Shown here: positions 1-64,000 of the stretch, one piece after another
Layout of the letters: each line of letters starts with the position of its first letter
Numbering within the stretch: the stretch's first letter is position 1
From: Actinomycetota bacterium
GTDB taxonomy: Bacteria > Actinomycetota > Actinomycetes > Streptosporangiales > Streptosporangiaceae
DNA length: 64,000 nt
Direction of reading: 5' to 3'
Assembly: GCA_027314595.1 (NCBI GenBank)
Contig: DAHVAN010000318.1
Span: 24,241-88,240 of the forward strand
Position numbers and translations under genes: made by a program
Notes under the pieces: generated by a model
What the model was told of the DNA's origin: nothing
The model's database searches: none
Seen by the model: the letters and a program-made list of their open reading frames with translations, nothing else

Positions 1-109
1 GGAGTCGGCGCCCCGTTCCTGTCCATCACGGACGACGCCCGCTCCGGCAAGGCGGCCGGCCTGTCTCGACGCGTTCCTCTACTAGCACAGGCGCATCCGG
101 ACCGCGGGG

Positions 110-754
110 GACAGCGGCCAGGCCGCGGGGCCGCGGGCGGCCGGCCCCCTATCCGGACCGGAACCGTGTCGGCGAGCTCGAGCACCTCGTCGAGGAAGTG
201 GCTCACGTAGGTCTTGGTCTCGACGCTGGTCAGCGACGAGGTCGGCTCGTCCATCACGCTCACGCGCGCGTCGCACGCGACCGCGCGCAGGATCTCGACC
301 TTCTGCTTGTCGGCGGTCCGCAACGTGCCGACCTTGGCGTTCGCGTCCAGCTCGAAGCCCACTGCGCTACGAGCTCGTCGTACTTGGCGCGCATCCGGCG
401 CCGCTGGACCAGCCCGGAGCGACGCGGCTCGATGCCGAAGAAGATGTTCTCGATCACGCTCATGTGCGGCACCGGCGAGAGCTGCTGCGAGATCGTCGCG
501 ATCCCGTCGACGCGCGCCTCGCGCGGGCTCGTGTAGCGGACCGGCCGGTCGTCGACGAACAGCTGCCCGTCGTCGGGGCGGATCACGCCTCCGACGATCT
601 TCCCGAGCATCGACTTCCCGGTGCCGTTCGCCCCGACGAGCGCGTGCACGGTAGCTCCGGCAACCTCGACGCTGACGTTGTCGAGCGCCTTGGTGCCGGA
701 GTACCGTTTGCCGATCGAGACGAGCCGGATCGGCGCTGCCGCCGCCGAGCTCAC
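110..754 (-). pseudogene. Ribose/simple-sugar ABC transporter ATP-binding protein, frameshifted and truncated
   Basis: ORF 260-754 starts MSSAAAAPIRLVSIGKRYSGTKALDNVSVEVAG...VGANGTGKSMLGKIVGG (Walker A). After YDELVAQ the homology continues in another frame as GFELDANAKVGTLRTADKQKVEILRAVACDARVSVMDEPTSSLT, then KTYVSHFLDEVLELAD with the usual intervening residues missing. Left boundary approximate. Confidence 0.75.
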
Positions 755-1614
755 CCGGGGTTGCCCTCGAGCGTCCAGTCCGGCACGAAGCTCGGGTGCG
801 AGCTGAGGAACGACTGGTCGATGATCGCCGGACGGGTGCCGGAGTTGATGACGCCGACCACGGGCGGCACCGGCTGTCCCTTCAGCGCATCGTAGAGGTA
901 CTGGATGCCGAGCACCGACTCGGAGACCGGGTACAGGCCGAGGGTGGCGTAGACAGTGCCGCTCTTGACCTCGTTGACGATCTCCTGCGCGCCGCCGTAG
1001 CCGATGATCGCGATGTTCTTGCCGGGCGTGTAGCCGCCGACCAGCTTGAGCGCGGTCATTGTCCCGGCCGCCATCTGGTCGCCGAACGTCGCGAACACTT
1101 GCCCTTGTAGTACGCCGTCATAGCGTCAATGCGAACCGTGTCAGTCGGGTAGTTGGCGAGCCCCGGCAGGAAGGCGATGTTGCAGTGGCCGCTTCCGGCC
1201 ATCTTCTTGCAGGCGGAGTTCATCGCGGTTTCCGGGTTCGCCGACTCCACGCCGATCGGCTGGCCGACGGTCGTGAGGCACTGGGGGCTGGCTTTCAGGG
1301 TGTTCTGCTGCTGCAGCGTGCCCCATGTGTAGTCGGCGCAAGCGCAGCTGCGGGTTGTTGTTGGCGTCGAAGGCGTCGAGCCGGACGCCCAGCTTGGCGG
1401 CCTCCTCCTGCGCGCCCTTCAGCGAAGCGATCCCGTACGGGCTCGGGTTGTAATAGAAGATCGCCATCCGGATCGGCCCGCCCGCCGCCGCTGCGCTCGA
1501 GGTGGGGGTGCTCGATGTCGATGTGCTCGAGTTCGAAGAGTTCGAAGAGTTCGAAGAGTTCGATGATGAGCATCCAGCGATCAGTGCCCCGATTACGCTA
1601 CCGCTACCCCGCAC
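751..1614 (-). pseudogene. Sugar ABC transporter substrate-binding lipoprotein with frameshifts
   Basis: Three overlapping minus-strand ORFs in different frames carry consecutive parts: ...IAGCSSSNSSNSSNSS...GGPIRMAIFYYNPSPYGIASLKGAQEEAAKLG / ACKKMAGSGHCNIAFLPGLANYPTDTVRIDAMTAYYKGKC / MFATFGDQMAAGTMTALKLVGGYTPGKNIAIIGYGGAQE. Confidence 0.7.
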
Positions 1615-1727
1615 GCGGCCAAGCGCGTGCGCTTGAGCCTGAACATGGTCGGCAGCCTCGACATGGGCGGCAAGGCCATCGCCCGAGAAAGAGTGCGTAT
1701 TAGCGGGATTGCTGGGGTGGCTGGTAC

Positions 1728-4064
1728 TCAGGGCGTGATCGAACTGGACGGGGCGCGGACGGCGAGCAGCGGGTCCTGAGCGCGGTCGGCGCGGCGGGCG
1801 AGGAAAAGCGACGCCGCGACGGTGACGGCGAGCGCGGAGCAGACGAGGGCCGCGATCGTGGCCGGGGACGGGCTTGCGGCGATGCCCCAGCCAATGCCGC
1901 TGGCCTGGCCCTGGGTGTTGATCAGGCGCGGCGCCACGGCGAGCCCGGCGGCGACGCCGGCCAGGGCCCCGATCGCGGTCACGATCGTGGTGCTGACCAC
2001 GAGCGTCGCCATCACCTGCCGGGGGGTGAGGCCCATCGCCTTGAGGATGCCCGCCTCGTGGACGTGGTCGCGCAGGCCGAGGTCGGTCGCGGTGAGCAGG
2101 TTCGCCATGGCGATCAGCGTGAGGACGGCGACCGCGACGACGATCACCGCGCGCACGACCCCGAGGCTGGCGGCCGGGTTGGCGACCACCTGGACGTCGA
2201 GCCGGTCACCCGAAGCGCGCAGCAGGTTCGCCCGGGCCGCGGCCGCGGACACGCCAGGGCGCAGCACCAGGCTGTAGAACACCGGCGCCGGCGCGCGCGC
2301 CGCCGGCAGCGCGTCCAGCCCGAAATCGAGCACGTCGCCGCCGTTGCCGGGCTCTATGGTCCGCCCGACGATGTGCAAGATGACCGGCACGCCGTCAATG
2401 GTCGGGTCGATCCACGAGCCGACCCTGACATGCATCAGGTCCAGGAACCCCTGGCCCGCGACCGCCTCGTCCTGCGCGCTGAACATTCGTCCCTGCACTG
2501 CCTGGAACGGGTACGGCGCCCGCGAGGTGCCCATCGCCCGGGCCACGAACGTCCCGTTGTCGCCGGGCAGCAGGGTGTCGAACTGGGCGCCGGGGTAATA
2601 GCGGCTGACCTGGCTGTCGCGCGCGATCAGGCCGGTCGCCTGCGTGGTGCTCAGCCCGCCGCGGTAGACGGTCAGCGCGCCGGCCAGCCCGATCCGGCCC
2701 GGGTCGGAGGCGAAGGAGCCGATCGTGGACCAGCAGGCGAGGGCGATCGTGATCATCGCCATCGGGATGGCCACGCCTGCCGCGGTGAGCACCGCGGGCA
2801 GCCGCCTGGTGAGCGCGTCGCGCATGCCGAGGACGAGGGCGGCAGGCAGCCGCACGAGCAGGGACAGTCGGGCGACCCGCGAGAGATGGCCGCCCGGCGG
2901 GCTGGGCTGGACGGCGGCGACCGGTGACACCCGGCCCGCCCGCCATGCCGGGATGGCCGTGGCGATCACCACGGTGAGGATGGTCCCCGCGGCGATCCGC
3001 ACCATCCAGGAGCCGGGCAGCGGCGCCAGCGCGACCGGGATTCCGGCCGCCGGGCGGACGAACTCAGGCGACGTGGCGATCCGGGCGCTAGCCAGCCCGA
3101 GGCCGGTCCCGGCCACGCCGAGCGCAGCCTGCTCGGCGATCAGCATCCACACCACCTGGCGCGGCGTGAAGCCGAGCGCCTTGAGCATCGCGAGGTCGCG
3201 GCGCTGTATCAGCACGCGTCCGGACGTGACGTTGGCGATCGCGCACGGCGCGGCCACGAGCGCGATGACGCCGAACAGCGCCAGCAGCAGCCCGAGTAGC
3301 CTGTCGTCGCTCGCCATGGAGTCCCTGACCTGCTGCCTGGTGGTGATCCGCTGCACCGGCGAACTCTCGCTCGCGCCGTTGTAGGAGTCGAAAACCTCCT
3401 GGGTGACCTGGCCGATGCCCGCCGCCGAAGGATCGGCCAGGCGCAGGCCGACGACCTCCGTGGTCTCGCTCGGGACGGGCTCGACCCGGGACAGCAGGCT
3501 GCGGTCCGCCCAGATCAGGCCCGGCGTCCACTGCGGGTAGAACCCCTGGTCGGCGGTGTCGGCGATGCCGGTCACCCGCATCGCGACCGTCGTGCCGTCG
3601 ACGCCGTCCAGGACGATCCGGTCTCCCACCCCCACCCGGGTGGCGGCGGCGAACGACGCCTCGACGACCACGCCGTCCGGGCTGCCGGCCCGCAGCCAGC
3701 TCCCCGCCACGACGAACGGGGCGGACATCGCGGCCCGCGCGGGCCCGACGCCGCACAGTTCGACCCGTGACTTCTGCGCGCCCTGCGCCAGCGTCGCCGG
3801 CGCGGCATCGTAGGGGGCGGCCACCGCCTGCACGCCGGGCAGGCCGCGCAACTGCCTGACCGGGGTTCCGTCGGCGAGGTAGACGAGCACGTCCGCGCCC
3901 CTGGTCCGGGCGAACAGCTCCTGCCACGGGTTGAGGGCGCCCTCGAGCAGCATGGTGGCGAGCACGAGCGCGGCGACCACGCCCGCCACGACGGCCACCA
4001 TGAGGACGGACTGGCCGCGGTGGGCACGCAGGTCGGCGCGTGCCCACCGCAGCGTGCCCCGCAT
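1728..4064 (-). CDS. FtsX-like (MacB-type) ABC transporter permease
   Basis: 778 aa intact ORF with two FtsX-like TM regions (IVLIQRRDLAMLKALGFTPRQVVWML; EAGILKAMGLTPRQVMATLVV). Confidence 0.9.
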   Translation of the reverse strand: MRGTLRWARADLRAHRGQSVLMVAVVAGVVAALVLATMLLEGALNPWQELFARTRGADVLVYLADGTPVRQLRGLPGVQAVAAPYDAAPATLAQGAQKSRVELCGVGPARAAMSAPFVVAGSWLRAGSPDGVVVEASFAAATRVGVGDRIVLDGVDGTTVAMRVTGIADTADQGFYPQWTPGLIWADRSLLSRVEPVPSETTEVVGLRLADPSAAGIGQVTQEVFDSYNGASESSPVQRITTRQQVRDSMASDDRLLGLLLALFGVIALVAAPCAIANVTSGRVLIQRRDLAMLKALGFTPRQVVWMLIAEQAALGVAGTGLGLASARIATSPEFVRPAAGIPVALAPLPGSWMVRIAAGTILTVVIATAIPAWRAGRVSPVAAVQPSPPGGHLSRVARLSLLVRLPAALVLGMRDALTRRLPAVLTAAGVAIPMAMITIALACWSTIGSFASDPGRIGLAGALTVYRGGLSTTQATGLIARDSQVSRYYPGAQFDTLLPGDNGTFVARAMGTSRAPYPFQAVQGRMFSAQDEAVAGQGFLDLMHVRVGSWIDPTIDGVPVILHIVGRTIEPGNGGDVLDFGLDALPAARAPAPVFYSLVLRPGVSAAAARANLLRASGDRLDVQVVANPAASLGVVRAVIVVAVAVLTLIAMANLLTATDLGLRDHVHEAGILKAMGLTPRQVMATLVVSTTIVTAIGALAGVAAGLAVAPRLINTQGQASGIGWGIAASPSPATIAALVCSALAVTVAASLFLARRADRAQDPLLAVRAPSSSITP

Positions 4065-4070
4065 CGCCGG

Positions 4071-4808
4071 TCAGCCCCTCAGTTCAAGGACATCCTGGAC
4101 GGGCGTCACCTTCCGTGGCGCCGACACCACCTTGGCGTTGTCGGCGATCATCCCGTCGTACAGGCTGACCACCCGGTCCGCCAGGCCCGCGACCCTGGCG
4201 TCGTGGGTCACCATGAGGATGGCCTGGCCGGAGGCGTGCGCGCGGTGCAGCAGCCGGAGCACGTCGCGGGCGTTGGCGCTGTCCAGGCTGCCGGTCGGCT
4301 CGTCGGCGAGCAGCAGGCTCGGCTCGTTCGCCAGGGCGCGCGCCAGCGCGACACGCTGCTGCTCGCCGCCGGACAGGCGTGACGGCGCCGCGCCGGCCTT
4401 GGCCGCGATGCCGAGCTCGGCGAGGAGTTCCTCGCGGCGCCTGCGCGCCTGCCGGGGGGTCGCGCCGGCCAGCAGGGCGGGCAACTCGACGTTGTCGGCG
4501 ACGGTCATGGTGGACAGCAGGTTGAAGAACTGGAACACGAAGCCCACGTGCTTGCGGCGCAGGACCGCCCACGCGGAGGCGGACAGCCCGTCGACACGCT
4601 GGCCCCGGAGCCAGATCTCCCCGGTCGTGGCCCGCTCGAGGCCGCCGAGAACGTGCAGCAGCGTGGACTTCCCCGAGCCGGACGGTCCCATGATGGCCAC
4701 GAACTCCCCGGCGTCCACGTCGATGTCGACCCCCCGGACCGCCTCGACGGGCACGCCGCCGGACCGGTACACCTTGACCAGCCTCCGGGTCCGCAGGAGC
4801 GGGCTCAC
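4071..4808 (-). CDS. ABC transporter ATP-binding protein (LolD/MacB type)
   Basis: Walker A GPSGSGKST, signature LSGGEQQRVALARAL, Walker B LLLADEPTGSLD. Confidence 0.95.
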   Translation of the reverse strand: MSPLLRTRRLVKVYRSGGVPVEAVRGVDIDVDAGEFVAIMGPSGSGKSTLLHVLGGLERATTGEIWLRGQRVDGLSASAWAVLRRKHVGFVFQFFNLLSTMTVADNVELPALLAGATPRQARRRREELLAELGIAAKAGAAPSRLSGGEQQRVALARALANEPSLLLADEPTGSLDSANARDVLRLLHRAHASGQAILMVTHDARVAGLADRVVSLYDGMIADNAKVVSAPRKVTPVQDVLELRG

Positions 4809-5407
4809 ACGAACTCCTCCTGGCAGCGTTCCAGCCAGTCCAGGTCCGCCTGCAGGTGCAAGATGGCGCCCTCGACAAGGAGCCGGGCCGCGGGGGTCGC
4901 GTTGTCCATGCCCCCTTGCATTTCCATCAAGTTTCGCATTATGCCGAAATAATGCCGGCGTTGAGAGTTGATGAGCTCCATCCGGTCCGCCAGGCCGGCC
5001 ATGGGCGCCAGGACGAGCTTCATGAAGAACTCGTCACGCACCCGCGGGCCCTCGGTCGGCTCCCCTACCCACGCGGCGAGCTCCTCGCGCCCGGCGGGGG
5101 TCAGCTCGTACACGCGCTTTTTAGGGCGGCTGTCCTGCTCGACGTCCTGGCTGCGCACGAGCCCGTCTTGCCCGAGCCGCTTGAGCGTGACGTATATCTG
5201 GCCGATGTTGGGGGACGAGTACGCCTGCCCGAAGGTCTGCGCAAGGGCGAGCTTCAGCTCGTAACCATGCGCCGGTTCCTTCGCGAGCAGCGCCAGCAGG
5301 GGCAGCCGCACCTTCGCCTCCTCCTGTGGAGCCGCTTTGCACAGATTATCGCCGCGTTCCGGCTTCGATAAGCCCGTTGACATATACATAACACATGTGC
5401 ATAACAT
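4805..5407 (-). CDS. PadR family transcriptional regulator
   Basis: LPLLALLAKEPAHGYELKLAL...YVTLKRLGQDGLV...RVYELTPAGREEL is a typical PadR wHTH. True start may be an internal ATG at about 5383-5389. Confidence 0.9.
   Translation of the reverse strand: MLCTCVMYMSTGLSKPERGDNLCKAAPQEEAKVRLPLLALLAKEPAHGYELKLALAQTFGQAYSSPNIGQIYVTLKRLGQDGLVRSQDVEQDSRPKKRVYELTPAGREELAAWVGEPTEGPRVRDEFFMKLVLAPMAGLADRMELINSQRRHYFGIMRNLMEMQGGMDNATPAARLLVEGAILHLQADLDWLERCQEEFV
5377..5405 (+). promoter_or_regulatory. Putative sigma-70-type promoter (TTGACA-N17-CATAAC) for the downstream importer operon
   Basis: TTGACA at 5377-5382, 17-nt spacer, CATAAC at 5400-5405; GGAGG-type RBS ahead of the ATG at 5440. Confidence 0.55.
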
Positions 5408-5439
5408 GAATCTATCCCAATGGAGGGCTGGAGGTCAGC

Positions 5440-6741
5440 ATGGGGCGCGCGATCGCGAGAGCACGCGCCGCCGGGGCCGTGGTGACGGTCATGGCGGGCC
5501 TCTTGCTCGCGGCAGGATGCGGTCCGGGCGGCCCTCCATCGGGTGGCCAGGCTCCCTCTGTCGACGGGATCGGCCCCATCACGTTCGCCACGGGCAAGGA
5601 CGACGCCGGGTTCTTTTCCGCGCTGATCGGGCCGTGGAACAAGCGGCACCCGGGGCAGCGGGTCACGCTTGTGCTGCTTCCCGAGACGGCCAACGGCCAG
5701 CTCGCCCAGCTCACCGCCAACCTGCAGGCCGGCAGCCCGGTGTACGACGTGATCGACATGGACGTGGTGTGGACCGCGGAATTCGCCTCGGCCGGGTGGA
5801 TCATCCCGCTGGAGGCGGGCATGTTCCCGCTTGGCGACTTCCTGCGGCCCGCGGTCGACACCGCCATGTACGACGGCCACCTGTGGGCCGTGCCCTATTA
5901 CAGCAACGCGGACCTGCTCTACTACCGCAAGGACATCCTGGCCAGGGCACGCAAGCAGCCGCCGAGGACGTGGGCGCAGCTGGAGTACCTGGCGAAGACC
6001 GTCGCGCCGCGGTACGGGCTGCAGGGCTACGCCGGCCAGTTCGCCCCGTACGAGGGGCTCACCGTCAACTTCGCCGAGGCGGTGCAGTCGGCCGGCGGCT
6101 CGATCCTCTCCCCCGGCGGCACCGCGGTCACCGTGGACTCGCCGCAGGCCCAGGCTGGCCTGAACTTCCTGGTCGGCGGCCTGCGCGAGGGCTGGATCCC
6201 GAAGTCTTCGCTCAGCTACGAGGAGGAGTCGTCCTGGGCCGACTTCGAGTCAGGCAAGCTGCTGTTCCTCAACAACTGGCCGTTCGTCTACAGCCAGGCG
6301 AGCCAGCCCGGGCCGGCCAACAAGGTCTACGGCAAGGTCGGCGTCGCCCCGCTGCCGGGCCTGGACGGCCCCGGGTCGAGCTCGCTTGGCGGCGCGAACC
6401 TGGCGGTCAGCGCCTACTCCCGGCATCAGCGCACGGCCCTGGCGTTCATCAGGTACCTGACCAGCCTGCCCGAAGAGAGGCAGCTTCTCATCGACAGCGG
6501 TTTCCCGCCTGTCTGGGCCGGCCTCTACTCCGATCCCGCCATGGTCAGGCGGTTCCCGTATCTGCCCGTGCTCAAGAAGGCCATCCTCTCGGCCCGGCCG
6601 CGGCCGTCGATCACCGATTACGACCAGGCCAGCCTGGCCATCTCCAGCGCCGTGTACCAGGCGCTCACCTTCCGGAAGACGCCGCACCAGGCCCTCGCCG
6701 AGATGGCCGCGGAGCTGACGCAGATCATCCGGGACGGGTAA
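5440..6741 (+). CDS. Extracellular solute-binding lipoprotein (sugar ABC importer, family 1)
   Basis: Lipoprotein signal AGLLLAAGC; SBP features (ITFATGKDDAGFFSALIGPWNKRHPGQRVTLV...YDVIDMDVVWTAEFASAGWI). Confidence 0.9.
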   Translation: MGRAIARARAAGAVVTVMAGLLLAAGCGPGGPPSGGQAPSVDGIGPITFATGKDDAGFFSALIGPWNKRHPGQRVTLVLLPETANGQLAQLTANLQAGSPVYDVIDMDVVWTAEFASAGWIIPLEAGMFPLGDFLRPAVDTAMYDGHLWAVPYYSNADLLYYRKDILARARKQPPRTWAQLEYLAKTVAPRYGLQGYAGQFAPYEGLTVNFAEAVQSAGGSILSPGGTAVTVDSPQAQAGLNFLVGGLREGWIPKSSLSYEEESSWADFESGKLLFLNNWPFVYSQASQPGPANKVYGKVGVAPLPGLDGPGSSSLGGANLAVSAYSRHQRTALAFIRYLTSLPEERQLLIDSGFPPVWAGLYSDPAMVRRFPYLPVLKKAILSARPRPSITDYDQASLAISSAVYQALTFRKTPHQALAEMAAELTQIIRDG

Positions 6742-6743
6742 GG

Positions 6744-6770
6744 CGGACCGGGGACAGCCGGCCCGGTCCG
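6744..6770 (+). other. Intercistronic hairpin (9-bp perfect arms cggaccggg/cccggtccg)
   Basis: Read directly; lies between the two substrate-binding protein genes, with no T-run. Confidence 0.6.
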
Positions 6771-6812
6771 TTCCGGAAAATTCAATTACTCACCGTAACG
6801 AGGTGGTTTCGC

Positions 6813-8099
6813 ATGGACACGAAGAGATCATCGCGCTGGCGTGCGGGAGCGATAGCCGTCGCCGCCGCCGCGCTCGCCACGGGTGCCGCTGCGTGCGGCT
6901 CGAGCCCGTCCAGTTCCCCTGTTCCGGCCAGTGCCACCCAGACCATCGTGTTCGCCGAGTCCGGGCTCGGCACCGAGGGCCAGCAGACGCAGGCCGCGAT
7001 CAACGGTTTCGAGAAGGCCAACCCGAACATCAAGGTCTCCATCCAGGTCCTGTCGCCCGACTCGACGACGTACCTGTCGCAACTCGAGCACGACTTCATC
7101 GCGGGCTCGTCCACGCCGGACGTGTTCGAGTCCGACGTGACGTACCCGGCGAAGTTCGCCCAGGCCGGCTGGGTGCTGCCGTTGACCCAGTTCCACCCGG
7201 ACATGAGCCAGTTCTTCTCGCACGAGGTCGCCGCGGGCACCTACAAGGGCACGTACTACGCGGTCCCGTGGTTCGACAACCCTGAGGGCCTGTTCTACCG
7301 GACCGACCTGGTCAAGACCCCGCCGGCGAGCCCGGCGCAGGTGGTCAGCGACGCCGAGGCCGCCATGCAGGCGGACAAGTCGCTGAAGGAGGGCCTCGCC
7401 TTCGAGGCCGACAAGTACGAGGGCGCGATCACCGCGTTCCTCACCGTGGACTCGGCGTTCGGCGGGACGCTGGACCCGGGCAACGTGAACACCCCGGGCA
7501 ACGTGGCCGCGCTGAACTGGCTGCACGCCGCCATCTACACCAGCCACATCGCCCCCCAGGCGGTGACCGGCTGGCAGGAGGGCCAGGTCGAGCAGCAGTT
7601 CGCGTCCGGATACACGGCGTTCGCGATCGACTACCCGTTCGTGGAGGCCCAGCCGATGGCCGCCGCGGTCAAGGGGCACGTCGGGTACATCCCGTTCCCG
7701 GCCGGCCCCGGCGGCACGCCGGGCTCGGCGCTCGGCGGCGAGATGCTGGCGATCAACGCCAGGACCGCGCACACGGCGGCGGCGTGGAAGCTCATCCAGT
7801 ACCTGACCAGCCCGTCGGTGGAGACCGCGCGGGCGATCGCGGTCGGCGACCCGCCCTCCCTGCCGAGCGCGTACACGCCGGCGCTCTACGCCAAGGCGCC
7901 CTACTTCAGGAACGTGTACACGCTGAACACCTACTCCGCGCCCCGTCCGGTGAACCCGAACTACCTGACGGTCTCCGCCGACCTGCAGACGCTGTTCTCG
8001 GCGGTGTACGCGAACTCGAGCCCGTCCGCGGCGGCCGCCGCGCTCGCGGCGGGCGCGCAGGCGATCAAGTCCGCCGCGGCAGCCACACCGGGCAGCTAG
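6813..8099 (+). CDS. Second extracellular solute-binding lipoprotein (sugar ABC importer, family 1)
   Basis: MDTKRSSRWRAGAIAVAAAALATGAAACGSS lipobox; ...VFAESGLGTEGQQTQAAINGFEKANPNIKVSIQ...TPDVFESDVTYPAKFAQAGWVLPL. Confidence 0.92.
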   Translation: MDTKRSSRWRAGAIAVAAAALATGAAACGSSPSSSPVPASATQTIVFAESGLGTEGQQTQAAINGFEKANPNIKVSIQVLSPDSTTYLSQLEHDFIAGSSTPDVFESDVTYPAKFAQAGWVLPLTQFHPDMSQFFSHEVAAGTYKGTYYAVPWFDNPEGLFYRTDLVKTPPASPAQVVSDAEAAMQADKSLKEGLAFEADKYEGAITAFLTVDSAFGGTLDPGNVNTPGNVAALNWLHAAIYTSHIAPQAVTGWQEGQVEQQFASGYTAFAIDYPFVEAQPMAAAVKGHVGYIPFPAGPGGTPGSALGGEMLAINARTAHTAAAWKLIQYLTSPSVETARAIAVGDPPSLPSAYTPALYAKAPYFRNVYTLNTYSAPRPVNPNYLTVSADLQTLFSAVYANSSPSAAAAALAAGAQAIKSAAAATPGS

Positions 8100-8104
8100 C
8101 CCCG

Positions 8105-9058
8105 ATGGCGGCCAAAGTCGGCGCCGGAGCGGGGCGGCACGCGCGCGCGGGCCGCCCCGCCCCGGTGGGGCACGCGCGGGAGCGGGGCGACCGGCGGCTG
8201 GGGTACCTGCTGGTGGCACCGGTGATGGTGCTCCTGCTCGCGATCACCGCGTACCCGCTGGCCTACAACATCTGGAACTCGTTCCGCTTCGACAACCTGT
8301 CTTACGGGAACCTGCCGCACAACTTCGTCGGCCTGGCGAACTTCACCCGGATGTTCAAGTCGCCGGAGTGGATGGCGGCGCTGGAGCGCACGCTGGTCTT
8401 CACCGCGGTGACGGTCGCGTTCGACATCGTGGTGGGGCTCGCCCTGGCGCTGATGATGCACCGCCAGTTCCGCGGCCGGGCCTTCCTGCGCGCCGCGATA
8501 CTGGTGCCGTGGGCGATGCCCACGGTGGTCTCGGCGATGCTGTGGAAGACGATGTTCGACCCCAGCGCGGGCTTCGTGGACTACATCCTGGCGGCGTTCC
8601 ACCCGGCCTGGTCAGGCGTCGCCTGGCTGGGCGCCAGCGTCTGGCGGTCGTGGGTGGCGATCTTCATCGCCGACTCGTGGAAGAACATCCCGTTCGTCGC
8701 CATCATCTTGCTGGCCGGCCTGCAGGTCATCCCGGGCGACGTCTACGAGGCGGCGAAGATAGACGGGGCGAGCTGGTGGCAGTCGTTCCGGTCGGTGACG
8801 CTGCCGATGCTGAAGCCCGCGCTGTCGGTGGCGCTCATCTTCCGCACGCTGCAGGCGCTGCTCGTGTTCGACGTCATCTACATCATGACCGGCGGGGGCC
8901 CGGGCAACTCCACGGAGACCCTGTCGTTCCTGACCTACCAGACGTTCATCATCAACACCGACTTCGGCGAGGGCGGGGCGATGTCCCTCCTGCTTGTCGT
9001 CCTCGCGCTGGCGGTGTCTTTCGGCTACGTCAGGGCATTGCGCCCGCAGAACTCCTGA
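8105..9058 (+). CDS. Carbohydrate ABC transporter permease (MalF/UgpA type)
   Basis: LGYLLVAPVMVLLLAITAYPLAYNIWNSF; EAAKIDGASWWQSFRSVTLPMLKPAL (EAA loop). Confidence 0.93.
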   Translation: MAAKVGAGAGRHARAGRPAPVGHARERGDRRLGYLLVAPVMVLLLAITAYPLAYNIWNSFRFDNLSYGNLPHNFVGLANFTRMFKSPEWMAALERTLVFTAVTVAFDIVVGLALALMMHRQFRGRAFLRAAILVPWAMPTVVSAMLWKTMFDPSAGFVDYILAAFHPAWSGVAWLGASVWRSWVAIFIADSWKNIPFVAIILLAGLQVIPGDVYEAAKIDGASWWQSFRSVTLPMLKPALSVALIFRTLQALLVFDVIYIMTGGGPGNSTETLSFLTYQTFIINTDFGEGGAMSLLLVVLALAVSFGYVRALRPQNS

Positions 9059-9071
9059 GGAGGCCGAGCGC

Positions 9072-9983
9072 ATGACAAGCGCAGTCGCGGACGGCGTTCC
9101 GGCCGCCGCCGCGCCCGCCGCCGGCCGTCGGCCGCACCGGGCATCCGGCAGGAAGGCGCTGCGGGAGACCCTGTTCTACCTCGCGGTCGCCGTCGTGGCG
9201 CTGATCGCCTTGTTCCCGTTCTTCTGGATCCTGCGCACCTCGCTGCTGTCCGACAGCCAGGTCGCGGCCGGGGTGGGCGGCGCGAACGGCATCATCCCCT
9301 CGCACCTGTCCGCCGTGGCCTACAAGAACGTCTTCACCCAGGCTTCGTTCCTCACCCCGCTGCTGAACAGCATCATCGTCGCGCTGGCCACCACCGTCGT
9401 GACGATCGTCGTCGCGTCCGTGGCCGGGTACGCGCTGGCGCGGCTGCGCATCAGGGGCGCCGGGCCGATCCTGGCGTTCGTCCTGCTCGCAGGCTTCTTC
9501 CCGGTGCTCGCCATGATCGGGCCGCTGTTCCTCGTGCTGCGCTACCTGAACCTGCTCGACAACATCTACCCGCTGATCGTCGTCTACCTCGTCTACACGC
9601 TGCCGATCGCCACCTGGCTGCTGAAGAACTTCTTCCAGCAGATCCCCTCCGAGCTTGAGGACGCCGCGCTCGTCGACGGGGCGACCCGGCTGCAGACGCT
9701 GCGGCGCGTGGTCGTCCCCGTCGCCATCCCCGGCGTGTTCACCGCCGCGATCTTGTCGTTCATCCTGGCGTGGAACGACTTCGCGTTCGCGGTGTCGTTC
9801 CTGACGTCGGCGAATCACTTCACCGCGCCGCTGGCCATCACGACGTTCGGCCAGAGCCAGTACCAGACCTTCTACAACCTGATCGACGCCGCGGTGGTCA
9901 TCATCTCGATCCCCATCGCGCTGCTCGTGCTGTTCGCCCAGCGGCGGATCGTGGCCGGGCTGACCGCGGGCTCGTTCCGCTGA
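9072..9983 (+). CDS. Carbohydrate ABC transporter permease (MalG type)
   Basis: ELEDAALVDGATRLQTLRRVVVPVAIPGVFTAAILSFILAWNDF. Confidence 0.93.
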   Translation: MTSAVADGVPAAAAPAAGRRPHRASGRKALRETLFYLAVAVVALIALFPFFWILRTSLLSDSQVAAGVGGANGIIPSHLSAVAYKNVFTQASFLTPLLNSIIVALATTVVTIVVASVAGYALARLRIRGAGPILAFVLLAGFFPVLAMIGPLFLVLRYLNLLDNIYPLIVVYLVYTLPIATWLLKNFFQQIPSELEDAALVDGATRLQTLRRVVVPVAIPGVFTAAILSFILAWNDFAFAVSFLTSANHFTAPLAITTFGQSQYQTFYNLIDAAVVIISIPIALLVLFAQRRIVAGLTAGSFR

Positions 9984-10008
9984 CAGGCCAGGCTGGCCGG
10001 GACAGGTC

Positions 10009-10113
10009 CTGGACCTGCCGCCGCTCATCACGCACCGCTTCCCGCTCGAGCGCTGGCGCGAGGCGATGCTGGCGGTGCAGGACCCGCGGCGCACCGGCGC
10101 AGTCAAGGTGCGG
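10009..10113 (+). pseudogene. C-terminal remnant of a zinc-dependent (MDR) alcohol/polyol dehydrogenase
   Basis: In-frame LDLPPLITHRFPLERWREAMLAVQDPRRTGAVKV resembles the extreme C-terminus of MDR dehydrogenases; no N-terminal body present. Confidence 0.55.
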
Positions 10114-10274
10114 CGCGCTCCATCTGCTTCCAGCAGTCAGGTTCCAGCGCTAGCGGGTCTTATGCCCGCTGAACTGGGCATATTGTCCGACTCTCCGCGC
10201 ATCTGGCCTCATACGCCGACGGCGCCGGCGGCGGTGGCGGCGGGGGTGGCGGTGGGGGTGGGGTGGGGTGGGGG

Positions 10275-11846
10275 TCACAGCTCGAACCAGACGACCTTGC
10301 CCGTGGGGATCCTGCTCACTCCCCAGCGGCGGGCGAGCCTGGAGACAAGCAGGATGCCGCGCCCGCCCTCGTCCGTGGGGCAGGGGCTGCCGAGAACCGG
10401 CAGGTGATGGTCGTCATCGTGCACTTCGCACAGCAGTGAATCGGTGAGCATGAGCCGGACGCTGATCGGCCGGCTGGCGTACCGGGCGGCGTTGGTCACC
10501 AGTTCGCTGGCGAGCAGCGTGGCGGTATCCACGCACTCGGCGAGCCCCCACTTGTCCAGCAGGCCGCGGACCAGGCTGCGCACTATCCGCGCGCTCCGTG
10601 CCGACGGGCTCATGATCCAGTTCGCGACGCGGTCGGCCGGGATGCCCGACAGCCTGGCCGCGAGCAGCGCCACGTCGTCCATGCGGTTGCTCGCGCCGAG
10701 GGCATCGAGCAGCCCGTCGCATCGCTGCTCCAGATGCTGGCCGGCGGGCTGCTCGCCGATCGCCTGGCACAGTTCGGCCAGGCCCTGCCCCAGGTCGCGG
10801 TCGCGGCTTTCCACGAGCCCGTCCGTGCACAGCACGATCAGCGACCCGTCGGGAGTGGTCACGTCCATCGTCTGGAAGTCGACGCCGCCGACGCCTATGG
10901 GGGCGCCCGCCGGGATCTCCAGCAGTTCCGGCGGCTTGCCTGGAGCGTGCAGCACCGGCGGGAGGTGGCCGGCGTTGGCGATGGAGCACTGCCTGGCCAC
11001 CGGGTCGTACAGGCAGTACAGGCAGGTGGCGATGGTGCCCTCCTCGCTGAGGGCGATGGCGTCGAGGTTGTGCAGCACCTCGGCGGGCGGAAGATCAAGG
11101 GCGACGAGCGTGCGCATGGCGGTCCGCAGCCGCCCCATCGCCGCGGCCGAGCGGATGCCATGCCCCGTGACGTCGCCGACGATCAGGGCGACCCGGCCGC
11201 CGCGCAGCCTGATCGTGTCGAACCAGTCACCGCCCACCCGGGCCGCCGGGCTGCCGGGCAGGTAGCGGTGCGCGATCTCGATGCCGGGCAGGTCGGGCGG
11301 CTCGACCGCGAGCATGTCGCGCTGCAGCAGGTCGACGGTGGCTGCCTCGCGCCGGAACAGGTAGGCGCCGTGCATGGTCAGCGCCGCCTGCGCCGCAAGC
11401 TGGCCCCCGACGAGGAGCTCGGTCTCCCGGAAGCTCCCGGCCAGCCGGGTCCACACCGTGAAGCCGAGGATCATGCCGCGGACCCGCAGCGGGAACAGCA
11501 CGCCCGCCCCGGAATCCGTCTGGCCGAGGACGACCGGCCCGGCGCCGTCCTGCGCCGCCAGCGCGAGCCAGGCGGTCGGCGGGAGGGTCACGGCAGCGCA
11601 CCCTGCCGTGGCGGCCACCCGCACGTCTCCGGTGAGGCGGCCTCTTTCAGGCAGGAGGTCGGTTTCCCGCAGCAGGCAGTCGCTGAGGTAGACGGCGGCA
11701 TGGTCAGCCAGGTCGGGCACGACGGCCGCGGTCAAGCCGACCGCGACCTGCTCGAGGTCGAGGCTGCTCCCTATCGCCTCGGTGGCGCCGGCGAGGTAGG
11801 CGAGCCATTCCCTGGTCGACCGCGCGTCCGCAGGCGCTCCGGTCAC
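10275..11846 (-). CDS. GAF / SpoIIE (PP2C-type) serine phosphatase with C-terminal HATPase_c anti-sigma-like domain
   Basis: RVGGDWFDTIRLRGGRVALIVGDVTGHGIRSAAAMGRLR (SpoIIE) and LLASELVTNAARYASRPISVRL...GRGILLVSRLARRWGV (RsbW-like HATPase). Confidence 0.9.
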   Translation of the reverse strand: MTGAPADARSTREWLAYLAGATEAIGSSLDLEQVAVGLTAAVVPDLADHAAVYLSDCLLRETDLLPERGRLTGDVRVAATAGCAAVTLPPTAWLALAAQDGAGPVVLGQTDSGAGVLFPLRVRGMILGFTVWTRLAGSFRETELLVGGQLAAQAALTMHGAYLFRREAATVDLLQRDMLAVEPPDLPGIEIAHRYLPGSPAARVGGDWFDTIRLRGGRVALIVGDVTGHGIRSAAAMGRLRTAMRTLVALDLPPAEVLHNLDAIALSEEGTIATCLYCLYDPVARQCSIANAGHLPPVLHAPGKPPELLEIPAGAPIGVGGVDFQTMDVTTPDGSLIVLCTDGLVESRDRDLGQGLAELCQAIGEQPAGQHLEQRCDGLLDALGASNRMDDVALLAARLSGIPADRVANWIMSPSARSARIVRSLVRGLLDKWGLAECVDTATLLASELVTNAARYASRPISVRLMLTDSLLCEVHDDDHHLPVLGSPCPTDEGGRGILLVSRLARRWGVSRIPTGKVVWFEL

Positions 11847-12529
11847 GGGCCGGCGGCCCGGCGGCAGTACAGGAACAGCTGCACCTCGGGCGGCACCTGG
11901 GTGGTGACCGGCGCGTAGGACAGGTCCCTCGCCTGGAGCACCTCAAAGCCGGCGGACTCCACCACCCGCGCGAGCTCGTCGCGCGGGTACCCGGTGACGC
12001 GCACTGGCTTGCCAAGGAAGTCGATGGGGACGTCGTCGAGGTCGGCTTCGACCATGCCGACCGCCAGCAGCCCGCCGGGCACGAGAACGTCACGCAGCCG
12101 GGCAAGGGCGCCGGGGATATCCGCGCGGGGCAGCATGAGCAGCGAGAAGAAGGCCACCGCCGCGTCGAACCGGCCAAGTTCCCGGCCGATCCCGGTCAGG
12201 TCGAGCAGCCGCAGGTCGGCGTCGGGCACGTTCTGGCGGGCCAGCGTGAGCATGACCTCCGAGATGTCAATGCCGGTCACGCTGAGCCCGGCTTCCTTGA
12301 GCTGGCGCGCGGTGGGCACTCCGGTCCCGCACCCGGCATCCAGTACCCGGGCACCCCTGGCGAGCTGCCCGATCAGCCATTCGCCCGCGGCGACCTGGCC
12401 TTCCTTATGCGGAAACGCCTGGTCATATCGTTCACCGATGTTATCGAACGCCGCCGCCTGAGCGCGCCGGTGCCCGGAAGAGATTCCCGGCTGCAATCCC
12501 ATGTCCTCCCATGATCTCGAAAGAGGCAT
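11843..12529 (-). CDS. Class I SAM-dependent methyltransferase
   Basis: GARVLDAGCGTGVPTARQLKEAGLSVTGIDISEVML; 4-bp overlap with the downstream phosphatase gene. Confidence 0.85.
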   Translation of the reverse strand: MPLSRSWEDMGLQPGISSGHRRAQAAAFDNIGERYDQAFPHKEGQVAAGEWLIGQLARGARVLDAGCGTGVPTARQLKEAGLSVTGIDISEVMLTLARQNVPDADLRLLDLTGIGRELGRFDAAVAFFSLLMLPRADIPGALARLRDVLVPGGLLAVGMVEADLDDVPIDFLGKPVRVTGYPRDELARVVESAGFEVLQARDLSYAPVTTQVPPEVQLFLYCRRAAGP

Positions 12530-12613
12530 AGAACTATCTCATCATGGTTAACTCGCACTTTCGCCGCGTTCCCTGCAATGAGGCAGACAACGTGCGGGTC
12601 TGACCAATGACGC

Positions 12614-14119
12614 TTAAGCGGGTCCGGGCTTGAAGATTCCCTGCCCGGGCGTGAGGATCCCGCCCGGGTCGTAGCGGCGCCGGGCGGCGGCCAGGAACGG
12701 CCATTGCGGGCCGAAATGCTCTCGCCAGTCGCCCGTGGTCATCGGGATCGAGCCGATCGGGTATTCATAGCCGCCCAGAGCGCGCCCCTGCTCGAACAGG
12801 GCACGGTTGGCGGCGAGCATCGCGCCGGCGCCGAGCGCGCCGCCCGAGTCAGGCGCCGCGGTCCGCAGCACAGAGAACAAGAAGACGACCGGCTCGCCGG
12901 GCACCCGCAGCAGCGGCGCTCGCAGGGCGTCGCTGCGCAGCGGGTACAGCAGGATCACCCCGCTCGCCCCGATGTCCGCCTCGGTGAGGCCGGCCATCAC
13001 GCCGGACACGAACGCGTCCGTGGCGCTGTCCGGCAGGAACATGTTCCACCACGGGTGCGGGTCGTACCACTCGCCGGTCGACTCCAGGAAGGTCACCGCG
13101 GGGGCCAGCCGGTCGAGGAAGTCGTAGTAGCCCAGATCGCTGATCTGCTGGGTGCCGGGCTCGAAGTGCAGGTCGCCGATCAGCGCCTCGTCATCCGGCG
13201 GCGTCGAGTCGTAGTAAGCGGCTGCCTCCATGTAGTACAGCCAGCCCGGCCCGTTCGGATTGAGCTCCGCCTCGCCCTCGGCGAACGAGAAACGGCCATC
13301 GGCCTGCACCAGCCGCTGGTCGGCCGTGAGGGCGTCGGCCGTCGGGTAGTACAGGATGTAATGCCGCACGTTGACCGGCGCAGGCACCAGGCGCAGCCTG
13401 GCCCGGACCAGTATCGCGCACTGGCCGAGGCCCGCCAGGACGGCGTAGAACAGATCGGGCGCCAGCGTCGGCGAGCACACCACGCGCTGGCCGGCGCCGG
13501 TGACGACCTCGAGTTCGAGCACGTTGTCGACCTGGGCGCCGTAGTGCGGCGACGCGCCGCCGACGCCGCCGACCGACAGCGTGCCGCCGACCGACAGTTC
13601 GATGTAGTCGGTCAGCACCGGTGGCGTCAGGCCCTGCGGCAACGTCGCGCCGAGCACCGAACTCCACCGTGCTCCCGCTTCCGCCTCGACCCAGTCCGCG
13701 CAGACCGTGACCGTGTCCAGCGTGGCCATCTCGATGACGAGGCCGCCGCTGACCTGAGCCTGCCCGTACGTCCCGTGACCCTGCCCGCGCGGCGCCGCCA
13801 GGATCCGGTGCTCATTGCAGAAGCGCAGCATCACCACGATGTCGTTGACGTCGCCAGGCTGCAGCACCGCCCACGGACGGTTGTGGACGATGTGGCCGAA
13901 ATCGTCGGCGGCAGCTGACAGGGCCGCGTCCGTGAAGAGCAGCCGTCCCTTGAGCGGCGGCACGGCGGCGACCTTGGCGCGTACCTGCGAACCGGTGATC
14001 CAGCGGCGGCCGACCGGGTCGAACCCCGTGATCAGCGCTCCGGCGCTCAGGCCGCACAAGAGGTCACGCCGCTTCGGCCCGGACGGTATGCTTCCTCGGG
14101 CCTTCGGTGTTTTTGGCAC
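12614..14119 (-). CDS. FAD-binding oxidoreductase, cytokinin-dehydrogenase-like
   Basis: RRDLLCGLSAGALI Tat-like leader; GQGHGTYGQAQVSGGLVIEM; ELSVGGTLSVGGVGGASPHYGAQVDNVLELEVVTGAGQ; WYDPHPWWNMFLPDS; RRYDPGGILTPGQGIF. Confidence 0.75.
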   Translation of the reverse strand: MPKTPKARGSIPSGPKRRDLLCGLSAGALITGFDPVGRRWITGSQVRAKVAAVPPLKGRLLFTDAALSAAADDFGHIVHNRPWAVLQPGDVNDIVVMLRFCNEHRILAAPRGQGHGTYGQAQVSGGLVIEMATLDTVTVCADWVEAEAGARWSSVLGATLPQGLTPPVLTDYIELSVGGTLSVGGVGGASPHYGAQVDNVLELEVVTGAGQRVVCSPTLAPDLFYAVLAGLGQCAILVRARLRLVPAPVNVRHYILYYPTADALTADQRLVQADGRFSFAEGEAELNPNGPGWLYYMEAAAYYDSTPPDDEALIGDLHFEPGTQQISDLGYYDFLDRLAPAVTFLESTGEWYDPHPWWNMFLPDSATDAFVSGVMAGLTEADIGASGVILLYPLRSDALRAPLLRVPGEPVVFLFSVLRTAAPDSGGALGAGAMLAANRALFEQGRALGGYEYPIGSIPMTTGDWREHFGPQWPFLAAARRRYDPGGILTPGQGIFKPGPA

Positions 14120-14429
14120 GAAACGGTACTCTAACCGAAATCACGCCAGATAAACCCATATCAGTGAGCACAGTTATGCTAGTGGTAAATTAGCAGAACT
14201 GCGCCTTTCGCGATGCGCGCGAAGATACGAGCGCGCTGACCGATTCGCGAGGATTGTCCGGGTAACTGGACCTGGCCGGGATCCTGCAGGCCCAGCGAGA
14301 AGCGGGCGTTGCCCTCGCTGTCGGCCTGCAGCGTCGATGACCTTGTCCTGGGCGGTGCCGGGCGCCCGGGAGAATTGATGCGCTCCCGGCGTGAATGATC
14401 TCGCCGATTCCTGGGAAACTGAGGCTGAC

Positions 14430-15743
14430 ATGCCGACAGGACCGGGGGCTGCCCAGATGGAATCCACCTCGGCGACCACCTCGCCGGTCTCCAAGCTCGA
14501 GCGCGAGTCGGTGGAATCGCGCAAGCGCCGCCTGGCCGCCGCGCGGCGGCGGGCCACCGCCTTCCTCGCGGGGGCCACGGTCCTGTTCCTGGCCGTGACC
14601 GCGGCGGGCGTTCACGGGACCTTTCCCGGTTACGTGCAGGCCGGCGCCGAGGCCGCCATGGTCGGCGGCGTCGCCGACTGGTTCGCGGTGACGGCGCTGT
14701 TCCGGCGCCCGCTTGGCCTGCCGATACCGCACACCGCGCTGCTCGTCGAGCGCAAGGACCAGTTCGCCGCCACTCTCGGCCAGTTCGTCCAGGAGAACTT
14801 CCTCAACGCTGATGTGCTCGCCGAACGGATCCGGGCCACCCGGCTCGTACCCCGCCTTGTCGCCTGGCTCACCGACCAGGCCAACGCCGTCCGGTTCGCG
14901 GGCCACGCCGCGGACCTGGTGGTCATGGTGGCCGACGCGCTGCACGACGACGACGTGCAGCGCGTGTTCAGCGCCGGGCTGACCCGGGCGGCCGGCGACG
15001 TCGACCTGGCGCCGATGGCCGGGCGGGCGCTGCGGGTCATCGTCGCGAAAGGGCACCACGCCGATCTGTTCAACACGATCGTGTCCGCCGCCGACCGGTA
15101 TCTGGCCGATCATTACGACGAGCTTCGCGACCGGTTCGAGACCGAGGCGCCGCGCTGGGTCCCTGACGCGGTTTACCGGCGGGTCTACGACCGCCTGTAC
15201 ACCCGGCTGCGCCACCGGCTGGCCACGATGGCGGCCGATCCCGAGGACGAGACCAGGCGTCAGTTCGAAGAATGGATCGCCGGGCTTCCCGACCGTCTCG
15301 CGACATCCCCCGAGCTGCGCGAGCGCGGGGACCGCATCAAGCGCGACGTGCTTGCCAGCACCGCGTTGCGCGACTGGTCCGCGTCGCTGTGGAAGAACGC
15401 CAGGCAGACGCTGCGGACCCAGGCGGCTGACCCGGACTCTGAGCTGCGCCACCGGCTCGCCGACCTGCTGGAGGCGGCCGGGAAGCGCCTGGAATCAGAC
15501 CCCCGGCTCCAGGAGGGCATCGAGCGCGCGGTCGAGTCCGGGGCCAGGGCGCTCGCCGACCAGTTCCACGACGAGCTGGCCGGCCTTGTCACCGGGACCA
15601 TCCAGCGGTGGGACGCCGCGGAGACGTCGAGCCAGCTCGAGCTGCTGCTCGGGCGCGACCTGCAGTTCATCCGCATCAACGGCACCGTGGTGGGCGCTGG
15701 CGTGGGCCTGGCCATCCACGCCATCGCCCTGGCCCTGGCCTAG
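14430..15743 (+). CDS. DUF445 family membrane protein
   Basis: AEAAMVGGVADWFAVTALFRRPLGLPIPHTALL motif and long helical body; start chosen at the internal ATG. Confidence 0.85.
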   Translation: MPTGPGAAQMESTSATTSPVSKLERESVESRKRRLAAARRRATAFLAGATVLFLAVTAAGVHGTFPGYVQAGAEAAMVGGVADWFAVTALFRRPLGLPIPHTALLVERKDQFAATLGQFVQENFLNADVLAERIRATRLVPRLVAWLTDQANAVRFAGHAADLVVMVADALHDDDVQRVFSAGLTRAAGDVDLAPMAGRALRVIVAKGHHADLFNTIVSAADRYLADHYDELRDRFETEAPRWVPDAVYRRVYDRLYTRLRHRLATMAADPEDETRRQFEEWIAGLPDRLATSPELRERGDRIKRDVLASTALRDWSASLWKNARQTLRTQAADPDSELRHRLADLLEAAGKRLESDPRLQEGIERAVESGARALADQFHDELAGLVTGTIQRWDAAETSSQLELLLGRDLQFIRINGTVVGAGVGLAIHAIALALA

Positions 15744-15855
15744 CTTTCCCCGGGTGAGAAGCCACTCCTGGTTCGGGCGAGAAAGATCTCATATCCCGAA
15801 CGGACGGTGGTCTGTGTCCCGTGGCGAAGCCCAGCTCGCGAGGTAGGTTCGACGT

Positions 15856-16905
15856 ATGCGCCATGAAACAGCCGAGAACGATCCGCTCGACGAGGTGGTC
15901 ACCTGGCGGGACGGGCACGTCGTCGCGCTCGACCAGACAGTGCTGCCGCACGAGATCCGCGTGCTGCACATCACCAGCGTGGACGACCTGGTGGACGCGA
16001 TCACCCGGCTGGCCATCCGCGGCGCCCCGGCCCTCGGTGTCGCGGGCGCCCTCGGCGTCGCGCTCGCGGTCCGCCAGGCGCAGCGCCAGGGGTGGGACGA
16101 GTCCCGTCTGGCGGCCGAGGTCGAGCGCGTCGCCGATGCCAGGCCGACCGCCGTCAACCTGCGCAGGGAAGTCCGGGCGGCGGCTGCCGTCATCCGCCGC
16201 GGCCCGGCGGCCGGCGAGGCCGCGGCCGTCGCCGTCCGGGACGCCACGATCGGCGTGAGCAGGCGCATCAGCGACCGGGGCGCCCGCTACCTGTCCGAGG
16301 CCGCAGGAACCGGCCCGCTGACCATTCACACGCACTGCAACACGGGAACCCTCGCCTGCCTGGGCTGGGGATCGGCGCTCGGCGTCATCAGGGCGCTGCA
16401 CGAGCAGGGGGATCTTCGCCAGGTCATCGTGGACGAAACCCGTCCGCTGCTGCAGGGCGCGCGCCTTACCTGCTGGGAGCTCGGCCAGCTCGGCATCGAG
16501 CACTTCCTGATCTGCGACGGGGCGGGGCCGTTCCTCATCAGCCAGGGGCTGGCCGACGCCGTCGTGGTCGGCGCCGACCGGATAGCGGCCAACGGGGACG
16601 TGGCCAACAAGATCGGGACGTACGCGCTGGCGCTGGCGGCGCGCCAGGCCGGCATCCCGTTCGTGGTCGCGGCCCCCGAGTCGACCATCGACGACGCGAC
16701 GGCGAGCGGGAAGCAGATCCCGATCGAGCGCCGTCCGGACGACGAGGTCACCCGGGTCCTCGGCGTCGCGGCGGCGCCCGAGGGCACCCGCGCCCTCAAC
16801 TACGCCTTCGACGTCACCCCGGCGGAGCTCGTCACCGCCATCGTCACCGAGGACAGGCTGATCCACCCGGGCCGCGAGCCGGACACAACAGCCCTCGTCA
16901 GCTAG
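15856..16905 (+). CDS. mtnA: S-methyl-5-thioribose-1-phosphate isomerase
   Basis: ITRLAIRGAPALGVAGALG; THCNTGTLACLGWGSALGVIRALHEQG; VVVGADRIAANGDVANKIGTY. Confidence 0.93.
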   Translation: MRHETAENDPLDEVVTWRDGHVVALDQTVLPHEIRVLHITSVDDLVDAITRLAIRGAPALGVAGALGVALAVRQAQRQGWDESRLAAEVERVADARPTAVNLRREVRAAAAVIRRGPAAGEAAAVAVRDATIGVSRRISDRGARYLSEAAGTGPLTIHTHCNTGTLACLGWGSALGVIRALHEQGDLRQVIVDETRPLLQGARLTCWELGQLGIEHFLICDGAGPFLISQGLADAVVVGADRIAANGDVANKIGTYALALAARQAGIPFVVAAPESTIDDATASGKQIPIERRPDDEVTRVLGVAAAPEGTRALNYAFDVTPAELVTAIVTEDRLIHPGREPDTTALVS

Positions 16906-16938
16906 GCAGACAGACCCGCCGCAGGCGCCGCAGGCGTA

Positions 16939-16993
16939 TTGGGCCAGATGCGCAGATGCCCCAATCTTATTGGGCCAGGTGCGCAGATGCCCC
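16939..16993 (+). repeat. 31-bp period repeat, two copies (TTGGGCCAGATGCGCAGATGCCCC...)
   Basis: Copies begin at 16939 and 16970; related pair with the same period at 61821/61852. Confidence 0.75.
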
Positions 16994-17026
16994 GGTTACC
17001 AGTAGGACAGGGGAAAGGAAGGCGGA

Positions 17027-17902
17027 ATGACCAGACAGCCTGATGAGCCAGCCTTGCCGCCGCCGGAGCAAAGCCGACGCGAAGCCGCCCGCCACGCCGG
17101 CCTGGCTCTGCAGGCCTTCGGCCATCCGAACTCGGTGGCCAGGCAGTTCGATTTCTGGGATGACAGCTATGAAGCGCGGCGGCTGTTCTCTGAGCTGCTC
17201 GGGACCTTCTTCCTGGTCCTGGTGGCCGTCGGCGGCGGAATGGTCAACGCTCGCTTCGGCGGCCACGCGGTTCCCTTCGTCGCCCAGGTAGTGGCGCCAG
17301 GGCTGATGGTGGCCGCGATCATCCTGTTCATGGGGACGGTGTCCGGCGCGCACCTGAACCCCGCGGTGAGCGTGGCGTTCGCCGCGCGGGGCGACTTCCC
17401 CTGGAAGCGCGTCCCGGCGTATATCGCCGCCCAGTTCGTCGGCGCGGTCCTGGCCACGTTGCTGCTGTGGGCGCTGATCGGCAGGCAGGGCAGCGCGGGG
17501 CTGACGCTGCCCGGCCACGGCATCTCGGCGGGCGTCGCCCTGGTGTGGGAACTGGTCCTGACCGCCGGGCTTGTGAGCGTGATCCTCGGCACCGCGTCGG
17601 GCGCTCAGCAGATCGGGCCGCTGGCCGCCATCGGCGTGGGCAGCTACATCGCGCTGGCCGGGCTGTGGGGCGCACCGGTCAGCGGCGCGTCGATGAACCC
17701 GGCCAGGTCGCTCGGCCCGGCCCTGGTGCTTGACGACTGGACCGCCTGGTGGGCGTACCTGGCCGGCCCGGCGGCCGGCGGCCTCGTCGCGGTCGCCTTC
17801 GCCTACGTGCTGCGCGGCCGCGGCGGCGGCCGCAGCGGGATGGCCGCGGCCCAGGGCACGATCGGGGTGGAATGGCGGCCCGGCCCCCACCCGCGGGACT
17901 GA
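17027..17902 (+). CDS. MIP family aquaporin
   Basis: Two NPA motifs: SGAHLNPAVSVAF and SGASMNPARSLGPAL. Confidence 0.93.
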   Translation: MTRQPDEPALPPPEQSRREAARHAGLALQAFGHPNSVARQFDFWDDSYEARRLFSELLGTFFLVLVAVGGGMVNARFGGHAVPFVAQVVAPGLMVAAIILFMGTVSGAHLNPAVSVAFAARGDFPWKRVPAYIAAQFVGAVLATLLLWALIGRQGSAGLTLPGHGISAGVALVWELVLTAGLVSVILGTASGAQQIGPLAAIGVGSYIALAGLWGAPVSGASMNPARSLGPALVLDDWTAWWAYLAGPAAGGLVAVAFAYVLRGRGGGRSGMAAAQGTIGVEWRPGPHPRD

Positions 17903-17914
17903 CAGGCAGAACGC

Positions 17915-17950
17915 GTCCGCCCCCGTGCACGCCAGGTGCCGGGGGCGGAC
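17915..17950. terminator. Hairpin between convergent genes (11-bp arms gtccgcccccg/cgggggcggac)
   Basis: Perfect inverted repeat exactly between the convergent aquaporin and O-demethylase genes. Confidence 0.7.
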
Positions 17951-17961
17951 CACACGCGAAG

Positions 17962-19413
<1,452 letters not shown>

Positions 19414-19602
19414 CCAGCCAGGCAGTGCCTCCTAGCCGGTGGTCCACGACCATAATGGCCCTCGGCTGTGACGATGTCGCTGTTGAATGCACCGGAATTT
19501 CGGCGACGGTGTCGTTACTGGCCCCAGCGGTCAGACGGCAGAGGTGGCGCAGGTCACACGGTGTTGAGGCCCGCCGCGGCCCGGCGGGGAGCCAGGTATC
19601 CG

Positions 19603-19908
19603 TTACCGGGCCACAAAACCCCGCAGGTCACCTCCGGGGGCGTCCCACCGTTGCGTCACCCGCGTCACGCGGCCCGGGCCGGCACCGCTTGCGAGGACGT
19701 CGAGCAGCCGCTGGCATGCGCCTTCGCTACCCTCGGCCACGATCTCCACCCGGCCGTCGTCCAGGTTGGCCGCCGAGCCGGCCAGACCCAGGTCAACGGC
19801 CTTGAGCATGACCCAGTACCGGAAACCGACGCCCTGCACCCGCCCCTCGACCCAGGCGGTGAGGCGCGCGGCCGCAGCTGCGCCATCGCCAGCCGTCATG
19901 TCCCGCAT
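19603..19908 (-). CDS. Acylphosphatase
   Basis: LTAWVEGRVQGVGFRYWVMLKAVDLGLAGSAANLDDGRVEIVAEG. Confidence 0.92.
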   Translation of the reverse strand: MRDMTAGDGAAAAARLTAWVEGRVQGVGFRYWVMLKAVDLGLAGSAANLDDGRVEIVAEGSEGACQRLLDVLASGAGPGRVTRVTQRWDAPGGDLRGFVAR

Positions 19909-20275
19909 GCATTCCCCGCTGGCCGCCGGCGAACCCTCAGATGACGCTGATGCTGGGTGATATTACATATTCCGCTGATGCGGGCGTGACACATGGATAG
20001 AAGCAAATCAAATCCGTTATCCCGAACGATCGGTGGCGTCTGCCCGGCTCAAAGCCGGAACGCCGGGCCCGCGGCGGCCACCGGCGGCCAAGACGGGATG
20101 TGCCCGGAGGATCCTGTCAGCGCCATTTATCAGACGACTGCATAACAGCGCGTTGCCTGATATAACCGTCAGGCATCGCTCGATGGCGTTACTGTGAAGG
20201 TCCGACACAATGTGGTCCGGATGACTGCTTCGGCGCATCCGGATACACGCGCGGCGAATTCGGAGGAGTGGCTAT

Positions 20276-21901
20276 ATGGGCGCACCCAGCTCCCCGGGCC
20301 GGGCAGCCCCGCGCGCGGCAGGTCATTCGATGGGCTTCCACCTCGCCGCCGGGCTGATCGTGCCGGTCACCTGCGTGCTGGCGCTGTGGGGAGCGGTCGC
20401 CTGGCTGGTCCTCGACGGCAGGCTTGACAGGCTCCGCTGGCTGAGCACCACGTCGCCGGGTCATCAGATGCTCGTCGGTGCGGCGGTCATAGTCGGCGCG
20501 GGACTCGTCGTGGTCATCACGGTCGTCGCACGGTTCGCGTCGTTCGCGCACCGGCTGGCGGAAGAGATCTCGGGCCTGACCGCGACGGCCGGCGCCCTCG
20601 CCGGCCAGCACTTGCCGCGGATCGTCACGGCGCTGCGCAGCGGCGAGCCGGTCCCGGACGACGCCGCCGCACGGCAATGGCCGGACATGAAGATCGCCGA
20701 GATCGCCGCCGCCGCCAGCGCGATCGCCAGCCTGTACCGGACGGCTGCCGACGCGACGGTCGCCGAGGCGGGCCTGCGCGACGGCTTCAGGCATATCCTC
20801 GTCAGCCTCGGACGGCGGAACCAGTCGCTGCTGCACCGGCAGTTGCGCATCATCGACGGCCTGGAGCAGCAGGCGAGCAGCCCGGCCGCGCTCGCGGACC
20901 TGTTCACCCTTGACCACCTCACCACCCGGATGCGCCGTCACGCGGAAAGCCTGACCATCTTGTCGGGCGCGTCGGCGGGGCGTGCCTGGAGCGGCCCGGT
21001 GCCGGTCAACGACGTCATGCGCGCGGCGACGGCGGAGGTCGAGGACTACACGCGGGTGACCGTCATCACCGACTCCGAAGAAGCGGTCACCGCTGCCGCG
21101 GTCACGGACATGATCCACCTGCTGGCAGAGCTCATCGAGAACGCGACGCTGTTCTCGCCGTCGACAACCCGGGTCGAGGTGCGCGGCGAGCGGGTAGCCA
21201 ACGGCTTCGCCGTTGAGATCGAGGACCGCGGCCTTGGCATCCCGTCCGATCAGCTGACCCAGATCAACGCCCAGCTCGCGCACCCGCCGGACTTCGACCT
21301 GGCCGACGCCGACCGGCTCGGCCTGTTCGTGGCGGGCAGGCTAGCCTCCCGCCACGGCGTTCACGTCGCGCTGACCCCGTCCGCGTACCGCGGCACGAAG
21401 GCGGTCGTGGTGCTGCCCGACAGCATCGTCGTGGCGCCGCTTGAGCCGGGCGGGCGGGGCCGCGCCGAACCTGTGACGGGCCGGACCGCCCGGCTCAACC
21501 TGCACGCGCCCGAGTTGCTCAGGCTGGCGGGCGCCGCATTCCCCGGACTGCCCTTCGCGGACGGTGCGCACGGCGGCGCCGGGCCGGACACCGCTTCGGC
21601 CGGCGGCGCCCCCGGCGGCGAGGCTGACGGTGCCCGCGTGGGGGTGCTGGCGTCGACCACCATCCACGGCCTTCCCCGCCGCATCCGGCCGAATGCGGCG
21701 CCAGAGGCCACGTCAGGGACCGGGGATGGGAGCGGGCAGCCGGCGGGCGGCCCCGACGGGCTCGCGCGTCATCATGAGCCCCCGGAAGGGCCCGCGCCTG
21801 AGCACGCGCGCTCGCTCGCCGCCTCTCTGCAGAACAGCTGGCAGCGGAGCAGGCAAAACGACCAGACACCCGAAAGCGCACCGGATAGTGAGGAGCCCTG
21901 A
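20276..21901 (+). CDS. Conservon sensor-kinase-like ATPase (CvnA type)
   Basis: Two N-terminal TMs; HATPase LIENATLFSPSTTRVEVRGERVANGFAVEIEDRGLGI...LGLFVAGRLASRHGVHVALTPSAYRGTKAVVVLP; first of four cvn-order genes. Confidence 0.9.
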   Translation: MGAPSSPGRAAPRAAGHSMGFHLAAGLIVPVTCVLALWGAVAWLVLDGRLDRLRWLSTTSPGHQMLVGAAVIVGAGLVVVITVVARFASFAHRLAEEISGLTATAGALAGQHLPRIVTALRSGEPVPDDAAARQWPDMKIAEIAAAASAIASLYRTAADATVAEAGLRDGFRHILVSLGRRNQSLLHRQLRIIDGLEQQASSPAALADLFTLDHLTTRMRRHAESLTILSGASAGRAWSGPVPVNDVMRAATAEVEDYTRVTVITDSEEAVTAAAVTDMIHLLAELIENATLFSPSTTRVEVRGERVANGFAVEIEDRGLGIPSDQLTQINAQLAHPPDFDLADADRLGLFVAGRLASRHGVHVALTPSAYRGTKAVVVLPDSIVVAPLEPGGRGRAEPVTGRTARLNLHAPELLRLAGAAFPGLPFADGAHGGAGPDTASAGGAPGGEADGARVGVLASTTIHGLPRRIRPNAAPEATSGTGDGSGQPAGGPDGLARHHEPPEGPAPEHARSLAASLQNSWQRSRQNDQTPESAPDSEEP

Positions 21902-22323
21902 TGGCCGAGGGCGGGAGCCCAGCAAAAGATCTGGCCTGGCTGCTTGATGACCTGGCCGGCCGGCTGAAGGATTTCCGCCGGGCCGTGATCTTGTCCCGGG
22001 ATGGCCTGCTCATCGCCTCCTCAAGCGACCTGTCCCGGGAGAACGCCGAGCACCTGTCGGCGGTGGCATCCGCCGTGCAGAGCCTGGCGGCAGGCACCGG
22101 AGACCGCTTCGCGGCCGGCGGAGTGCGGCAGACGGTCATCGAACTCGAGCAGGGCATCTTCTTCGTCATCGCCGCGGGCGAGGGCAGCTGCCTGGCGGCG
22201 CTGTGCCCCGCGGACGCCGAGGCGGGCACCGTCGCCTACGAGATGGCGATGCTGGTCAAGCGCGCCCGGCCGCACCTGTCGGCCCTGCCGAGGTTCCCCG
22301 CGACCGAGCTGCCGGTGGAGTGA
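21901..22323 (+). CDS. Roadblock/LC7 protein (CvnB type)
   Basis: LAWLLDDLAGRLKDFRRAVILSRDGLLIASSSDL...; overlaps cvnA stop (TGATG). Confidence 0.9.
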   Translation: MAEGGSPAKDLAWLLDDLAGRLKDFRRAVILSRDGLLIASSSDLSRENAEHLSAVASAVQSLAAGTGDRFAAGGVRQTVIELEQGIFFVIAAGEGSCLAALCPADAEAGTVAYEMAMLVKRARPHLSALPRFPATELPVE

Positions 22324-22327
22324 CCCG

Positions 22328-22708
22328 GTGCCCGCAGCCGACAAGTGGAGACGCCGGGACGCCGGACCAGTGGTGCGGCCCTACGCCGTGACCGGCGGCC
22401 GGACCGAGCCCGTCGACGGCGAGGCGCTCGACCTGATCGCCGTCGTCGTCGCCACCGGCCGGATCGAGAAGGGCGGCGAGCCCGCGACACTGACACCCGA
22501 GCACCGCAGGATCCTGCGGCTGTGCAAGCGGCAGGTCACCGTGGCCGACGTCGCTTCCGAGACCGCGCTGCCTGTCGGCGTGGTACGCGTGCTGCTCGCC
22601 GACCTCATGGCACAGGGGGCCATCACCGTGGTGCGACAACGACCCGCCGGACAACGTGCCGGCAACGACGTGCTCCAGGAGATACTGAATGGGCTCCGCG
22701 CGCTCTGA
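22328..22708 (+). CDS. DUF742 protein (CvnC type)
   Basis: GTG start; VRPYAVTGGRTEPV...DLIAVVVATG...LTPEHRRILRLCKRQVTVADVASETALPVGVVRVLLADLMAQGAITV. Confidence 0.9.
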   Translation: MPAADKWRRRDAGPVVRPYAVTGGRTEPVDGEALDLIAVVVATGRIEKGGEPATLTPEHRRILRLCKRQVTVADVASETALPVGVVRVLLADLMAQGAITVVRQRPAGQRAGNDVLQEILNGLRAL

Positions 22709-23333
22709 TGACCGCCCGGTGCTCGCCGCGCACAAGATACTCATCGCGGGCGGGTTCGGGTCGGGGAAAACAACGCTCGTCGGCGCGATCAGCGAGGTCC
22801 GGCCGCTGCGCACCGAGGAGATGCTCACCACGGCCAGCGTCGGCCTTGACGACGTGTCCGGTGTCGATGGCAAGACCACGACGACCGTCGCGCTCGACTT
22901 CGGCCGCATCACCTTCGGCGCCCGGGTCGTGCTGTACCTTTTCGGCCTGCCCGGCCAGGAGCGCTTCTCGTTCATGTGGGACGAGCTGTCCTACGGTGCG
23001 CTCGGCGCGGTGATACTGGCCGATGTCCGCAGGCTCAGCGACTGCTTCCCTTCTGTCGACTATTTCGAAAGGCGCCGGCTGCCGTTCGTCGTCGCCATCA
23101 ACTGCTTCGACAGCGCCCCCCGCTACGATCCTGAGGAAGTCCGGGTGGCGCTTGACCTTGCCCCTGGCGTCCCGCTGGTACTGTGCGACGCCCGTCAGGT
23201 CGCCTCGGTAAAGCAGGTCCTGATCACGCTGGTGGAGGCCATCGCCGCAGGGCACGCCGGCGACGGATCCCGGACCGCCACGACCGCCACGACCGCCACG
23301 ACCGGGCGGACCATCGTGGCGCCAAGGACGTAG
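22689..23333 (+). CDS. GTP-binding protein (CvnD type)
   Basis: KILIAGGFGSGKTTLVGAISEVRPLRTEEMLT...LYLFGLPGQERFSFMWDELSYGALGAVILADVRRL...VVAINCFD. Confidence 0.92.
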   Translation: MGSARSDDRPVLAAHKILIAGGFGSGKTTLVGAISEVRPLRTEEMLTTASVGLDDVSGVDGKTTTTVALDFGRITFGARVVLYLFGLPGQERFSFMWDELSYGALGAVILADVRRLSDCFPSVDYFERRRLPFVVAINCFDSAPRYDPEEVRVALDLAPGVPLVLCDARQVASVKQVLITLVEAIAAGHAGDGSRTATTATTATTGRTIVAPRT

Positions 23334-23345
23334 GCGGTGGCGGCC

Positions 23346-25544
23346 ATGGAAAGCCCGGCGCCAGCCGGCATGCGAGCACATCCGGCAGGGAACGCTGGGT
23401 CGCGGCCCGTCTGGACCGGCTCGGCGCCGCCGCCCGCCGACGGATTCGTCGCCAGGCCGGAGACCGGACATTCCCTCCAGGCGGCGCTGGTCCCTGGCAC
23501 GACGGTCGCGCTCGCCTGCGACCGCGCGACAGCGGGCCCGCGGAGCTGGGGCGACTCGACAGGCAAGACGCAGCTCGCCGTGGCGTTCGCGCACTCCTTG
23601 TGGCAGGCGGCCGCTGTCGACCTGGTGATCTGGATATCCGCCACCAGCCGCGCGCAGGTGCTTTCCGGGTATGCCGAGGCGGCAGCCGCGCTCGGCGTCC
23701 AGCTGTCCGGCGAAGCCGAGTCGGTCGCCGCGCGCTTCCTGAGCTGGCTGCGCGAGTTCCCTCGCCCGTGGCTCGTCGTGGTCGATGACCTGACCGACGC
23801 CGCGTTCATGACGCGGCTGTGGCCCCAGGGACAGTCGGGCCGGGTGCTGATCACCACGCCGGACTCCGCGACGCTGACCGGGGTCCACGCGCGGGTGATC
23901 CCGGTCGGGGTCTTCAGCCGCCGTGAGGCGCTGACGTACATGGTGGGCCGCCTCACCGCCGACCTCGATCAGCGCCAGGGAGCCATCGACCTTGTCGGCG
24001 ACCTCGGCAACGAACCGCTGGCGCTGGCGCTCGCGAGCGCGGTGATCGCGAGCTCCGAGCTCACCTGCCATGACTACCGCGAGCACTTCCTGCGCAGGCG
24101 GGAGCAGCTGCTCGGGGCCGTCGCGCCCGCGGCCGCCGGGCCGGCCGCGGGCGCGATCGCGTGGGCTCTTTCCGTGGACCACGCCGAGCTGCTGTCGCCA
24201 GGTGCCGCCCATCCGCTGCTCGTGCTCGCGGCGCTGCTTGACGGCAACGGCATCCCGGCCACGGTCTTCGCGACCTCGGCCGTGCGCGCGTACTGCCCTC
24301 CGGACGGCACGTACTCCGTGCCGGGCGGCGCGGTGCAGGACGGTCTGGCGGCGCTGGAGCACGCGGGACTGATGACCGCCGATCCATCCTCGACGCCGCC
24401 GCTGATGCGGATGAGCGCACTGGTGCAGGCGGCGGTCAGGTCGGCCATGCCGGAGGCGATGCTCAAGGGGGCGGCCACGGCGGCGGCGGACGCCCTGCAC
24501 GAGGCCTGGCCCGCCGAGGACCCGCCGGAGTGGCTGGCGCGCGCCCTTCGCTCGTGCGCCGACAGCCTGCGGCAGTGGTCGGCCGGCCTGCTGTGGGAGG
24601 GAGGCGTCCACGCGCTCTTGATGCGTGCCGGGTCCAGCCTCGACATGGCTCACCTGACCGGGCCCGCGGTCACCTACTGGGAAGAACTCGCCGCCACGAG
24701 CACCCGGGTGCTTGGCGAGGACCACCCGGCGACTACCGGCATCACCGAGCACCTGGCGCGCGCGTACCTGGCCGCCGGACGGGCGGCCGAGTCCATCGCG
24801 CTGCTCGAGCGCGTCAGGGGCGACCGTGCACGCCGGACGGGGCCGGACCACCCCGGCTCCGCCCAGGCCGGCCGCGACCTGGGCATGGCCCTGGTGACCG
24901 CGAACCGGTTCGGCGAGGCGATGGGCGTCCTGGCCGAGGTCGCCAGCGGCTGGGAGCGCTCGGCGGGAGCCGAGAGCATCGAGGCGATCAGCGCGCGCGA
25001 AGACCTGGCCGCCGCCACCCGGGCCGCCGGCAAGTTTTCCGAGGCCGTCACGATGTACCGCGGCGCGCTGAAGGACCGGGAGCGGATCCAGGGCGCCAGG
25101 CACCCGGACACCACGGCCACGTGCCAGAAGCTCGCCGAGACCTACCTGGCGGCGGGCCAGGCCAAGGAGGCGATTTCGCACTACGAGCGGGTGGTGTCGG
25201 ACCGCGAGCGCACCCTGGGCGCGGACCACCTGCACACGATCGCGGCTCGCGGCGCCCTGGGCTCGGCCTGTCATTCGGCCGGGCGGATGGCCCCGGCGGT
25301 CCGGCTCTACGAGCAGACCCGCACCGCATACATCCGGGCTCTGGGCGCCGACCACCCCGACACCCTCGGCGCCAGCGTGAACCTGGCGCACGCCTACTAC
25401 GGCGTCGGCCGCCTTACCGACGCCGCGACGCTGCTGCGGGAGACCGTGCAACGCTGCGAGCTGAGCCTGCCGGCCTCCGATCCGCTCACCGTGACCGCGC
25501 GGACCAGCCTGGCGAACATCAGCGGGGACAGCGGTCAGCGGTAG
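23346..25544 (+). CDS. STAND-type NTPase with TPR repeats (NB-ARC-TPR-like)
   Basis: GDSTGKTQLAVAFAHSLWQ; RPWLVVVDDLTD; multiple TPRs (HPATTGITEHLARAYLAAGRAAESIALLERV; HPDTTATCQKLAETYLAAGQAKEAISHYERVV; HPDTLGASVNLAHAYYGVGRLTDAATLLRETV). Start uncertain. Confidence 0.85.
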   Translation: MESPAPAGMRAHPAGNAGSRPVWTGSAPPPADGFVARPETGHSLQAALVPGTTVALACDRATAGPRSWGDSTGKTQLAVAFAHSLWQAAAVDLVIWISATSRAQVLSGYAEAAAALGVQLSGEAESVAARFLSWLREFPRPWLVVVDDLTDAAFMTRLWPQGQSGRVLITTPDSATLTGVHARVIPVGVFSRREALTYMVGRLTADLDQRQGAIDLVGDLGNEPLALALASAVIASSELTCHDYREHFLRRREQLLGAVAPAAAGPAAGAIAWALSVDHAELLSPGAAHPLLVLAALLDGNGIPATVFATSAVRAYCPPDGTYSVPGGAVQDGLAALEHAGLMTADPSSTPPLMRMSALVQAAVRSAMPEAMLKGAATAAADALHEAWPAEDPPEWLARALRSCADSLRQWSAGLLWEGGVHALLMRAGSSLDMAHLTGPAVTYWEELAATSTRVLGEDHPATTGITEHLARAYLAAGRAAESIALLERVRGDRARRTGPDHPGSAQAGRDLGMALVTANRFGEAMGVLAEVASGWERSAGAESIEAISAREDLAAATRAAGKFSEAVTMYRGALKDRERIQGARHPDTTATCQKLAETYLAAGQAKEAISHYERVVSDRERTLGADHLHTIAARGALGSACHSAGRMAPAVRLYEQTRTAYIRALGADHPDTLGASVNLAHAYYGVGRLTDAATLLRETVQRCELSLPASDPLTVTARTSLANISGDSGQR

Positions 25545-25548
25545 CCGG

Positions 25549-26574
25549 ATGGAACGCACATCGCCCGCCGGGGATGCGGCGGAAGGCACGGGCACGCCGG
25601 CGGTCCGGCGGTGGGGTTCGATCGACCCGCTGCTGCCGGCGCCCGGGTTCACGCACGGGGTCACGCCCGGGTCCGCGGCCGCCCACTGCGGCGCCAGGCT
25701 TGTCGTCGCCGGGCCCGGCGGGCAGGTCCGCGCCGCCGGACGGTGCGAGCACTGGACCGGCGCTCCCGGCTCCCTCGACGTGTCCTGGGGTGCCGCCCGC
25801 AGGTTCCAGCTCACCGCCCTGGTCGCTGACCAGCAGGTAGCCGACGGCCTCGACCGGCTGCTTTCGCTCTGGCGGGATCACCTGGCGGACGTTCCGGCGA
25901 CCGCCGGCGAGGACACCGCCGCCGTCGTGAACTGGCCAAGCCGCGACGCCGACGGCGTCGCGGCCCTGCTGCGCCATGGGCTCGCGCCGCTGGAGGTGCT
26001 GGCCGCGCGGACCACGCCCCGCGCCGCGCCCGCCGAGGTCCCCGCGGCCATCCCGGACGGGCTGCCGCCCTGCCCTGGCGGTTCGCGAATCCGGCAGGCG
26101 GGGCCGGCCGACATCGAGACGGTCGCCCGCCTCGGGGTCGAGATCATCCGGTGGGATTCGCGCTTCGGCACCGTGAACGAGCGGACCGACACGCTCGCCG
26201 CGATGCGGACCGAGGTCGCCGGCCTGCTCAGCGAGCCCGATCCGTGGACCTGGATCGCCGGGCGCGACGACACCGGGGCCGTCGGGATGCTGTCCGCACA
26301 GCGGCCGCCGGCCGCCGGCTGGATCACGCCGATGACGGGCCGGGTGCCAGCCGCCTATCTCATGCTGATGTTCGTGGCGCCTGACGAGCGCGGCACCGGA
26401 GTCGGCGCCGCGCTCGTCAGGCACTTCCACCGCGAGATCGCCCGGGCCGGCGTGGCGGTGACGCTGCTGCATCATGAACTGCTCAACCCGCTGTCCGCGC
26501 CGTTCTGGAACCGGCACGGGTACCGGCCGCTGTGGACCGCGTGGCAGGCCACGCCCGCCAGCGCGGTCCGGTGA
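25549..26574 (+). CDS. GNAT family N-acetyltransferase with N-terminal extension
   Basis: IRQAGPADIETVARLGVEIIRWDSRFG...YLMLMFVAPDERGTGVGAALVRHFHREIARAGVAVTLLHHELLNPLSAPFWNRHGYRPLWT. Confidence 0.85.
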   Translation: MERTSPAGDAAEGTGTPAVRRWGSIDPLLPAPGFTHGVTPGSAAAHCGARLVVAGPGGQVRAAGRCEHWTGAPGSLDVSWGAARRFQLTALVADQQVADGLDRLLSLWRDHLADVPATAGEDTAAVVNWPSRDADGVAALLRHGLAPLEVLAARTTPRAAPAEVPAAIPDGLPPCPGGSRIRQAGPADIETVARLGVEIIRWDSRFGTVNERTDTLAAMRTEVAGLLSEPDPWTWIAGRDDTGAVGMLSAQRPPAAGWITPMTGRVPAAYLMLMFVAPDERGTGVGAALVRHFHREIARAGVAVTLLHHELLNPLSAPFWNRHGYRPLWTAWQATPASAVR

Positions 26575-26577
26575 CCG

Positions 26578-28077
26578 CTAGCTGGCCGCGGCGCCCGGGT
26601 CGGACTCCCGGCGGACGTGGAAGAACGGCGACTTGAGCACGAACCGCGACACGCACATCAGGACCAGGCCGAGCCCGGCTATGCCGACCAGCGACCATCG
26701 CTCGGGCAGCGCCCCCTGGATCACGCCCTCCACCGTCATCCAGCCGAGGAAGCCGGCGGACGCGAGCGGGAGAATGCCGAGGACGATGGCGTTCCATGCG
26801 CTGGACATGACCCGGCGTCGGTAATAGGTCATGCTCGCCAGCGCCGTCAGGATGTAGAAGACCGCGAACAGGATGCCGGTGAGGTCGACCACGTAGCTGA
26901 ACGCGCTCTGCACCGAGGTCATGAGCAGGTAGACCCAGGCGGCCGCGACAGTCACCAGGCCGAACACGAGGCTGGCCGTGGCCGGGGTGGCGAACCGGCG
27001 CGGCACGTTGGCGAGGAACTCGGGCAGCGCGCGATAGCTCGCCATCCCGTAGATGATCCGCGCGCCGATCAATATGCCGGTTCCGGTGGTCGCGATCACC
27101 GAGAGCGCGAGGGCCAGCGCCATGACCTTCGCCCACCCGCTGCCGCCGAGCACCCCGGCGACATAGACGAGCGGCGAGGCGCTGTTCGCGGCCATGTTGG
27201 CCGGAGTCACCACTCCCTGCAGGCCCACCTGGGCCAGCGTGTAGATGACGGCGAGCAGGGCCACCGCGATCAGGGCGGCCCGGCCCGGGTTCGTGCGCCG
27301 GTGCCTGACCTCCTCGTTGACGTACACGGTGCCGTCCCAGCCGCTGTAGGCGAAGATCGCGATGACGAAGCCGAGCACCAGGCTGCTCTGGCCGCCGACG
27401 CCGCTCAGGGTGAACCATCCCCTGGTGATGGGGTAGGTGCCGACAGCGACCGTGTGACTGACGCCATGACTGGTGACGGCCTGAGTGTAGACGTGATGCC
27501 TGAGGACTTCGACAAGGCCCCAGATGGACATGCCGATGAGGATCGTGTACTCGACCGCCGCCATGGCCACCTGGGTGCGCGCGGTGATCCGGATGCCGAC
27601 GATCGCGATCCCCATCATGATCAGCCCGATCGCGGTGGCGATGGCGACGTTCCACCACATGTTCGTGGTGGAGGACCCGAATACGGCGAGCACCGAGGGA
27701 GCCAGGACCTCCACGCCGCTGAGCGTGCCGAGCACATAGCCGACGATCATCAGCCACCCGGTGAGGAAGCCCAGGTACGGGTTGATCGACCGGCCGACCC
27801 ACTCGAAGGACGCGCCGCAGTTTGCGTTCCACATGTTGAGGCGCCGGTAGGCGTTGGCGATGACGAGCATCGGGATCGCGCTGATGATGAGCAGCAGCCC
27901 GCCGTTGTAGGCGGCCGTCGCGGCCAGCGAGGCGAGCGTGATGCCGACCACCGCGGCCGGAGCCGACGTCGCCATGCCGATGACCGTGTCTTGCGCGACA
28001 CCGATCGCGTCGGGTTCGAGCCGGGCAGGAGGAGCCGGAACGGTTGCGGGGATGGCGGTCGCGGATGGCTCCGTCAT
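26578..28077 (-). CDS. APC family amino acid permease
   Basis: About 12 TM segments; DAIGVAQDTVIGMATSAPAAVVGITLA...FAYSGWDGTVYVNEEVRH. Confidence 0.88.
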   Translation of the reverse strand: MTEPSATAIPATVPAPPARLEPDAIGVAQDTVIGMATSAPAAVVGITLASLAATAAYNGGLLLIISAIPMLVIANAYRRLNMWNANCGASFEWVGRSINPYLGFLTGWLMIVGYVLGTLSGVEVLAPSVLAVFGSSTTNMWWNVAIATAIGLIMMGIAIVGIRITARTQVAMAAVEYTILIGMSIWGLVEVLRHHVYTQAVTSHGVSHTVAVGTYPITRGWFTLSGVGGQSSLVLGFVIAIFAYSGWDGTVYVNEEVRHRRTNPGRAALIAVALLAVIYTLAQVGLQGVVTPANMAANSASPLVYVAGVLGGSGWAKVMALALALSVIATTGTGILIGARIIYGMASYRALPEFLANVPRRFATPATASLVFGLVTVAAAWVYLLMTSVQSAFSYVVDLTGILFAVFYILTALASMTYYRRRVMSSAWNAIVLGILPLASAGFLGWMTVEGVIQGALPERWSLVGIAGLGLVLMCVSRFVLKSPFFHVRRESDPGAAAS

Positions 28078-28292
28078 TATTCTCCTCTGAAGTCTGCCTG
28101 CGTGCGATGAAGATTCCTGGTGCCCGGACCGCGATTATAACGGTCATTCGAGGTGTTCGCCACAGGATGCCGCATAATTGAATTGGACATTCGACATTCA
28201 TCGATGCCGCGTTGAATGCTGGGCCCGGAAATGCCAGGTGCGGGCGAGGCAGGCACCAGAGGCTGACGTGGCGGATGGTGCAATCAACGCCG

Positions 28293-28601
28293 TTAAGGGG
28301 GCCATGTGAAACCCGTTAAGCGGAAGTCGGGAGGCTCGTCGCTGACATAGTAGCCATAACCGTTCCGATAATGGACATATCCGAGTTCACGCAACCGCAG
28401 CAACGCGCGCGTCATGACGCGAGGATGCACGCAGGCGGCCGCCGCCATGTCGGCCACGGTGGGCAGTCGCTCCCCTGGCACGTACCTGCCGGTCCTGATC
28501 CCGTCGGCAAGGCCGCCGGCCGCCTTCACCCACTGCGAGTCCGCTCGCCCGCCGATCCCGGCGGGGACCCGAGGGCGTTCCGCCACGTGGTGCGCGTTCA
28601 T
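28293..28601 (-). CDS. Small GntR-type wHTH regulator
   Basis: GLADGIRTGRYVPGERLPTVADMAAAACVHPRVMTRALLRLRELGYVHYRNGYGYYV; no effector domain. Confidence 0.8.
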   Translation of the reverse strand: MNAHHVAERPRVPAGIGGRADSQWVKAAGGLADGIRTGRYVPGERLPTVADMAAAACVHPRVMTRALLRLRELGYVHYRNGYGYYVSDEPPDFRLTGFTWPP

Positions 28602-28745
28602 CAGCCCGGCCAAGCAGCCACGAGAACGCCGCGAACGGCGATGGGAACCGCACGACCCTTCATACTCCCGCCTTCCAGCAGCACCGTCGCGAGCAGGCAC
28701 AGCCCTGTCAGGACTAAGAGCGCCGGAACGCCTGCCTGTGTTACG

Positions 28746-28766
28746 ACTCGGTCTGTATTACCGAGT
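28746..28766. promoter_or_regulatory. Candidate operator: ACTCGGT-N7-ACCGAGT
   Basis: Perfect 7-bp inverted repeat in the divergent GntR/ECF intergenic region; extra ACCGAG at 28769-28774. Confidence 0.5.
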
Positions 28767-28789
28767 TCACCGAGACATAACACGCATGC

Positions 28790-29407
28790 GTGGTTTATGG
28801 TCGTTTCGTGCTGGGCGAGGGATTCCCCAAGGTGCTGAGCGCCGCCGCCGACGGGGATGGTGCCGCATTCGCCATGCTGTGGCGAGATACCCACCCGCCA
28901 TTGCTGCGTTATCTATGGGTCGCGGCCGGAGACGCCGCGGAGGATCTGGCGAGCGACGTCTGGCTCGACGTCGCGAGGCGGATAGCCAGGTTCAGGGGCG
29001 GTGAGCCCGAATTCCGCGGCTGGCTGTTCACCCTGGCCCGCCGCAAGGTGATCGACAGGCGCCGTTATGAGGCACGGCACCCGGAATCACCGGCCGGTGA
29101 TATAGGGCCGCTTGACAGGCCCGCGTCCGACGACACCTTCGCGTCGGCCCTTGAGGGCATATCGACCGAGGCGGCACTGACGCTCATCGCCACCCTTCCC
29201 CGCGATCAGGCGGAGATCATCGTGCTGCGCGTGGTGGTCGGGATGGAGGCCACCGAGGTCGCGCGAATCGTCGGCAAGAGCGCCGGCGCGGTCCGCGTGG
29301 CGGCGCACCGGGGACTGCGCGCGCTGAACGCCCGGCTGGCCGGCGCCCGGACCGTGCTGCCAGGCCAGCAGGGCGGCGCGACTGACCGCGGCGGTGTAAC
29401 ACTATGA
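28790..29407 (+). CDS. RNA polymerase ECF-type sigma factor
   Basis: LLRYLWVAAGDAAEDLASDVWLDVARRIARFRGGEPEFRGWLFTLARRKVIDRRR; sigma4 IIVLRVVVGMEATEVARIVGKSAGAVRVAAHRGLRAL. GTG start. Confidence 0.9.
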   Translation: MVYGRFVLGEGFPKVLSAAADGDGAAFAMLWRDTHPPLLRYLWVAAGDAAEDLASDVWLDVARRIARFRGGEPEFRGWLFTLARRKVIDRRRYEARHPESPAGDIGPLDRPASDDTFASALEGISTEAALTLIATLPRDQAEIIVLRVVVGMEATEVARIVGKSAGAVRVAAHRGLRALNARLAGARTVLPGQQGGATDRGGVTL

Positions 29408-30252
29408 GGGCTTTCGACGGTTCCCCGGCTGAGATGCCCATCCCTTCCGGCCAGGCCGCCTGGCTGTCTCCCGACGAGGCGACAGCCGATCGGCTGCTGT
29501 CCGGCCAGGGCGCAGGTCCCGACGCCCCAGCCGACGAGAAGGCTCTGGCACTCGTGCTCAGCGCGGCCGCCCGGCCAGCCACCGAACGGGAACTATGCGG
29601 CGAGCAGGCCGCCGTCGGCGCGTTCCTCGCCGTCGCGGCGCTCGGCGGGCGCCCCCGGATCCTGACCTGGGCTGGGACCAGCCACAGGATCAGGCGGCGC
29701 CCGCTTGCCCGCAGGGTTTCGCTGCTCGTGGGGGGCGGCGTGCTCGCCGCGGCGGTCGCGCTGGGTGGAACCGCGGCGGCGGGCGAACTGCCCGCCCCGC
29801 TGCAGCAGGTGGCGCACACCGTCTTCGGCGCGCCCGCGCCCGGTCCCGCGCTGGTGCCGTCCGAGCTCCGCAAGCCGCCGCGCCTGGCAGGCCCGGCAAG
29901 CGCCACCCCCTCCGGCAGACACCCGGGCAGGGTGATTGTCACCGGGACGCCCAGCGCGGCGGGCAACTCCGGCCATGGCGCGAAGACGGCCGCGCCGACG
30001 GGCACGGCCGGCAACGGCAGCGGGACCGGCAGCGCTCCCGGAAGCGGGAACGGCAGCGGCGGCGGGTCCGGGAGCGGCGGCGGGCACGGGAACGGCGGCG
30101 GGTCCGGCTCTGGCCGCGGGTCCGGGTCCGGCAGCGGGTCCGGGAGCGGCAGCGGGAGCGCGGGGAATGGCCGCAGCAACGGGGAACCGGGCGGCAGCGC
30201 TCCCGGCAGCGGGAACGGCAACGGGCATGGCATGGCGCGCAGGGTCACATGA
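29404..30252 (+). CDS. Single-TM protein coupled to ECF sigma factor, with long Gly/Ser-rich C-terminal tail
   Basis: 4-bp overlap with sigma gene; TM VSLLVGGGVLAAAVALGGTAAAG; tail GNGSGTGSAPGSGNGSGGGSGSGGGHGNGG.... Confidence 0.75.
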   Translation: MRAFDGSPAEMPIPSGQAAWLSPDEATADRLLSGQGAGPDAPADEKALALVLSAAARPATERELCGEQAAVGAFLAVAALGGRPRILTWAGTSHRIRRRPLARRVSLLVGGGVLAAAVALGGTAAAGELPAPLQQVAHTVFGAPAPGPALVPSELRKPPRLAGPASATPSGRHPGRVIVTGTPSAAGNSGHGAKTAAPTGTAGNGSGTGSAPGSGNGSGGGSGSGGGHGNGGGSGSGRGSGSGSGSGSGSGSAGNGRSNGEPGGSAPGSGNGNGHGMARRVT

Positions 30253-30284
30253 GCGGGGAAGCGTGCCTGCCCCTGCTTACCCCG

Positions 30285-31367
30285 TCAGGGCCGCCCGAGC
30301 GCGCGCAAGCCGCGCGCGGCCAGCAGCGGAACCGCAGGGCCGACCCTGTCGTACCCCGGCCCGACGGTCTTCCCGCCAAGGTAGCGTGCGTGCACGCCCT
30401 CGCAGATGACCGCGAGCTTCATCCACGCGAGCGCCATGTAGAACGACAGGCTGCCGAGATCGCGGCCGGTCCGGGCCGCGTAGGCGGAGGCAAGCCAGTC
30501 CGCGGTGGGGAAGCCGGGCTTGTCGGTCAGCCCCGCGGACACCGGGATGTCCCCGCGCGCGGTGTCGCCGGGATCATGCCAGTACGAGAGGGTGACCGCG
30601 AGATCGGCCAGCGGGTCGCCGAGGGTCGACAGTTCCCAGTCGAGCACGGCGGCGATGCGCGGGCCGCCGGGCGGGGCGAGCGACACGACCGTGTTGTCGA
30701 GCCTGAAGTCCCCGTGCACGACGGCGCACGCGCTGTCCTCGGGCGCGACGCCGGCCAGCCGCGCGAGCAGCACTTCCATGTCCGGGAGGTCACGGGTCTT
30801 CGACCGCTCCCACTGCGCGCCCCAGGTCTTGATCTGCCGGACGCAGTAGCCGCTGCGCCGGCCGTAGTCGCCAAGGCCCACCTCGTCCGGTGAGACCTCG
30901 TGCAGGACGGCGAGCGTGCCGATCAGATCGTCGGCGAGGGCGGCACGGGTGGCGGGCGACAGCGCCTCGGTGTCATCCCCGGTGCGCAGCACCTGGCCGG
31001 GCACGTCCCGCATGACGTAGAACCTCACGCCGAGGACGTCCGGGTCGGTGCACAGCGCCAGCGGCTCAGGTACCGGAACCGCGGTCGGGACAAGCGCGCT
31101 GAGCACCCGGTACTCGCGCTCCATGTCGTGCGCACGTGGCAGCACGTCCCCGAGCGGCGGCCGGCGCAAGATGACCGTGCCGCCGGGCAGGAAGAGCCGG
31201 TAGGTGATGTTCGACAGGCCGCCGGATATCAGCTCCGCCGTCCACGGCCCGTCCCCGGACAGCCCGGGCAGGGCGGCACGCAGCCACGGCTGGACGGCGG
31301 CCGCGGGAAGCCCGGGCAGACCGGGCGCCCCGGGGGCCCCCGGCGCGACGGAGGCCAGGTCAGCCAT
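30285..31367 (-). CDS. Phosphotransferase (APH) family protein
   Basis: ISGGLSNITYRLFLPGGTVILRRPPLGDVLPRAHDMEREYRVLSAL...VVHGDFRLDNTVV...AAVLDWELSTLGDPLADLA. Confidence 0.88.
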   Translation of the reverse strand: MADLASVAPGAPGAPGLPGLPAAAVQPWLRAALPGLSGDGPWTAELISGGLSNITYRLFLPGGTVILRRPPLGDVLPRAHDMEREYRVLSALVPTAVPVPEPLALCTDPDVLGVRFYVMRDVPGQVLRTGDDTEALSPATRAALADDLIGTLAVLHEVSPDEVGLGDYGRRSGYCVRQIKTWGAQWERSKTRDLPDMEVLLARLAGVAPEDSACAVVHGDFRLDNTVVSLAPPGGPRIAAVLDWELSTLGDPLADLAVTLSYWHDPGDTARGDIPVSAGLTDKPGFPTADWLASAYAARTGRDLGSLSFYMALAWMKLAVICEGVHARYLGGKTVGPGYDRVGPAVPLLAARGLRALGRP

Positions 31368-31466
31368 GGGCACGCGCGTTCCGCGCCGCCGCCGGCAAGG
31401 AATCGAAGGACATATGGGCTCCCGGGTGGCAGGCGCCACCGGCCGTTCTGATTGAGTCTTCGATTA

Positions 31467-32969
31467 TTACCCGGAACCGGCCGCGGCGTCTCCCCCCGGA
31501 GAGCCCGCTACGGCCTGGCCTGCTGCCCGGGGCCTGACCAGGTCCGCGCGCCGCGCGCCCAGCGCCAGCCTGGCCGCGTGATAGCCGCCCATGCCATGCA
31601 CCCCGCCGCCGGGCGGGGTGCTCGCCGAGCACAGGTACACGCCGGGCAGGGGCGTCGCCCACGGGCGGGGTGACAGCCGCGGGCGGCTGACGAACTGCGC
31701 GAGTCCCGCGTAGCCGCCGCCTATGTCGCCGCCGACGAGGTTCGGGTCGTGCCGCTCGAGGGCAGCCGTGTCGTGCGCGACGCGGGCCAGGATCAGGTCG
31801 CGGAACCCGGGCGCGAACCGTTCGATCTGGTCCTCGATCGCCGCGGTCATGTCCGCCGTCGAACCGTTCGGCACGTGGCAGTACGCCCACAGCACATGCC
31901 GTCCGGCCGGTGCGCGCGACGGGTCGGCAGCGCATGGCTGGACGGCGAGCACATAGGGCCGTTCCGGGTGCCGGCCGGCCGCGACCTCGGCCTCGCCCGC
32001 CGCGATCTCCGCCAGCGTTCCGCCCAGGTGCACGGTGCCGGCCGCGCGGACGGCGGGATCGGACCACGGGACCGGTCCCGACAGCGCCCAGTCCAGCTTG
32101 AACACGCCGGGCCCGTAGCGGAAGCGGCGCAACTGGCGCGCGTACCGACCGGGCAGGCGGTCGCCGCAGACGGCAAGCACCTGCGCCGGCGTCAGGTCGA
32201 GCAGGATCACGCCAGCCCTGGGAACATCGGACAGGTCCCGCACCGGGTGCCCCGGCTCCGCCGTGCCGCCGAGCGAGACCAGCCGGCCGACGAGGGCAGC
32301 GGCGAGCCGCTGCGACCCGCCGCGTACCACTGGCCAGCCGGCCCGGTGCGCGAGCGCGGCGAGCAGCAGCCCGTAGCCCCCAGTGATCGGGGCGCGCAGG
32401 TCGACCATGGAATGCGCGGCCATCCCCGCCAACAGCGCCCGGCCGCGCTCGCCGCCGAAGATGGCGCGGGCGAGCACGGTCGCCGGCAGCGCGCCCATGG
32501 CGCCGTACCTGGCCAGCCGCAGCGGCGCGCGCGGCACCGACAGCGGCGAGAGCAGCGAGTCCACCAGCCCGGACCCGCCGCGCGCCGTGGCACCCACGCT
32601 CTGCCGCCAGGCCAGCCCGTCCCTGGACGACCCGAGGCCGGCGGCGGTCCGCGTGACGTCCCTGTGCACGAGCACGGCGTCCTGTCCGTCCAGCGGGTGC
32701 GCCGCCTGCACGGGCGGGAAGGCCCAGTCGACCGGCAGCGAAAGGTCCCTGAACGCCGCCGAATCCCGGGCCAGCGGCAGCACGGAGGCGCACAGGTCAT
32801 GGGTGAAGCCGTCGAGGGTGAGCGCCGCGCTCCGCAGCCCGCCGCCGAACTCCCCCGCACCCTCGAGCAGCAGCACCCGGAGCCCGGCCCCGGCCAGCGT
32901 GATCGCACCGACCAGCCCGTTCGGCCCCGATCCGACCACCACCGCGTCGAATCCATCGGCTCCGGACAC
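31467..32969 (-). CDS. Phytoene-dehydrogenase-like NAD(P)/FAD oxidoreductase
   Basis: FDAVVVGSGPNGLVGAITLAGAGLRVLLLEGAGEFGGGLRSAAL; C-term PGVYLCSASTPPGGGVHGMGGYHAARLAL; GAGGAGG-like SD before GTG. Confidence 0.88.
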   Translation of the reverse strand: MSGADGFDAVVVGSGPNGLVGAITLAGAGLRVLLLEGAGEFGGGLRSAALTLDGFTHDLCASVLPLARDSAAFRDLSLPVDWAFPPVQAAHPLDGQDAVLVHRDVTRTAAGLGSSRDGLAWRQSVGATARGGSGLVDSLLSPLSVPRAPLRLARYGAMGALPATVLARAIFGGERGRALLAGMAAHSMVDLRAPITGGYGLLLAALAHRAGWPVVRGGSQRLAAALVGRLVSLGGTAEPGHPVRDLSDVPRAGVILLDLTPAQVLAVCGDRLPGRYARQLRRFRYGPGVFKLDWALSGPVPWSDPAVRAAGTVHLGGTLAEIAAGEAEVAAGRHPERPYVLAVQPCAADPSRAPAGRHVLWAYCHVPNGSTADMTAAIEDQIERFAPGFRDLILARVAHDTAALERHDPNLVGGDIGGGYAGLAQFVSRPRLSPRPWATPLPGVYLCSASTPPGGGVHGMGGYHAARLALGARRADLVRPRAAGQAVAGSPGGDAAAGSG

Positions 32970-33140
32970 GATGCCTCCTCTCGCCCCCGTGCGCAGCATT
33001 ACACGCCAGTGGGCAGCCACCCGAAAGGGGGCTGCCCACCCGCGCTCCGGATGATCGTGACCCACAGGCCCGTGTGATAGCCGACGACGAACGCGTCGCC
33101 GGCGGACGCGCCGCGCAGCAGCGCCGCGGTCGTCCGCGAC

Positions 33141-33510
33141 ATGGCGCGCGTTACTACCACGTTCACAATCCCGCGATCTGCCGTCAGCACCTGCGCCGCC
33201 GCAGCGAAATCGCACGGCTTCACGGCGTTCACACGCCTCGACTGGTGCGCCTCCTTCGCAGCCGTGCTGACCGTCTTCGAGAACGATAAACCGATCGGGA
33301 CGGCCACGATCGCGCAGGTGGACTACGCATCCTGGAAGGTCAGTTCCCGGACGTGGAACAAGACCATCCGGCTCTTCTCGGAGGTGGACTCGACTGGGGT
33401 GCTGATCGGCGAACCGGTCGTCGTCACCGGGCTCAGCACCTGCTCGAAAGGCTGCAAGATCACATCGGGTCACTTGTACGTCGTGACGGCTCCGGAGTCT
33501 CCGGCTGTAG
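33141..33510 (+). pseudogene. Probable fragment of a secreted beta-rich protein
   Basis: WCASFAAVLTVFENDKPIGTATIAQVDYASWKVSSRTWNKTIRLFSEVDSTG...CSKGCKITSGHLYVV shows coherent protein-like sequence; downstream sequence loses coding character; no signal peptide. Family uncertain. Confidence 0.35.
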
Positions 33511-33722
33511 CTGAAAGAGAGGTTGGAGTGACCTCGCCCGGCACCGCCACCGACACCATCCGATTGAAGACATCCACTCCCAGAACCTCATCCCCATCAC
33601 CCAGCGTAGGCCCCTCCACCTCTTGGCCCACGGTGTCGCCGAGCCGCAGCCGTTGCCCGGCTGGCCGCCATGTCAGGACGGCGACGTCCTGCCCCGCGCC
33701 ATCCTGAAGTGACGGCGGCCAG

Positions 33723-34466
33723 CTACGCGCCTGGCGTGGCGGCCGCCGGCCGTCGGCCGCCGTAGATGACGAAGTCGAGTTCCTTCCAGAACACGTCCAC
33801 CCCCTCGAACCCCGCGGCGCGCAGGAAGGCGACCTGCGGGTCGAGCGGGATCATGTAGCGGACGTGGTTCTCGTACCTGAACTGCTCCTCGGGGGTCGGG
33901 TGCGCCCGCTTGTCCGCCGCGGCCGGGTCACGCCTGTCACCCGCCCGCAGCCAGGCCTCCTCCACGACCGGGTCCGGGGGCGCGACCGGGTCGTAATTGA
34001 GGTACCAGCCGCCTGGCGCCAGGCGCTCGAAGATCTCGGCGAACAGCGTCTGCTTGCGCCCGTCGTTGAGGTGGTGCACGCACAGCGAACTGATCACCGC
34101 GTCCACGGGGGCAGGGATCTGGCCCGGCCAGTCGCCCGGGCGTGTCATGTCGAACTCGACGTAGGTGTACCTGCCTTCGTACGGCGCGAGCTCCACCACG
34201 CCCTGCGCCATCATCTGCGGCGAGAAGTCCGCCAGGATCGCGCGCGCCGCTGTGAAGTGATCGAGGATGGTCCTCGCCGCGGCCCCGGTGCCCGCACCGA
34301 GGTCGAGAAACGTGAACGGCTCGGCTGCGGCGAACGGCAGGAGCTCGGCCATCAGGACCCGGTGCCCCGCCCGGCGCCGCTCGCGGTCATCCGCGGTCGA
34401 CTTCCAGAAGTTCACGCCGATGTCGGTCTTCCACACGGCGGCGTTGGTGTCCTCGTCATCCACCAT
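33723..34466 (-). CDS. Class I SAM-dependent methyltransferase
   Basis: FTFLDLGAGTGAAARTILDHFTAARAILADFSPQMMAQG...DAVISSLCVHHLNDGRKQTLFAEIFERLAPGG. Confidence 0.88.
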   Translation of the reverse strand: MVDDEDTNAAVWKTDIGVNFWKSTADDRERRRAGHRVLMAELLPFAAAEPFTFLDLGAGTGAAARTILDHFTAARAILADFSPQMMAQGVVELAPYEGRYTYVEFDMTRPGDWPGQIPAPVDAVISSLCVHHLNDGRKQTLFAEIFERLAPGGWYLNYDPVAPPDPVVEEAWLRAGDRRDPAAADKRAHPTPEEQFRYENHVRYMIPLDPQVAFLRAAGFEGVDVFWKELDFVIYGGRRPAAATPGA

Positions 34467-34528
34467 GACAGCGATGCTAACGCCACCAGGCAGGTGATCT
34501 TGCCGGCGAGGTTTCGCGGCGCGGCCCC

Positions 34529-35671
34529 TCAGGGGTGATCGACGTTCTTCCTGATCCGCGGCGCCGCGACGCCGCGGCTGCCGAGCAGGCTGCGCTGCAC
34601 GGCGCCCTGCCTTACGCCGGGCAGCCAGGTCACGTTCCACGACTGCGCGTCGAGCTTGGCCGCGCTCCAGATCTCGAACCCGACTCCGTCGAAGGCCCGC
34701 GAGACACCCGAGCCAAGTCCCCAGCCGCCGCCGCCGAGGACCGCGAGCACGGTTACCAGGCTGGCCCATGCCTGCGAGGCCCCGCTGAGGTTCGCGATCA
34801 CCAGGTAGAGCAGCCCTCCGAGCGCGGCGGCGCCGGTCAGCACTAGCGGCCAGTACCGGCGCAGGATGCTCGAGGCCACCGTGCGACTGGCTCGCGCCAT
34901 CGCCGACGCGGCCTGCACCCACGCGCCCATGGCGGGCTGCAGGCTCACGTCGGGGTCGGCGGTGAGCACCGAATGCCACACCGACCCTTGCACCCGCAGC
35001 GCGCTGACGATCACTTCGGGCGACGACGCCCAGGTAGTCGCGGTGGCCCTGAACTTCGGCGCGTTGACATCGACCCAGTCTGCCCACTTCGACAGCGACC
35101 CGCCGACGATGGCCGCCGTCGACGGGGGGATCGTCGTCCCGGCGCCGTTCAGCCATGTCTGCATCGCCGCGACCTGGCCGCGCCTGAACATGCCGATGAA
35201 CGTCTCCGGCCCGGCGTCCGGTGTGACGAGCCAGCACATGTCGCTGAGCGCCAGGCCCAGCTGGTAGGAGTTGAGCTGCTGCTGGTCGTCGGCCAGTTCG
35301 TCGAGGATGGCCAGGTGCAGCGCGCCAAGCGCCGCGTCGAACCTGGCCTGGTCGAATGGATCCTCGCCGCCCGGCTTCCTGGCCGCCTCGGCGGTGACGC
35401 CGGCGGCAGAAATGCCCGGGTACGGCCTGAGCAGGTCATTCAGGTCCGTGACCAGGAAATCCAGCAAATGGGCGGGGTCGAGGTCACAGACAAGGGGCAG
35501 CTGGACCGCCTTGTCGAAGGCCGGCTGGCGATTGACCACGCTCGCACGCCTGCGGCCATCGAACAGTTCCGCCATCAGCCAGCCAAGCGCGAAAACCGAC
35601 CCCGCCGGCGGCGGCAGGGGGACGGTCGCCGGAACCGGCGCAATGGGCCTGCCGTCCACAGTTGTCGACAT
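34529..35671 (-). CDS. Uncharacterised protein with C-terminal pair of TM segments
   Basis: 381 aa; two hydrophobic segments (WPLVLTGAAALGGLLYLVIANL; AWASLVTVLAVLGGGGWGLG); no family recognised. Confidence 0.65.
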   Translation of the reverse strand: MSTTVDGRPIAPVPATVPLPPPAGSVFALGWLMAELFDGRRRASVVNRQPAFDKAVQLPLVCDLDPAHLLDFLVTDLNDLLRPYPGISAAGVTAEAARKPGGEDPFDQARFDAALGALHLAILDELADDQQQLNSYQLGLALSDMCWLVTPDAGPETFIGMFRRGQVAAMQTWLNGAGTTIPPSTAAIVGGSLSKWADWVDVNAPKFRATATTWASSPEVIVSALRVQGSVWHSVLTADPDVSLQPAMGAWVQAASAMARASRTVASSILRRYWPLVLTGAAALGGLLYLVIANLSGASQAWASLVTVLAVLGGGGWGLGSGVSRAFDGVGFEIWSAAKLDAQSWNVTWLPGVRQGAVQRSLLGSRGVAAPRIRKNVDHP

Positions 35672-35848
35672 AATGGCTCTCCACGCGTAACAGCCGCTTA
35701 CGGTCCTAGTCTCGGCGTCCAGGCGCAATATCGAAGATAATCGAATAGGCGCCCTGCAGATCGTCCCGATCCTGACAGCATCGCACCCGGCTGTCAACGC
35801 GCCACGGCCATGAATGGGAGTGTTTCCGGTGATCGGGCCTGTCGCGTA

Positions 35849-36958
35849 TCAGGCCACCACCGCCGCGCTCGATGGCCGCCACCCGATGGCGGGCGCTATG
35901 TGCCGGGCTATCGTGGCGAGGATCCGAGCGTTGAATTCGACTCCGAGCTGGTTCGGCACGGTGAACAGGATGGTATCGGCCTCGCGAACCGCCTCGTCCG
36001 CGGCGAGCTCGGCGGCGATCGTGTCGGGTTCCCCGGCGTACGTGCGCCCGAACCGTGACCGCACCCCCCCGAGCAGCCCCACCTGGTCGTCGTGGCCCTG
36101 GTCGCCGAAGTACACGCGGTCGATGTCCTGGGTGATCGGCAGCACGCTGCGGGAGACAGAAACCCGCGGCTCCCGCGCCCAGCCCTGCTCAGCCCACGCC
36201 TGCCGGTACAGCCGGATCTGTTCGGCCTGCAACTGGCCGAACGGCACTCCGGTGTCTTCGGACAGCAGCGTGGAACTCTGCAGGTTCATCCCGGCGCGCG
36301 CCGCCCACTGCGCGGTGGCACGGGTGCCCGAGCCCCACCAGATCCGGTCCGCCAGGCCCGGCGACTGCGGCTGGATGACCAGCCCGCCGCTGATCCCGGC
36401 CCGCGCCGGGTCGGTGCGAGCGACCGCCGCGCCGTTGATCGCGGCCAGGAAGATCTCGGTCTTGCGCCGTGCGTTCTCCGCGGCGGTCTCCCCTTCGGCG
36501 GGCACGTAGCCGAAGGATTCCGGGCCGCGCAGCGCGATCTCGGGGGACCCGCGGCTGACCCCGAGCTGCAGCCGCCCGCCGCTGATCAGGTCCGCCGCCG
36601 CGGCCTCCTCGGCCAGGTAAAGCGGATTCTCGTACCGCATGTCTATGACCGCGGTGCCGATCTCTATACGGCTTGTCCTCGCCGCGATCGCCGAGAGCAG
36701 CGGCAACGGCGAGGCGAGCTGCCGCTCGAAGTGGTGCACCCGGACGAACGCGCCGTCTATGCCGGCCTCTTCGGCCGCCTGCGCCAGCTCGATCGTCTGC
36801 AGCAGCGCATCGGAGGCGCTGCGCGTCCGCGATCCCCCCGCGTCCCGCCAGTGCCCGAACGACAGGAATCCGATCTTCTTCCTACCGGGTTCGGCTACCT
36901 CACGCGGCTCTGCCGAACCCCTATCTGACCTGCTGTTCGGCATCCCTCTACCTCTCAT
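35849..36958 (-). CDS. LLM-class flavin-dependent oxidoreductase (luciferase-like)
   Basis: IELAQAAEEAGIDGAFVRVHHFERQLASPLPLLSAIAARTSRIEIGTAVIDMRYENPLYLAEEAAAADLISGGRLQLGVSRGSP. Confidence 0.92.
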   Translation of the reverse strand: MRGRGMPNSRSDRGSAEPREVAEPGRKKIGFLSFGHWRDAGGSRTRSASDALLQTIELAQAAEEAGIDGAFVRVHHFERQLASPLPLLSAIAARTSRIEIGTAVIDMRYENPLYLAEEAAAADLISGGRLQLGVSRGSPEIALRGPESFGYVPAEGETAAENARRKTEIFLAAINGAAVARTDPARAGISGGLVIQPQSPGLADRIWWGSGTRATAQWAARAGMNLQSSTLLSEDTGVPFGQLQAEQIRLYRQAWAEQGWAREPRVSVSRSVLPITQDIDRVYFGDQGHDDQVGLLGGVRSRFGRTYAGEPDTIAAELAADEAVREADTILFTVPNQLGVEFNARILATIARHIAPAIGWRPSSAAVVA

Positions 36959-37147
36959 CGTCTCCGCCTAGTTCCCGTCATCTGACAGAACTGGAACGGA
37001 ACGGAACCTATGCCCTCCGCGACGGGCCACCGCTACCCGGCAGGGCAGGCGTCCAGGGCGGCGATCCGCTGCAGCGGGTAGCCAGACCTCGTTACCGCCG
37101 GCCGGACTCGCCATCGCCGACGCCGCGGCAAAGGGCGTCCCGCGTCG

Positions 37148-37972
37148 CTACTTCCTGCGGGCCCGGCGGGCCTCGTGGAAGCGATGGTCGCGTTCGATCA
37201 GGCTCGCCAGCGCTGCGACGCGCCCGGCGGGGAACTCGGACGGCGACCTGTTCAGCAGGTCGACGATCTGCCGCGTCGACATCGTGACCTGGACGGTCGC
37301 GTTCCGCTGGCTGCCCACCCTGGACCGCGGGTGGTTGAGTATGACGATCCTGGCTATCGAGACGTGCTGTCTCCTTGCGTGCAGGAAGCGCTCGAGTTCG
37401 TCCGCCGCGTCGTTTACCTGCTCGCTCGGCGAACGGCCGGTGCGGTCCGCGATGCGGCCCTGCTCGACGCGGTTGTCCCAGCGATCGAATTTCTCGAACA
37501 GCCAGTCGTCCCCGGTGATGTACACGGTCGCGTTGTGGTGCTTGACCTCGATGGCGAACAGCCCGCCGGGTCCGGCAAGCAGGTGGTCGATTTCGCCGCG
37601 CCCGTTCCGGTAGCCGCGCAGCAGCACCCAGTCGTTGCCGAGCACCGCACCGAGCTCCGCCGCGACCTGCTGCTCGCCGGCCATCCCCGCCGCGATGGAC
37701 TCCTCCTTGCCGACGGGAACGCTGACCGAGGCCGGAGGCCGCGGCACCCTCCGCCGCAGGGACCGTACGGCGAAGATCCCGCAGATCCATGTCCACCAGT
37801 GGTGCCGCGCCAGTGCTTCGTCTCGCCGGGCACGGGCCTGGCCGAGCCGTTCGGCATGCCGGGCCAGTTCCTGCGCGTGCCTGGCCTGCGCGCGCTGGCC
37901 GTCCGCGTCGCGCTGGCGGTGAATGTCCCGCAGCAGTCCGCGCGGGTGATTCGACAGTTCGACCAGCCGCAT
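37148..37972 (-). CDS. NERD (nuclease-related) domain protein
   Basis: AGMAGEQQVAAELGAVLGNDWVLLRGYRNGRGEIDHLLAGPGGLFAIEVKHHNATVYI. Confidence 0.88.
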   Translation of the reverse strand: MRLVELSNHPRGLLRDIHRQRDADGQRAQARHAQELARHAERLGQARARRDEALARHHWWTWICGIFAVRSLRRRVPRPPASVSVPVGKEESIAAGMAGEQQVAAELGAVLGNDWVLLRGYRNGRGEIDHLLAGPGGLFAIEVKHHNATVYITGDDWLFEKFDRWDNRVEQGRIADRTGRSPSEQVNDAADELERFLHARRQHVSIARIVILNHPRSRVGSQRNATVQVTMSTRQIVDLLNRSPSEFPAGRVAALASLIERDHRFHEARRARRK

Positions 37973-38241
37973 GCCGTGACCTTTGTGCGCAGGGTACCTA
38001 CGACATCAGATTGCCACGTTCCTAAACGCTTCCCTTTCCTTCAGGGTGAGCGGGCAGATCCTGGTGGTCAATCCGCCGGGCGCTGTCCTGTCCTGGCCGC
38101 CGGGCGCCGGCTGGCCGGGCCCGCGGGCCGCGCGAACCCGCGGCGGGCGGCGGCCACGCGAGGTGCCGGGGAACCGGGTTGCTGATGTCGGGTTCGCGTG
38201 CTGCGCCACCCGGGTCAGCGCGCCGCGGCGCGCCCCGCCCG

Positions 38242-38295
38242 TGAGGCGGGTGGCCCCCCGCCCGCAAGATGAGACCCGGGGGGCCACCCGCCTCA
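38242..38295. other. Large hairpin, 18-bp perfect arms, 18-nt loop
   Basis: tgaggcgggtggcccccc ... ggggggccacccgcctca in an intergenic region of about 900 bp. Confidence 0.85.
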
Positions 38296-38707
38296 GGCGG
38301 CGGGCCGTTTGTGGCTGCCGGAGCCTGTTGCGGGAGCCCCGCCCGGGCCGGCGGTGGCCGGCGTGGCGCCAGCGGCGCATGGGGCGAGCGGGACCCGGCC
38401 GGGCGGCCATCAGGGTAAATATTTCCCCGGAAGTGTCGTTATAACAGCACTTAACATGAACATTTCAAAAACTCTCCGGGTTAGGCGGCGGCGACGGCAC
38501 GGGCAGCCGGACGCGGCGGGGAATCACCCGTCCGGGCTAGCGCAAAGCCGTCCTGCAACAGGCCCCAGGGCAGCCTAAACGCCATACGTTCCGGAAAGTC
38601 TTCGTCTTATGCGGCTATCTGGCCTCAGCTGACTCCTGCGTCACGACCGGGCTGCTGGGGACGGGACGCTGGGCGGTGCGGCGAGGCGACTGCACGGCGC
38701 GGCTGCC

Positions 38708-38751
38708 GACGGCCGGCGCCGCTCAGGTGGACGGCCGGCGCCGCTCATGTG
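38708..38751. repeat. 22-bp direct tandem repeat x2
   Basis: gacggccggcgccgctcaggtg / gacggccggcgccgctcatgtg. Confidence 0.85.
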
Positions 38752-38788
38752 GTGAGACAGTTTGCGGGTGCTGGTGGCGATGGGGGGA

Positions 38789-38870
38789 AGGTCTCGTATC
38801 GTAGATAGGAGCCTTCCGCCGGGCGTACCAGCCGGTACGCCCGAACCCCCGTCGGGAGCCCCCCAAGGAG
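38789..38870 (+). promoter_or_regulatory. Structured 5' leader (stem-loops ggaagg..ccttcc and gggcgtacc-agcc-ggtacgccc) ending in AAGGAG
   Basis: Inverted repeats read directly; SD at 38865-38870. Confidence 0.5.
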
Positions 38871-38874
38871 ATGG

Positions 38875-38928
38875 ATGCCCGAGCAGGTACCAGGCCCGTG
38901 CGAGTTCAGCGTCGGGACATGCCAGTGA
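38875..38928 (+). CDS. 17-codon upstream ORF (MPEQVPGPCEFSVGTCQ) overlapping the next start codon
   Basis: AAGGAG-N4-ATG; stop TGA 38926-38928 overlaps the downstream ORF starting ATG 38919. Confidence 0.4.
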   Translation: MPEQVPGPCEFSVGTCQ

Positions 38929-39290
38929 CCGAGCTAGCGAGCACCATGACGCCATGCGAGCTCGCGACTCAGGCGGCCCGCGCGATCCGGGCGCTGAACG
39001 AGCTGACGCATGGCGGGGGCGAGCTCACCAGTCCCGGTGACGTCCGCGACATCGTCGCCAGCCTGGAACTGGTCGGCCGGGACCTGCCGCAGCTGTGCGA
39101 GCAGCTGGCCAGGTTCCTGGTGATCAAGCACGAGGACGGGCAGCTCGCGCACGGCTCGGGCATGGACCCGGACCCCTCGGTGACCGAGGTGATCGAGGCC
39201 CTGGCCGCGGCCGGCCAGGCGGCCGACATGATGGCCGCGGCCCTGAACGAGGCGCTCGGGGCGTCGGTCCCGCTGATTCCGTCCCGCTAG
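38919..39290 (+). CDS. Hypothetical helical protein, 123 aa
   Basis: MPVTELASTMTPCELATQAARAIRALNELTHGGGELTSPGDVRDIVASLELVGRDLPQLCEQLARFLV... Confidence 0.65.
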   Translation: MPVTELASTMTPCELATQAARAIRALNELTHGGGELTSPGDVRDIVASLELVGRDLPQLCEQLARFLVIKHEDGQLAHGSGMDPDPSVTEVIEALAAAGQAADMMAAALNEALGASVPLIPSR

Positions 39291-39342
39291 CCGCGAAACG
39301 CCGCGGTATCTGAGTCAGAGCCGGGAAGCGGGCAGGCTTCGG

Positions 39343-42300
39343 CTAGAAGAGCGTGACCTGGCGGGCCTTGTCGCGACGCGACGCGCGAGCGCCCGTGTCG
39401 GCCGAGCCCTCCGAGGCGCCGGGCTGACCGCCACGGCGGTCGAGCAGGGCCGGGTCGACCGAGGCGAGGAACGGGGACGGCGAGCACCTGGCGGTCGTGC
39501 CGCGGATCGTCCGCTCCGCCGCGGTCAGCAGCACCAGGCGGGTGGTCGCCCTGGTCATGCCGACGAACAGGAGCCTGCGCTCTTCGGCGTAATCGGCGAC
39601 GGCGCCCTGCCAGGGGCGCAGCGGGAGCAGGCCGTCGTCGCAGCCGACGATGAACACGACAGGGAACTCGAGCCCCTTCGAGGCGTGCAGCGTGAGCAGG
39701 CTGATCCGGTCGGCACGCGGGTCCCAGGTGTCGACCTCCGCGCCGACCGCGAGTTCGTCGAGGAACCGGTCCAGGTCGCAGGCGCAGCGGGCGGCGAGCG
39801 GCGCGAGCACGTCGGCGGCCGTCCTGATGGCGGCGCCGGCAGCCGTGGCGGCCGCCGCGGCCAGCCGCCGCGCGACAAGAACCGGGGCCGCGTCGAGCAC
39901 CGGGGCGCTCAGCGCCGCCAGGATCTCCGGGACGCCGGCCATGTCGGCGAGCCGCGCGTGCGAGCGCCGCTGGACCGGGAAGCCGCGCCTGGCCAGTGCC
40001 TCTTCGACCGCCGCCGCCTGCCCCGACGTGCGGTAGAGCACGGCGAAGTCGGCGAAGGACAGCTGGTGTTCGGCGCGGTCCCTGGCGTCTACGGCACGGC
40101 TGTCGAGGGCGTGGAACGAGGCACCGCCGAGCATCTTCTCGATCTCGGCGGCGACGGCCTCCGCCTCTTCCCGTTCGCCGGCGACGGCGCGCACCGTGAC
40201 CGGGCCGTCGGGGATGTCGGTCCGGGCCGGCACGAGCTCCCGTCCGGGGACCAGCGTGCCGGGCCTGATCACCTGCATGGCGGCGCGCACGATCGTCGGC
40301 GCCGACCGGTAGCTGCGCGCGAGCCGCGCCGTCCGCGCCGCCGGGTAGTCCTCGCGGAACCGCAGGAAGTAACCCACGTCGCCGCCACGGAACCCGTAGA
40401 TGGCCTGGTCGGGGTCGCCGATGGCGCACACCCGCGAACCGCCGGCGGTGAGCAGCCGCAGCAGCCGGTACTGCGCCTCGTCCACGTCCTGGTACTCATC
40501 CACGTACACGTCGGTCCACCGGGACTGGTACGAGGCCGCGAGCGCGGGGTCGCCGGCCAGCAGGGCGACCGGGAGCGTGAGCAGGTCGTCCACGTCCACC
40601 AGGCCGCGCTCGCGAAGCGCCGCGTCGTACCGCGCGGCGAGGGCCGCCTGGCCGTCATCCGCCGCCGGGACAGACGGCGAGCCTGCGGCAGTCGCCACGG
40701 CCCGTTTGGCGGAAGAAATACGGGACGCTAGCGCGGCGGGCCGCTCGCCAGCCGACATCTGCCGGAGTACGGCGAGCCGGGCTGGCTCGTCAGCGACCTT
40801 CAGGCCCGCGCCGAGGCCGAGCCGTTCGCGCTGCTCGCGCACGATGAGCAGGCCCAGGCCGTGGAACGTGGCGACCGTGAGCTGGCCGGCGGCGTCCGGG
40901 ATGAGGGCCGCGATTCGTTCCGTGAGCTCGTCGCGTGCCCGCCGGGTGAACGTGACCGCGAGGCAGCGCTCGGGCGGCAGGCCCGCGCCGACGCGGTGCG
41001 CGATGGCGTGGGTGAGCACCCGGGTCTTGCCTGCCCCTGGGCCGGCCACGATGAGCAGGGAGCCCTCGGCCGACACGATCGCCTGCTGCTCGGGGTCAAG
41101 CCCGGCCGGGGCCGGGGCCGGGGCCGGGGCCGGGGCCGGGGACGACAGCAGGGCCGGCGAAAGGGCCGGGGCCGGCGTAACGGCGGCAGCGCCCCGGCGC
41201 GCTCTGCGCGGCGCGGGCAGGTCGAACAGCGTCGCGCCCGCCAGTTCGGCCGCGTCGAACAGCCGGATCGTGCCGTACACGCCGTCGTAGCCGGCCTCCC
41301 GGCGCACCTCGCCGCGGCGCAGGCGGCCGATCGCCTCCGCGACGACCGACGGGGCGCGGGCCGCGAGGTCGTCGAGCGGAACCTCGCCCAGGATGGACAG
41401 TTCCGGCCCGAACCGCTCGACCAGGGCAGCGACCTGGGAGGCAACCGACTTGGACCGCGGGCCGACGCCGGCGATCTCGCCGACTATCTCCGGCAGTTGC
41501 ACGAACGAGCGGTACCCGGCGGCGCCGTCGGGCCGGTAGCCGGCCGGCCGGTCGGCGAGCGCCTCCACCCGGTGCTGCACGCCGATCGTCGGCGCCCTGC
41601 CGCACACCGGGCACTTCCCGCCGGCCGCGCGGGTCTGGTCAGGCGACGTCCGCACCCCGCAGGCGCGGTGCCCGTCGAGGTGGTACTTGCCTTCCTCGGG
41701 GAAGAACTCGACCGTCCCGCCGAACCCGTCGCCGGTCCGCAGCGCACGCTCGATCGCGAAATAGCTCAGGTCGGTGCCGAAGCCGGTGGCCTCGCGGCCC
41801 AGCATCGGCGGCGAGTGCGCGTCGGAGTTGCTGACCAGCCGGTACCCGTCCAGGCTTGCCACCCGCCAGTTCATCTCCGGGTCGCTCGACAGGCCGGTCT
41901 CGATGGCGAACACGTGCCCGGCGAGGTCGGCGTAGCAGTCGCCGACACGGTCGAAGCCGGACTGGGAGCCGAGCACCGCGAACCACGGCGTCCACGCGTG
42001 GGCCGGCACCAGGTAACAGCCGTCGCCACCGGAAAGCGTGACCTCGAGCAGGTCCCTGGAGTCAAGGCCGAGGATCGGCCGGCCGTCGGCGGCGAGGTTT
42101 CCTATCCGGCCCAGCCGTCGGGTGATCTCGTCCGCCGCGTCCAGCGAGGGCGCGTACAGCAGGTGGTGCACCTTCCTGGTCCTGCCGTCACGCTTGTAGA
42201 TCGTCGATATCTCGGACGAGAGCATGAACCGGGCCGGCGTCCGGCACGCGGCGGGCAGCCGGGACAGGACCGCCCGCTCCAGTTCCGGTCGCAGCCGGAA

Positions 42301-42489
42301 CAGGCCGGGCTCGGCGGGGACGAGGCTGGCCCGGAGCTCCTGCGCCCACGCCGGGTGGGTGAAGTCGCCGGTCCCGACCACGGCGATGCCCTTGCGCCCG
42401 GCCCACCAGGCCAGGTGCTCCAGGTCGCAGTCACGGCTGCAGGCGCGCGAGTATTTGGAGTGAATATGCAGGTCCGCGTAAAAACGCAC
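39343..42489 (-). CDS. EndoQ-like PHP endonuclease fused to UvrD/PcrA-type SF1 helicase
   Basis: N-term: DLHIHSKYSRACSRDCDLEHLAWWAGRKGIAVVGTGDFTHP; SSEISTIYKRDGRTRKVHHLLYAPS; LVPAHAWTPWFAVLGSQSGFD; FAIETGLSSDPEMNWR...LVSNSDAHSPPMLGRE; FFPEEGKYHLDGHRACGV...CPVCG. C-term: VAGPGAGKTRVLTHAIAHRV, YVDEYQDVDEAQYRLL, LLTLHASKGLEFPVVFIVG, RRLLFVGMTRA. Confidence 0.92.
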   Translation of the reverse strand: MRFYADLHIHSKYSRACSRDCDLEHLAWWAGRKGIAVVGTGDFTHPAWAQELRASLVPAEPGLFRLRPELERAVLSRLPAACRTPARFMLSSEISTIYKRDGRTRKVHHLLYAPSLDAADEITRRLGRIGNLAADGRPILGLDSRDLLEVTLSGGDGCYLVPAHAWTPWFAVLGSQSGFDRVGDCYADLAGHVFAIETGLSSDPEMNWRVASLDGYRLVSNSDAHSPPMLGREATGFGTDLSYFAIERALRTGDGFGGTVEFFPEEGKYHLDGHRACGVRTSPDQTRAAGGKCPVCGRAPTIGVQHRVEALADRPAGYRPDGAAGYRSFVQLPEIVGEIAGVGPRSKSVASQVAALVERFGPELSILGEVPLDDLAARAPSVVAEAIGRLRRGEVRREAGYDGVYGTIRLFDAAELAGATLFDLPAPRRARRGAAAVTPAPALSPALLSSPAPAPAPAPAPAGLDPEQQAIVSAEGSLLIVAGPGAGKTRVLTHAIAHRVGAGLPPERCLAVTFTRRARDELTERIAALIPDAAGQLTVATFHGLGLLIVREQRERLGLGAGLKVADEPARLAVLRQMSAGERPAALASRISSAKRAVATAAGSPSVPAADDGQAALAARYDAALRERGLVDVDDLLTLPVALLAGDPALAASYQSRWTDVYVDEYQDVDEAQYRLLRLLTAGGSRVCAIGDPDQAIYGFRGGDVGYFLRFREDYPAARTARLARSYRSAPTIVRAAMQVIRPGTLVPGRELVPARTDIPDGPVTVRAVAGEREEAEAVAAEIEKMLGGASFHALDSRAVDARDRAEHQLSFADFAVLYRTSGQAAAVEEALARRGFPVQRRSHARLADMAGVPEILAALSAPVLDAAPVLVARRLAAAAATAAGAAIRTAADVLAPLAARCACDLDRFLDELAVGAEVDTWDPRADRISLLTLHASKGLEFPVVFIVGCDDGLLPLRPWQGAVADYAEERRLLFVGMTRATTRLVLLTAAERTIRGTTARCSPSPFLASVDPALLDRRGGQPGASEGSADTGARASRRDKARQVTLF

Positions 42490-42524
42490 GCGTTCAATAA
42501 TCCCGAACGGGCGCGTGCTTCGCC

Positions 42525-42935
42525 CTAACCTTCAGGGAAAGCGCCCCACGTGTCGGGGACGAATTCCTTGCCCGTGACCGGATGCTTGTAGTGGAACGGC
42601 AGGGTGGTCGTCTCCGGCCACAGCCGCGGCGCGTTTTCGAGCAGCTCGTCGGGACCGTAGGGGTCGTCCGGGTACACCTGGCTGGCGTTCGGCACGTAGT
42701 CCGGCGGCGTGTGCGCCCAGCCCTGCTCCAGCGTCCCGTGCCAGAACGCCCGGTAGAACAGCTTCCTGATCTTCCAGACGCCATCGGTGTTCGTGTAGGT
42801 GTTCTCGTACACTCCGCCCTCGAACCACTGCCGGACGGGCGCCTGCTCCGACGCGGCGGACGGATTTCGCCTTCCATCCGCACCGGCGCGAACCGGCCCG
42901 CGAACCCAGGCTCGTCAGGGAAACGCACCGACATC
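42525..42935 (-). pseudogene. Scar: N-terminal remnant of a carotenoid-oxygenase-like gene next to C-terminal SnoaL-like fragment
   Basis: One frame: MSVRFPDEPGFAGRFAPVRMEGEI; a different frame: QWFEGGVYENTYTNTDGVWKIRKLFYRAFWHGTLEQGWAHTPPDYVP...PFHYKHPVTGKEFVPDTWGAFPEG. Confidence 0.5.
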
Positions 42936-43087
42936 GGGCCCATCCTTCCTCCGGGACGGGCTGAGCGTAACGCAGCCGTGACAAACGGAGAAGGTGCACC
43001 GACGCCGATTCGGCGCCGCTGGCATTGTGCCGCGGGACAAACCAGCCGTCGCGGCGGTGCCCAGGCGCCTGCCCCGCGGTCGCCTGC

Positions 43088-45535
43088 TCAGGTCGCCGGG
43101 AGGACCACCTCCACCTGCACCAGTGTCCCCTGCGGCGCGAGCGGCACCAGCGTGGCGTCGATCCGCTGCCCGTCCACGACGAGGTGGCCTCCGCCGGCCT
43201 CCCGCCGCACGCTGATCTCGTATACCGCGCCGCGGAACCGCCGGGTCGCGGTGTACCCGGGCCACGAGGCGGGCAGGACGGGCTCGACGCGAAGCCCGTT
43301 CAGTTCCGGCCGGATGCCGAGGATCCACTGGGTGATCGCGACGAAGTTCCACGCGGCGGTGCCGGTCAGCCAGGAGTTCTTCGCCTCACCGTGGGTCGGC
43401 GCGTCGCGCCCCGCGATCATCTGCGCGTAGACGTACGGCTCGCAGCGGTGCACCTCGCTGATCCGCTCGCGGGCCGAGGGGTTGATCCGCTTGTAGTAGT
43501 CGAAGGCGGCCTCGCCGTCCCCCAGCATCGCCGCGGCGATCATCAGCCACGGGTTCGTGTGGCAGAAAATGCTGGCGTTCTCCTTGTAGCCCGGCGGGTA
43601 GGACGAGATCTCGCCGAGTTCGATGCGGTAGGAGGTGAACGCCGGCTGCAGGAGCATGATGCCGTGCGGCGTGGCGAGCCGCTCGCGCACGCTCGCCAGC
43701 GTCCGGGCGGCGAGGCTGGCATGGCCGTTGGGTCCGTCGGATACCCCGATGCCGCCCATCACGCAGATGCCCTGCGGCTCGATGAAGATCTGCCCTTCGT
43801 CGTTGCGCGCGGATCCGACCGGATTCCCGAAGTGGTCGTAGGCGCGAAGGAACCACTCGCCGTCCCAGCCGTGCTCGGCGACTATGGCGGCCATCTTCTC
43901 GGCGTCGGCCCGGTAGGCGTCCGCGTCGTCACCCCGGCCGCACAGCTCGGCGATGGCCGCGAACTCCTTGGCGGCCAGCGTGAACAGCCCGGCGATGAAC
44001 ACCGACTCGGCGATGCCGCCGTCGATGTTCATCGTGGTCTGGAACGATTCCCCTGGCTCCTGCGAGAAGCAGTTCAGGTTCAGGCAGTCGTTCCAGTCGG
44101 CGCGGCCGATGAGCGGCAGGCCGTGCGGGCCGATCCTGTCGAGCGTGTACCTGACGGACCGCTCCAGGTGCCCGTACATCGAGGCCGACCCGGCATCGCT
44201 GAACGGAACGTTCTCGTCAAGGATGGAGATGTCGCCGGTTTCCTTGATGTACGCGGCGACGCCGAGCACCAGCCACAGCGGGTCGTCGTTGAAGCCGGAA
44301 CCGATCGCGTCGTTTCCCGTCTTGGTGAGCGGCTGGTACTGGTGATAGGCGCCGCCCGAGGCGAACTGGGTCGCCGCCAGGTCCAGGATGCGCCGCCTGG
44401 CACGCCCGGCCGCCAGCTGAACCGAGCCGAGCAGGTCCTGGCAGGAGTCGCGGAACCCCATGCCCCGTGAGATGCCGGTCTCGAACGACGAGACCGAACG
44501 GCTCATGTTGAACGTCACCAGGCACTGGTAGGCGTTCCAGATGTTCACCATGCGGTCGGTGTCGGGGTCGGGCGTCCGGACCTGCAGCGCCTCGAGTAGT
44601 TCGGACCAGACCGCCTTGACGTGCGCGAATCCCCCCCTGACGGTTTCAGGCCGCAGCCAGCGCTCGATGACAGGCCTTACCAGGGCCTTGTTGACGACTC
44701 CCGGCACCTCGAACTTGGCGTCCCGCGGGTTCTCCCAGTAGCCGAGGAGAAAGATCACCTCTCTGGTCTCACCGGGCTGCAGCGCTATCCGGACGTGATG
44801 CGTGCCGTAGGGCGACCAGCCGTGCGCGATCGAGTCGCTCGTCCGGCCGAGCTCGACGGCCAGGGGCCTGTCGAATCCCCGGTAGGGGCCGAGGAAGGCC
44901 TCGCGCTGCGTCTCGAACCCCGCGAGCGGTTCCGAGCACGCGAAGTAGGCGAAGTGGTCCCGCCGCTCCCGGTACTCGGACTTGTGGTAGATGACGCCGC
45001 CGTCGACCTCGACCTCGCCGGTGGAGTAGTTGCGCTGGAAGTTCGTCGCATCGTCCTGCGCGTCCCAGAGGGCGAACTCGACCGAGGAGAAGACGGAAAG
45101 CTCCGCGGCCGTGGCGCGCTCGTTGGTCAGCGTCAGCCGCCAGACCTCGAGTGTCTCGCGTTCGGGCACGAAGTAGAGGGTCCGGGCGCGGATGCCGCCC
45201 TTCACCGAGCTGATCATGGTGTACGAGAGGCCGTGCCGGCATTCGTAGCTGTCCAGGGCCGTTCTGGTCGGCTGCCACGACGGCGACCAGTACTCTCCGG
45301 TGCCGTCGTCGCGCAGGTACAGGTACCGGCCGCCGAAGTCTCCCGGCACGTTGTTGTACCGGTAGCGGGTGAGCCGGCGTAGCCGCGCGTCGCGATGCCA
45401 CGAGTAGCCACCCGCGGTGTTCGAGACAATGCCGAAGTAGGTGTCGTTGCCGAGGTAGTTGATCCACGGCACGGGCGTGTCCGGTCGGGTGATCACGTAT
45501 TCCCGGCGATCGTCGTCGAAGTGGCCGTAGCGCAT
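43088..45535 (-). CDS. Cellobiose phosphorylase (GH94)
   Basis: Full-length 815 aa: MRYGHFDDDRREYVITRPDTPVPWINYLGNDTYFGIVSNTAGGYSWHRDARLRRLTRYRYNNVP; GLPLIGRADWNDCLNLNCFSQEPGESFQTT; NSWLTGTAAWNFVAITQWILG. Confidence 0.93.
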   Translation of the reverse strand: MRYGHFDDDRREYVITRPDTPVPWINYLGNDTYFGIVSNTAGGYSWHRDARLRRLTRYRYNNVPGDFGGRYLYLRDDGTGEYWSPSWQPTRTALDSYECRHGLSYTMISSVKGGIRARTLYFVPERETLEVWRLTLTNERATAAELSVFSSVEFALWDAQDDATNFQRNYSTGEVEVDGGVIYHKSEYRERRDHFAYFACSEPLAGFETQREAFLGPYRGFDRPLAVELGRTSDSIAHGWSPYGTHHVRIALQPGETREVIFLLGYWENPRDAKFEVPGVVNKALVRPVIERWLRPETVRGGFAHVKAVWSELLEALQVRTPDPDTDRMVNIWNAYQCLVTFNMSRSVSSFETGISRGMGFRDSCQDLLGSVQLAAGRARRRILDLAATQFASGGAYHQYQPLTKTGNDAIGSGFNDDPLWLVLGVAAYIKETGDISILDENVPFSDAGSASMYGHLERSVRYTLDRIGPHGLPLIGRADWNDCLNLNCFSQEPGESFQTTMNIDGGIAESVFIAGLFTLAAKEFAAIAELCGRGDDADAYRADAEKMAAIVAEHGWDGEWFLRAYDHFGNPVGSARNDEGQIFIEPQGICVMGGIGVSDGPNGHASLAARTLASVRERLATPHGIMLLQPAFTSYRIELGEISSYPPGYKENASIFCHTNPWLMIAAAMLGDGEAAFDYYKRINPSARERISEVHRCEPYVYAQMIAGRDAPTHGEAKNSWLTGTAAWNFVAITQWILGIRPELNGLRVEPVLPASWPGYTATRRFRGAVYEISVRREAGGGHLVVDGQRIDATLVPLAPQGTLVQVEVVLPAT

Positions 45536-45545
45536 GCGGTTTACT

Positions 45546-45566
45546 TTACCGGTTTAGTACCGGTAA
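45546..45566. promoter_or_regulatory. 21-bp palindrome TTACCGGT-ttagt-ACCGGTAA upstream of cellobiose phosphorylase
   Basis: Perfect 8-bp arms, 10 bp before the start codon at 45535. Confidence 0.6.
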
Positions 45567-45610
45567 GACCATGGGCTGAAGGGTGCCGGCCGACTGCCCA
45601 TGGTAACCAC

Positions 45611-46705
45611 CTACCAGATCTCGTGCGCAACCTCCGCGACAAGCTCGAGCTTGCGCTCCTGCACGTCCTCGTTGATCAGGTTCGCACCGATGAGCACAGA
45701 AGAGAACCCGCATTGCGTGGACAGGCCGAGCCGGTCCTTGCCGACGTAGCGGGCCGCCTCGTTCACCCGGGCGGTCAGCCCCTCGCGAGACTCCAGCTCA
45801 GTCGCCTTGCTCGAGACCATGCCAAGCACCACGCCCTTGTCGTCAGGAAGCTTCGCGAGCGGCTCAAACGTGCCGGATCGCTCGTCCTCGTACTCCAGGA
45901 GGAAGACGTCGAAGTTGGTCAGCCGGTTGAAGAGCGCCTCGGCGGTGAGGTCGTAGCCGCCGGTGGCGATCCACTGGCTCAGGTAGTTCCCCTTGCACAG
46001 GTGCAGCCCGAAAGTTACACCGGGGACCTCGCCGACCGTGTTGAGGATGTCGGCGCCCTCGGTGAGGGTCCGCTGCGTCGGCATGCCCAGGTTCTCGCGA
46101 ATCTCCTGGTTTTCCGGGTCGACCAGGGTGCCGAAGTCCGGCGAGTCGATCTGGATGTAGGTGCAGCCGAGCTGGGCGAGCGCCTCGCACTCGGCGCGGA
46201 TGATCGCGGCCGCGTCGGCGAACATCTCGTAGGCGTCCTTGTAGGCCGCGGTGGACAGCGTCGGCGACCACATCGAGTAGAGGATGAGCGGGCTGGGCAG
46301 CGTGACCTTGACCGGCTTGGCCGCCCGCGCGCGGGAATAGGCGTACTCCTCGACGGTCAGCTTCCGCCGCTGGCGGATCTTGCCGGTCACGGTGGTCGGC
46401 GCGTGCCAGTCAAAGCCCGGGTTGGTGGCGTTGCGGAAGTGGACGGGCGCGCCCTCTTGCGCGGTGACCCCCTCCAGCTCGCCGATGATCTGGTCAAGGA
46501 AGGAGAACCGGCGGTATTCGCCGTCGGTGATGACGTCGAGCCCGACTCCTTCCTGCATGGCGATCGCCTGGTCGACGGCACGGTCCTCGATCCGCTTGAA
46601 CTCGCGCGCGCTGAGCTGCCCGGACGCGAACGCGTCGCGGGCCTGCGACAGGTACCTCGGGCGCAAGAGTGAGCCAATGACGTCAGAGTGATAGAACCGC
46701 TGCAT
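45611..46705 (-). CDS. Cobalamin-independent methionine synthase (MetE C-terminal-like) family protein
   Basis: SDVIGSLLRPRYLSQARDAFASG...TDGEYRRFSFLDQIIGELEGV...LGCTYIQIDSPDFGTLVDP...FGLHLCKGNYLSQWIATGGYD. Confidence 0.88.
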   Translation of the reverse strand: MQRFYHSDVIGSLLRPRYLSQARDAFASGQLSAREFKRIEDRAVDQAIAMQEGVGLDVITDGEYRRFSFLDQIIGELEGVTAQEGAPVHFRNATNPGFDWHAPTTVTGKIRQRRKLTVEEYAYSRARAAKPVKVTLPSPLILYSMWSPTLSTAAYKDAYEMFADAAAIIRAECEALAQLGCTYIQIDSPDFGTLVDPENQEIRENLGMPTQRTLTEGADILNTVGEVPGVTFGLHLCKGNYLSQWIATGGYDLTAEALFNRLTNFDVFLLEYEDERSGTFEPLAKLPDDKGVVLGMVSSKATELESREGLTARVNEAARYVGKDRLGLSTQCGFSSVLIGANLINEDVQERKLELVAEVAHEIW

Positions 46706-46805
46706 GGTCAGCCTCCTTGACAACGTCGTCTGATGACTACCACCCACCTGCATGCCACCAGCGAACGCGGGAGGTGGCACTTCCCATATTCTTCCCCGCA
46801 CGCGC

Positions 46806-48593
46806 CTACGTGCACGTTCGGGCGGAGAACTCCGCGACCGCGAAGGAGGCGGCGGGCAGGGATACCGACTGCGGACGGGCGGTGATGTCCGGGCCCGACG
46901 CGGCGAGCAGGGTGACGGGGCACCCGCAGGCGTCCCCGGCGGGAGGGCTGAGCGGGATGCAGGCGGGGGCGGCGCCCAGGTTGGCCGCGATCCGGAGCCG
47001 GCCGCGGTGGACCAGTAGCCAGCGGGCGTCCTCGTCGTAGTCGGCTCGCGCCAGGTCCAGCCGCGGGTCGGTCAGTTCGGGCCTGGCGCGGCGCAGCGCG
47101 AGCAGCGACCGGGACCAGGACAGCAGCGACCGGTACGGCTCCCGCCCTGGCTGCGTCCAGTCCAGCTTGGAGCGCAGGAACGTCCGCGGGTCCTGCGGGT
47201 CGGGGACGTCGGCCGGACCCCAGCCGTGCGCGGCGAACTCCGAGCTGCGGCCTTCGCTCACGGCCGCGGCGAGCGACGGGTCGGTGTGGTCGGTGAAGAA
47301 CTGCCACGGCGTGTCCGCGCCCCACTCCTCGCCCATGAACAGCATCGGGGTGAACGGCGCGGTAAGCACAAGGCCCGCCGCCGCGCGCAGCAAGCCGTCA
47401 CGCAGCGGGCCGGCGGCCAGGATCGCGGCGACTCGGTCGCCGGCGGCGCGGTTGCCGACCTGGTCGTGGTCCTGCAGGAAGCCGACGAACCGGTACGCAG
47501 GGACCGTGCGCACGTCGATGGGGCGGCCGTGGGTGCGGCCGCGGAATGAGGACCAGGTCCCGTCGTGAAAGTAGGCACGGGTGAGCGTCTTGGCGACCGC
47601 CGCGATCGAGCCGAAGTCGCCGTAGTAACCCTGGCGTTCGCCGGTCAGCGCCGCGTGCATCGCGTGGTGGAAGTCGTCGTTCCACTGCGCGGTGAGCCCG
47701 AAGCCGCCGGCTTCCCGCGAGGTGATGAGCCGGGGGTCGTTGCGGTCGGTCTCGGCTATGAGCACGGCCGTCCGCCGGGCCGAGGCGGCGAAGGAATCGA
47801 CCGCGACGGCGAGTTCCTCCAGGACGTGTACCGCGCGGCGGTCCTCGAGCGCGTGCACCGCGTCCAGGCGCAGCCCGTCGAGGTGGTAGTCGCGAAGCCA
47901 CATCAGCGCGTTGCCGACGATGAAGGAGCGCACCTCGTCCGAGCCGGGCTGGTCCAGGTTCACCGCGGGCCCCCACGGGGTCACGTGCGCCGAGGTGAAG
48001 TACGGCCCGAACGCGGCGAGCTGGTTCCCCGGCCCGACGTGGTTGTAGACGACGTCAAGGAAGACCGCCAGGCCCCGGCCGTGGCAGGCGTCGACGAACC
48101 GTTTCAGCGCGTCGGGCCCGCCGTATGGCTCGTGCACCGCCCACAGGCAGATCCCGTCGTACCCCCAGCCGTGCCTGCCGGGGAACGCGGCCAGCGGCAT
48201 CAGCTCCACGACCGTCACGCCCAGGCCGGCGAGGTAGTCAAGGCGGCCGATCGCGGCGTCCAGGGTTCCCTCGGGGGTGAACGTGCCCACGTGCAGTTCG
48301 TAGACGACGGCCCCCTGCGGCGGGGCGCCGTGCCAGCCGGAGTCCGTCCAGGCGAACGCGGCGTGGCTGTAAGTCCGGCTCTTCCCCGCGGGCCCGTACG
48401 GCTGCCACGGCGATCTCGGGTCGGCCAGCGGCTCGCCGCCGTCGAGCCGGAACGCGTAGTCGGTTCCCGCGGCGGCCGCCACCTCGGCCCGCCACCAGCC
48501 AGGCCGCTTGCCCGGCCGCATCGGGTGGACCGCGCCGCCCACCTCCACGTCGGCACGGCCGGCGGCCGGAGCCCACACGCTGAACGCGGTCAT
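46806..48593 (-). CDS. treZ: Malto-oligosyltrehalose trehalohydrolase
   Basis: FSVWAPAAGRADVEVGG; YELHVGTFTPEGTLDAAIGRLDYLAGLGVTVVELMPLAAFPGRHGWGYDGICLWAVHEPYGGPDALKRFVDACHGRG; LDGLRLDAVHAL. Confidence 0.93.
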   Translation of the reverse strand: MTAFSVWAPAAGRADVEVGGAVHPMRPGKRPGWWRAEVAAAAGTDYAFRLDGGEPLADPRSPWQPYGPAGKSRTYSHAAFAWTDSGWHGAPPQGAVVYELHVGTFTPEGTLDAAIGRLDYLAGLGVTVVELMPLAAFPGRHGWGYDGICLWAVHEPYGGPDALKRFVDACHGRGLAVFLDVVYNHVGPGNQLAAFGPYFTSAHVTPWGPAVNLDQPGSDEVRSFIVGNALMWLRDYHLDGLRLDAVHALEDRRAVHVLEELAVAVDSFAASARRTAVLIAETDRNDPRLITSREAGGFGLTAQWNDDFHHAMHAALTGERQGYYGDFGSIAAVAKTLTRAYFHDGTWSSFRGRTHGRPIDVRTVPAYRFVGFLQDHDQVGNRAAGDRVAAILAAGPLRDGLLRAAAGLVLTAPFTPMLFMGEEWGADTPWQFFTDHTDPSLAAAVSEGRSSEFAAHGWGPADVPDPQDPRTFLRSKLDWTQPGREPYRSLLSWSRSLLALRRARPELTDPRLDLARADYDEDARWLLVHRGRLRIAANLGAAPACIPLSPPAGDACGCPVTLLAASGPDITARPQSVSLPAASFAVAEFSARTCT

Positions 48594-51055
48594 CCGCGCA
48601 CCGGGACGAGCAGCGCCACCGGCAGCCGGCTCGTCAGCTCGGCGAGCGGCGCCCGGCCGCCGGGATAGGCGGCGCCGGCGTAGCCGGCGCCGGCCAGCAC
48701 GTCCGCCCAGCCGTGCGCGCCATCCGGGGGGGCGGGGAGCGCAAGCGTGGTGCCGGCCCAGCCGCCGCGGCGCCGCAGGGCGGTGGGCAACCTGGTGGCC
48801 AGCGTGATCGCGTGTCCGCCGCGGACGAACGCCAGCGCGTGGTCTGCCGCGGGGCCAGCGGCGGCTAGCGGGGTGTAGCTCCCGGCGAACCAGCCGGGGT
48901 GGTCCCTGCGCAGCCGCAGCGCGCGGGACGTGACGAGCAGCTTCGCCGCGTCGATGCTTCCGGCGCGCAGCTCCGCGGTCACGTCCAGGCGGCCGGCGTC
49001 CAGGTCCGCGAGCAGCGACCGGCGCCGGGCGAAGTCCACGGGACGGCGGTTGTCCGGGTCGACCAGGGACAGCCCGGCCAGCTCGCATCCCTGGTACACG
49101 TCCGGCACGCCAGGCATGGTGAGCTGGACGAGCTTGGCGCCGAGCGAGTTCGCGACCGCGCCGGACGCCAGGGCGGCGGCGAACGCGGCGATCGAGTCGC
49201 GCAGGCCGCCGTCGGCGAGGACCGACGTCGCCATGCCCTGCACCGCCGCCTCGTAGCGCTGGTCGACGCGGGACCAGCAGGTCCGCGTCTTCGCCTCGCG
49301 CATCGCCTTCTCCAGGTATCCGGCCAGCCGCTTGCCGCCGATGGGCCAGGCGGCCGCCAGGGTCTGCCAGAGCAGGTACTCGATGTCCGGATCGGCGCCG
49401 GCCGCGCCCAGCGATCGCGCGCCCTCGTGCCACCGCGCGGCCTGCCGCCCCCAAGCCGCGGGCTGCTCGGCCAGCACCGCCAGCCGGGCGCGAACGTCCT
49501 CCTGGCGTTTGGTGTCGTGCGTGGACAGCGTGGTCATGGTGGCGGGCCAGCCGGCCGCCAGCCGGCCGGCCTCCGCGTGGAACTCCGCGGGCCGGACGCC
49601 GAACCGGTCCGGGTCGCAGCCCACCTCGTTCAGCGAGACAAGCCGGGGCCAGCGGTAGCAGGCGGTGTCCTCTATCCCCTTGGCCAGCACCGGTCCGGTC
49701 GTCTGCTGGAACCGGACCGTGAACTCCGCGGCGGACCGGGCGTCGTCGCCGAGCCCGAGCGCGAGGTCGCCCACCACGGCGGCGAGCCAGCGCAGCGGCC
49801 CTGGCAGCCGGCCCGAGGCCGCCGACACCGCCTGCGCCACCGCGGCGACCGACGCGGCCGACGGCTCCTCGCCCGCCGCCGCGTATGCCCGGTACACCTC
49901 GAAGCTGGCGATCACCTCGGTCAGCACCGTGCGCGCGGCCTCGAAGCTGACATCTGGCCGCAGGGCGCAAAGCAGCCGGGCGAGCCGCGCCACCTCGGGC
50001 GCCAGCCCGCCACGGGCGACCTGGAGCTTGGCCGCGTAGGCGACCTCGGTGAACGCGGGCACCCCGCGCCCCGCGCCGTCGAACCGCGCGTATTCCCCCG
50101 CGAGGCCGCCCGCGCCGTCCGGGTCGATGAACAGCCCGTCGGCCAGCCGGAGCGCGTCGTAGCCCGTCGTGCCCGCGCACGGCCAGTCCGCGGGCAGCCG
50201 CTCGCCGACCGCCAGGATCTTCTCCGCGACCACCCAGGCCCCGCCGGTCTGCGCGGCCAGCCGCCGCAGGTACCCCCTGGGGTCGGCGAGCCCATCCGGG
50301 TGGTCCACCCGCAGGCCGTCCACAAGCCCCTCGGCGACCAGCCTGAGGATCACCTGGTGCGTGGCGTCGAACACGGCCTGGTCCTCCACCCGGACCGCGA
50401 TCAGCCCGGAGATGTCGAAGAACCGCCGCCAGTTCAGCTCTGTCGCGGCGTCCTGCCAGCTCGCCAGCCGGTAGTGCTGCGCGTCGAGCAGGCGGGGCAG
50501 CGGCAGCCTGGCGGTACCCGGCCGCAGCGGCAGCTCGTATTCCAAATAGCGCAGCACCGGCTCGCCGCCGGGTCCGGCGCCCGCGCCGCCCGGATCGACC
50601 ATCAGGTCGGGCAGGCAGGAGGCGACGGATCCAGCCAGCACAGGCAGCACCATCCGCCCGCCGCCCGCCGCCCAGTCGATGTCGAACCAGTTCGCGTGGG
50701 CCGACTCCGGTCCCTCGCCGAGCACCGACCATAGCTGCCGGTTCAGTGACAGCCTCCTGGGGAACGCCATGTGGTTCGGCACGATGTCGGCGACGATGCC
50801 GACCCCGGCGGCGTGCAGCCGCGCCGCCATCGCACGGAACCCGTGCTCGCCGCCCAGTTCCTCACGGATGCGCGAGTGGTCGGTGACGTCGTAACCGTGC
50901 CGCGACCCCGGCACCGCCGCGAGCACCGGCGACAGGTACGCGTGGGTGACGCCAAGATCCGCGAGATACCCCGCGAGCTGGCCCGCCTCCGCGAACCCGA
51001 ATTCCGGTGTGAGCTGGAGCCGGTACGTAGAGCCCGGCGTGGTGGGCACCGTCAC
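48590..51055 (-). CDS. treY: Malto-oligosyltrehalose synthase
   Basis: STYRLQLTPEFGFAEAGQLAGYLADLGVTHAYLSPVLAAVPGSRHGYDVTDHSRIREELGG; GVPDVYQGCELAGLSLVDPDNRRPVDFARR; 4-bp overlap with treZ. Confidence 0.93.
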   Translation of the reverse strand: MTVPTTPGSTYRLQLTPEFGFAEAGQLAGYLADLGVTHAYLSPVLAAVPGSRHGYDVTDHSRIREELGGEHGFRAMAARLHAAGVGIVADIVPNHMAFPRRLSLNRQLWSVLGEGPESAHANWFDIDWAAGGGRMVLPVLAGSVASCLPDLMVDPGGAGAGPGGEPVLRYLEYELPLRPGTARLPLPRLLDAQHYRLASWQDAATELNWRRFFDISGLIAVRVEDQAVFDATHQVILRLVAEGLVDGLRVDHPDGLADPRGYLRRLAAQTGGAWVVAEKILAVGERLPADWPCAGTTGYDALRLADGLFIDPDGAGGLAGEYARFDGAGRGVPAFTEVAYAAKLQVARGGLAPEVARLARLLCALRPDVSFEAARTVLTEVIASFEVYRAYAAAGEEPSAASVAAVAQAVSAASGRLPGPLRWLAAVVGDLALGLGDDARSAAEFTVRFQQTTGPVLAKGIEDTACYRWPRLVSLNEVGCDPDRFGVRPAEFHAEAGRLAAGWPATMTTLSTHDTKRQEDVRARLAVLAEQPAAWGRQAARWHEGARSLGAAGADPDIEYLLWQTLAAAWPIGGKRLAGYLEKAMREAKTRTCWSRVDQRYEAAVQGMATSVLADGGLRDSIAAFAAALASGAVANSLGAKLVQLTMPGVPDVYQGCELAGLSLVDPDNRRPVDFARRRSLLADLDAGRLDVTAELRAGSIDAAKLLVTSRALRLRRDHPGWFAGSYTPLAAAGPAADHALAFVRGGHAITLATRLPTALRRRGGWAGTTLALPAPPDGAHGWADVLAGAGYAGAAYPGGRAPLAELTSRLPVALLVPVRG

Positions 51056-51227
51056 GTTCCCCCCGCAGGTTCGCTTCTCACCTCACAGGGGTTCCCAGCT
51101 ATGAGTCTTCCGAACGTGTCGCGGCGACTGCGATGAGCCACAGGCCGCGCGCCGGCACCATTACGACGCCGTGTAGTCTCAATGAGGTGCCCGGCCTCCC
51201 GCGGGCCGGAAGGTGGTTCCATCCCAG

Positions 51228-52169
51228 GTGAGCGCGGTTAACATCCGTCACCAGGTTGACACGGCGGCTGCGGAGCGGCCGGGGCAGCTGACCCGCGCGG
51301 CCGCGAAGATACGCGCGTACGTGGCACTGTGCAAGCCCAGGATCGTCGAGTTGCTGCTGATCACCGCGGTGCCGACGCTCTTCCTGGCCTACCGCGGGCT
51401 CCCTTCGCTGCTCGTGACGGTCGCCGTGGTCATCGGCGGCGCGCTCGCCGCGGGCAGCGCCAACGCGCTCAACTGCTACGTCGACAGGGACATCGACGTC
51501 ATCATGCGGCGGACCAGCGGCAGGCCGCTGGTCACGCACACCGTGGCGCCGCGGTCGGCGCTCGTTTTCGGCCTCGTGCTCGGCGTGGCATCGGTCGCGC
51601 TGTTCGCGGCGGCCACGAACCTGCTCGCGGCCGGGCTGACGCTGGCGGCCATCGTCTACTACGTCGTGATCTACACCATGCTGCTCAAGCGGCACACCGC
51701 ACAGTCGACGTTGTGGGGCGGCGCATGCGGGGCGGCGCCCGTGCTGATCGCCTGGGCGGCGGCCGCCGGGAGGCTGGCCTGGCCGGCCGCGCTGCTGTTC
51801 GCGGTGGTGTTCTTCTGGCAGCCGCCGCACTTCTGGGCGCTCGCCGTCAAGTACCGCGACGACTACCGCCGGGCGGGCATCCCGATGCTTCCCGTGGTGG
51901 CGTCCGTTCGCCGCGTGCTCGCGGAGTCCGTGGTGGACAGCTGGCTGATGGTGGCCTCCTCGCTGGCGCTGTGGCACTGGGCCGGCCCGGTCTACGGCGT
52001 CACCGCGGCTACCGCCGGCGCCGCGTTCCTTTACGAGGTGCACCGGCTCTACCGCGCGTCCCGCGGCGCCGGCGAGCGCCCGGTCGCCACCATGCGCCTG
52101 TTCCACCTGTCGGTGGTCTACCTCACGCTGCTGTTCGCCGCCGTCGCGGTGGGCGCTGTCGTCCGGTAG
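51228..52169 (+). CDS. ctaB: Protoheme IX farnesyltransferase (heme O synthase)
   Basis: [79 protein letters not shown]. Confidence 0.95.
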
Positions 52170-52221
52170 GCATTACGGCCTGTCAGGCGGCGGCCTCGGC
52201 GCCGCGGGCTAGACTCCGGGG

Positions 52222-52749
52222 GTGATCCTCATCCTGGCGGGGGTGGCGGGCAGCGGCAAGACGACCGTCGGGCTGCTGCTCGCGCGGTCGCTGCACTGGC
52301 GCTTCGAAGACGCCGACTCGCTGCACCCGGAAGCCAACGTGGCGAAGATGCATGCCGGGATCCCGCTTACCGACGAGGACAGGGCGCCGTGGCTGCGCGC
52401 CGTCGCGGACTTCATGGACGCTCAGATCGCCGCGGGGCAGTCGTGCGTGCTGGCCTGCTCAGCCCTGAAGCGGGCCTCCCGTGATCTGCTGCTGTCCGGA
52501 CGCCCGGCGGCGACGATGGTCTTCCTGCAGGTCGGCCGCGACGTCCTGGACCGCCGCCTGGCGGCCAGGCAAGGGCACTTCTTCCCGCGGGGGCTGCTGG
52601 CGAGCCAGCTTGAGACCCTCGAGCCGCCCCAGCCTGACGAGCGGGTTCAGACCGTGCTTCCCGAGGGCGGCCCCGCGCAGACCTCGGCCAAGATCGTCAC
52701 GCTGCTCCTGCCTGGCCCCGGAGGCGCGCCGCGGCCTGACGCGACGTGA
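52222..52749 (+). CDS. Gluconokinase
   Basis: LAGVAGSGKTTVGLLLARSLHWRFEDADSLHPEANVAKMHAGIPLTDEDRAPWL; GTG start. Confidence 0.92.
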   Translation: MILILAGVAGSGKTTVGLLLARSLHWRFEDADSLHPEANVAKMHAGIPLTDEDRAPWLRAVADFMDAQIAAGQSCVLACSALKRASRDLLLSGRPAATMVFLQVGRDVLDRRLAARQGHFFPRGLLASQLETLEPPQPDERVQTVLPEGGPAQTSAKIVTLLLPGPGGAPRPDAT

Positions 52750-52791
52750 ACGACCGTCGCCCGCGCGGCGCCGCGGGCGTAGCCTGGATCG

Positions 52792-53064
52792 GTGAAGCTG
52801 ACGCTGGACCTGCACGACATCTACAACCAGGGCGATGAGATCGAGCGCGTGCTCAAGCGCAAGTTCGACGAGGCGGTCGCGAAGAAGGCGCCGGTGCTCG
52901 AGATCATCCCCGGCAAGGGCAGCGGCCAGCTCAAGAAGCACGTGCTGCGGTTCCTCGAACGCGAGGACATCAAGCCGCTGTACCACAGGGTGGAGAAGGA
53001 CTCCAAGAACTTCGGCCGCCTGTTCGTGCACTTCCGCTGGACGCAGAGCCGGTCACGCCGGTAG
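52792..53064 (+). CDS. Smr-domain protein
   Basis: LTLDLHDIYNQGDEIERVLKRKFDEAVAKKAPVLEIIPGKGSGQLKKHVLRFL; GTG start. Confidence 0.8.
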   Translation: MKLTLDLHDIYNQGDEIERVLKRKFDEAVAKKAPVLEIIPGKGSGQLKKHVLRFLEREDIKPLYHRVEKDSKNFGRLFVHFRWTQSRSRR

Positions 53065-53877
53065 CCGGGCCGCGATCCCGTCGAGCACGCAGCCCAGGCC
53101 GAACTCGAACCTGTCGTCCCTGGTCTCCGCCGCATCCGGGTCGATGCCCGCGTCCATGATCCGCACCAGGTGCGGGTACCGCCCCGACTCCCTGATCCGC
53201 CGGTCGAACTCGGCGAAGAACGTGGCGAGCTCGCCTTCGGTCATCGCGGTCGCGGCGGCCTCGGCGCTGCGCTGCCACCGGATCTCCTGGACCTCGCGCA
53301 GGGCCGCGCCCGCCACGTAGGTCCAGACGGTCATCAGGACCCACATAGTGGTGGCGATGTCCAGGCCCAGCCCGTCGACCGCGGCTATCAGGCGTTCGGC
53401 GTTCCGCGCGTCGTTCGGGCCCGACGGCGGGCCGATGCCGATGAAGTCGATGGCCCACGGGTGCCTGAGCAGCACGGCCCGCATGGCGTGTGCGTATCCG
53501 CTCAGGTCCGCCCGCCAGTCTCCGGATGGTTCCGGCGCCTCCGCCTGCGCCCATACCCGCTCAAGCATCGACTGGAGCAGTGCCTCCTTGGACTCGACGT
53601 ACCAGTACAGCGACATCGTGCCCAGGTTGAGCTCGCGGGCGATCCGCCGCATGCTGACCGCATCGGTTCCCTCGGCGTCGGCGACGGCGACCGCCGCGGC
53701 GACGATGCCTGCTGCCTCCAGCCCGCGAGCGCGGCGGCCCGGACGGCCGCCGTGCTCGCGGCGCCTGCTGACGTGCTCGGCGATCTGCCCCTCGCGCCTG
53801 ACTTCGTGCCGGTCGCGCGGATTCGCGCCGAAGAACGGGCGCAGCGGAACGAAGAAGTCGTCCTCGTCCTGAACCAC
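53053..53877 (-). CDS. TetR family regulator (TetR_C tetracycline-repressor type)
   Basis: IVAAAVAVADAEGTDAVSMRRIARELNLGTMSLYWYVESKEALLQSML. Confidence 0.93.
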   Translation of the reverse strand: MVQDEDDFFVPLRPFFGANPRDRHEVRREGQIAEHVSRRREHGGRPGRRARGLEAAGIVAAAVAVADAEGTDAVSMRRIARELNLGTMSLYWYVESKEALLQSMLERVWAQAEAPEPSGDWRADLSGYAHAMRAVLLRHPWAIDFIGIGPPSGPNDARNAERLIAAVDGLGLDIATTMWVLMTVWTYVAGAALREVQEIRWQRSAEAAATAMTEGELATFFAEFDRRIRESGRYPHLVRIMDAGIDPDAAETRDDRFEFGLGCVLDGIAARLPA

Positions 53878-53923
53878 GATCGCACCTCACCAACGATCGG
53901 CTGGAAGCCGGAAGCATTGCTTG

Positions 53924-53973
53924 TCGTACACCGTACTGCTATGGTACATCGTACGACCTAGTACAGCGTACGA
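53924..53973. promoter_or_regulatory. TetR operator cluster: three GTAC-A-NC-GTACGA half-site modules
   Basis: tcgtacaccgtac (53924-53936), gtacatcgtacga (53944-53956), gtacagcgtacga (53961-53973). Confidence 0.7.
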
Positions 53974-53991
53974 GAAAGCTGGGAGGACCTG

Positions 53992-54975
53992 ATGAGCGAG
54001 GCGCCCGCCATCGAGGCGGACGGACTGGTCAAGCACTTCGGGAAGACGAGGGCCCTGTCCGGACTGGACATGGGGGTCCCCGTCGGCACTGTCTACGGGC
54101 TGCTCGGCCCGAATGGCGCGGGGAAGACGACGGCGGTCCGCGTGCTCGCCACGCTGCTGAAACCGGACGGCGGCCGGGCGCGCGTCCTCGGCGCGGACGT
54201 GGTGACCCACGCCGCGGCGGTCCGCAGGACCATTGGGCTCACCGGCCAGTACGCGGCGCTCGACGAGTACCTCACCGGCCGGTCGAACCTGATCATGATC
54301 GGCCAGCTCAGCCGGCTCGGCGCGAAGGCGGCGAGGCGGCGGGCGGACGACCTGCTCGCGCGCTTCGGCCTGACCGACGCGGCGAGCAGGGCGGTCAAGA
54401 CGTACTCGGGGGGCATGCGGCGCCGCCTCGACCTGGCCGCAAGCCTCATCGGCCACCCGGCGGTGCTGTTCCTCGACGAGCCCACCACCGGCCTCGACCC
54501 AGGCGCCCGCGCGCTGATGTGGGAGATCATCCGCGAGCTCGTGGCGGACGGCACGACGCTCCTGCTCACCACGCAGTACCTGGACGAGGCCGACCAGCTG
54601 GCCGGCCGGATCGCGGTCATCGACGGCGGCAAGGTCATCGCCGAGGGCACCCCCGCCGACCTCAAGGCCTCGCTGGGCGGGCAGCGGGTGCTGCTCACGC
54701 TGGCCGACGCGGCGGACATCGCGGCCGCGGAAGCGGCCCTCGAGCGGTTCACCACGGGCTCGATCATCCCGAACGGGCACGCCCGGCTCCTGGAACTCCC
54801 CGTGGCTGCCGTCGGCGGGCTGGCGACCCAGGTGCTGCGCGCCCTTGACGCCGCGGGGATCGCGGTGACCGACATAGCGGTCCGCAGCGCGTCGCTCGAC
54901 GACGTCTTCCTCACCCTGACCGGCCACGGGGCCGAGGAGAGCGGGACCGGGGAGAAGAAGGAGGTGACGGTATGA
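53992..54975 (+). CDS. Daunorubicin-resistance-type ABC transporter ATPase (DrrA-like)
   Basis: LLGPNGAGKTTAVRVLATLLKPDGG; TYSGGMRRRLDLAASLIGHPAVLFLDEPTTGLDPGARALMWEII. Confidence 0.95.
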   Translation: MSEAPAIEADGLVKHFGKTRALSGLDMGVPVGTVYGLLGPNGAGKTTAVRVLATLLKPDGGRARVLGADVVTHAAAVRRTIGLTGQYAALDEYLTGRSNLIMIGQLSRLGAKAARRRADDLLARFGLTDAASRAVKTYSGGMRRRLDLAASLIGHPAVLFLDEPTTGLDPGARALMWEIIRELVADGTTLLLTTQYLDEADQLAGRIAVIDGGKVIAEGTPADLKASLGGQRVLLTLADAADIAAAEAALERFTTGSIIPNGHARLLELPVAAVGGLATQVLRALDAAGIAVTDIAVRSASLDDVFLTLTGHGAEESGTGEKKEVTV

Positions 54976-55820
54976 CGACCGCCGCGGGCACGCTCACCCC
55001 GCCGGGCCTCACCGGGTGGCGGGACCTGCCGGCTCAGTTCACGAACGATGTGTGGGTGCTGACCAAGCGCAGCATCGCCCGCATCCGGCGCGAGCCGGAA
55101 ACGCTGTCCGAGGTGACGATACAGCCGGTGATGTTCGTGCTGATGTTCGCCTACGTGTTCGGCGGCGCCATCGCCATACCGGGCGGCGGGAGCTACCACG
55201 AGTACCTGATCGGAGGCATGCTCGGAATGGGACTGGCGCAGACCGCGCCAGGCACCGCGGTCGCGGTCGTCACCGACATGTCCACCGGCCTGATCGACCG
55301 GTTCAGGTCGCTGCCGATGTCACGCGCCGCGGTGCTCACCGCCAGGACCATCGCGGACCTGCTGACGCAGGTGATCGGGGCCGCCGTGGTGGCCGGCGTC
55401 GGACTCGCCATCGGCTGGCGGGTGCACACGGGCGCCGGCGACGTGATCGAGGCGTTCGCGCTCGCGCTGCTCTTCGGGTACGCGTTCACCTGGGCGGGCG
55501 TGTGCCTCGGCATGCTGCTGCGGAGCCCGGAGGCGGCACAGCAGACCGGGTTCGTGATCTTCCTGCCGATGACGTTCATCTCGAGCGCGTTCGTGCCCAC
55601 TCAGGGCATGCCCGGCTGGCTGCAGCCGGTCGCGGAGTGGAATCCGATGTCCTCGCTGGCCGCCGCGTGCCGTCAGCTGTTCGGCAACCCGAACCCGGCG
55701 GCCGCCGTGCACGCCTGGCCGACCCAGCACCCCGAACTGGCCGTGCTCTGCTGGTCGCTGGCGATGCTCGTGGTCTTCGCGCCGCTCGCGGTGCGCCTGT
55801 ACCGCAACAAGGCCAGGTGA
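54972..55820 (+). CDS. ABC-2 type permease (DrrB-like)
   Basis: TIQPVMFVLMFAYVFGGAIAIPGGGSYHEYLIGGMLGMGLAQTAPG...FVPTQGMPGWLQPVAEWNPMS. Confidence 0.93.
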   Translation: MTTAAGTLTPPGLTGWRDLPAQFTNDVWVLTKRSIARIRREPETLSEVTIQPVMFVLMFAYVFGGAIAIPGGGSYHEYLIGGMLGMGLAQTAPGTAVAVVTDMSTGLIDRFRSLPMSRAAVLTARTIADLLTQVIGAAVVAGVGLAIGWRVHTGAGDVIEAFALALLFGYAFTWAGVCLGMLLRSPEAAQQTGFVIFLPMTFISSAFVPTQGMPGWLQPVAEWNPMSSLAAACRQLFGNPNPAAAVHAWPTQHPELAVLCWSLAMLVVFAPLAVRLYRNKAR

Positions 55821-56008
55821 GGCGGCGGACGGACGGCCGTCACAGCATGAAGTTCAGGCCCGAGGGCATCGCCGGCGGGCCTGAACTGACGCGCGTGTCG
55901 GCGATCTTGGCGTGCCGCTGGGTGGAAATCGGCCGGCAGGGAACACAATAGCGTCAGGGAAGCTACTCATACCCGTACACATCCGACTGAGACCAGAGGG
56001 AGGCGACA

Positions 56009-56548
56009 ATGCGATTCCATCACACGGCTCGCCGGATCTTCCTAGCTCCGGCGCTCGGCCTGGCGGTCGCCGCAGCGGTCACAGCCTGCTCAAGCGGCGC
56101 AAGCTCGACCACACCGCCCGCGACTTCGCCGCCGGCGACCAGCGCGCCGGCCAGCACCAGCGCCAGCGGCGGTTCATCGGCCACGATCGCGACGATCACA
56201 GCCAACTGGGAGGCGTTCTTCAGCTCGTCGACGCCCGACAGCAAGCGTGTCGAACTGCTCCAGAACGGGCAGACCTTCGCCGCCGCGGTCACCGCGTTCT
56301 CCACGAGCCCGCTGGCGTCAGCGGTCTCCGCGAAGGTGGTCTCGGTGACGCTGACCTCGCCCACGCAGGCGACCGTCAAGTACGACCTCACGGCCGGGGG
56401 CACGTCAGTGGCCAGCGGCGCCACCGGAGTCGCCGTGCTCGAAGGCGGTGTCTGGAAGGTTGGCGACGCCAGCTTCTGCGGACTGCTCCAGCAAGGGGCG
56501 GCGGTCCTTAACATCCCGATGCCGTCGGCATGCAAGTCAGCCGGCTGA
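56009..56548 (+). CDS. Small secreted lipoprotein
   Basis: Lipobox VTACSSG; Pro/Thr/Ser linker; VTAFSTSPLASAVSAKVVSVTLTSPTQATVKYDLTAGG. Confidence 0.8.
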   Translation: MRFHHTARRIFLAPALGLAVAAAVTACSSGASSTTPPATSPPATSAPASTSASGGSSATIATITANWEAFFSSSTPDSKRVELLQNGQTFAAAVTAFSTSPLASAVSAKVVSVTLTSPTQATVKYDLTAGGTSVASGATGVAVLEGGVWKVGDASFCGLLQQGAAVLNIPMPSACKSAG

Positions 56549-58122
56549 GCCGACCTCGAGCCGGCCCGGCGGGCGCCGGGCGCTACCGGGCGAGCTCGGT
56601 AGCGCTCGCCGCGCTCTGCACGATTCTTTTCCTGACATTTCTCGACAACACCATTGTGTCGGTCGGGCTCGGCAAGCTCCAGACCGATCTGCACGCGAGC
56701 GTCGCGGACCTGCAGTGGGTAGTCGGCGCTTACGCCCTCGCGTTCGCCAGCATCATGCTGGCCTGCGGGATGATCGGGGACGAGCTCGGCCGCAAGAAGG
56801 TCATGCTGACCGGAGCCGGGGTGTTCTGCGCCGGCTCGGTGCTGTGCGCCCTCGCGCCGAACGCGCAGGTGCTGATCGCCGGGCGCGCCATCATGGGCCT
56901 GGGCGCGGCGGCGAGCGAACCGGGCACCCTGTCGGTGCTGCGGCACATCTTCGAAGACGGGCGGGCCCGCGCCCGGGCGATCGGCATCTGGGCGGCCGTC
57001 TCCGGGCTCGCGCTCGCCCTCGGGCCAGTGATCGGCGGCGCCCTCATCGGTGTCTGGAGCTGGCGCGGGATCTTCTGGTTCAACCTGGCCTTCGGGCTGG
57101 CCGCGCTGCTTGTCGCCGCGGTCGTGGTGCCGGAGAGCGCGGATCCGCGCGCCGGGCGCGTGGACACCGCAGGCACGCTGCTCGGCGCTGGCGCGCTCGC
57201 GGCCCTGATATTCGGCATCATCGACGCGGAGACGTCCGGCTTCGGCGCCACCATCCCGGTGGCGCTGTTCTGCGTGACGGCGGTGCTCGGTGCGGCGTTC
57301 GTCTGGCGGGAGCACCGGGCGGCCAACCCGCTGGTCGACCCGCGGTTCTTCCGGCTGCCGCGGTTCACGGTGCCGAACGTCGTCGCGTTCTGCACGTACT
57401 TCTCCACGTTCGCGATCTTCTTTTTCACCGCGCTGTACTTCGTGGAGGTCTTCAGCGATTCCGGGTACAAGATCGCGCTCACCTTCGCGCCGATGACGGC
57501 GCTGATGATCGCCGCGTCGGTGCTCACCGGCTACTGGACCGCCAGGGCCGGGGCACGCTGGCCCATCACCATCGGGTGCGTGCTGTTCGCCGCGGGACTG
57601 CTGCTCACCGACCCGCTGATCAACGAGCATCCCAGCTATCCCCTGCTGGCGGTCACGCTCGCGGTCTGCGGCATCGGCATCGGCATCACGGTCGTGCCGA
57701 TCACCTCGACCGTGCTGGACGCCGTGCCGTCGGAGCGGTCAGGAATGGCGGCCTCGTTCGCCAACACCAGCCGGGAGATCGGCGCGGTCACCGGTGTCGC
57801 GGTCCTCGGCGCGCTCGTGTTCTCCCAGGTCAACGCCAACATAAGCGTCCACCTCCAGCAGCTGAACCTGCCCGCCGCGCAGAAGGCGGCGATCTTGCCG
57901 TACAAGGCGATCATCATTCAGTTCATCGAGACCGGGCAGGCCACCGGCATTACCGCCAGCAACTACAACACGCACAGCGGGATTGTCGGCGAGGTGATCG
58001 GGGCCGCGTACCAGGCGTTCGGCGACGGCGTGCACGCGGCGCTGTACCTGGCGGCCGCCCTGATGCTGTGCGCGGCGGCCCTCGCAGCCATTACGCTGCG
58101 TAAGGATACGGTCCGCTCTTGA
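56530..58122 (+). CDS. MFS transporter, DHA2/EmrB-QacA type
   Basis: FLTFLDNTIVSVGLGKLQTDLHASVADLQWVVGAYALAFASIMLACGMIGDELGRKKVML. Confidence 0.92.
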   Translation: MQVSRLSRPRAGPAGAGRYRASSVALAALCTILFLTFLDNTIVSVGLGKLQTDLHASVADLQWVVGAYALAFASIMLACGMIGDELGRKKVMLTGAGVFCAGSVLCALAPNAQVLIAGRAIMGLGAAASEPGTLSVLRHIFEDGRARARAIGIWAAVSGLALALGPVIGGALIGVWSWRGIFWFNLAFGLAALLVAAVVVPESADPRAGRVDTAGTLLGAGALAALIFGIIDAETSGFGATIPVALFCVTAVLGAAFVWREHRAANPLVDPRFFRLPRFTVPNVVAFCTYFSTFAIFFFTALYFVEVFSDSGYKIALTFAPMTALMIAASVLTGYWTARAGARWPITIGCVLFAAGLLLTDPLINEHPSYPLLAVTLAVCGIGIGITVVPITSTVLDAVPSERSGMAASFANTSREIGAVTGVAVLGALVFSQVNANISVHLQQLNLPAAQKAAILPYKAIIIQFIETGQATGITASNYNTHSGIVGEVIGAAYQAFGDGVHAALYLAAALMLCAAALAAITLRKDTVRS

Positions 58123-58152
58123 CAGGACCGTCTTCCTGAGGGATGCAAGTAG

Positions 58153-58644
58153 GTGGACGGCAACGACGCACGGCCACCCCGCGATAGCGCCGCGCATTCC
58201 CGGTGCGCAGGAAGACGCGCAGGAAGACGCGCAGGAAGAGAGGCTGCCTTGCGCTGCTACGCCCCGAGCACATCCGCCATCGCGGCGGTGCTCCTCGTCG
58301 GTTACCTCACCGTGCGGCACATCGCCGGGCACGCACTGGCCGGCTCGGGAGGCGCCGGGCTGGCCACCACCGTCGTCATCGTCCTCGGCTGCTGCCTGCT
58401 CGCCGCCGGGCTCGCGGTGGTCAGCGCCACGACGATCCGGCGGCGCCGGGCCGCCGCCGGCGGTTGCCTGACCTGCCGGCACCCCTGCCAGGAGCCCGTC
58501 ACCATGCGGTCCCGCGGTGATGCCTCTTCCGTCGCCCCAGTCCCGCCCGCACCGGCATGGCCGGACCGTCCGCTCACCCGCGCGGCGCTGCCTGTCGCGG
58601 TGATTCCGCGGCGGCGGCCCGCGGGTACAGGCGGTCGCCGATGA
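58153..58644 (+). CDS. Small putative membrane protein
   Basis: Two hydrophobic segments (TSAIAAVLLVGYLTV; LATTVVIVLGCCLLAAGLAVV); overlaps the convergent glycosidase end; start uncertain. Confidence 0.45.
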   Translation: MDGNDARPPRDSAAHSRCAGRRAGRRAGREAALRCYAPSTSAIAAVLLVGYLTVRHIAGHALAGSGGAGLATTVVIVLGCCLLAAGLAVVSATTIRRRRAAAGGCLTCRHPCQEPVTMRSRGDASSVAPVPPAPAWPDRPLTRAALPVAVIPRRRPAGTGGRR

Positions 58645-61354
58645 CATCGACCGTCTCGGGCACGGCGCCGTAGCGGCGCCTGATCACGTCCGCGATCAGC
58701 CCCGTCCAGCCTGTCTGGTGGGAGGCGCCGAGCCCGGCGGCGTTGTCGCCATGGAAGTACTCGCTGAAACAGATGTTGTCGCGCCATCGCGGGTCGTGCT
58801 GCAACCGGTCCACCCGCCCGAAGCACGGCCTGCGCCCGTCGGCCCCGCGGGTGAAGATCGAGATGAGCCGGCCTCGCAGGTCGTCGGCGATCTCGCGCAG
58901 CGTCATGTCCCGGCCCGACCCCGTCGGGTACTCCACGACGAGTTCGTCGCCGAAGAACATGTGGTACCTCAGCAGGCAGCTGATCACCAGGTAGTTCAGC
59001 GGGAACCAGATCGGCCCGCGCCAGTTCGAGTTCCCGCCGAACATGCTCGTCGTCGACTCGGCGGGCTCGTAGTCGATGGTCGCGGTGACCCCCTCCAGGC
59101 GCAGGACGTAGGGCTGATCGCGGTGGATGGCGCTCAGCGAGCGCAGGCCGTACTCGGAAAGGAACCGTGACTCGTCGAACAGCGACCTGAGCAAGACGAG
59201 CAGCCGGTCCTTCCCCACCACGCTGAGCAGCAGCCGTTCGGTGCCGCCGTCGCCGTCTCGCAGCAGCCCCTGCTCCCTGAGCCTGGCGACGTCCGCCAGG
59301 CCCTGCCGGTCGAGGAAGTCCGCGAACTGCTTGCCGAACTTCATCGCGTTGCGCATCATCGCCTCATCGACGATGGCGATCGCGAGCAGCGGGATCATGC
59401 CGACCATGGAGCGCGCCTTGACCGGGATGACGGCGCCGCTTGGCAGCGAAAGCTGGTCGTAGAACATGCCGTCCGTGTCGTCCCACAGCGCCCTGCCCTC
59501 CAGGGCCTCGGCGATGGCCGCGTAGTGCTCGAGGAACTTGAGCACGAGGTCGGCGCCCTGGCGGCGGCCGTTGCGCTGCAGTATGGAGGCGATCAGGGCC
59601 ATCGACAGCGCGTAGAACGCCATCCAGCCGGTCGCGTCCGACTGCTCGAGCACGGCACCTGGCGGCAGGTGAGAGCGGTCGATCGGGCCGATGTTGTCCA
59701 GGCCGAGGAAACCGCCCTCGAACAGGTTGTTGCCCCGCAGGTCTTCCCTGTTGACCCACCAGGTGAAGTTGACCAGCAGCTTGTCGAAGATCCGGGAGAG
59801 AAAGTCCAGGTCACGCCCGCCATCCAGGGCGAAGACCTCGAGCGCCGCCCAGGCCTGCACCGGCGGGTTCACGTCCCCGAAGTCCCACTCGTAGGCAGGG
59901 AGCGCGCCGTTGGGATGCTGGAACCACTCCCGGCACAGCACGACGAGCTGGTACTTGGCGAACCCGGGGTCCACGTGCGCCAGGCTCACGCAGTGAAACG
60001 CCAGGTCCCAGGCCGCGAACCAGGGATACTCCCACTTGTCGGGCATCGACATGATGTCGAACGCGTCGAAGTTCCGCCATCGCGCGTTCCTGTTCAGGGC
60101 GCGCTCCGGCGGCGGGGATGGCTGCGCCGGGTCGCCCTCGAGCCAGGTCGCGACGTCGTAGTTGTAGAACTGCTTGCACCACAGCATCCCGGCGAAGGCC
60201 TGGCGCATGATGCTGGCCTCGTCCGCCGTGGCGCCGGCCGGGGTGAGGGCGGCGTAGAACTCGTCCGCCTCAGCTCTGCGGTCCGCGACGATCGCGTCGA
60301 AATCTGCCCCGAACGGAGCCGTGCCGCCTGCCATCCCCCTCGGCCGCAGGCGCAGCCGGATCTCGGCCGTGCCGCCAGGTTCCACGGTCAGCTGGTACCA
60401 GAACGAGCACTTGGTGCCGGCCTGGTCCGGATTGACGGTGGCCTTGCCGCTGACCACATGGTCGTTGATGCCGTCCTTCGGGTAGGGCGTGGCCGGAGCG
60501 GACCCGAAGAGCCGCTCGCTGTTCGTCTCGTTCTCGCAGAACAACAGGGCCGGCTTCGCGCCGCCCGGCCCGTCGGCGCCGACCAGCTCGAGCGGTCCGA
60601 GAAAAGGGTGCTCGATTCGCACGGCGACCCCCGCCCCCGCCCCCGCCTCCTTGTTCTTGCTGTTATCAGCCGTGGTCAGCATCGGCCTGGGTGCGCCGGT
60701 CTCCCAGGACCATGTGTTCCTGAACCACACGGTCGGCAGGACGTGCACCGTGTCGGAGTCCGGGCCGGCGTTGGTCACGCTGATCACCATCAGGACCTCG
60801 GCCGCGTCCTCGGACTTGGCGTAGCCGACCTCGGCGATCCAGTACCTGTCGTGGTCGAAGATCCCGGTGTCGAGGATCTCGTACTCGGGGTCGCGCCGGT
60901 CCCGCCTGGAGTTCTCCAGCCGCAGCTTGTCGTAGGGGAAGGCCGCCTGCGGGTAGTGGTAGCGCCACAGGTTCCAGGCATGGCTGGGCACCGCGTCCAG
61001 GTACCACCAGTGCTCCTTGACGTCTTCGCCGTGGTTGCCCTCAGGCCCGCCCAGGCCGAACAGCCGTTCCTTCAGGTAGGGGTCGCGCCCGTTCCACAGG
61101 GCGAGCCCAAGGCAGAGCCGCTGCTCCACGTCGCAGAACCCGGCCAGGCCGTCCTCGCCCCACCGGTACGCCCGGGAACGGGCATGGTCGTGCGGCAGGT
61201 AGTTCCACGCGTCGCCGTCACCGCTGTAGTCTTCGCGTACCGTGCCCCACTGCCGTTCGCTGACGTACGGTCCCCACGTGTACCACGGACTCGCCTGCCG
61301 CAGCCCCTCCTCAAGTCGCCCGAAACCGGCGACCCGCTCACCTTCTACGGTCAT
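58574..61354 (-). CDS. MGH1-like / GH63-type glycoside hydrolase
   Basis: [87 protein letters not shown]. Confidence 0.88.
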
Positions 61355-61408
61355 GGGCGTACGCTATCGCGGGCCTGTCAGGCAACGGCCCGCATTTGCG
61401 GTCACCAC

Positions 61409-61591
61409 CATGCACCAGGCCGCCAGCCACGGAGCACGCCGCTACCGCGGACTGGCCAGGACCCGCCTCGACCATGCCTTCATGGCGTCGCCCTCAACCT
61501 CATCCGGCTGCACGCCTACTGGAACGGGCATCCGCTCGACCGGCAGCGGACCAGCCACCTCGCCCGCCTCGAACTCAGCCTCGCCGCATAA
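61409..61591 (+). pseudogene. C-terminal remnant of an IS1182-like DDE transposase
   Basis: MHQAASHGARRYRGLARTRLDHAFM then, after frameshift, GVALNLIRLHAYWNGHPLDRQRTSHLARLELSLAA. Confidence 0.75.
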
Positions 61592-61637
61592 GCGTATAAG
61601 TCACCAGGGTCACCATGCTGGCCGCCAGGGCTCAGAT

Positions 61638-61685
61638 CTTCGTGTGTAGTTCGACCCCTCCCAGGGGGCCGAACTACACACGAAG
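61638..61685. repeat. Long hairpin: 16-bp perfect arms with nested inner stem
   Basis: cttcgtgtgtagttcg-a-cccct-ccc-agggg-gc-cgaactacacacgaag. Confidence 0.9.
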
Positions 61686-61820
61686 ACGCGGCCGTGCCTG
61701 CCGGCGGACCTTCCGAGTGCTTCAGGCGCCAATTCGGGCCGCCTCGCTGAGGCGGCCGGGACCGCAGTGACACGATGGCAAGCCCCGGGCCCCGCACAAA
61801 CCACTGGCTCGTGCCGCGTC

Positions 61821-61875
61821 TTGGGCCAGATGCGCGGCCACCCCGGTTCAATCGGGCCAGCTGCGCAGGTGTCCC
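61821..61875 (+). repeat. Second pair of the 31-bp period repeat
   Basis: ttgggccagatgcgcggccacccc (61821) and tcgggccagctgcgcaggtgtccc (61852), period 31. Confidence 0.65.
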
Positions 61876-61941
61876 AGTCACGTGACGTGGCAGGCGGCGC
61901 GGGGCACCGCCTGCCTCTGGGATTCCCGGCCAGGGCCGCCG

Positions 61942-62304
61942 TCAGGTGGAGATGTCGGGATACGGAAGGGAGAAGTGCGACAGGCGCTGCGCGTACTCGA
62001 GCTGGAAGCCGAGCGGCCCGGCGTGATCGCGCTCGAACATCGCGATGAACAGGGTCAGCGTCAGGAACGGGTGCGCGCCCAGCTCGAACAGCCTGGGGTA
62101 GTCATGCGTGGCAAGCGCCTCGCGCCCGGCGTCGTCGAACTTCAGCCAGGTGGAGCACTCGCCGCCGTGCACGTTGAGGATCGCGTTCGCGCGCTCGGCT
62201 TCCCACCACTGCACGGTCTCACGCGGCTCCGACCGGTAGCGCTCCACGAGTTCCGGGTCGCGGTCGACGGTGTAGAGGAACTTGTTCAGCAGGTACTTGC
62301 TCAT
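61942..62304 (-). CDS. LigA-type alpha subunit of class III extradiol dioxygenase
   Basis: KYLLNKFLYTVDRDPELVERYRSEP...LTTHDYPRLFELGAHPFLTLTLF-type LigA fold. Confidence 0.82.
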   Translation of the reverse strand: MSKYLLNKFLYTVDRDPELVERYRSEPRETVQWWEAERANAILNVHGGECSTWLKFDDAGREALATHDYPRLFELGAHPFLTLTLFIAMFERDHAGPLGFQLEYAQRLSHFSLPYPDIST

Positions 62305-63164
62305 GCGCCAGCCCCGTTCGGGTACCAGGTGAAGTAGGCCTCCATCGTGTGGAACAGGTCGAGCGTGTCCACGTAGTCGGCCTTCTCGCCGGCGCCTGCC
62401 ACGCCCATCATCAGCATGAAGTCGAGGAACCCGTGCGTGGCGTTGCCCGGCAGCCAGAGGCTGTCAAGCGACACCTCGCCGAGCGCCTTCTCGATGTCGC
62501 CGTTGGCGATCCACTCGACCGCCTTGCGGTCGAACTCGGGGTCCGGGCCGTGCGGGCCGAACTGGCGGGGACCGCCGAGCTCAAGCGACAGGTGGCCGGT
62601 CCCGATGATCGCGACCCGCTGGTCGGCCGGCCAGGATTCGACCAGCTCCCTGATCGTCTGGCCGAGCTTGACGTACCGCTTGGGCTGCGGCAGCGGCGGA
62701 GCGAAGATGTTCGTGTAGACCGGCACGATGGGCAGGTCGGCCTGCGGCCGCAGCGTGATCATGGGGCAGGTGACGCTGTGGTCGATGCGCAGCTCGTTGC
62801 TGAACGCGAGGTCGAAGCCAGCGTCGAGGCCGCTGCGCAGGATGTGCGCCGACAGGTCCTCCTGCCCCCGGAAGAACATCCGCGGCAGGCCGAACTCGCG
62901 TTCCTCGTTGTACCAGTTGGCGTCGTAGAACGGCGCCTTGCCGACGAGGAACTGCGGCATGTTGTCGAGCCAGATCTGGTGGAAGTGGTCGCTGCCCACC
63001 AGCACCAGGACGTCCGGGTTGGCCCTGGTGAGGGTCTCGCGGAACGAGGTGATCTTGGCGACCCACTCGTCGGCGAACGGCGGCCGCTCCGCCCCCGTCG
63101 ACGTGGACGCGCGATAGTAAAAAGGGTGGTGGGTCGAGGCGATGACCGCTGCGATGGTCGCCAT
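62301..63164 (-). CDS. LigB-type beta (catalytic) subunit of class III extradiol dioxygenase
   Basis: IASTHHPFYYRAS; DVLVLVGSDHFHQIWLDNMPQF; LRIDHSVTCPMITLRP; VAIIGTGHLSLELGG; 4-bp overlap with ligA-type gene. Confidence 0.88.
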   Translation of the reverse strand: MATIAAVIASTHHPFYYRASTSTGAERPPFADEWVAKITSFRETLTRANPDVLVLVGSDHFHQIWLDNMPQFLVGKAPFYDANWYNEEREFGLPRMFFRGQEDLSAHILRSGLDAGFDLAFSNELRIDHSVTCPMITLRPQADLPIVPVYTNIFAPPLPQPKRYVKLGQTIRELVESWPADQRVAIIGTGHLSLELGGPRQFGPHGPDPEFDRKAVEWIANGDIEKALGEVSLDSLWLPGNATHGFLDFMLMMGVAGAGEKADYVDTLDLFHTMEAYFTWYPNGAGA

Positions 63165-63226
63165 GGCGGCTCCCTTGCCGTGTGTGTCCTACAGGGGGAT
63201 GCGGAGCAGGGTTAAGCGGAACAGGG

Positions 63227-64000
63227 TTACTCGGGCTTCGGCGTCACGTACGTGGCGTTCCTGTCCACATGCAGGTAGATATCGTTGGCGATCGGCATCC
63301 GCTGCTCCTCGGCGAGCTGGCCGAGCAGCCCCGCGGTCCTGGCGAGCAGCGCGAAGCCGCGCAGCATCTCCAGCGGCAGGCCGAGGTCGGCGAGGACCGC
63401 GCCGCAGACGCCCGCGCCGTTCAGCGGCAGCGTCCGGCCGAGCACCTGCGGGTGGACACGGCCGATCGCCTCGAACAGGCGCAGGTGCGGGCCGCGCACG
63501 CCCTCCTCGGTGGCGATCTGGATCAGCCGGGGGGTGCGCGGGTCGCGGACCTTGTGCACCGGGTGCCCGATGCCGGGGACGAACTTCTTCGCGGCCCGCG
63601 CCTTCTTGACCGCGTCCAGCGCGAGCGCGTCGAAGCCAGCGTCGTCGGCGGGGACCTCGCCGGCTTCCGCCAGCGTCGCGCCGAGGAACTGCCCGCAGTC
63701 CTCGGTGACGCCGAGGAACCGGGATCCGCTGCCAAGCAGGCCGGCCGCGAGCGCGCCCTGCAGCGAGTCCGGGGCGGACAGGTAGGTCAGCCGGGCGGCG
63801 ATGGCGGTCGGCGTGAAGCCGTGGTCGGCGAGCGCGACGAGCACCGACTCGAAGACCCGCACCTGCGACGGCGACGGGCGACGCTGGGTCACCATCCACA
63901 GCGTCAGCTCGCCGAAGCCGACCTTGCCCATCAGGTCCTGCGCCAGGTCCTGGCCGAGCAGGGTGATCGTGTCGGCGTCCGAGGTACCGAGCGACGTCGG
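63227..64000 (-). CDS. Citryl-CoA lyase / citrate-synthase-like protein (partial, runs off window)
   Basis: LGQDLAQDLMGKVGFGELTLWMVTQRRPSPSQVRVFESVLVALADHGFTPTAIAARLTYLSAPDSLQGALAAGLLGSGSRFLG...KKFVPGIGHPVHKVRDPRTPRLIQIA; reading frame remains open to position 64000. Confidence 0.85.
   Translation of the reverse strand, partial: PTSLGTSDADTITLLGQDLAQDLMGKVGFGELTLWMVTQRRPSPSQVRVFESVLVALADHGFTPTAIAARLTYLSAPDSLQGALAAGLLGSGSRFLGVTEDCGQFLGATLAEAGEVPADDAGFDALALDAVKKARAAKKFVPGIGHPVHKVRDPRTPRLIQIATEEGVRGPHLRLFEAIGRVHPQVLGRTLPLNGAGVCGAVLADLGLPLEMLRGFALLARTAGLLGQLAEEQRMPIANDIYLHVDRNATYVTPKPE

Follow-up and report, generated by a model that had tools for sequence, protein, structure and literature searches.

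A small gene in the window (the whole stretch of 64,000 nucleotides analysed here) is preceded by a 17-codon upstream open reading frame (uORF), which has a strong Shine-Dalgarno (SD) sequence and ends on the start codon of the gene. Comparison of related sequences indicates that this uORF, with its SD, is real and is conserved throughout Trebonia, a genus of soil bacteria. We consider it likely that the uORF is a true SD-led upstream cistron, and that the 121-aa gene which it overlaps is translated mainly by termination-reinitiation, from what would be the ancestral initiation site of the gene and under a promoter just upstream. This would be a genus-wide case in which a gene is coupled through NTGA to a mini-cistron with a freely drifting peptide. 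The features discussed are listed in Table 1.

Table 1. Features of the leader and the gene, with coordinates in the window.
Feature	Position	Strand	Conservation or remark
Stem-loop 1, GGAAGG 38786-38791 / CCTTCC 38812-38817, around TATCGT	38786..38817	+	Pairs in the fold of this genome
TATCGT, invariant block, probable -10	38797..38802	+	7/7 genus orthologues, amid diverged sequence
Stem-loop 2, CGGGCGTACC-AGCC-GGTACGCCCG, predicted 5' UTR	38820..38843	+	10-bp stem in this genome
Shine-Dalgarno AAGGAG of the uORF	38865..38870	+	GGAGA-nnn-(A/T)TGCC in 12/12 orthologues
uORF, 17 codons, MPEQVPGPCEFSVGTCQ*, frame -1 relative to the main gene	38875..38928	+	Start, phase and stop conserved in 7/7 Trebonia
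GTGA: main start GTG 38925-38927 and uORF stop TGA 38926-38928	38925..38928	+	7 genus orthologues
Main gene, 121 aa (MTELAST...), small helical protein	38925..39290	+	12 orthologues

The close relatives of the source draft genome include Trebonia kvetii and Trebonia sp. JOPF254 (Streptosporangiaceae). The main protein has orthologues, at 53-84% identity, in 12 of the 343 genomes of the family that were searched. Seven of the 12 belong to the same genus, Trebonia, and make up the set used for comparison within the genus; two of these (G001 and G003) are near-identical. In a midpoint-rooted protein tree the seven Trebonia members form a single clade (support 89/94), with the 'direct' protein G083 as its sister and the extended proteins on the opposite side (support 99/98).

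The gene is flanked on one side by leftward methyltransferase, luciferase-like and NERD-domain genes, and on the other by a gene for a PHP-like/UvrD helicase. The methyltransferase or the PHP-UvrD neighbour is retained at most of the Trebonia loci. The PHP-UvrD reading frame (39343-42489, minus strand) seems itself to be a fusion, joining the N-terminus of a PHP-type phosphoesterase to a UvrD-family helicase (UvrD-helicase E 2.5e-57; PHP_C weak, 0.01), and is also present downstream of the main gene in related genomes. Upstream, the intergenic DNA at 38232-38305 contains a 29-nt inverted repeat, GCCCCGCCCGTGAGGCGGGTGGCCCCCCG / CGGGGGGCCACCCGCCTCAGGCGGCGGGC, which is 86% complementary with a 16-nt loop, and which could be terminator-like or the end of a mobile element.

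The annotation given here differs from that of the preliminary description, which started the gene at ATG 38919 to give a product of 123 aa, and had the stop codon of the uORF overlapping that ATG. The ATG is private to this genome and occurs in no orthologue (the others have GGA, CGG, CGC and similar), while GTG or ATG at 38925 is kept in all seven Trebonia genomes (ATG in T. kvetii). The true start is therefore most likely GTG 38925 and the product 121 aa, and the overlap with the uORF stop is a GTGA at this codon. Conservation at the protein level begins at codon 2, directly after this GTG. This revises the likely start of an unnamed protein family. AlphaFold predicts that the protein consists of three long helices (mean pLDDT 74.7). 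Searches of Pfam, NCBIfam and PADLOC gave no confident match, and the PDB, compared by sequence and by fold, yielded nothing beyond helical proteins of designed or generic type (best E by fold 0.12).

The uORF itself runs from ATG 38875 to the TGA within the overlap, and is found in every one of the seven Trebonia genomes that carry the gene. It has 17 codons in six of them and 13 in the seventh, and is always in the same phase. In 7/7 its first codon lies 4-6 nt downstream of the SD and its stop falls on the main start. The overlap is GTGA in six genomes and ATGA in one (G006), and is thus always a 4-nt NTGA. The predicted duplex with the anti-SD is strong at the uORF in all seven (-8.3 to -9.4 kcal/mol) and weaker at the main start in six (-3.0 to -5.9 kcal/mol). 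The exception is G004, in which a G-rich stretch before the main start gives -9.2 kcal/mol, so that independent initiation is possible in that genome; its uORF begins either with TTG or with an ATG that has zero spacing from the SD. The preliminary description was right to point to a strong AAGGAG and a 17-codon uORF at these positions.

The peptides encoded by the seven uORFs are MPEQVPGPCEFSVGTCQ, MPVPCEFATMADA, LPEQRTSSRTREAGAAR, MPEQATLPWTRDAVDAR, MPEQLALHRAHDVKVTP and MPEQACAAHPRRIEAGQ (the last of these twice). Codons 5-17 are not conserved, and there is no amino-acid conservation beyond MPEQ. Between distinct sequences the interior of the uORF is 31-62% identical at the nucleotide level, with no excess of identity at codon positions 1 and 2, and the peptide is therefore not what is kept. 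An open frame alone is also unremarkable at this composition, the chance of having 74 interior codons without a stop being 0.32.

The distance from the TATCGT block to the SD has varied freely (27, 55, 63, 63, 66, 74 and 74 nt). The uORF, on the other hand, has a length of 51 nt in six genomes and of 39 nt in the other, a difference that is a multiple of three. When the upstream stretch is shuffled, about 1.6% of the shuffles produce a uORF of 5-35 codons that is led by an SD and stops precisely on the start codon. Among 50 NTGA-type starts taken from a mechanical listing of ORFs of at least 250 codons, none has such a uORF, although this control is only rough because the listed starts are uncurated. 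It is on these sequence comparisons (length of leader against length of uORF, the drifting interior, the shuffles and control, and the homologous initiation site described next) that the argument for the uORF rests.

The initiation site GGAGA-nnn-(A/T)TGCC is found in all 12 orthologues. The five outgroups have it in the frame of the main ORF, where it directly starts the main protein; outgroup orthologues carry an in-frame N-terminal extension, MPKRVRPYGSAEDAE... In all seven Trebonia genomes the site lies in the same -1 frame relative to the main ORF, and there it is the uORF that starts from it. The start of the uORF thus looks like the ancestral ribosome entry site of the gene, which makes coupling the natural reading. 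Coupling of the main ORF to the uORF had already been proposed, and gains support from the SD, start, phase and overlap kept in seven genomes together with the homologous site in all 12.

We infer that the direction of change was from in frame to out of frame. It is conceivable, though we hold this only tentatively and think it rather less probable than otherwise, that the uORF was born from the N-terminus of the gene itself. An indel on the Trebonia branch would have put the initiation site out of frame, and reinitiation at the overlapping start would have saved the remainder of the protein, with a minor frameshifted fusion product perhaps still being made. A comparison by eye of the uORF peptides with the outgroup extension gave no convincing homology beyond 'MP'. 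If this origin is true, the locus would be a worked example of the birth of a regulatory uORF. The 12-member comparison suggests a route from N-terminus to uORF.

On the basis of these observations, we propose the following scheme. Ribosomes would load at AAGGAG (38865-38870), translate the 17-codon uORF and terminate at TGA 38926. The same ribosome (or its 30S subunit) would then restart one base back, at GTG 38925. The phase, the end and roughly the length of the uORF would matter, and the peptide past MPEQ would not. In the Trebonia lineage the initiation site and the main ORF are in different frames, and the gene would for this reason now depend on the overlap. The step of reinitiation itself is inferred here, and has a direct precedent in M. 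tuberculosis.

The closest known system is uPPE2-PPE2 of M. tuberculosis. PPE2 has no SD, its start overlaps the stop of an out-of-frame uORF as AUGA, and reporters have demonstrated that its expression depends on translation of the uORF, primarily by termination-reinitiation but with a frameshifted fusion in addition; 4-nt NUGA overlaps between adjacent ORFs number in the hundreds in the genome of M. tuberculosis (PMC11260477). The two systems share a short, SD-led, out-of-frame uORF and a 4-nt stop/start overlap (PMC11260477). They differ in that the M. tuberculosis uORF is under a B12 riboswitch, while no riboswitch was found here and the gene is unrelated; and dependence on the uORF, established there by reporters, is a prediction here. 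Termination-reinitiation (TeRe) coupling at overlapping ATGA/NTGA gene pairs is similar in its 4-nt overlap, its strict phase and the lack of a good SD for the downstream gene, but there the upstream cistron is a gene, and here it is an ORF of 13-17 codons without a conserved product (PMC6728339; PMC11260477). The Corynebacterium ilvBNC uORF is likewise actinobacterial, was first noticed as a conserved upstream motif and is conserved within one genus; it differs in preceding a gene for an enzyme whose pathway is known, while the present uORF has no codon or residue bias toward a signal (PMC10272879). The arrangement described here is thus, to judge from these parallels, a known kind of coupling device, kept across Trebonia.

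The frameshifted fusion seen at uPPE2-PPE2, besides the separate products (PMC11260477), raises the question of whether the overlap is instead a recoding site, at which a -1 slip or readthrough at CAG-TGA would fuse MPEQ... to the 121 aa and so restore an extension like that of the outgroups. The outgroups do make one fused polypeptide from the homologous start, and the -1 relation between the uORF and the main gene never varies. Against this, there is neither a slippery heptamer nor a conserved sequence ahead of the stop, the uORF peptide is unconserved and unlike the outgroup extension, and the overlap itself retains a valid start codon (GTG or ATG). We therefore regard recoding as very unlikely.

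TATCGT is also found upstream of G009, and its simplest reading is that it is probably the -10 element of a promoter. The 5' UTR would then be about 60 nt long and contain one GC-rich stem-loop of no proven role. A scan for E. coli-type promoters found none, and no convincing -35 is evident in this genome; the sequence CTGACC stands exactly 17 nt upstream of TATCGT in G005 and G006 only. The short dyad TATC-GTA-GATA, pointed out in the preliminary description, is conserved only as TATCGT and not as a dyad. TATCGT with its flanks was also considered as a regulon-wide operator: the motif TCTCGTATCGTAGA was searched for in 10 genomes and occurs only at this locus, and so provides no evidence of such an operator. 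Just upstream of the probable promoter (38708-38751) there are two copies of a 22-nt tandem direct repeat, GACGGCCGGCGCCGCTCA(G/T)GTG, with no counterpart evident in the orthologue upstream stretches that were read.

The two stem-loops upstream of the gene, which had led to the proposal of an attenuator or riboswitch, are indeed present where the preliminary description placed them, the core of the second being GGGCGTACC (38821-38829), AGCC and GGTACGCCC (38834-38842). On that proposal the leader would be a structured RNA, in which hairpins within 38786-38843 control access to the uORF or transcription. In this genome the fold is strong: the span 38760-38935 gives -86.7 kcal/mol compared with -72.8 kcal/mol in shuffles (z -3.3), and the leader fold has z -4.55. 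In the orthologues it is mostly not reproduced. For the leader, z is -2.26 in G004, and the other five range from -1.72 to +0.67; when the same span is folded, G002, G006 and G001 do no better than shuffles, and G005 and G003 are weak. Stem 1 has similar flanking arms in G004 and in G001/G003 but not in G002. Moreover, should TATCGT be the -10, transcription would begin downstream of the 5' arm of stem 1, and this arm would then be promoter DNA and not RNA; stem-loop 1 is thus probably not a transcribed RNA stem but a sequence that overlaps the promoter. Stem 2 has counterparts of 7-8 bp, different in sequence but similar in place, in G002, G003 and G006, and weak ones in G005 and G001. In G004 it could not fit, as TATCGT and the SD are separated there by just 27 nt.

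The consensus fold of the seven aligned leaders is weak (-9.2 kcal/mol), and its covariation term is unfavourable. An Rfam scan of the window gave no match, and a scan of 38400-39400 for a terminator hairpin with a U-run found none. Conservation upstream of homologues is thus divided: the uORF is kept in all seven Trebonia genomes, but the hairpins are, as judged from these folds, mostly peculiar to this genome. An RNA leader of the attenuator or riboswitch type is accordingly very unlikely.

A further alternative is that the uORF is an artefact of annotation and that the protein starts at the in-frame ATG 38871, giving an N-terminally extended product of 139 aa. This frame is open in the present genome, and the in-frame extension of the outgroup orthologues offers a precedent. 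However, the ATG abuts the SD (spacing 0), and as an in-frame start it is private to this genome, most relatives having ACG or ACT. In addition, the main frame is closed by a TGA just after the uORF start in G001, G003, G005 and G006, and conservation begins only after GTG 38925, as noted above. We consider a start at ATG 38871 highly unlikely.

Mycobacteria have polycysteine leaders, in which genes are regulated by ribosome stalling at Cys codons. The two Cys codons noted earlier are certainly present in the uORF of this genome, but a Cys-responsive leader peptide, in which stalling at these codons would regulate the gene, is scarcely credible: G002, G001 and G003 have one Cys codon each and three of the seven peptides (G004, G005 and G006) have none, the codons are non-adjacent, there is no terminator, and the gene that follows is not known to be linked with sulphur metabolism.

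It is worth adding that the main protein has distant paralogues, in the same and in other genomes, at 31-37% identity. Those inspected are without the same leader, and have their starts in other contexts. Several of them (L002-L004, L017 and L022, with about 36% identity) start at or near the TGA of an upstream ORF that ends ...ELLA(A/S)LDEE..., which suggests that coupled translation may be common across the wider protein family.
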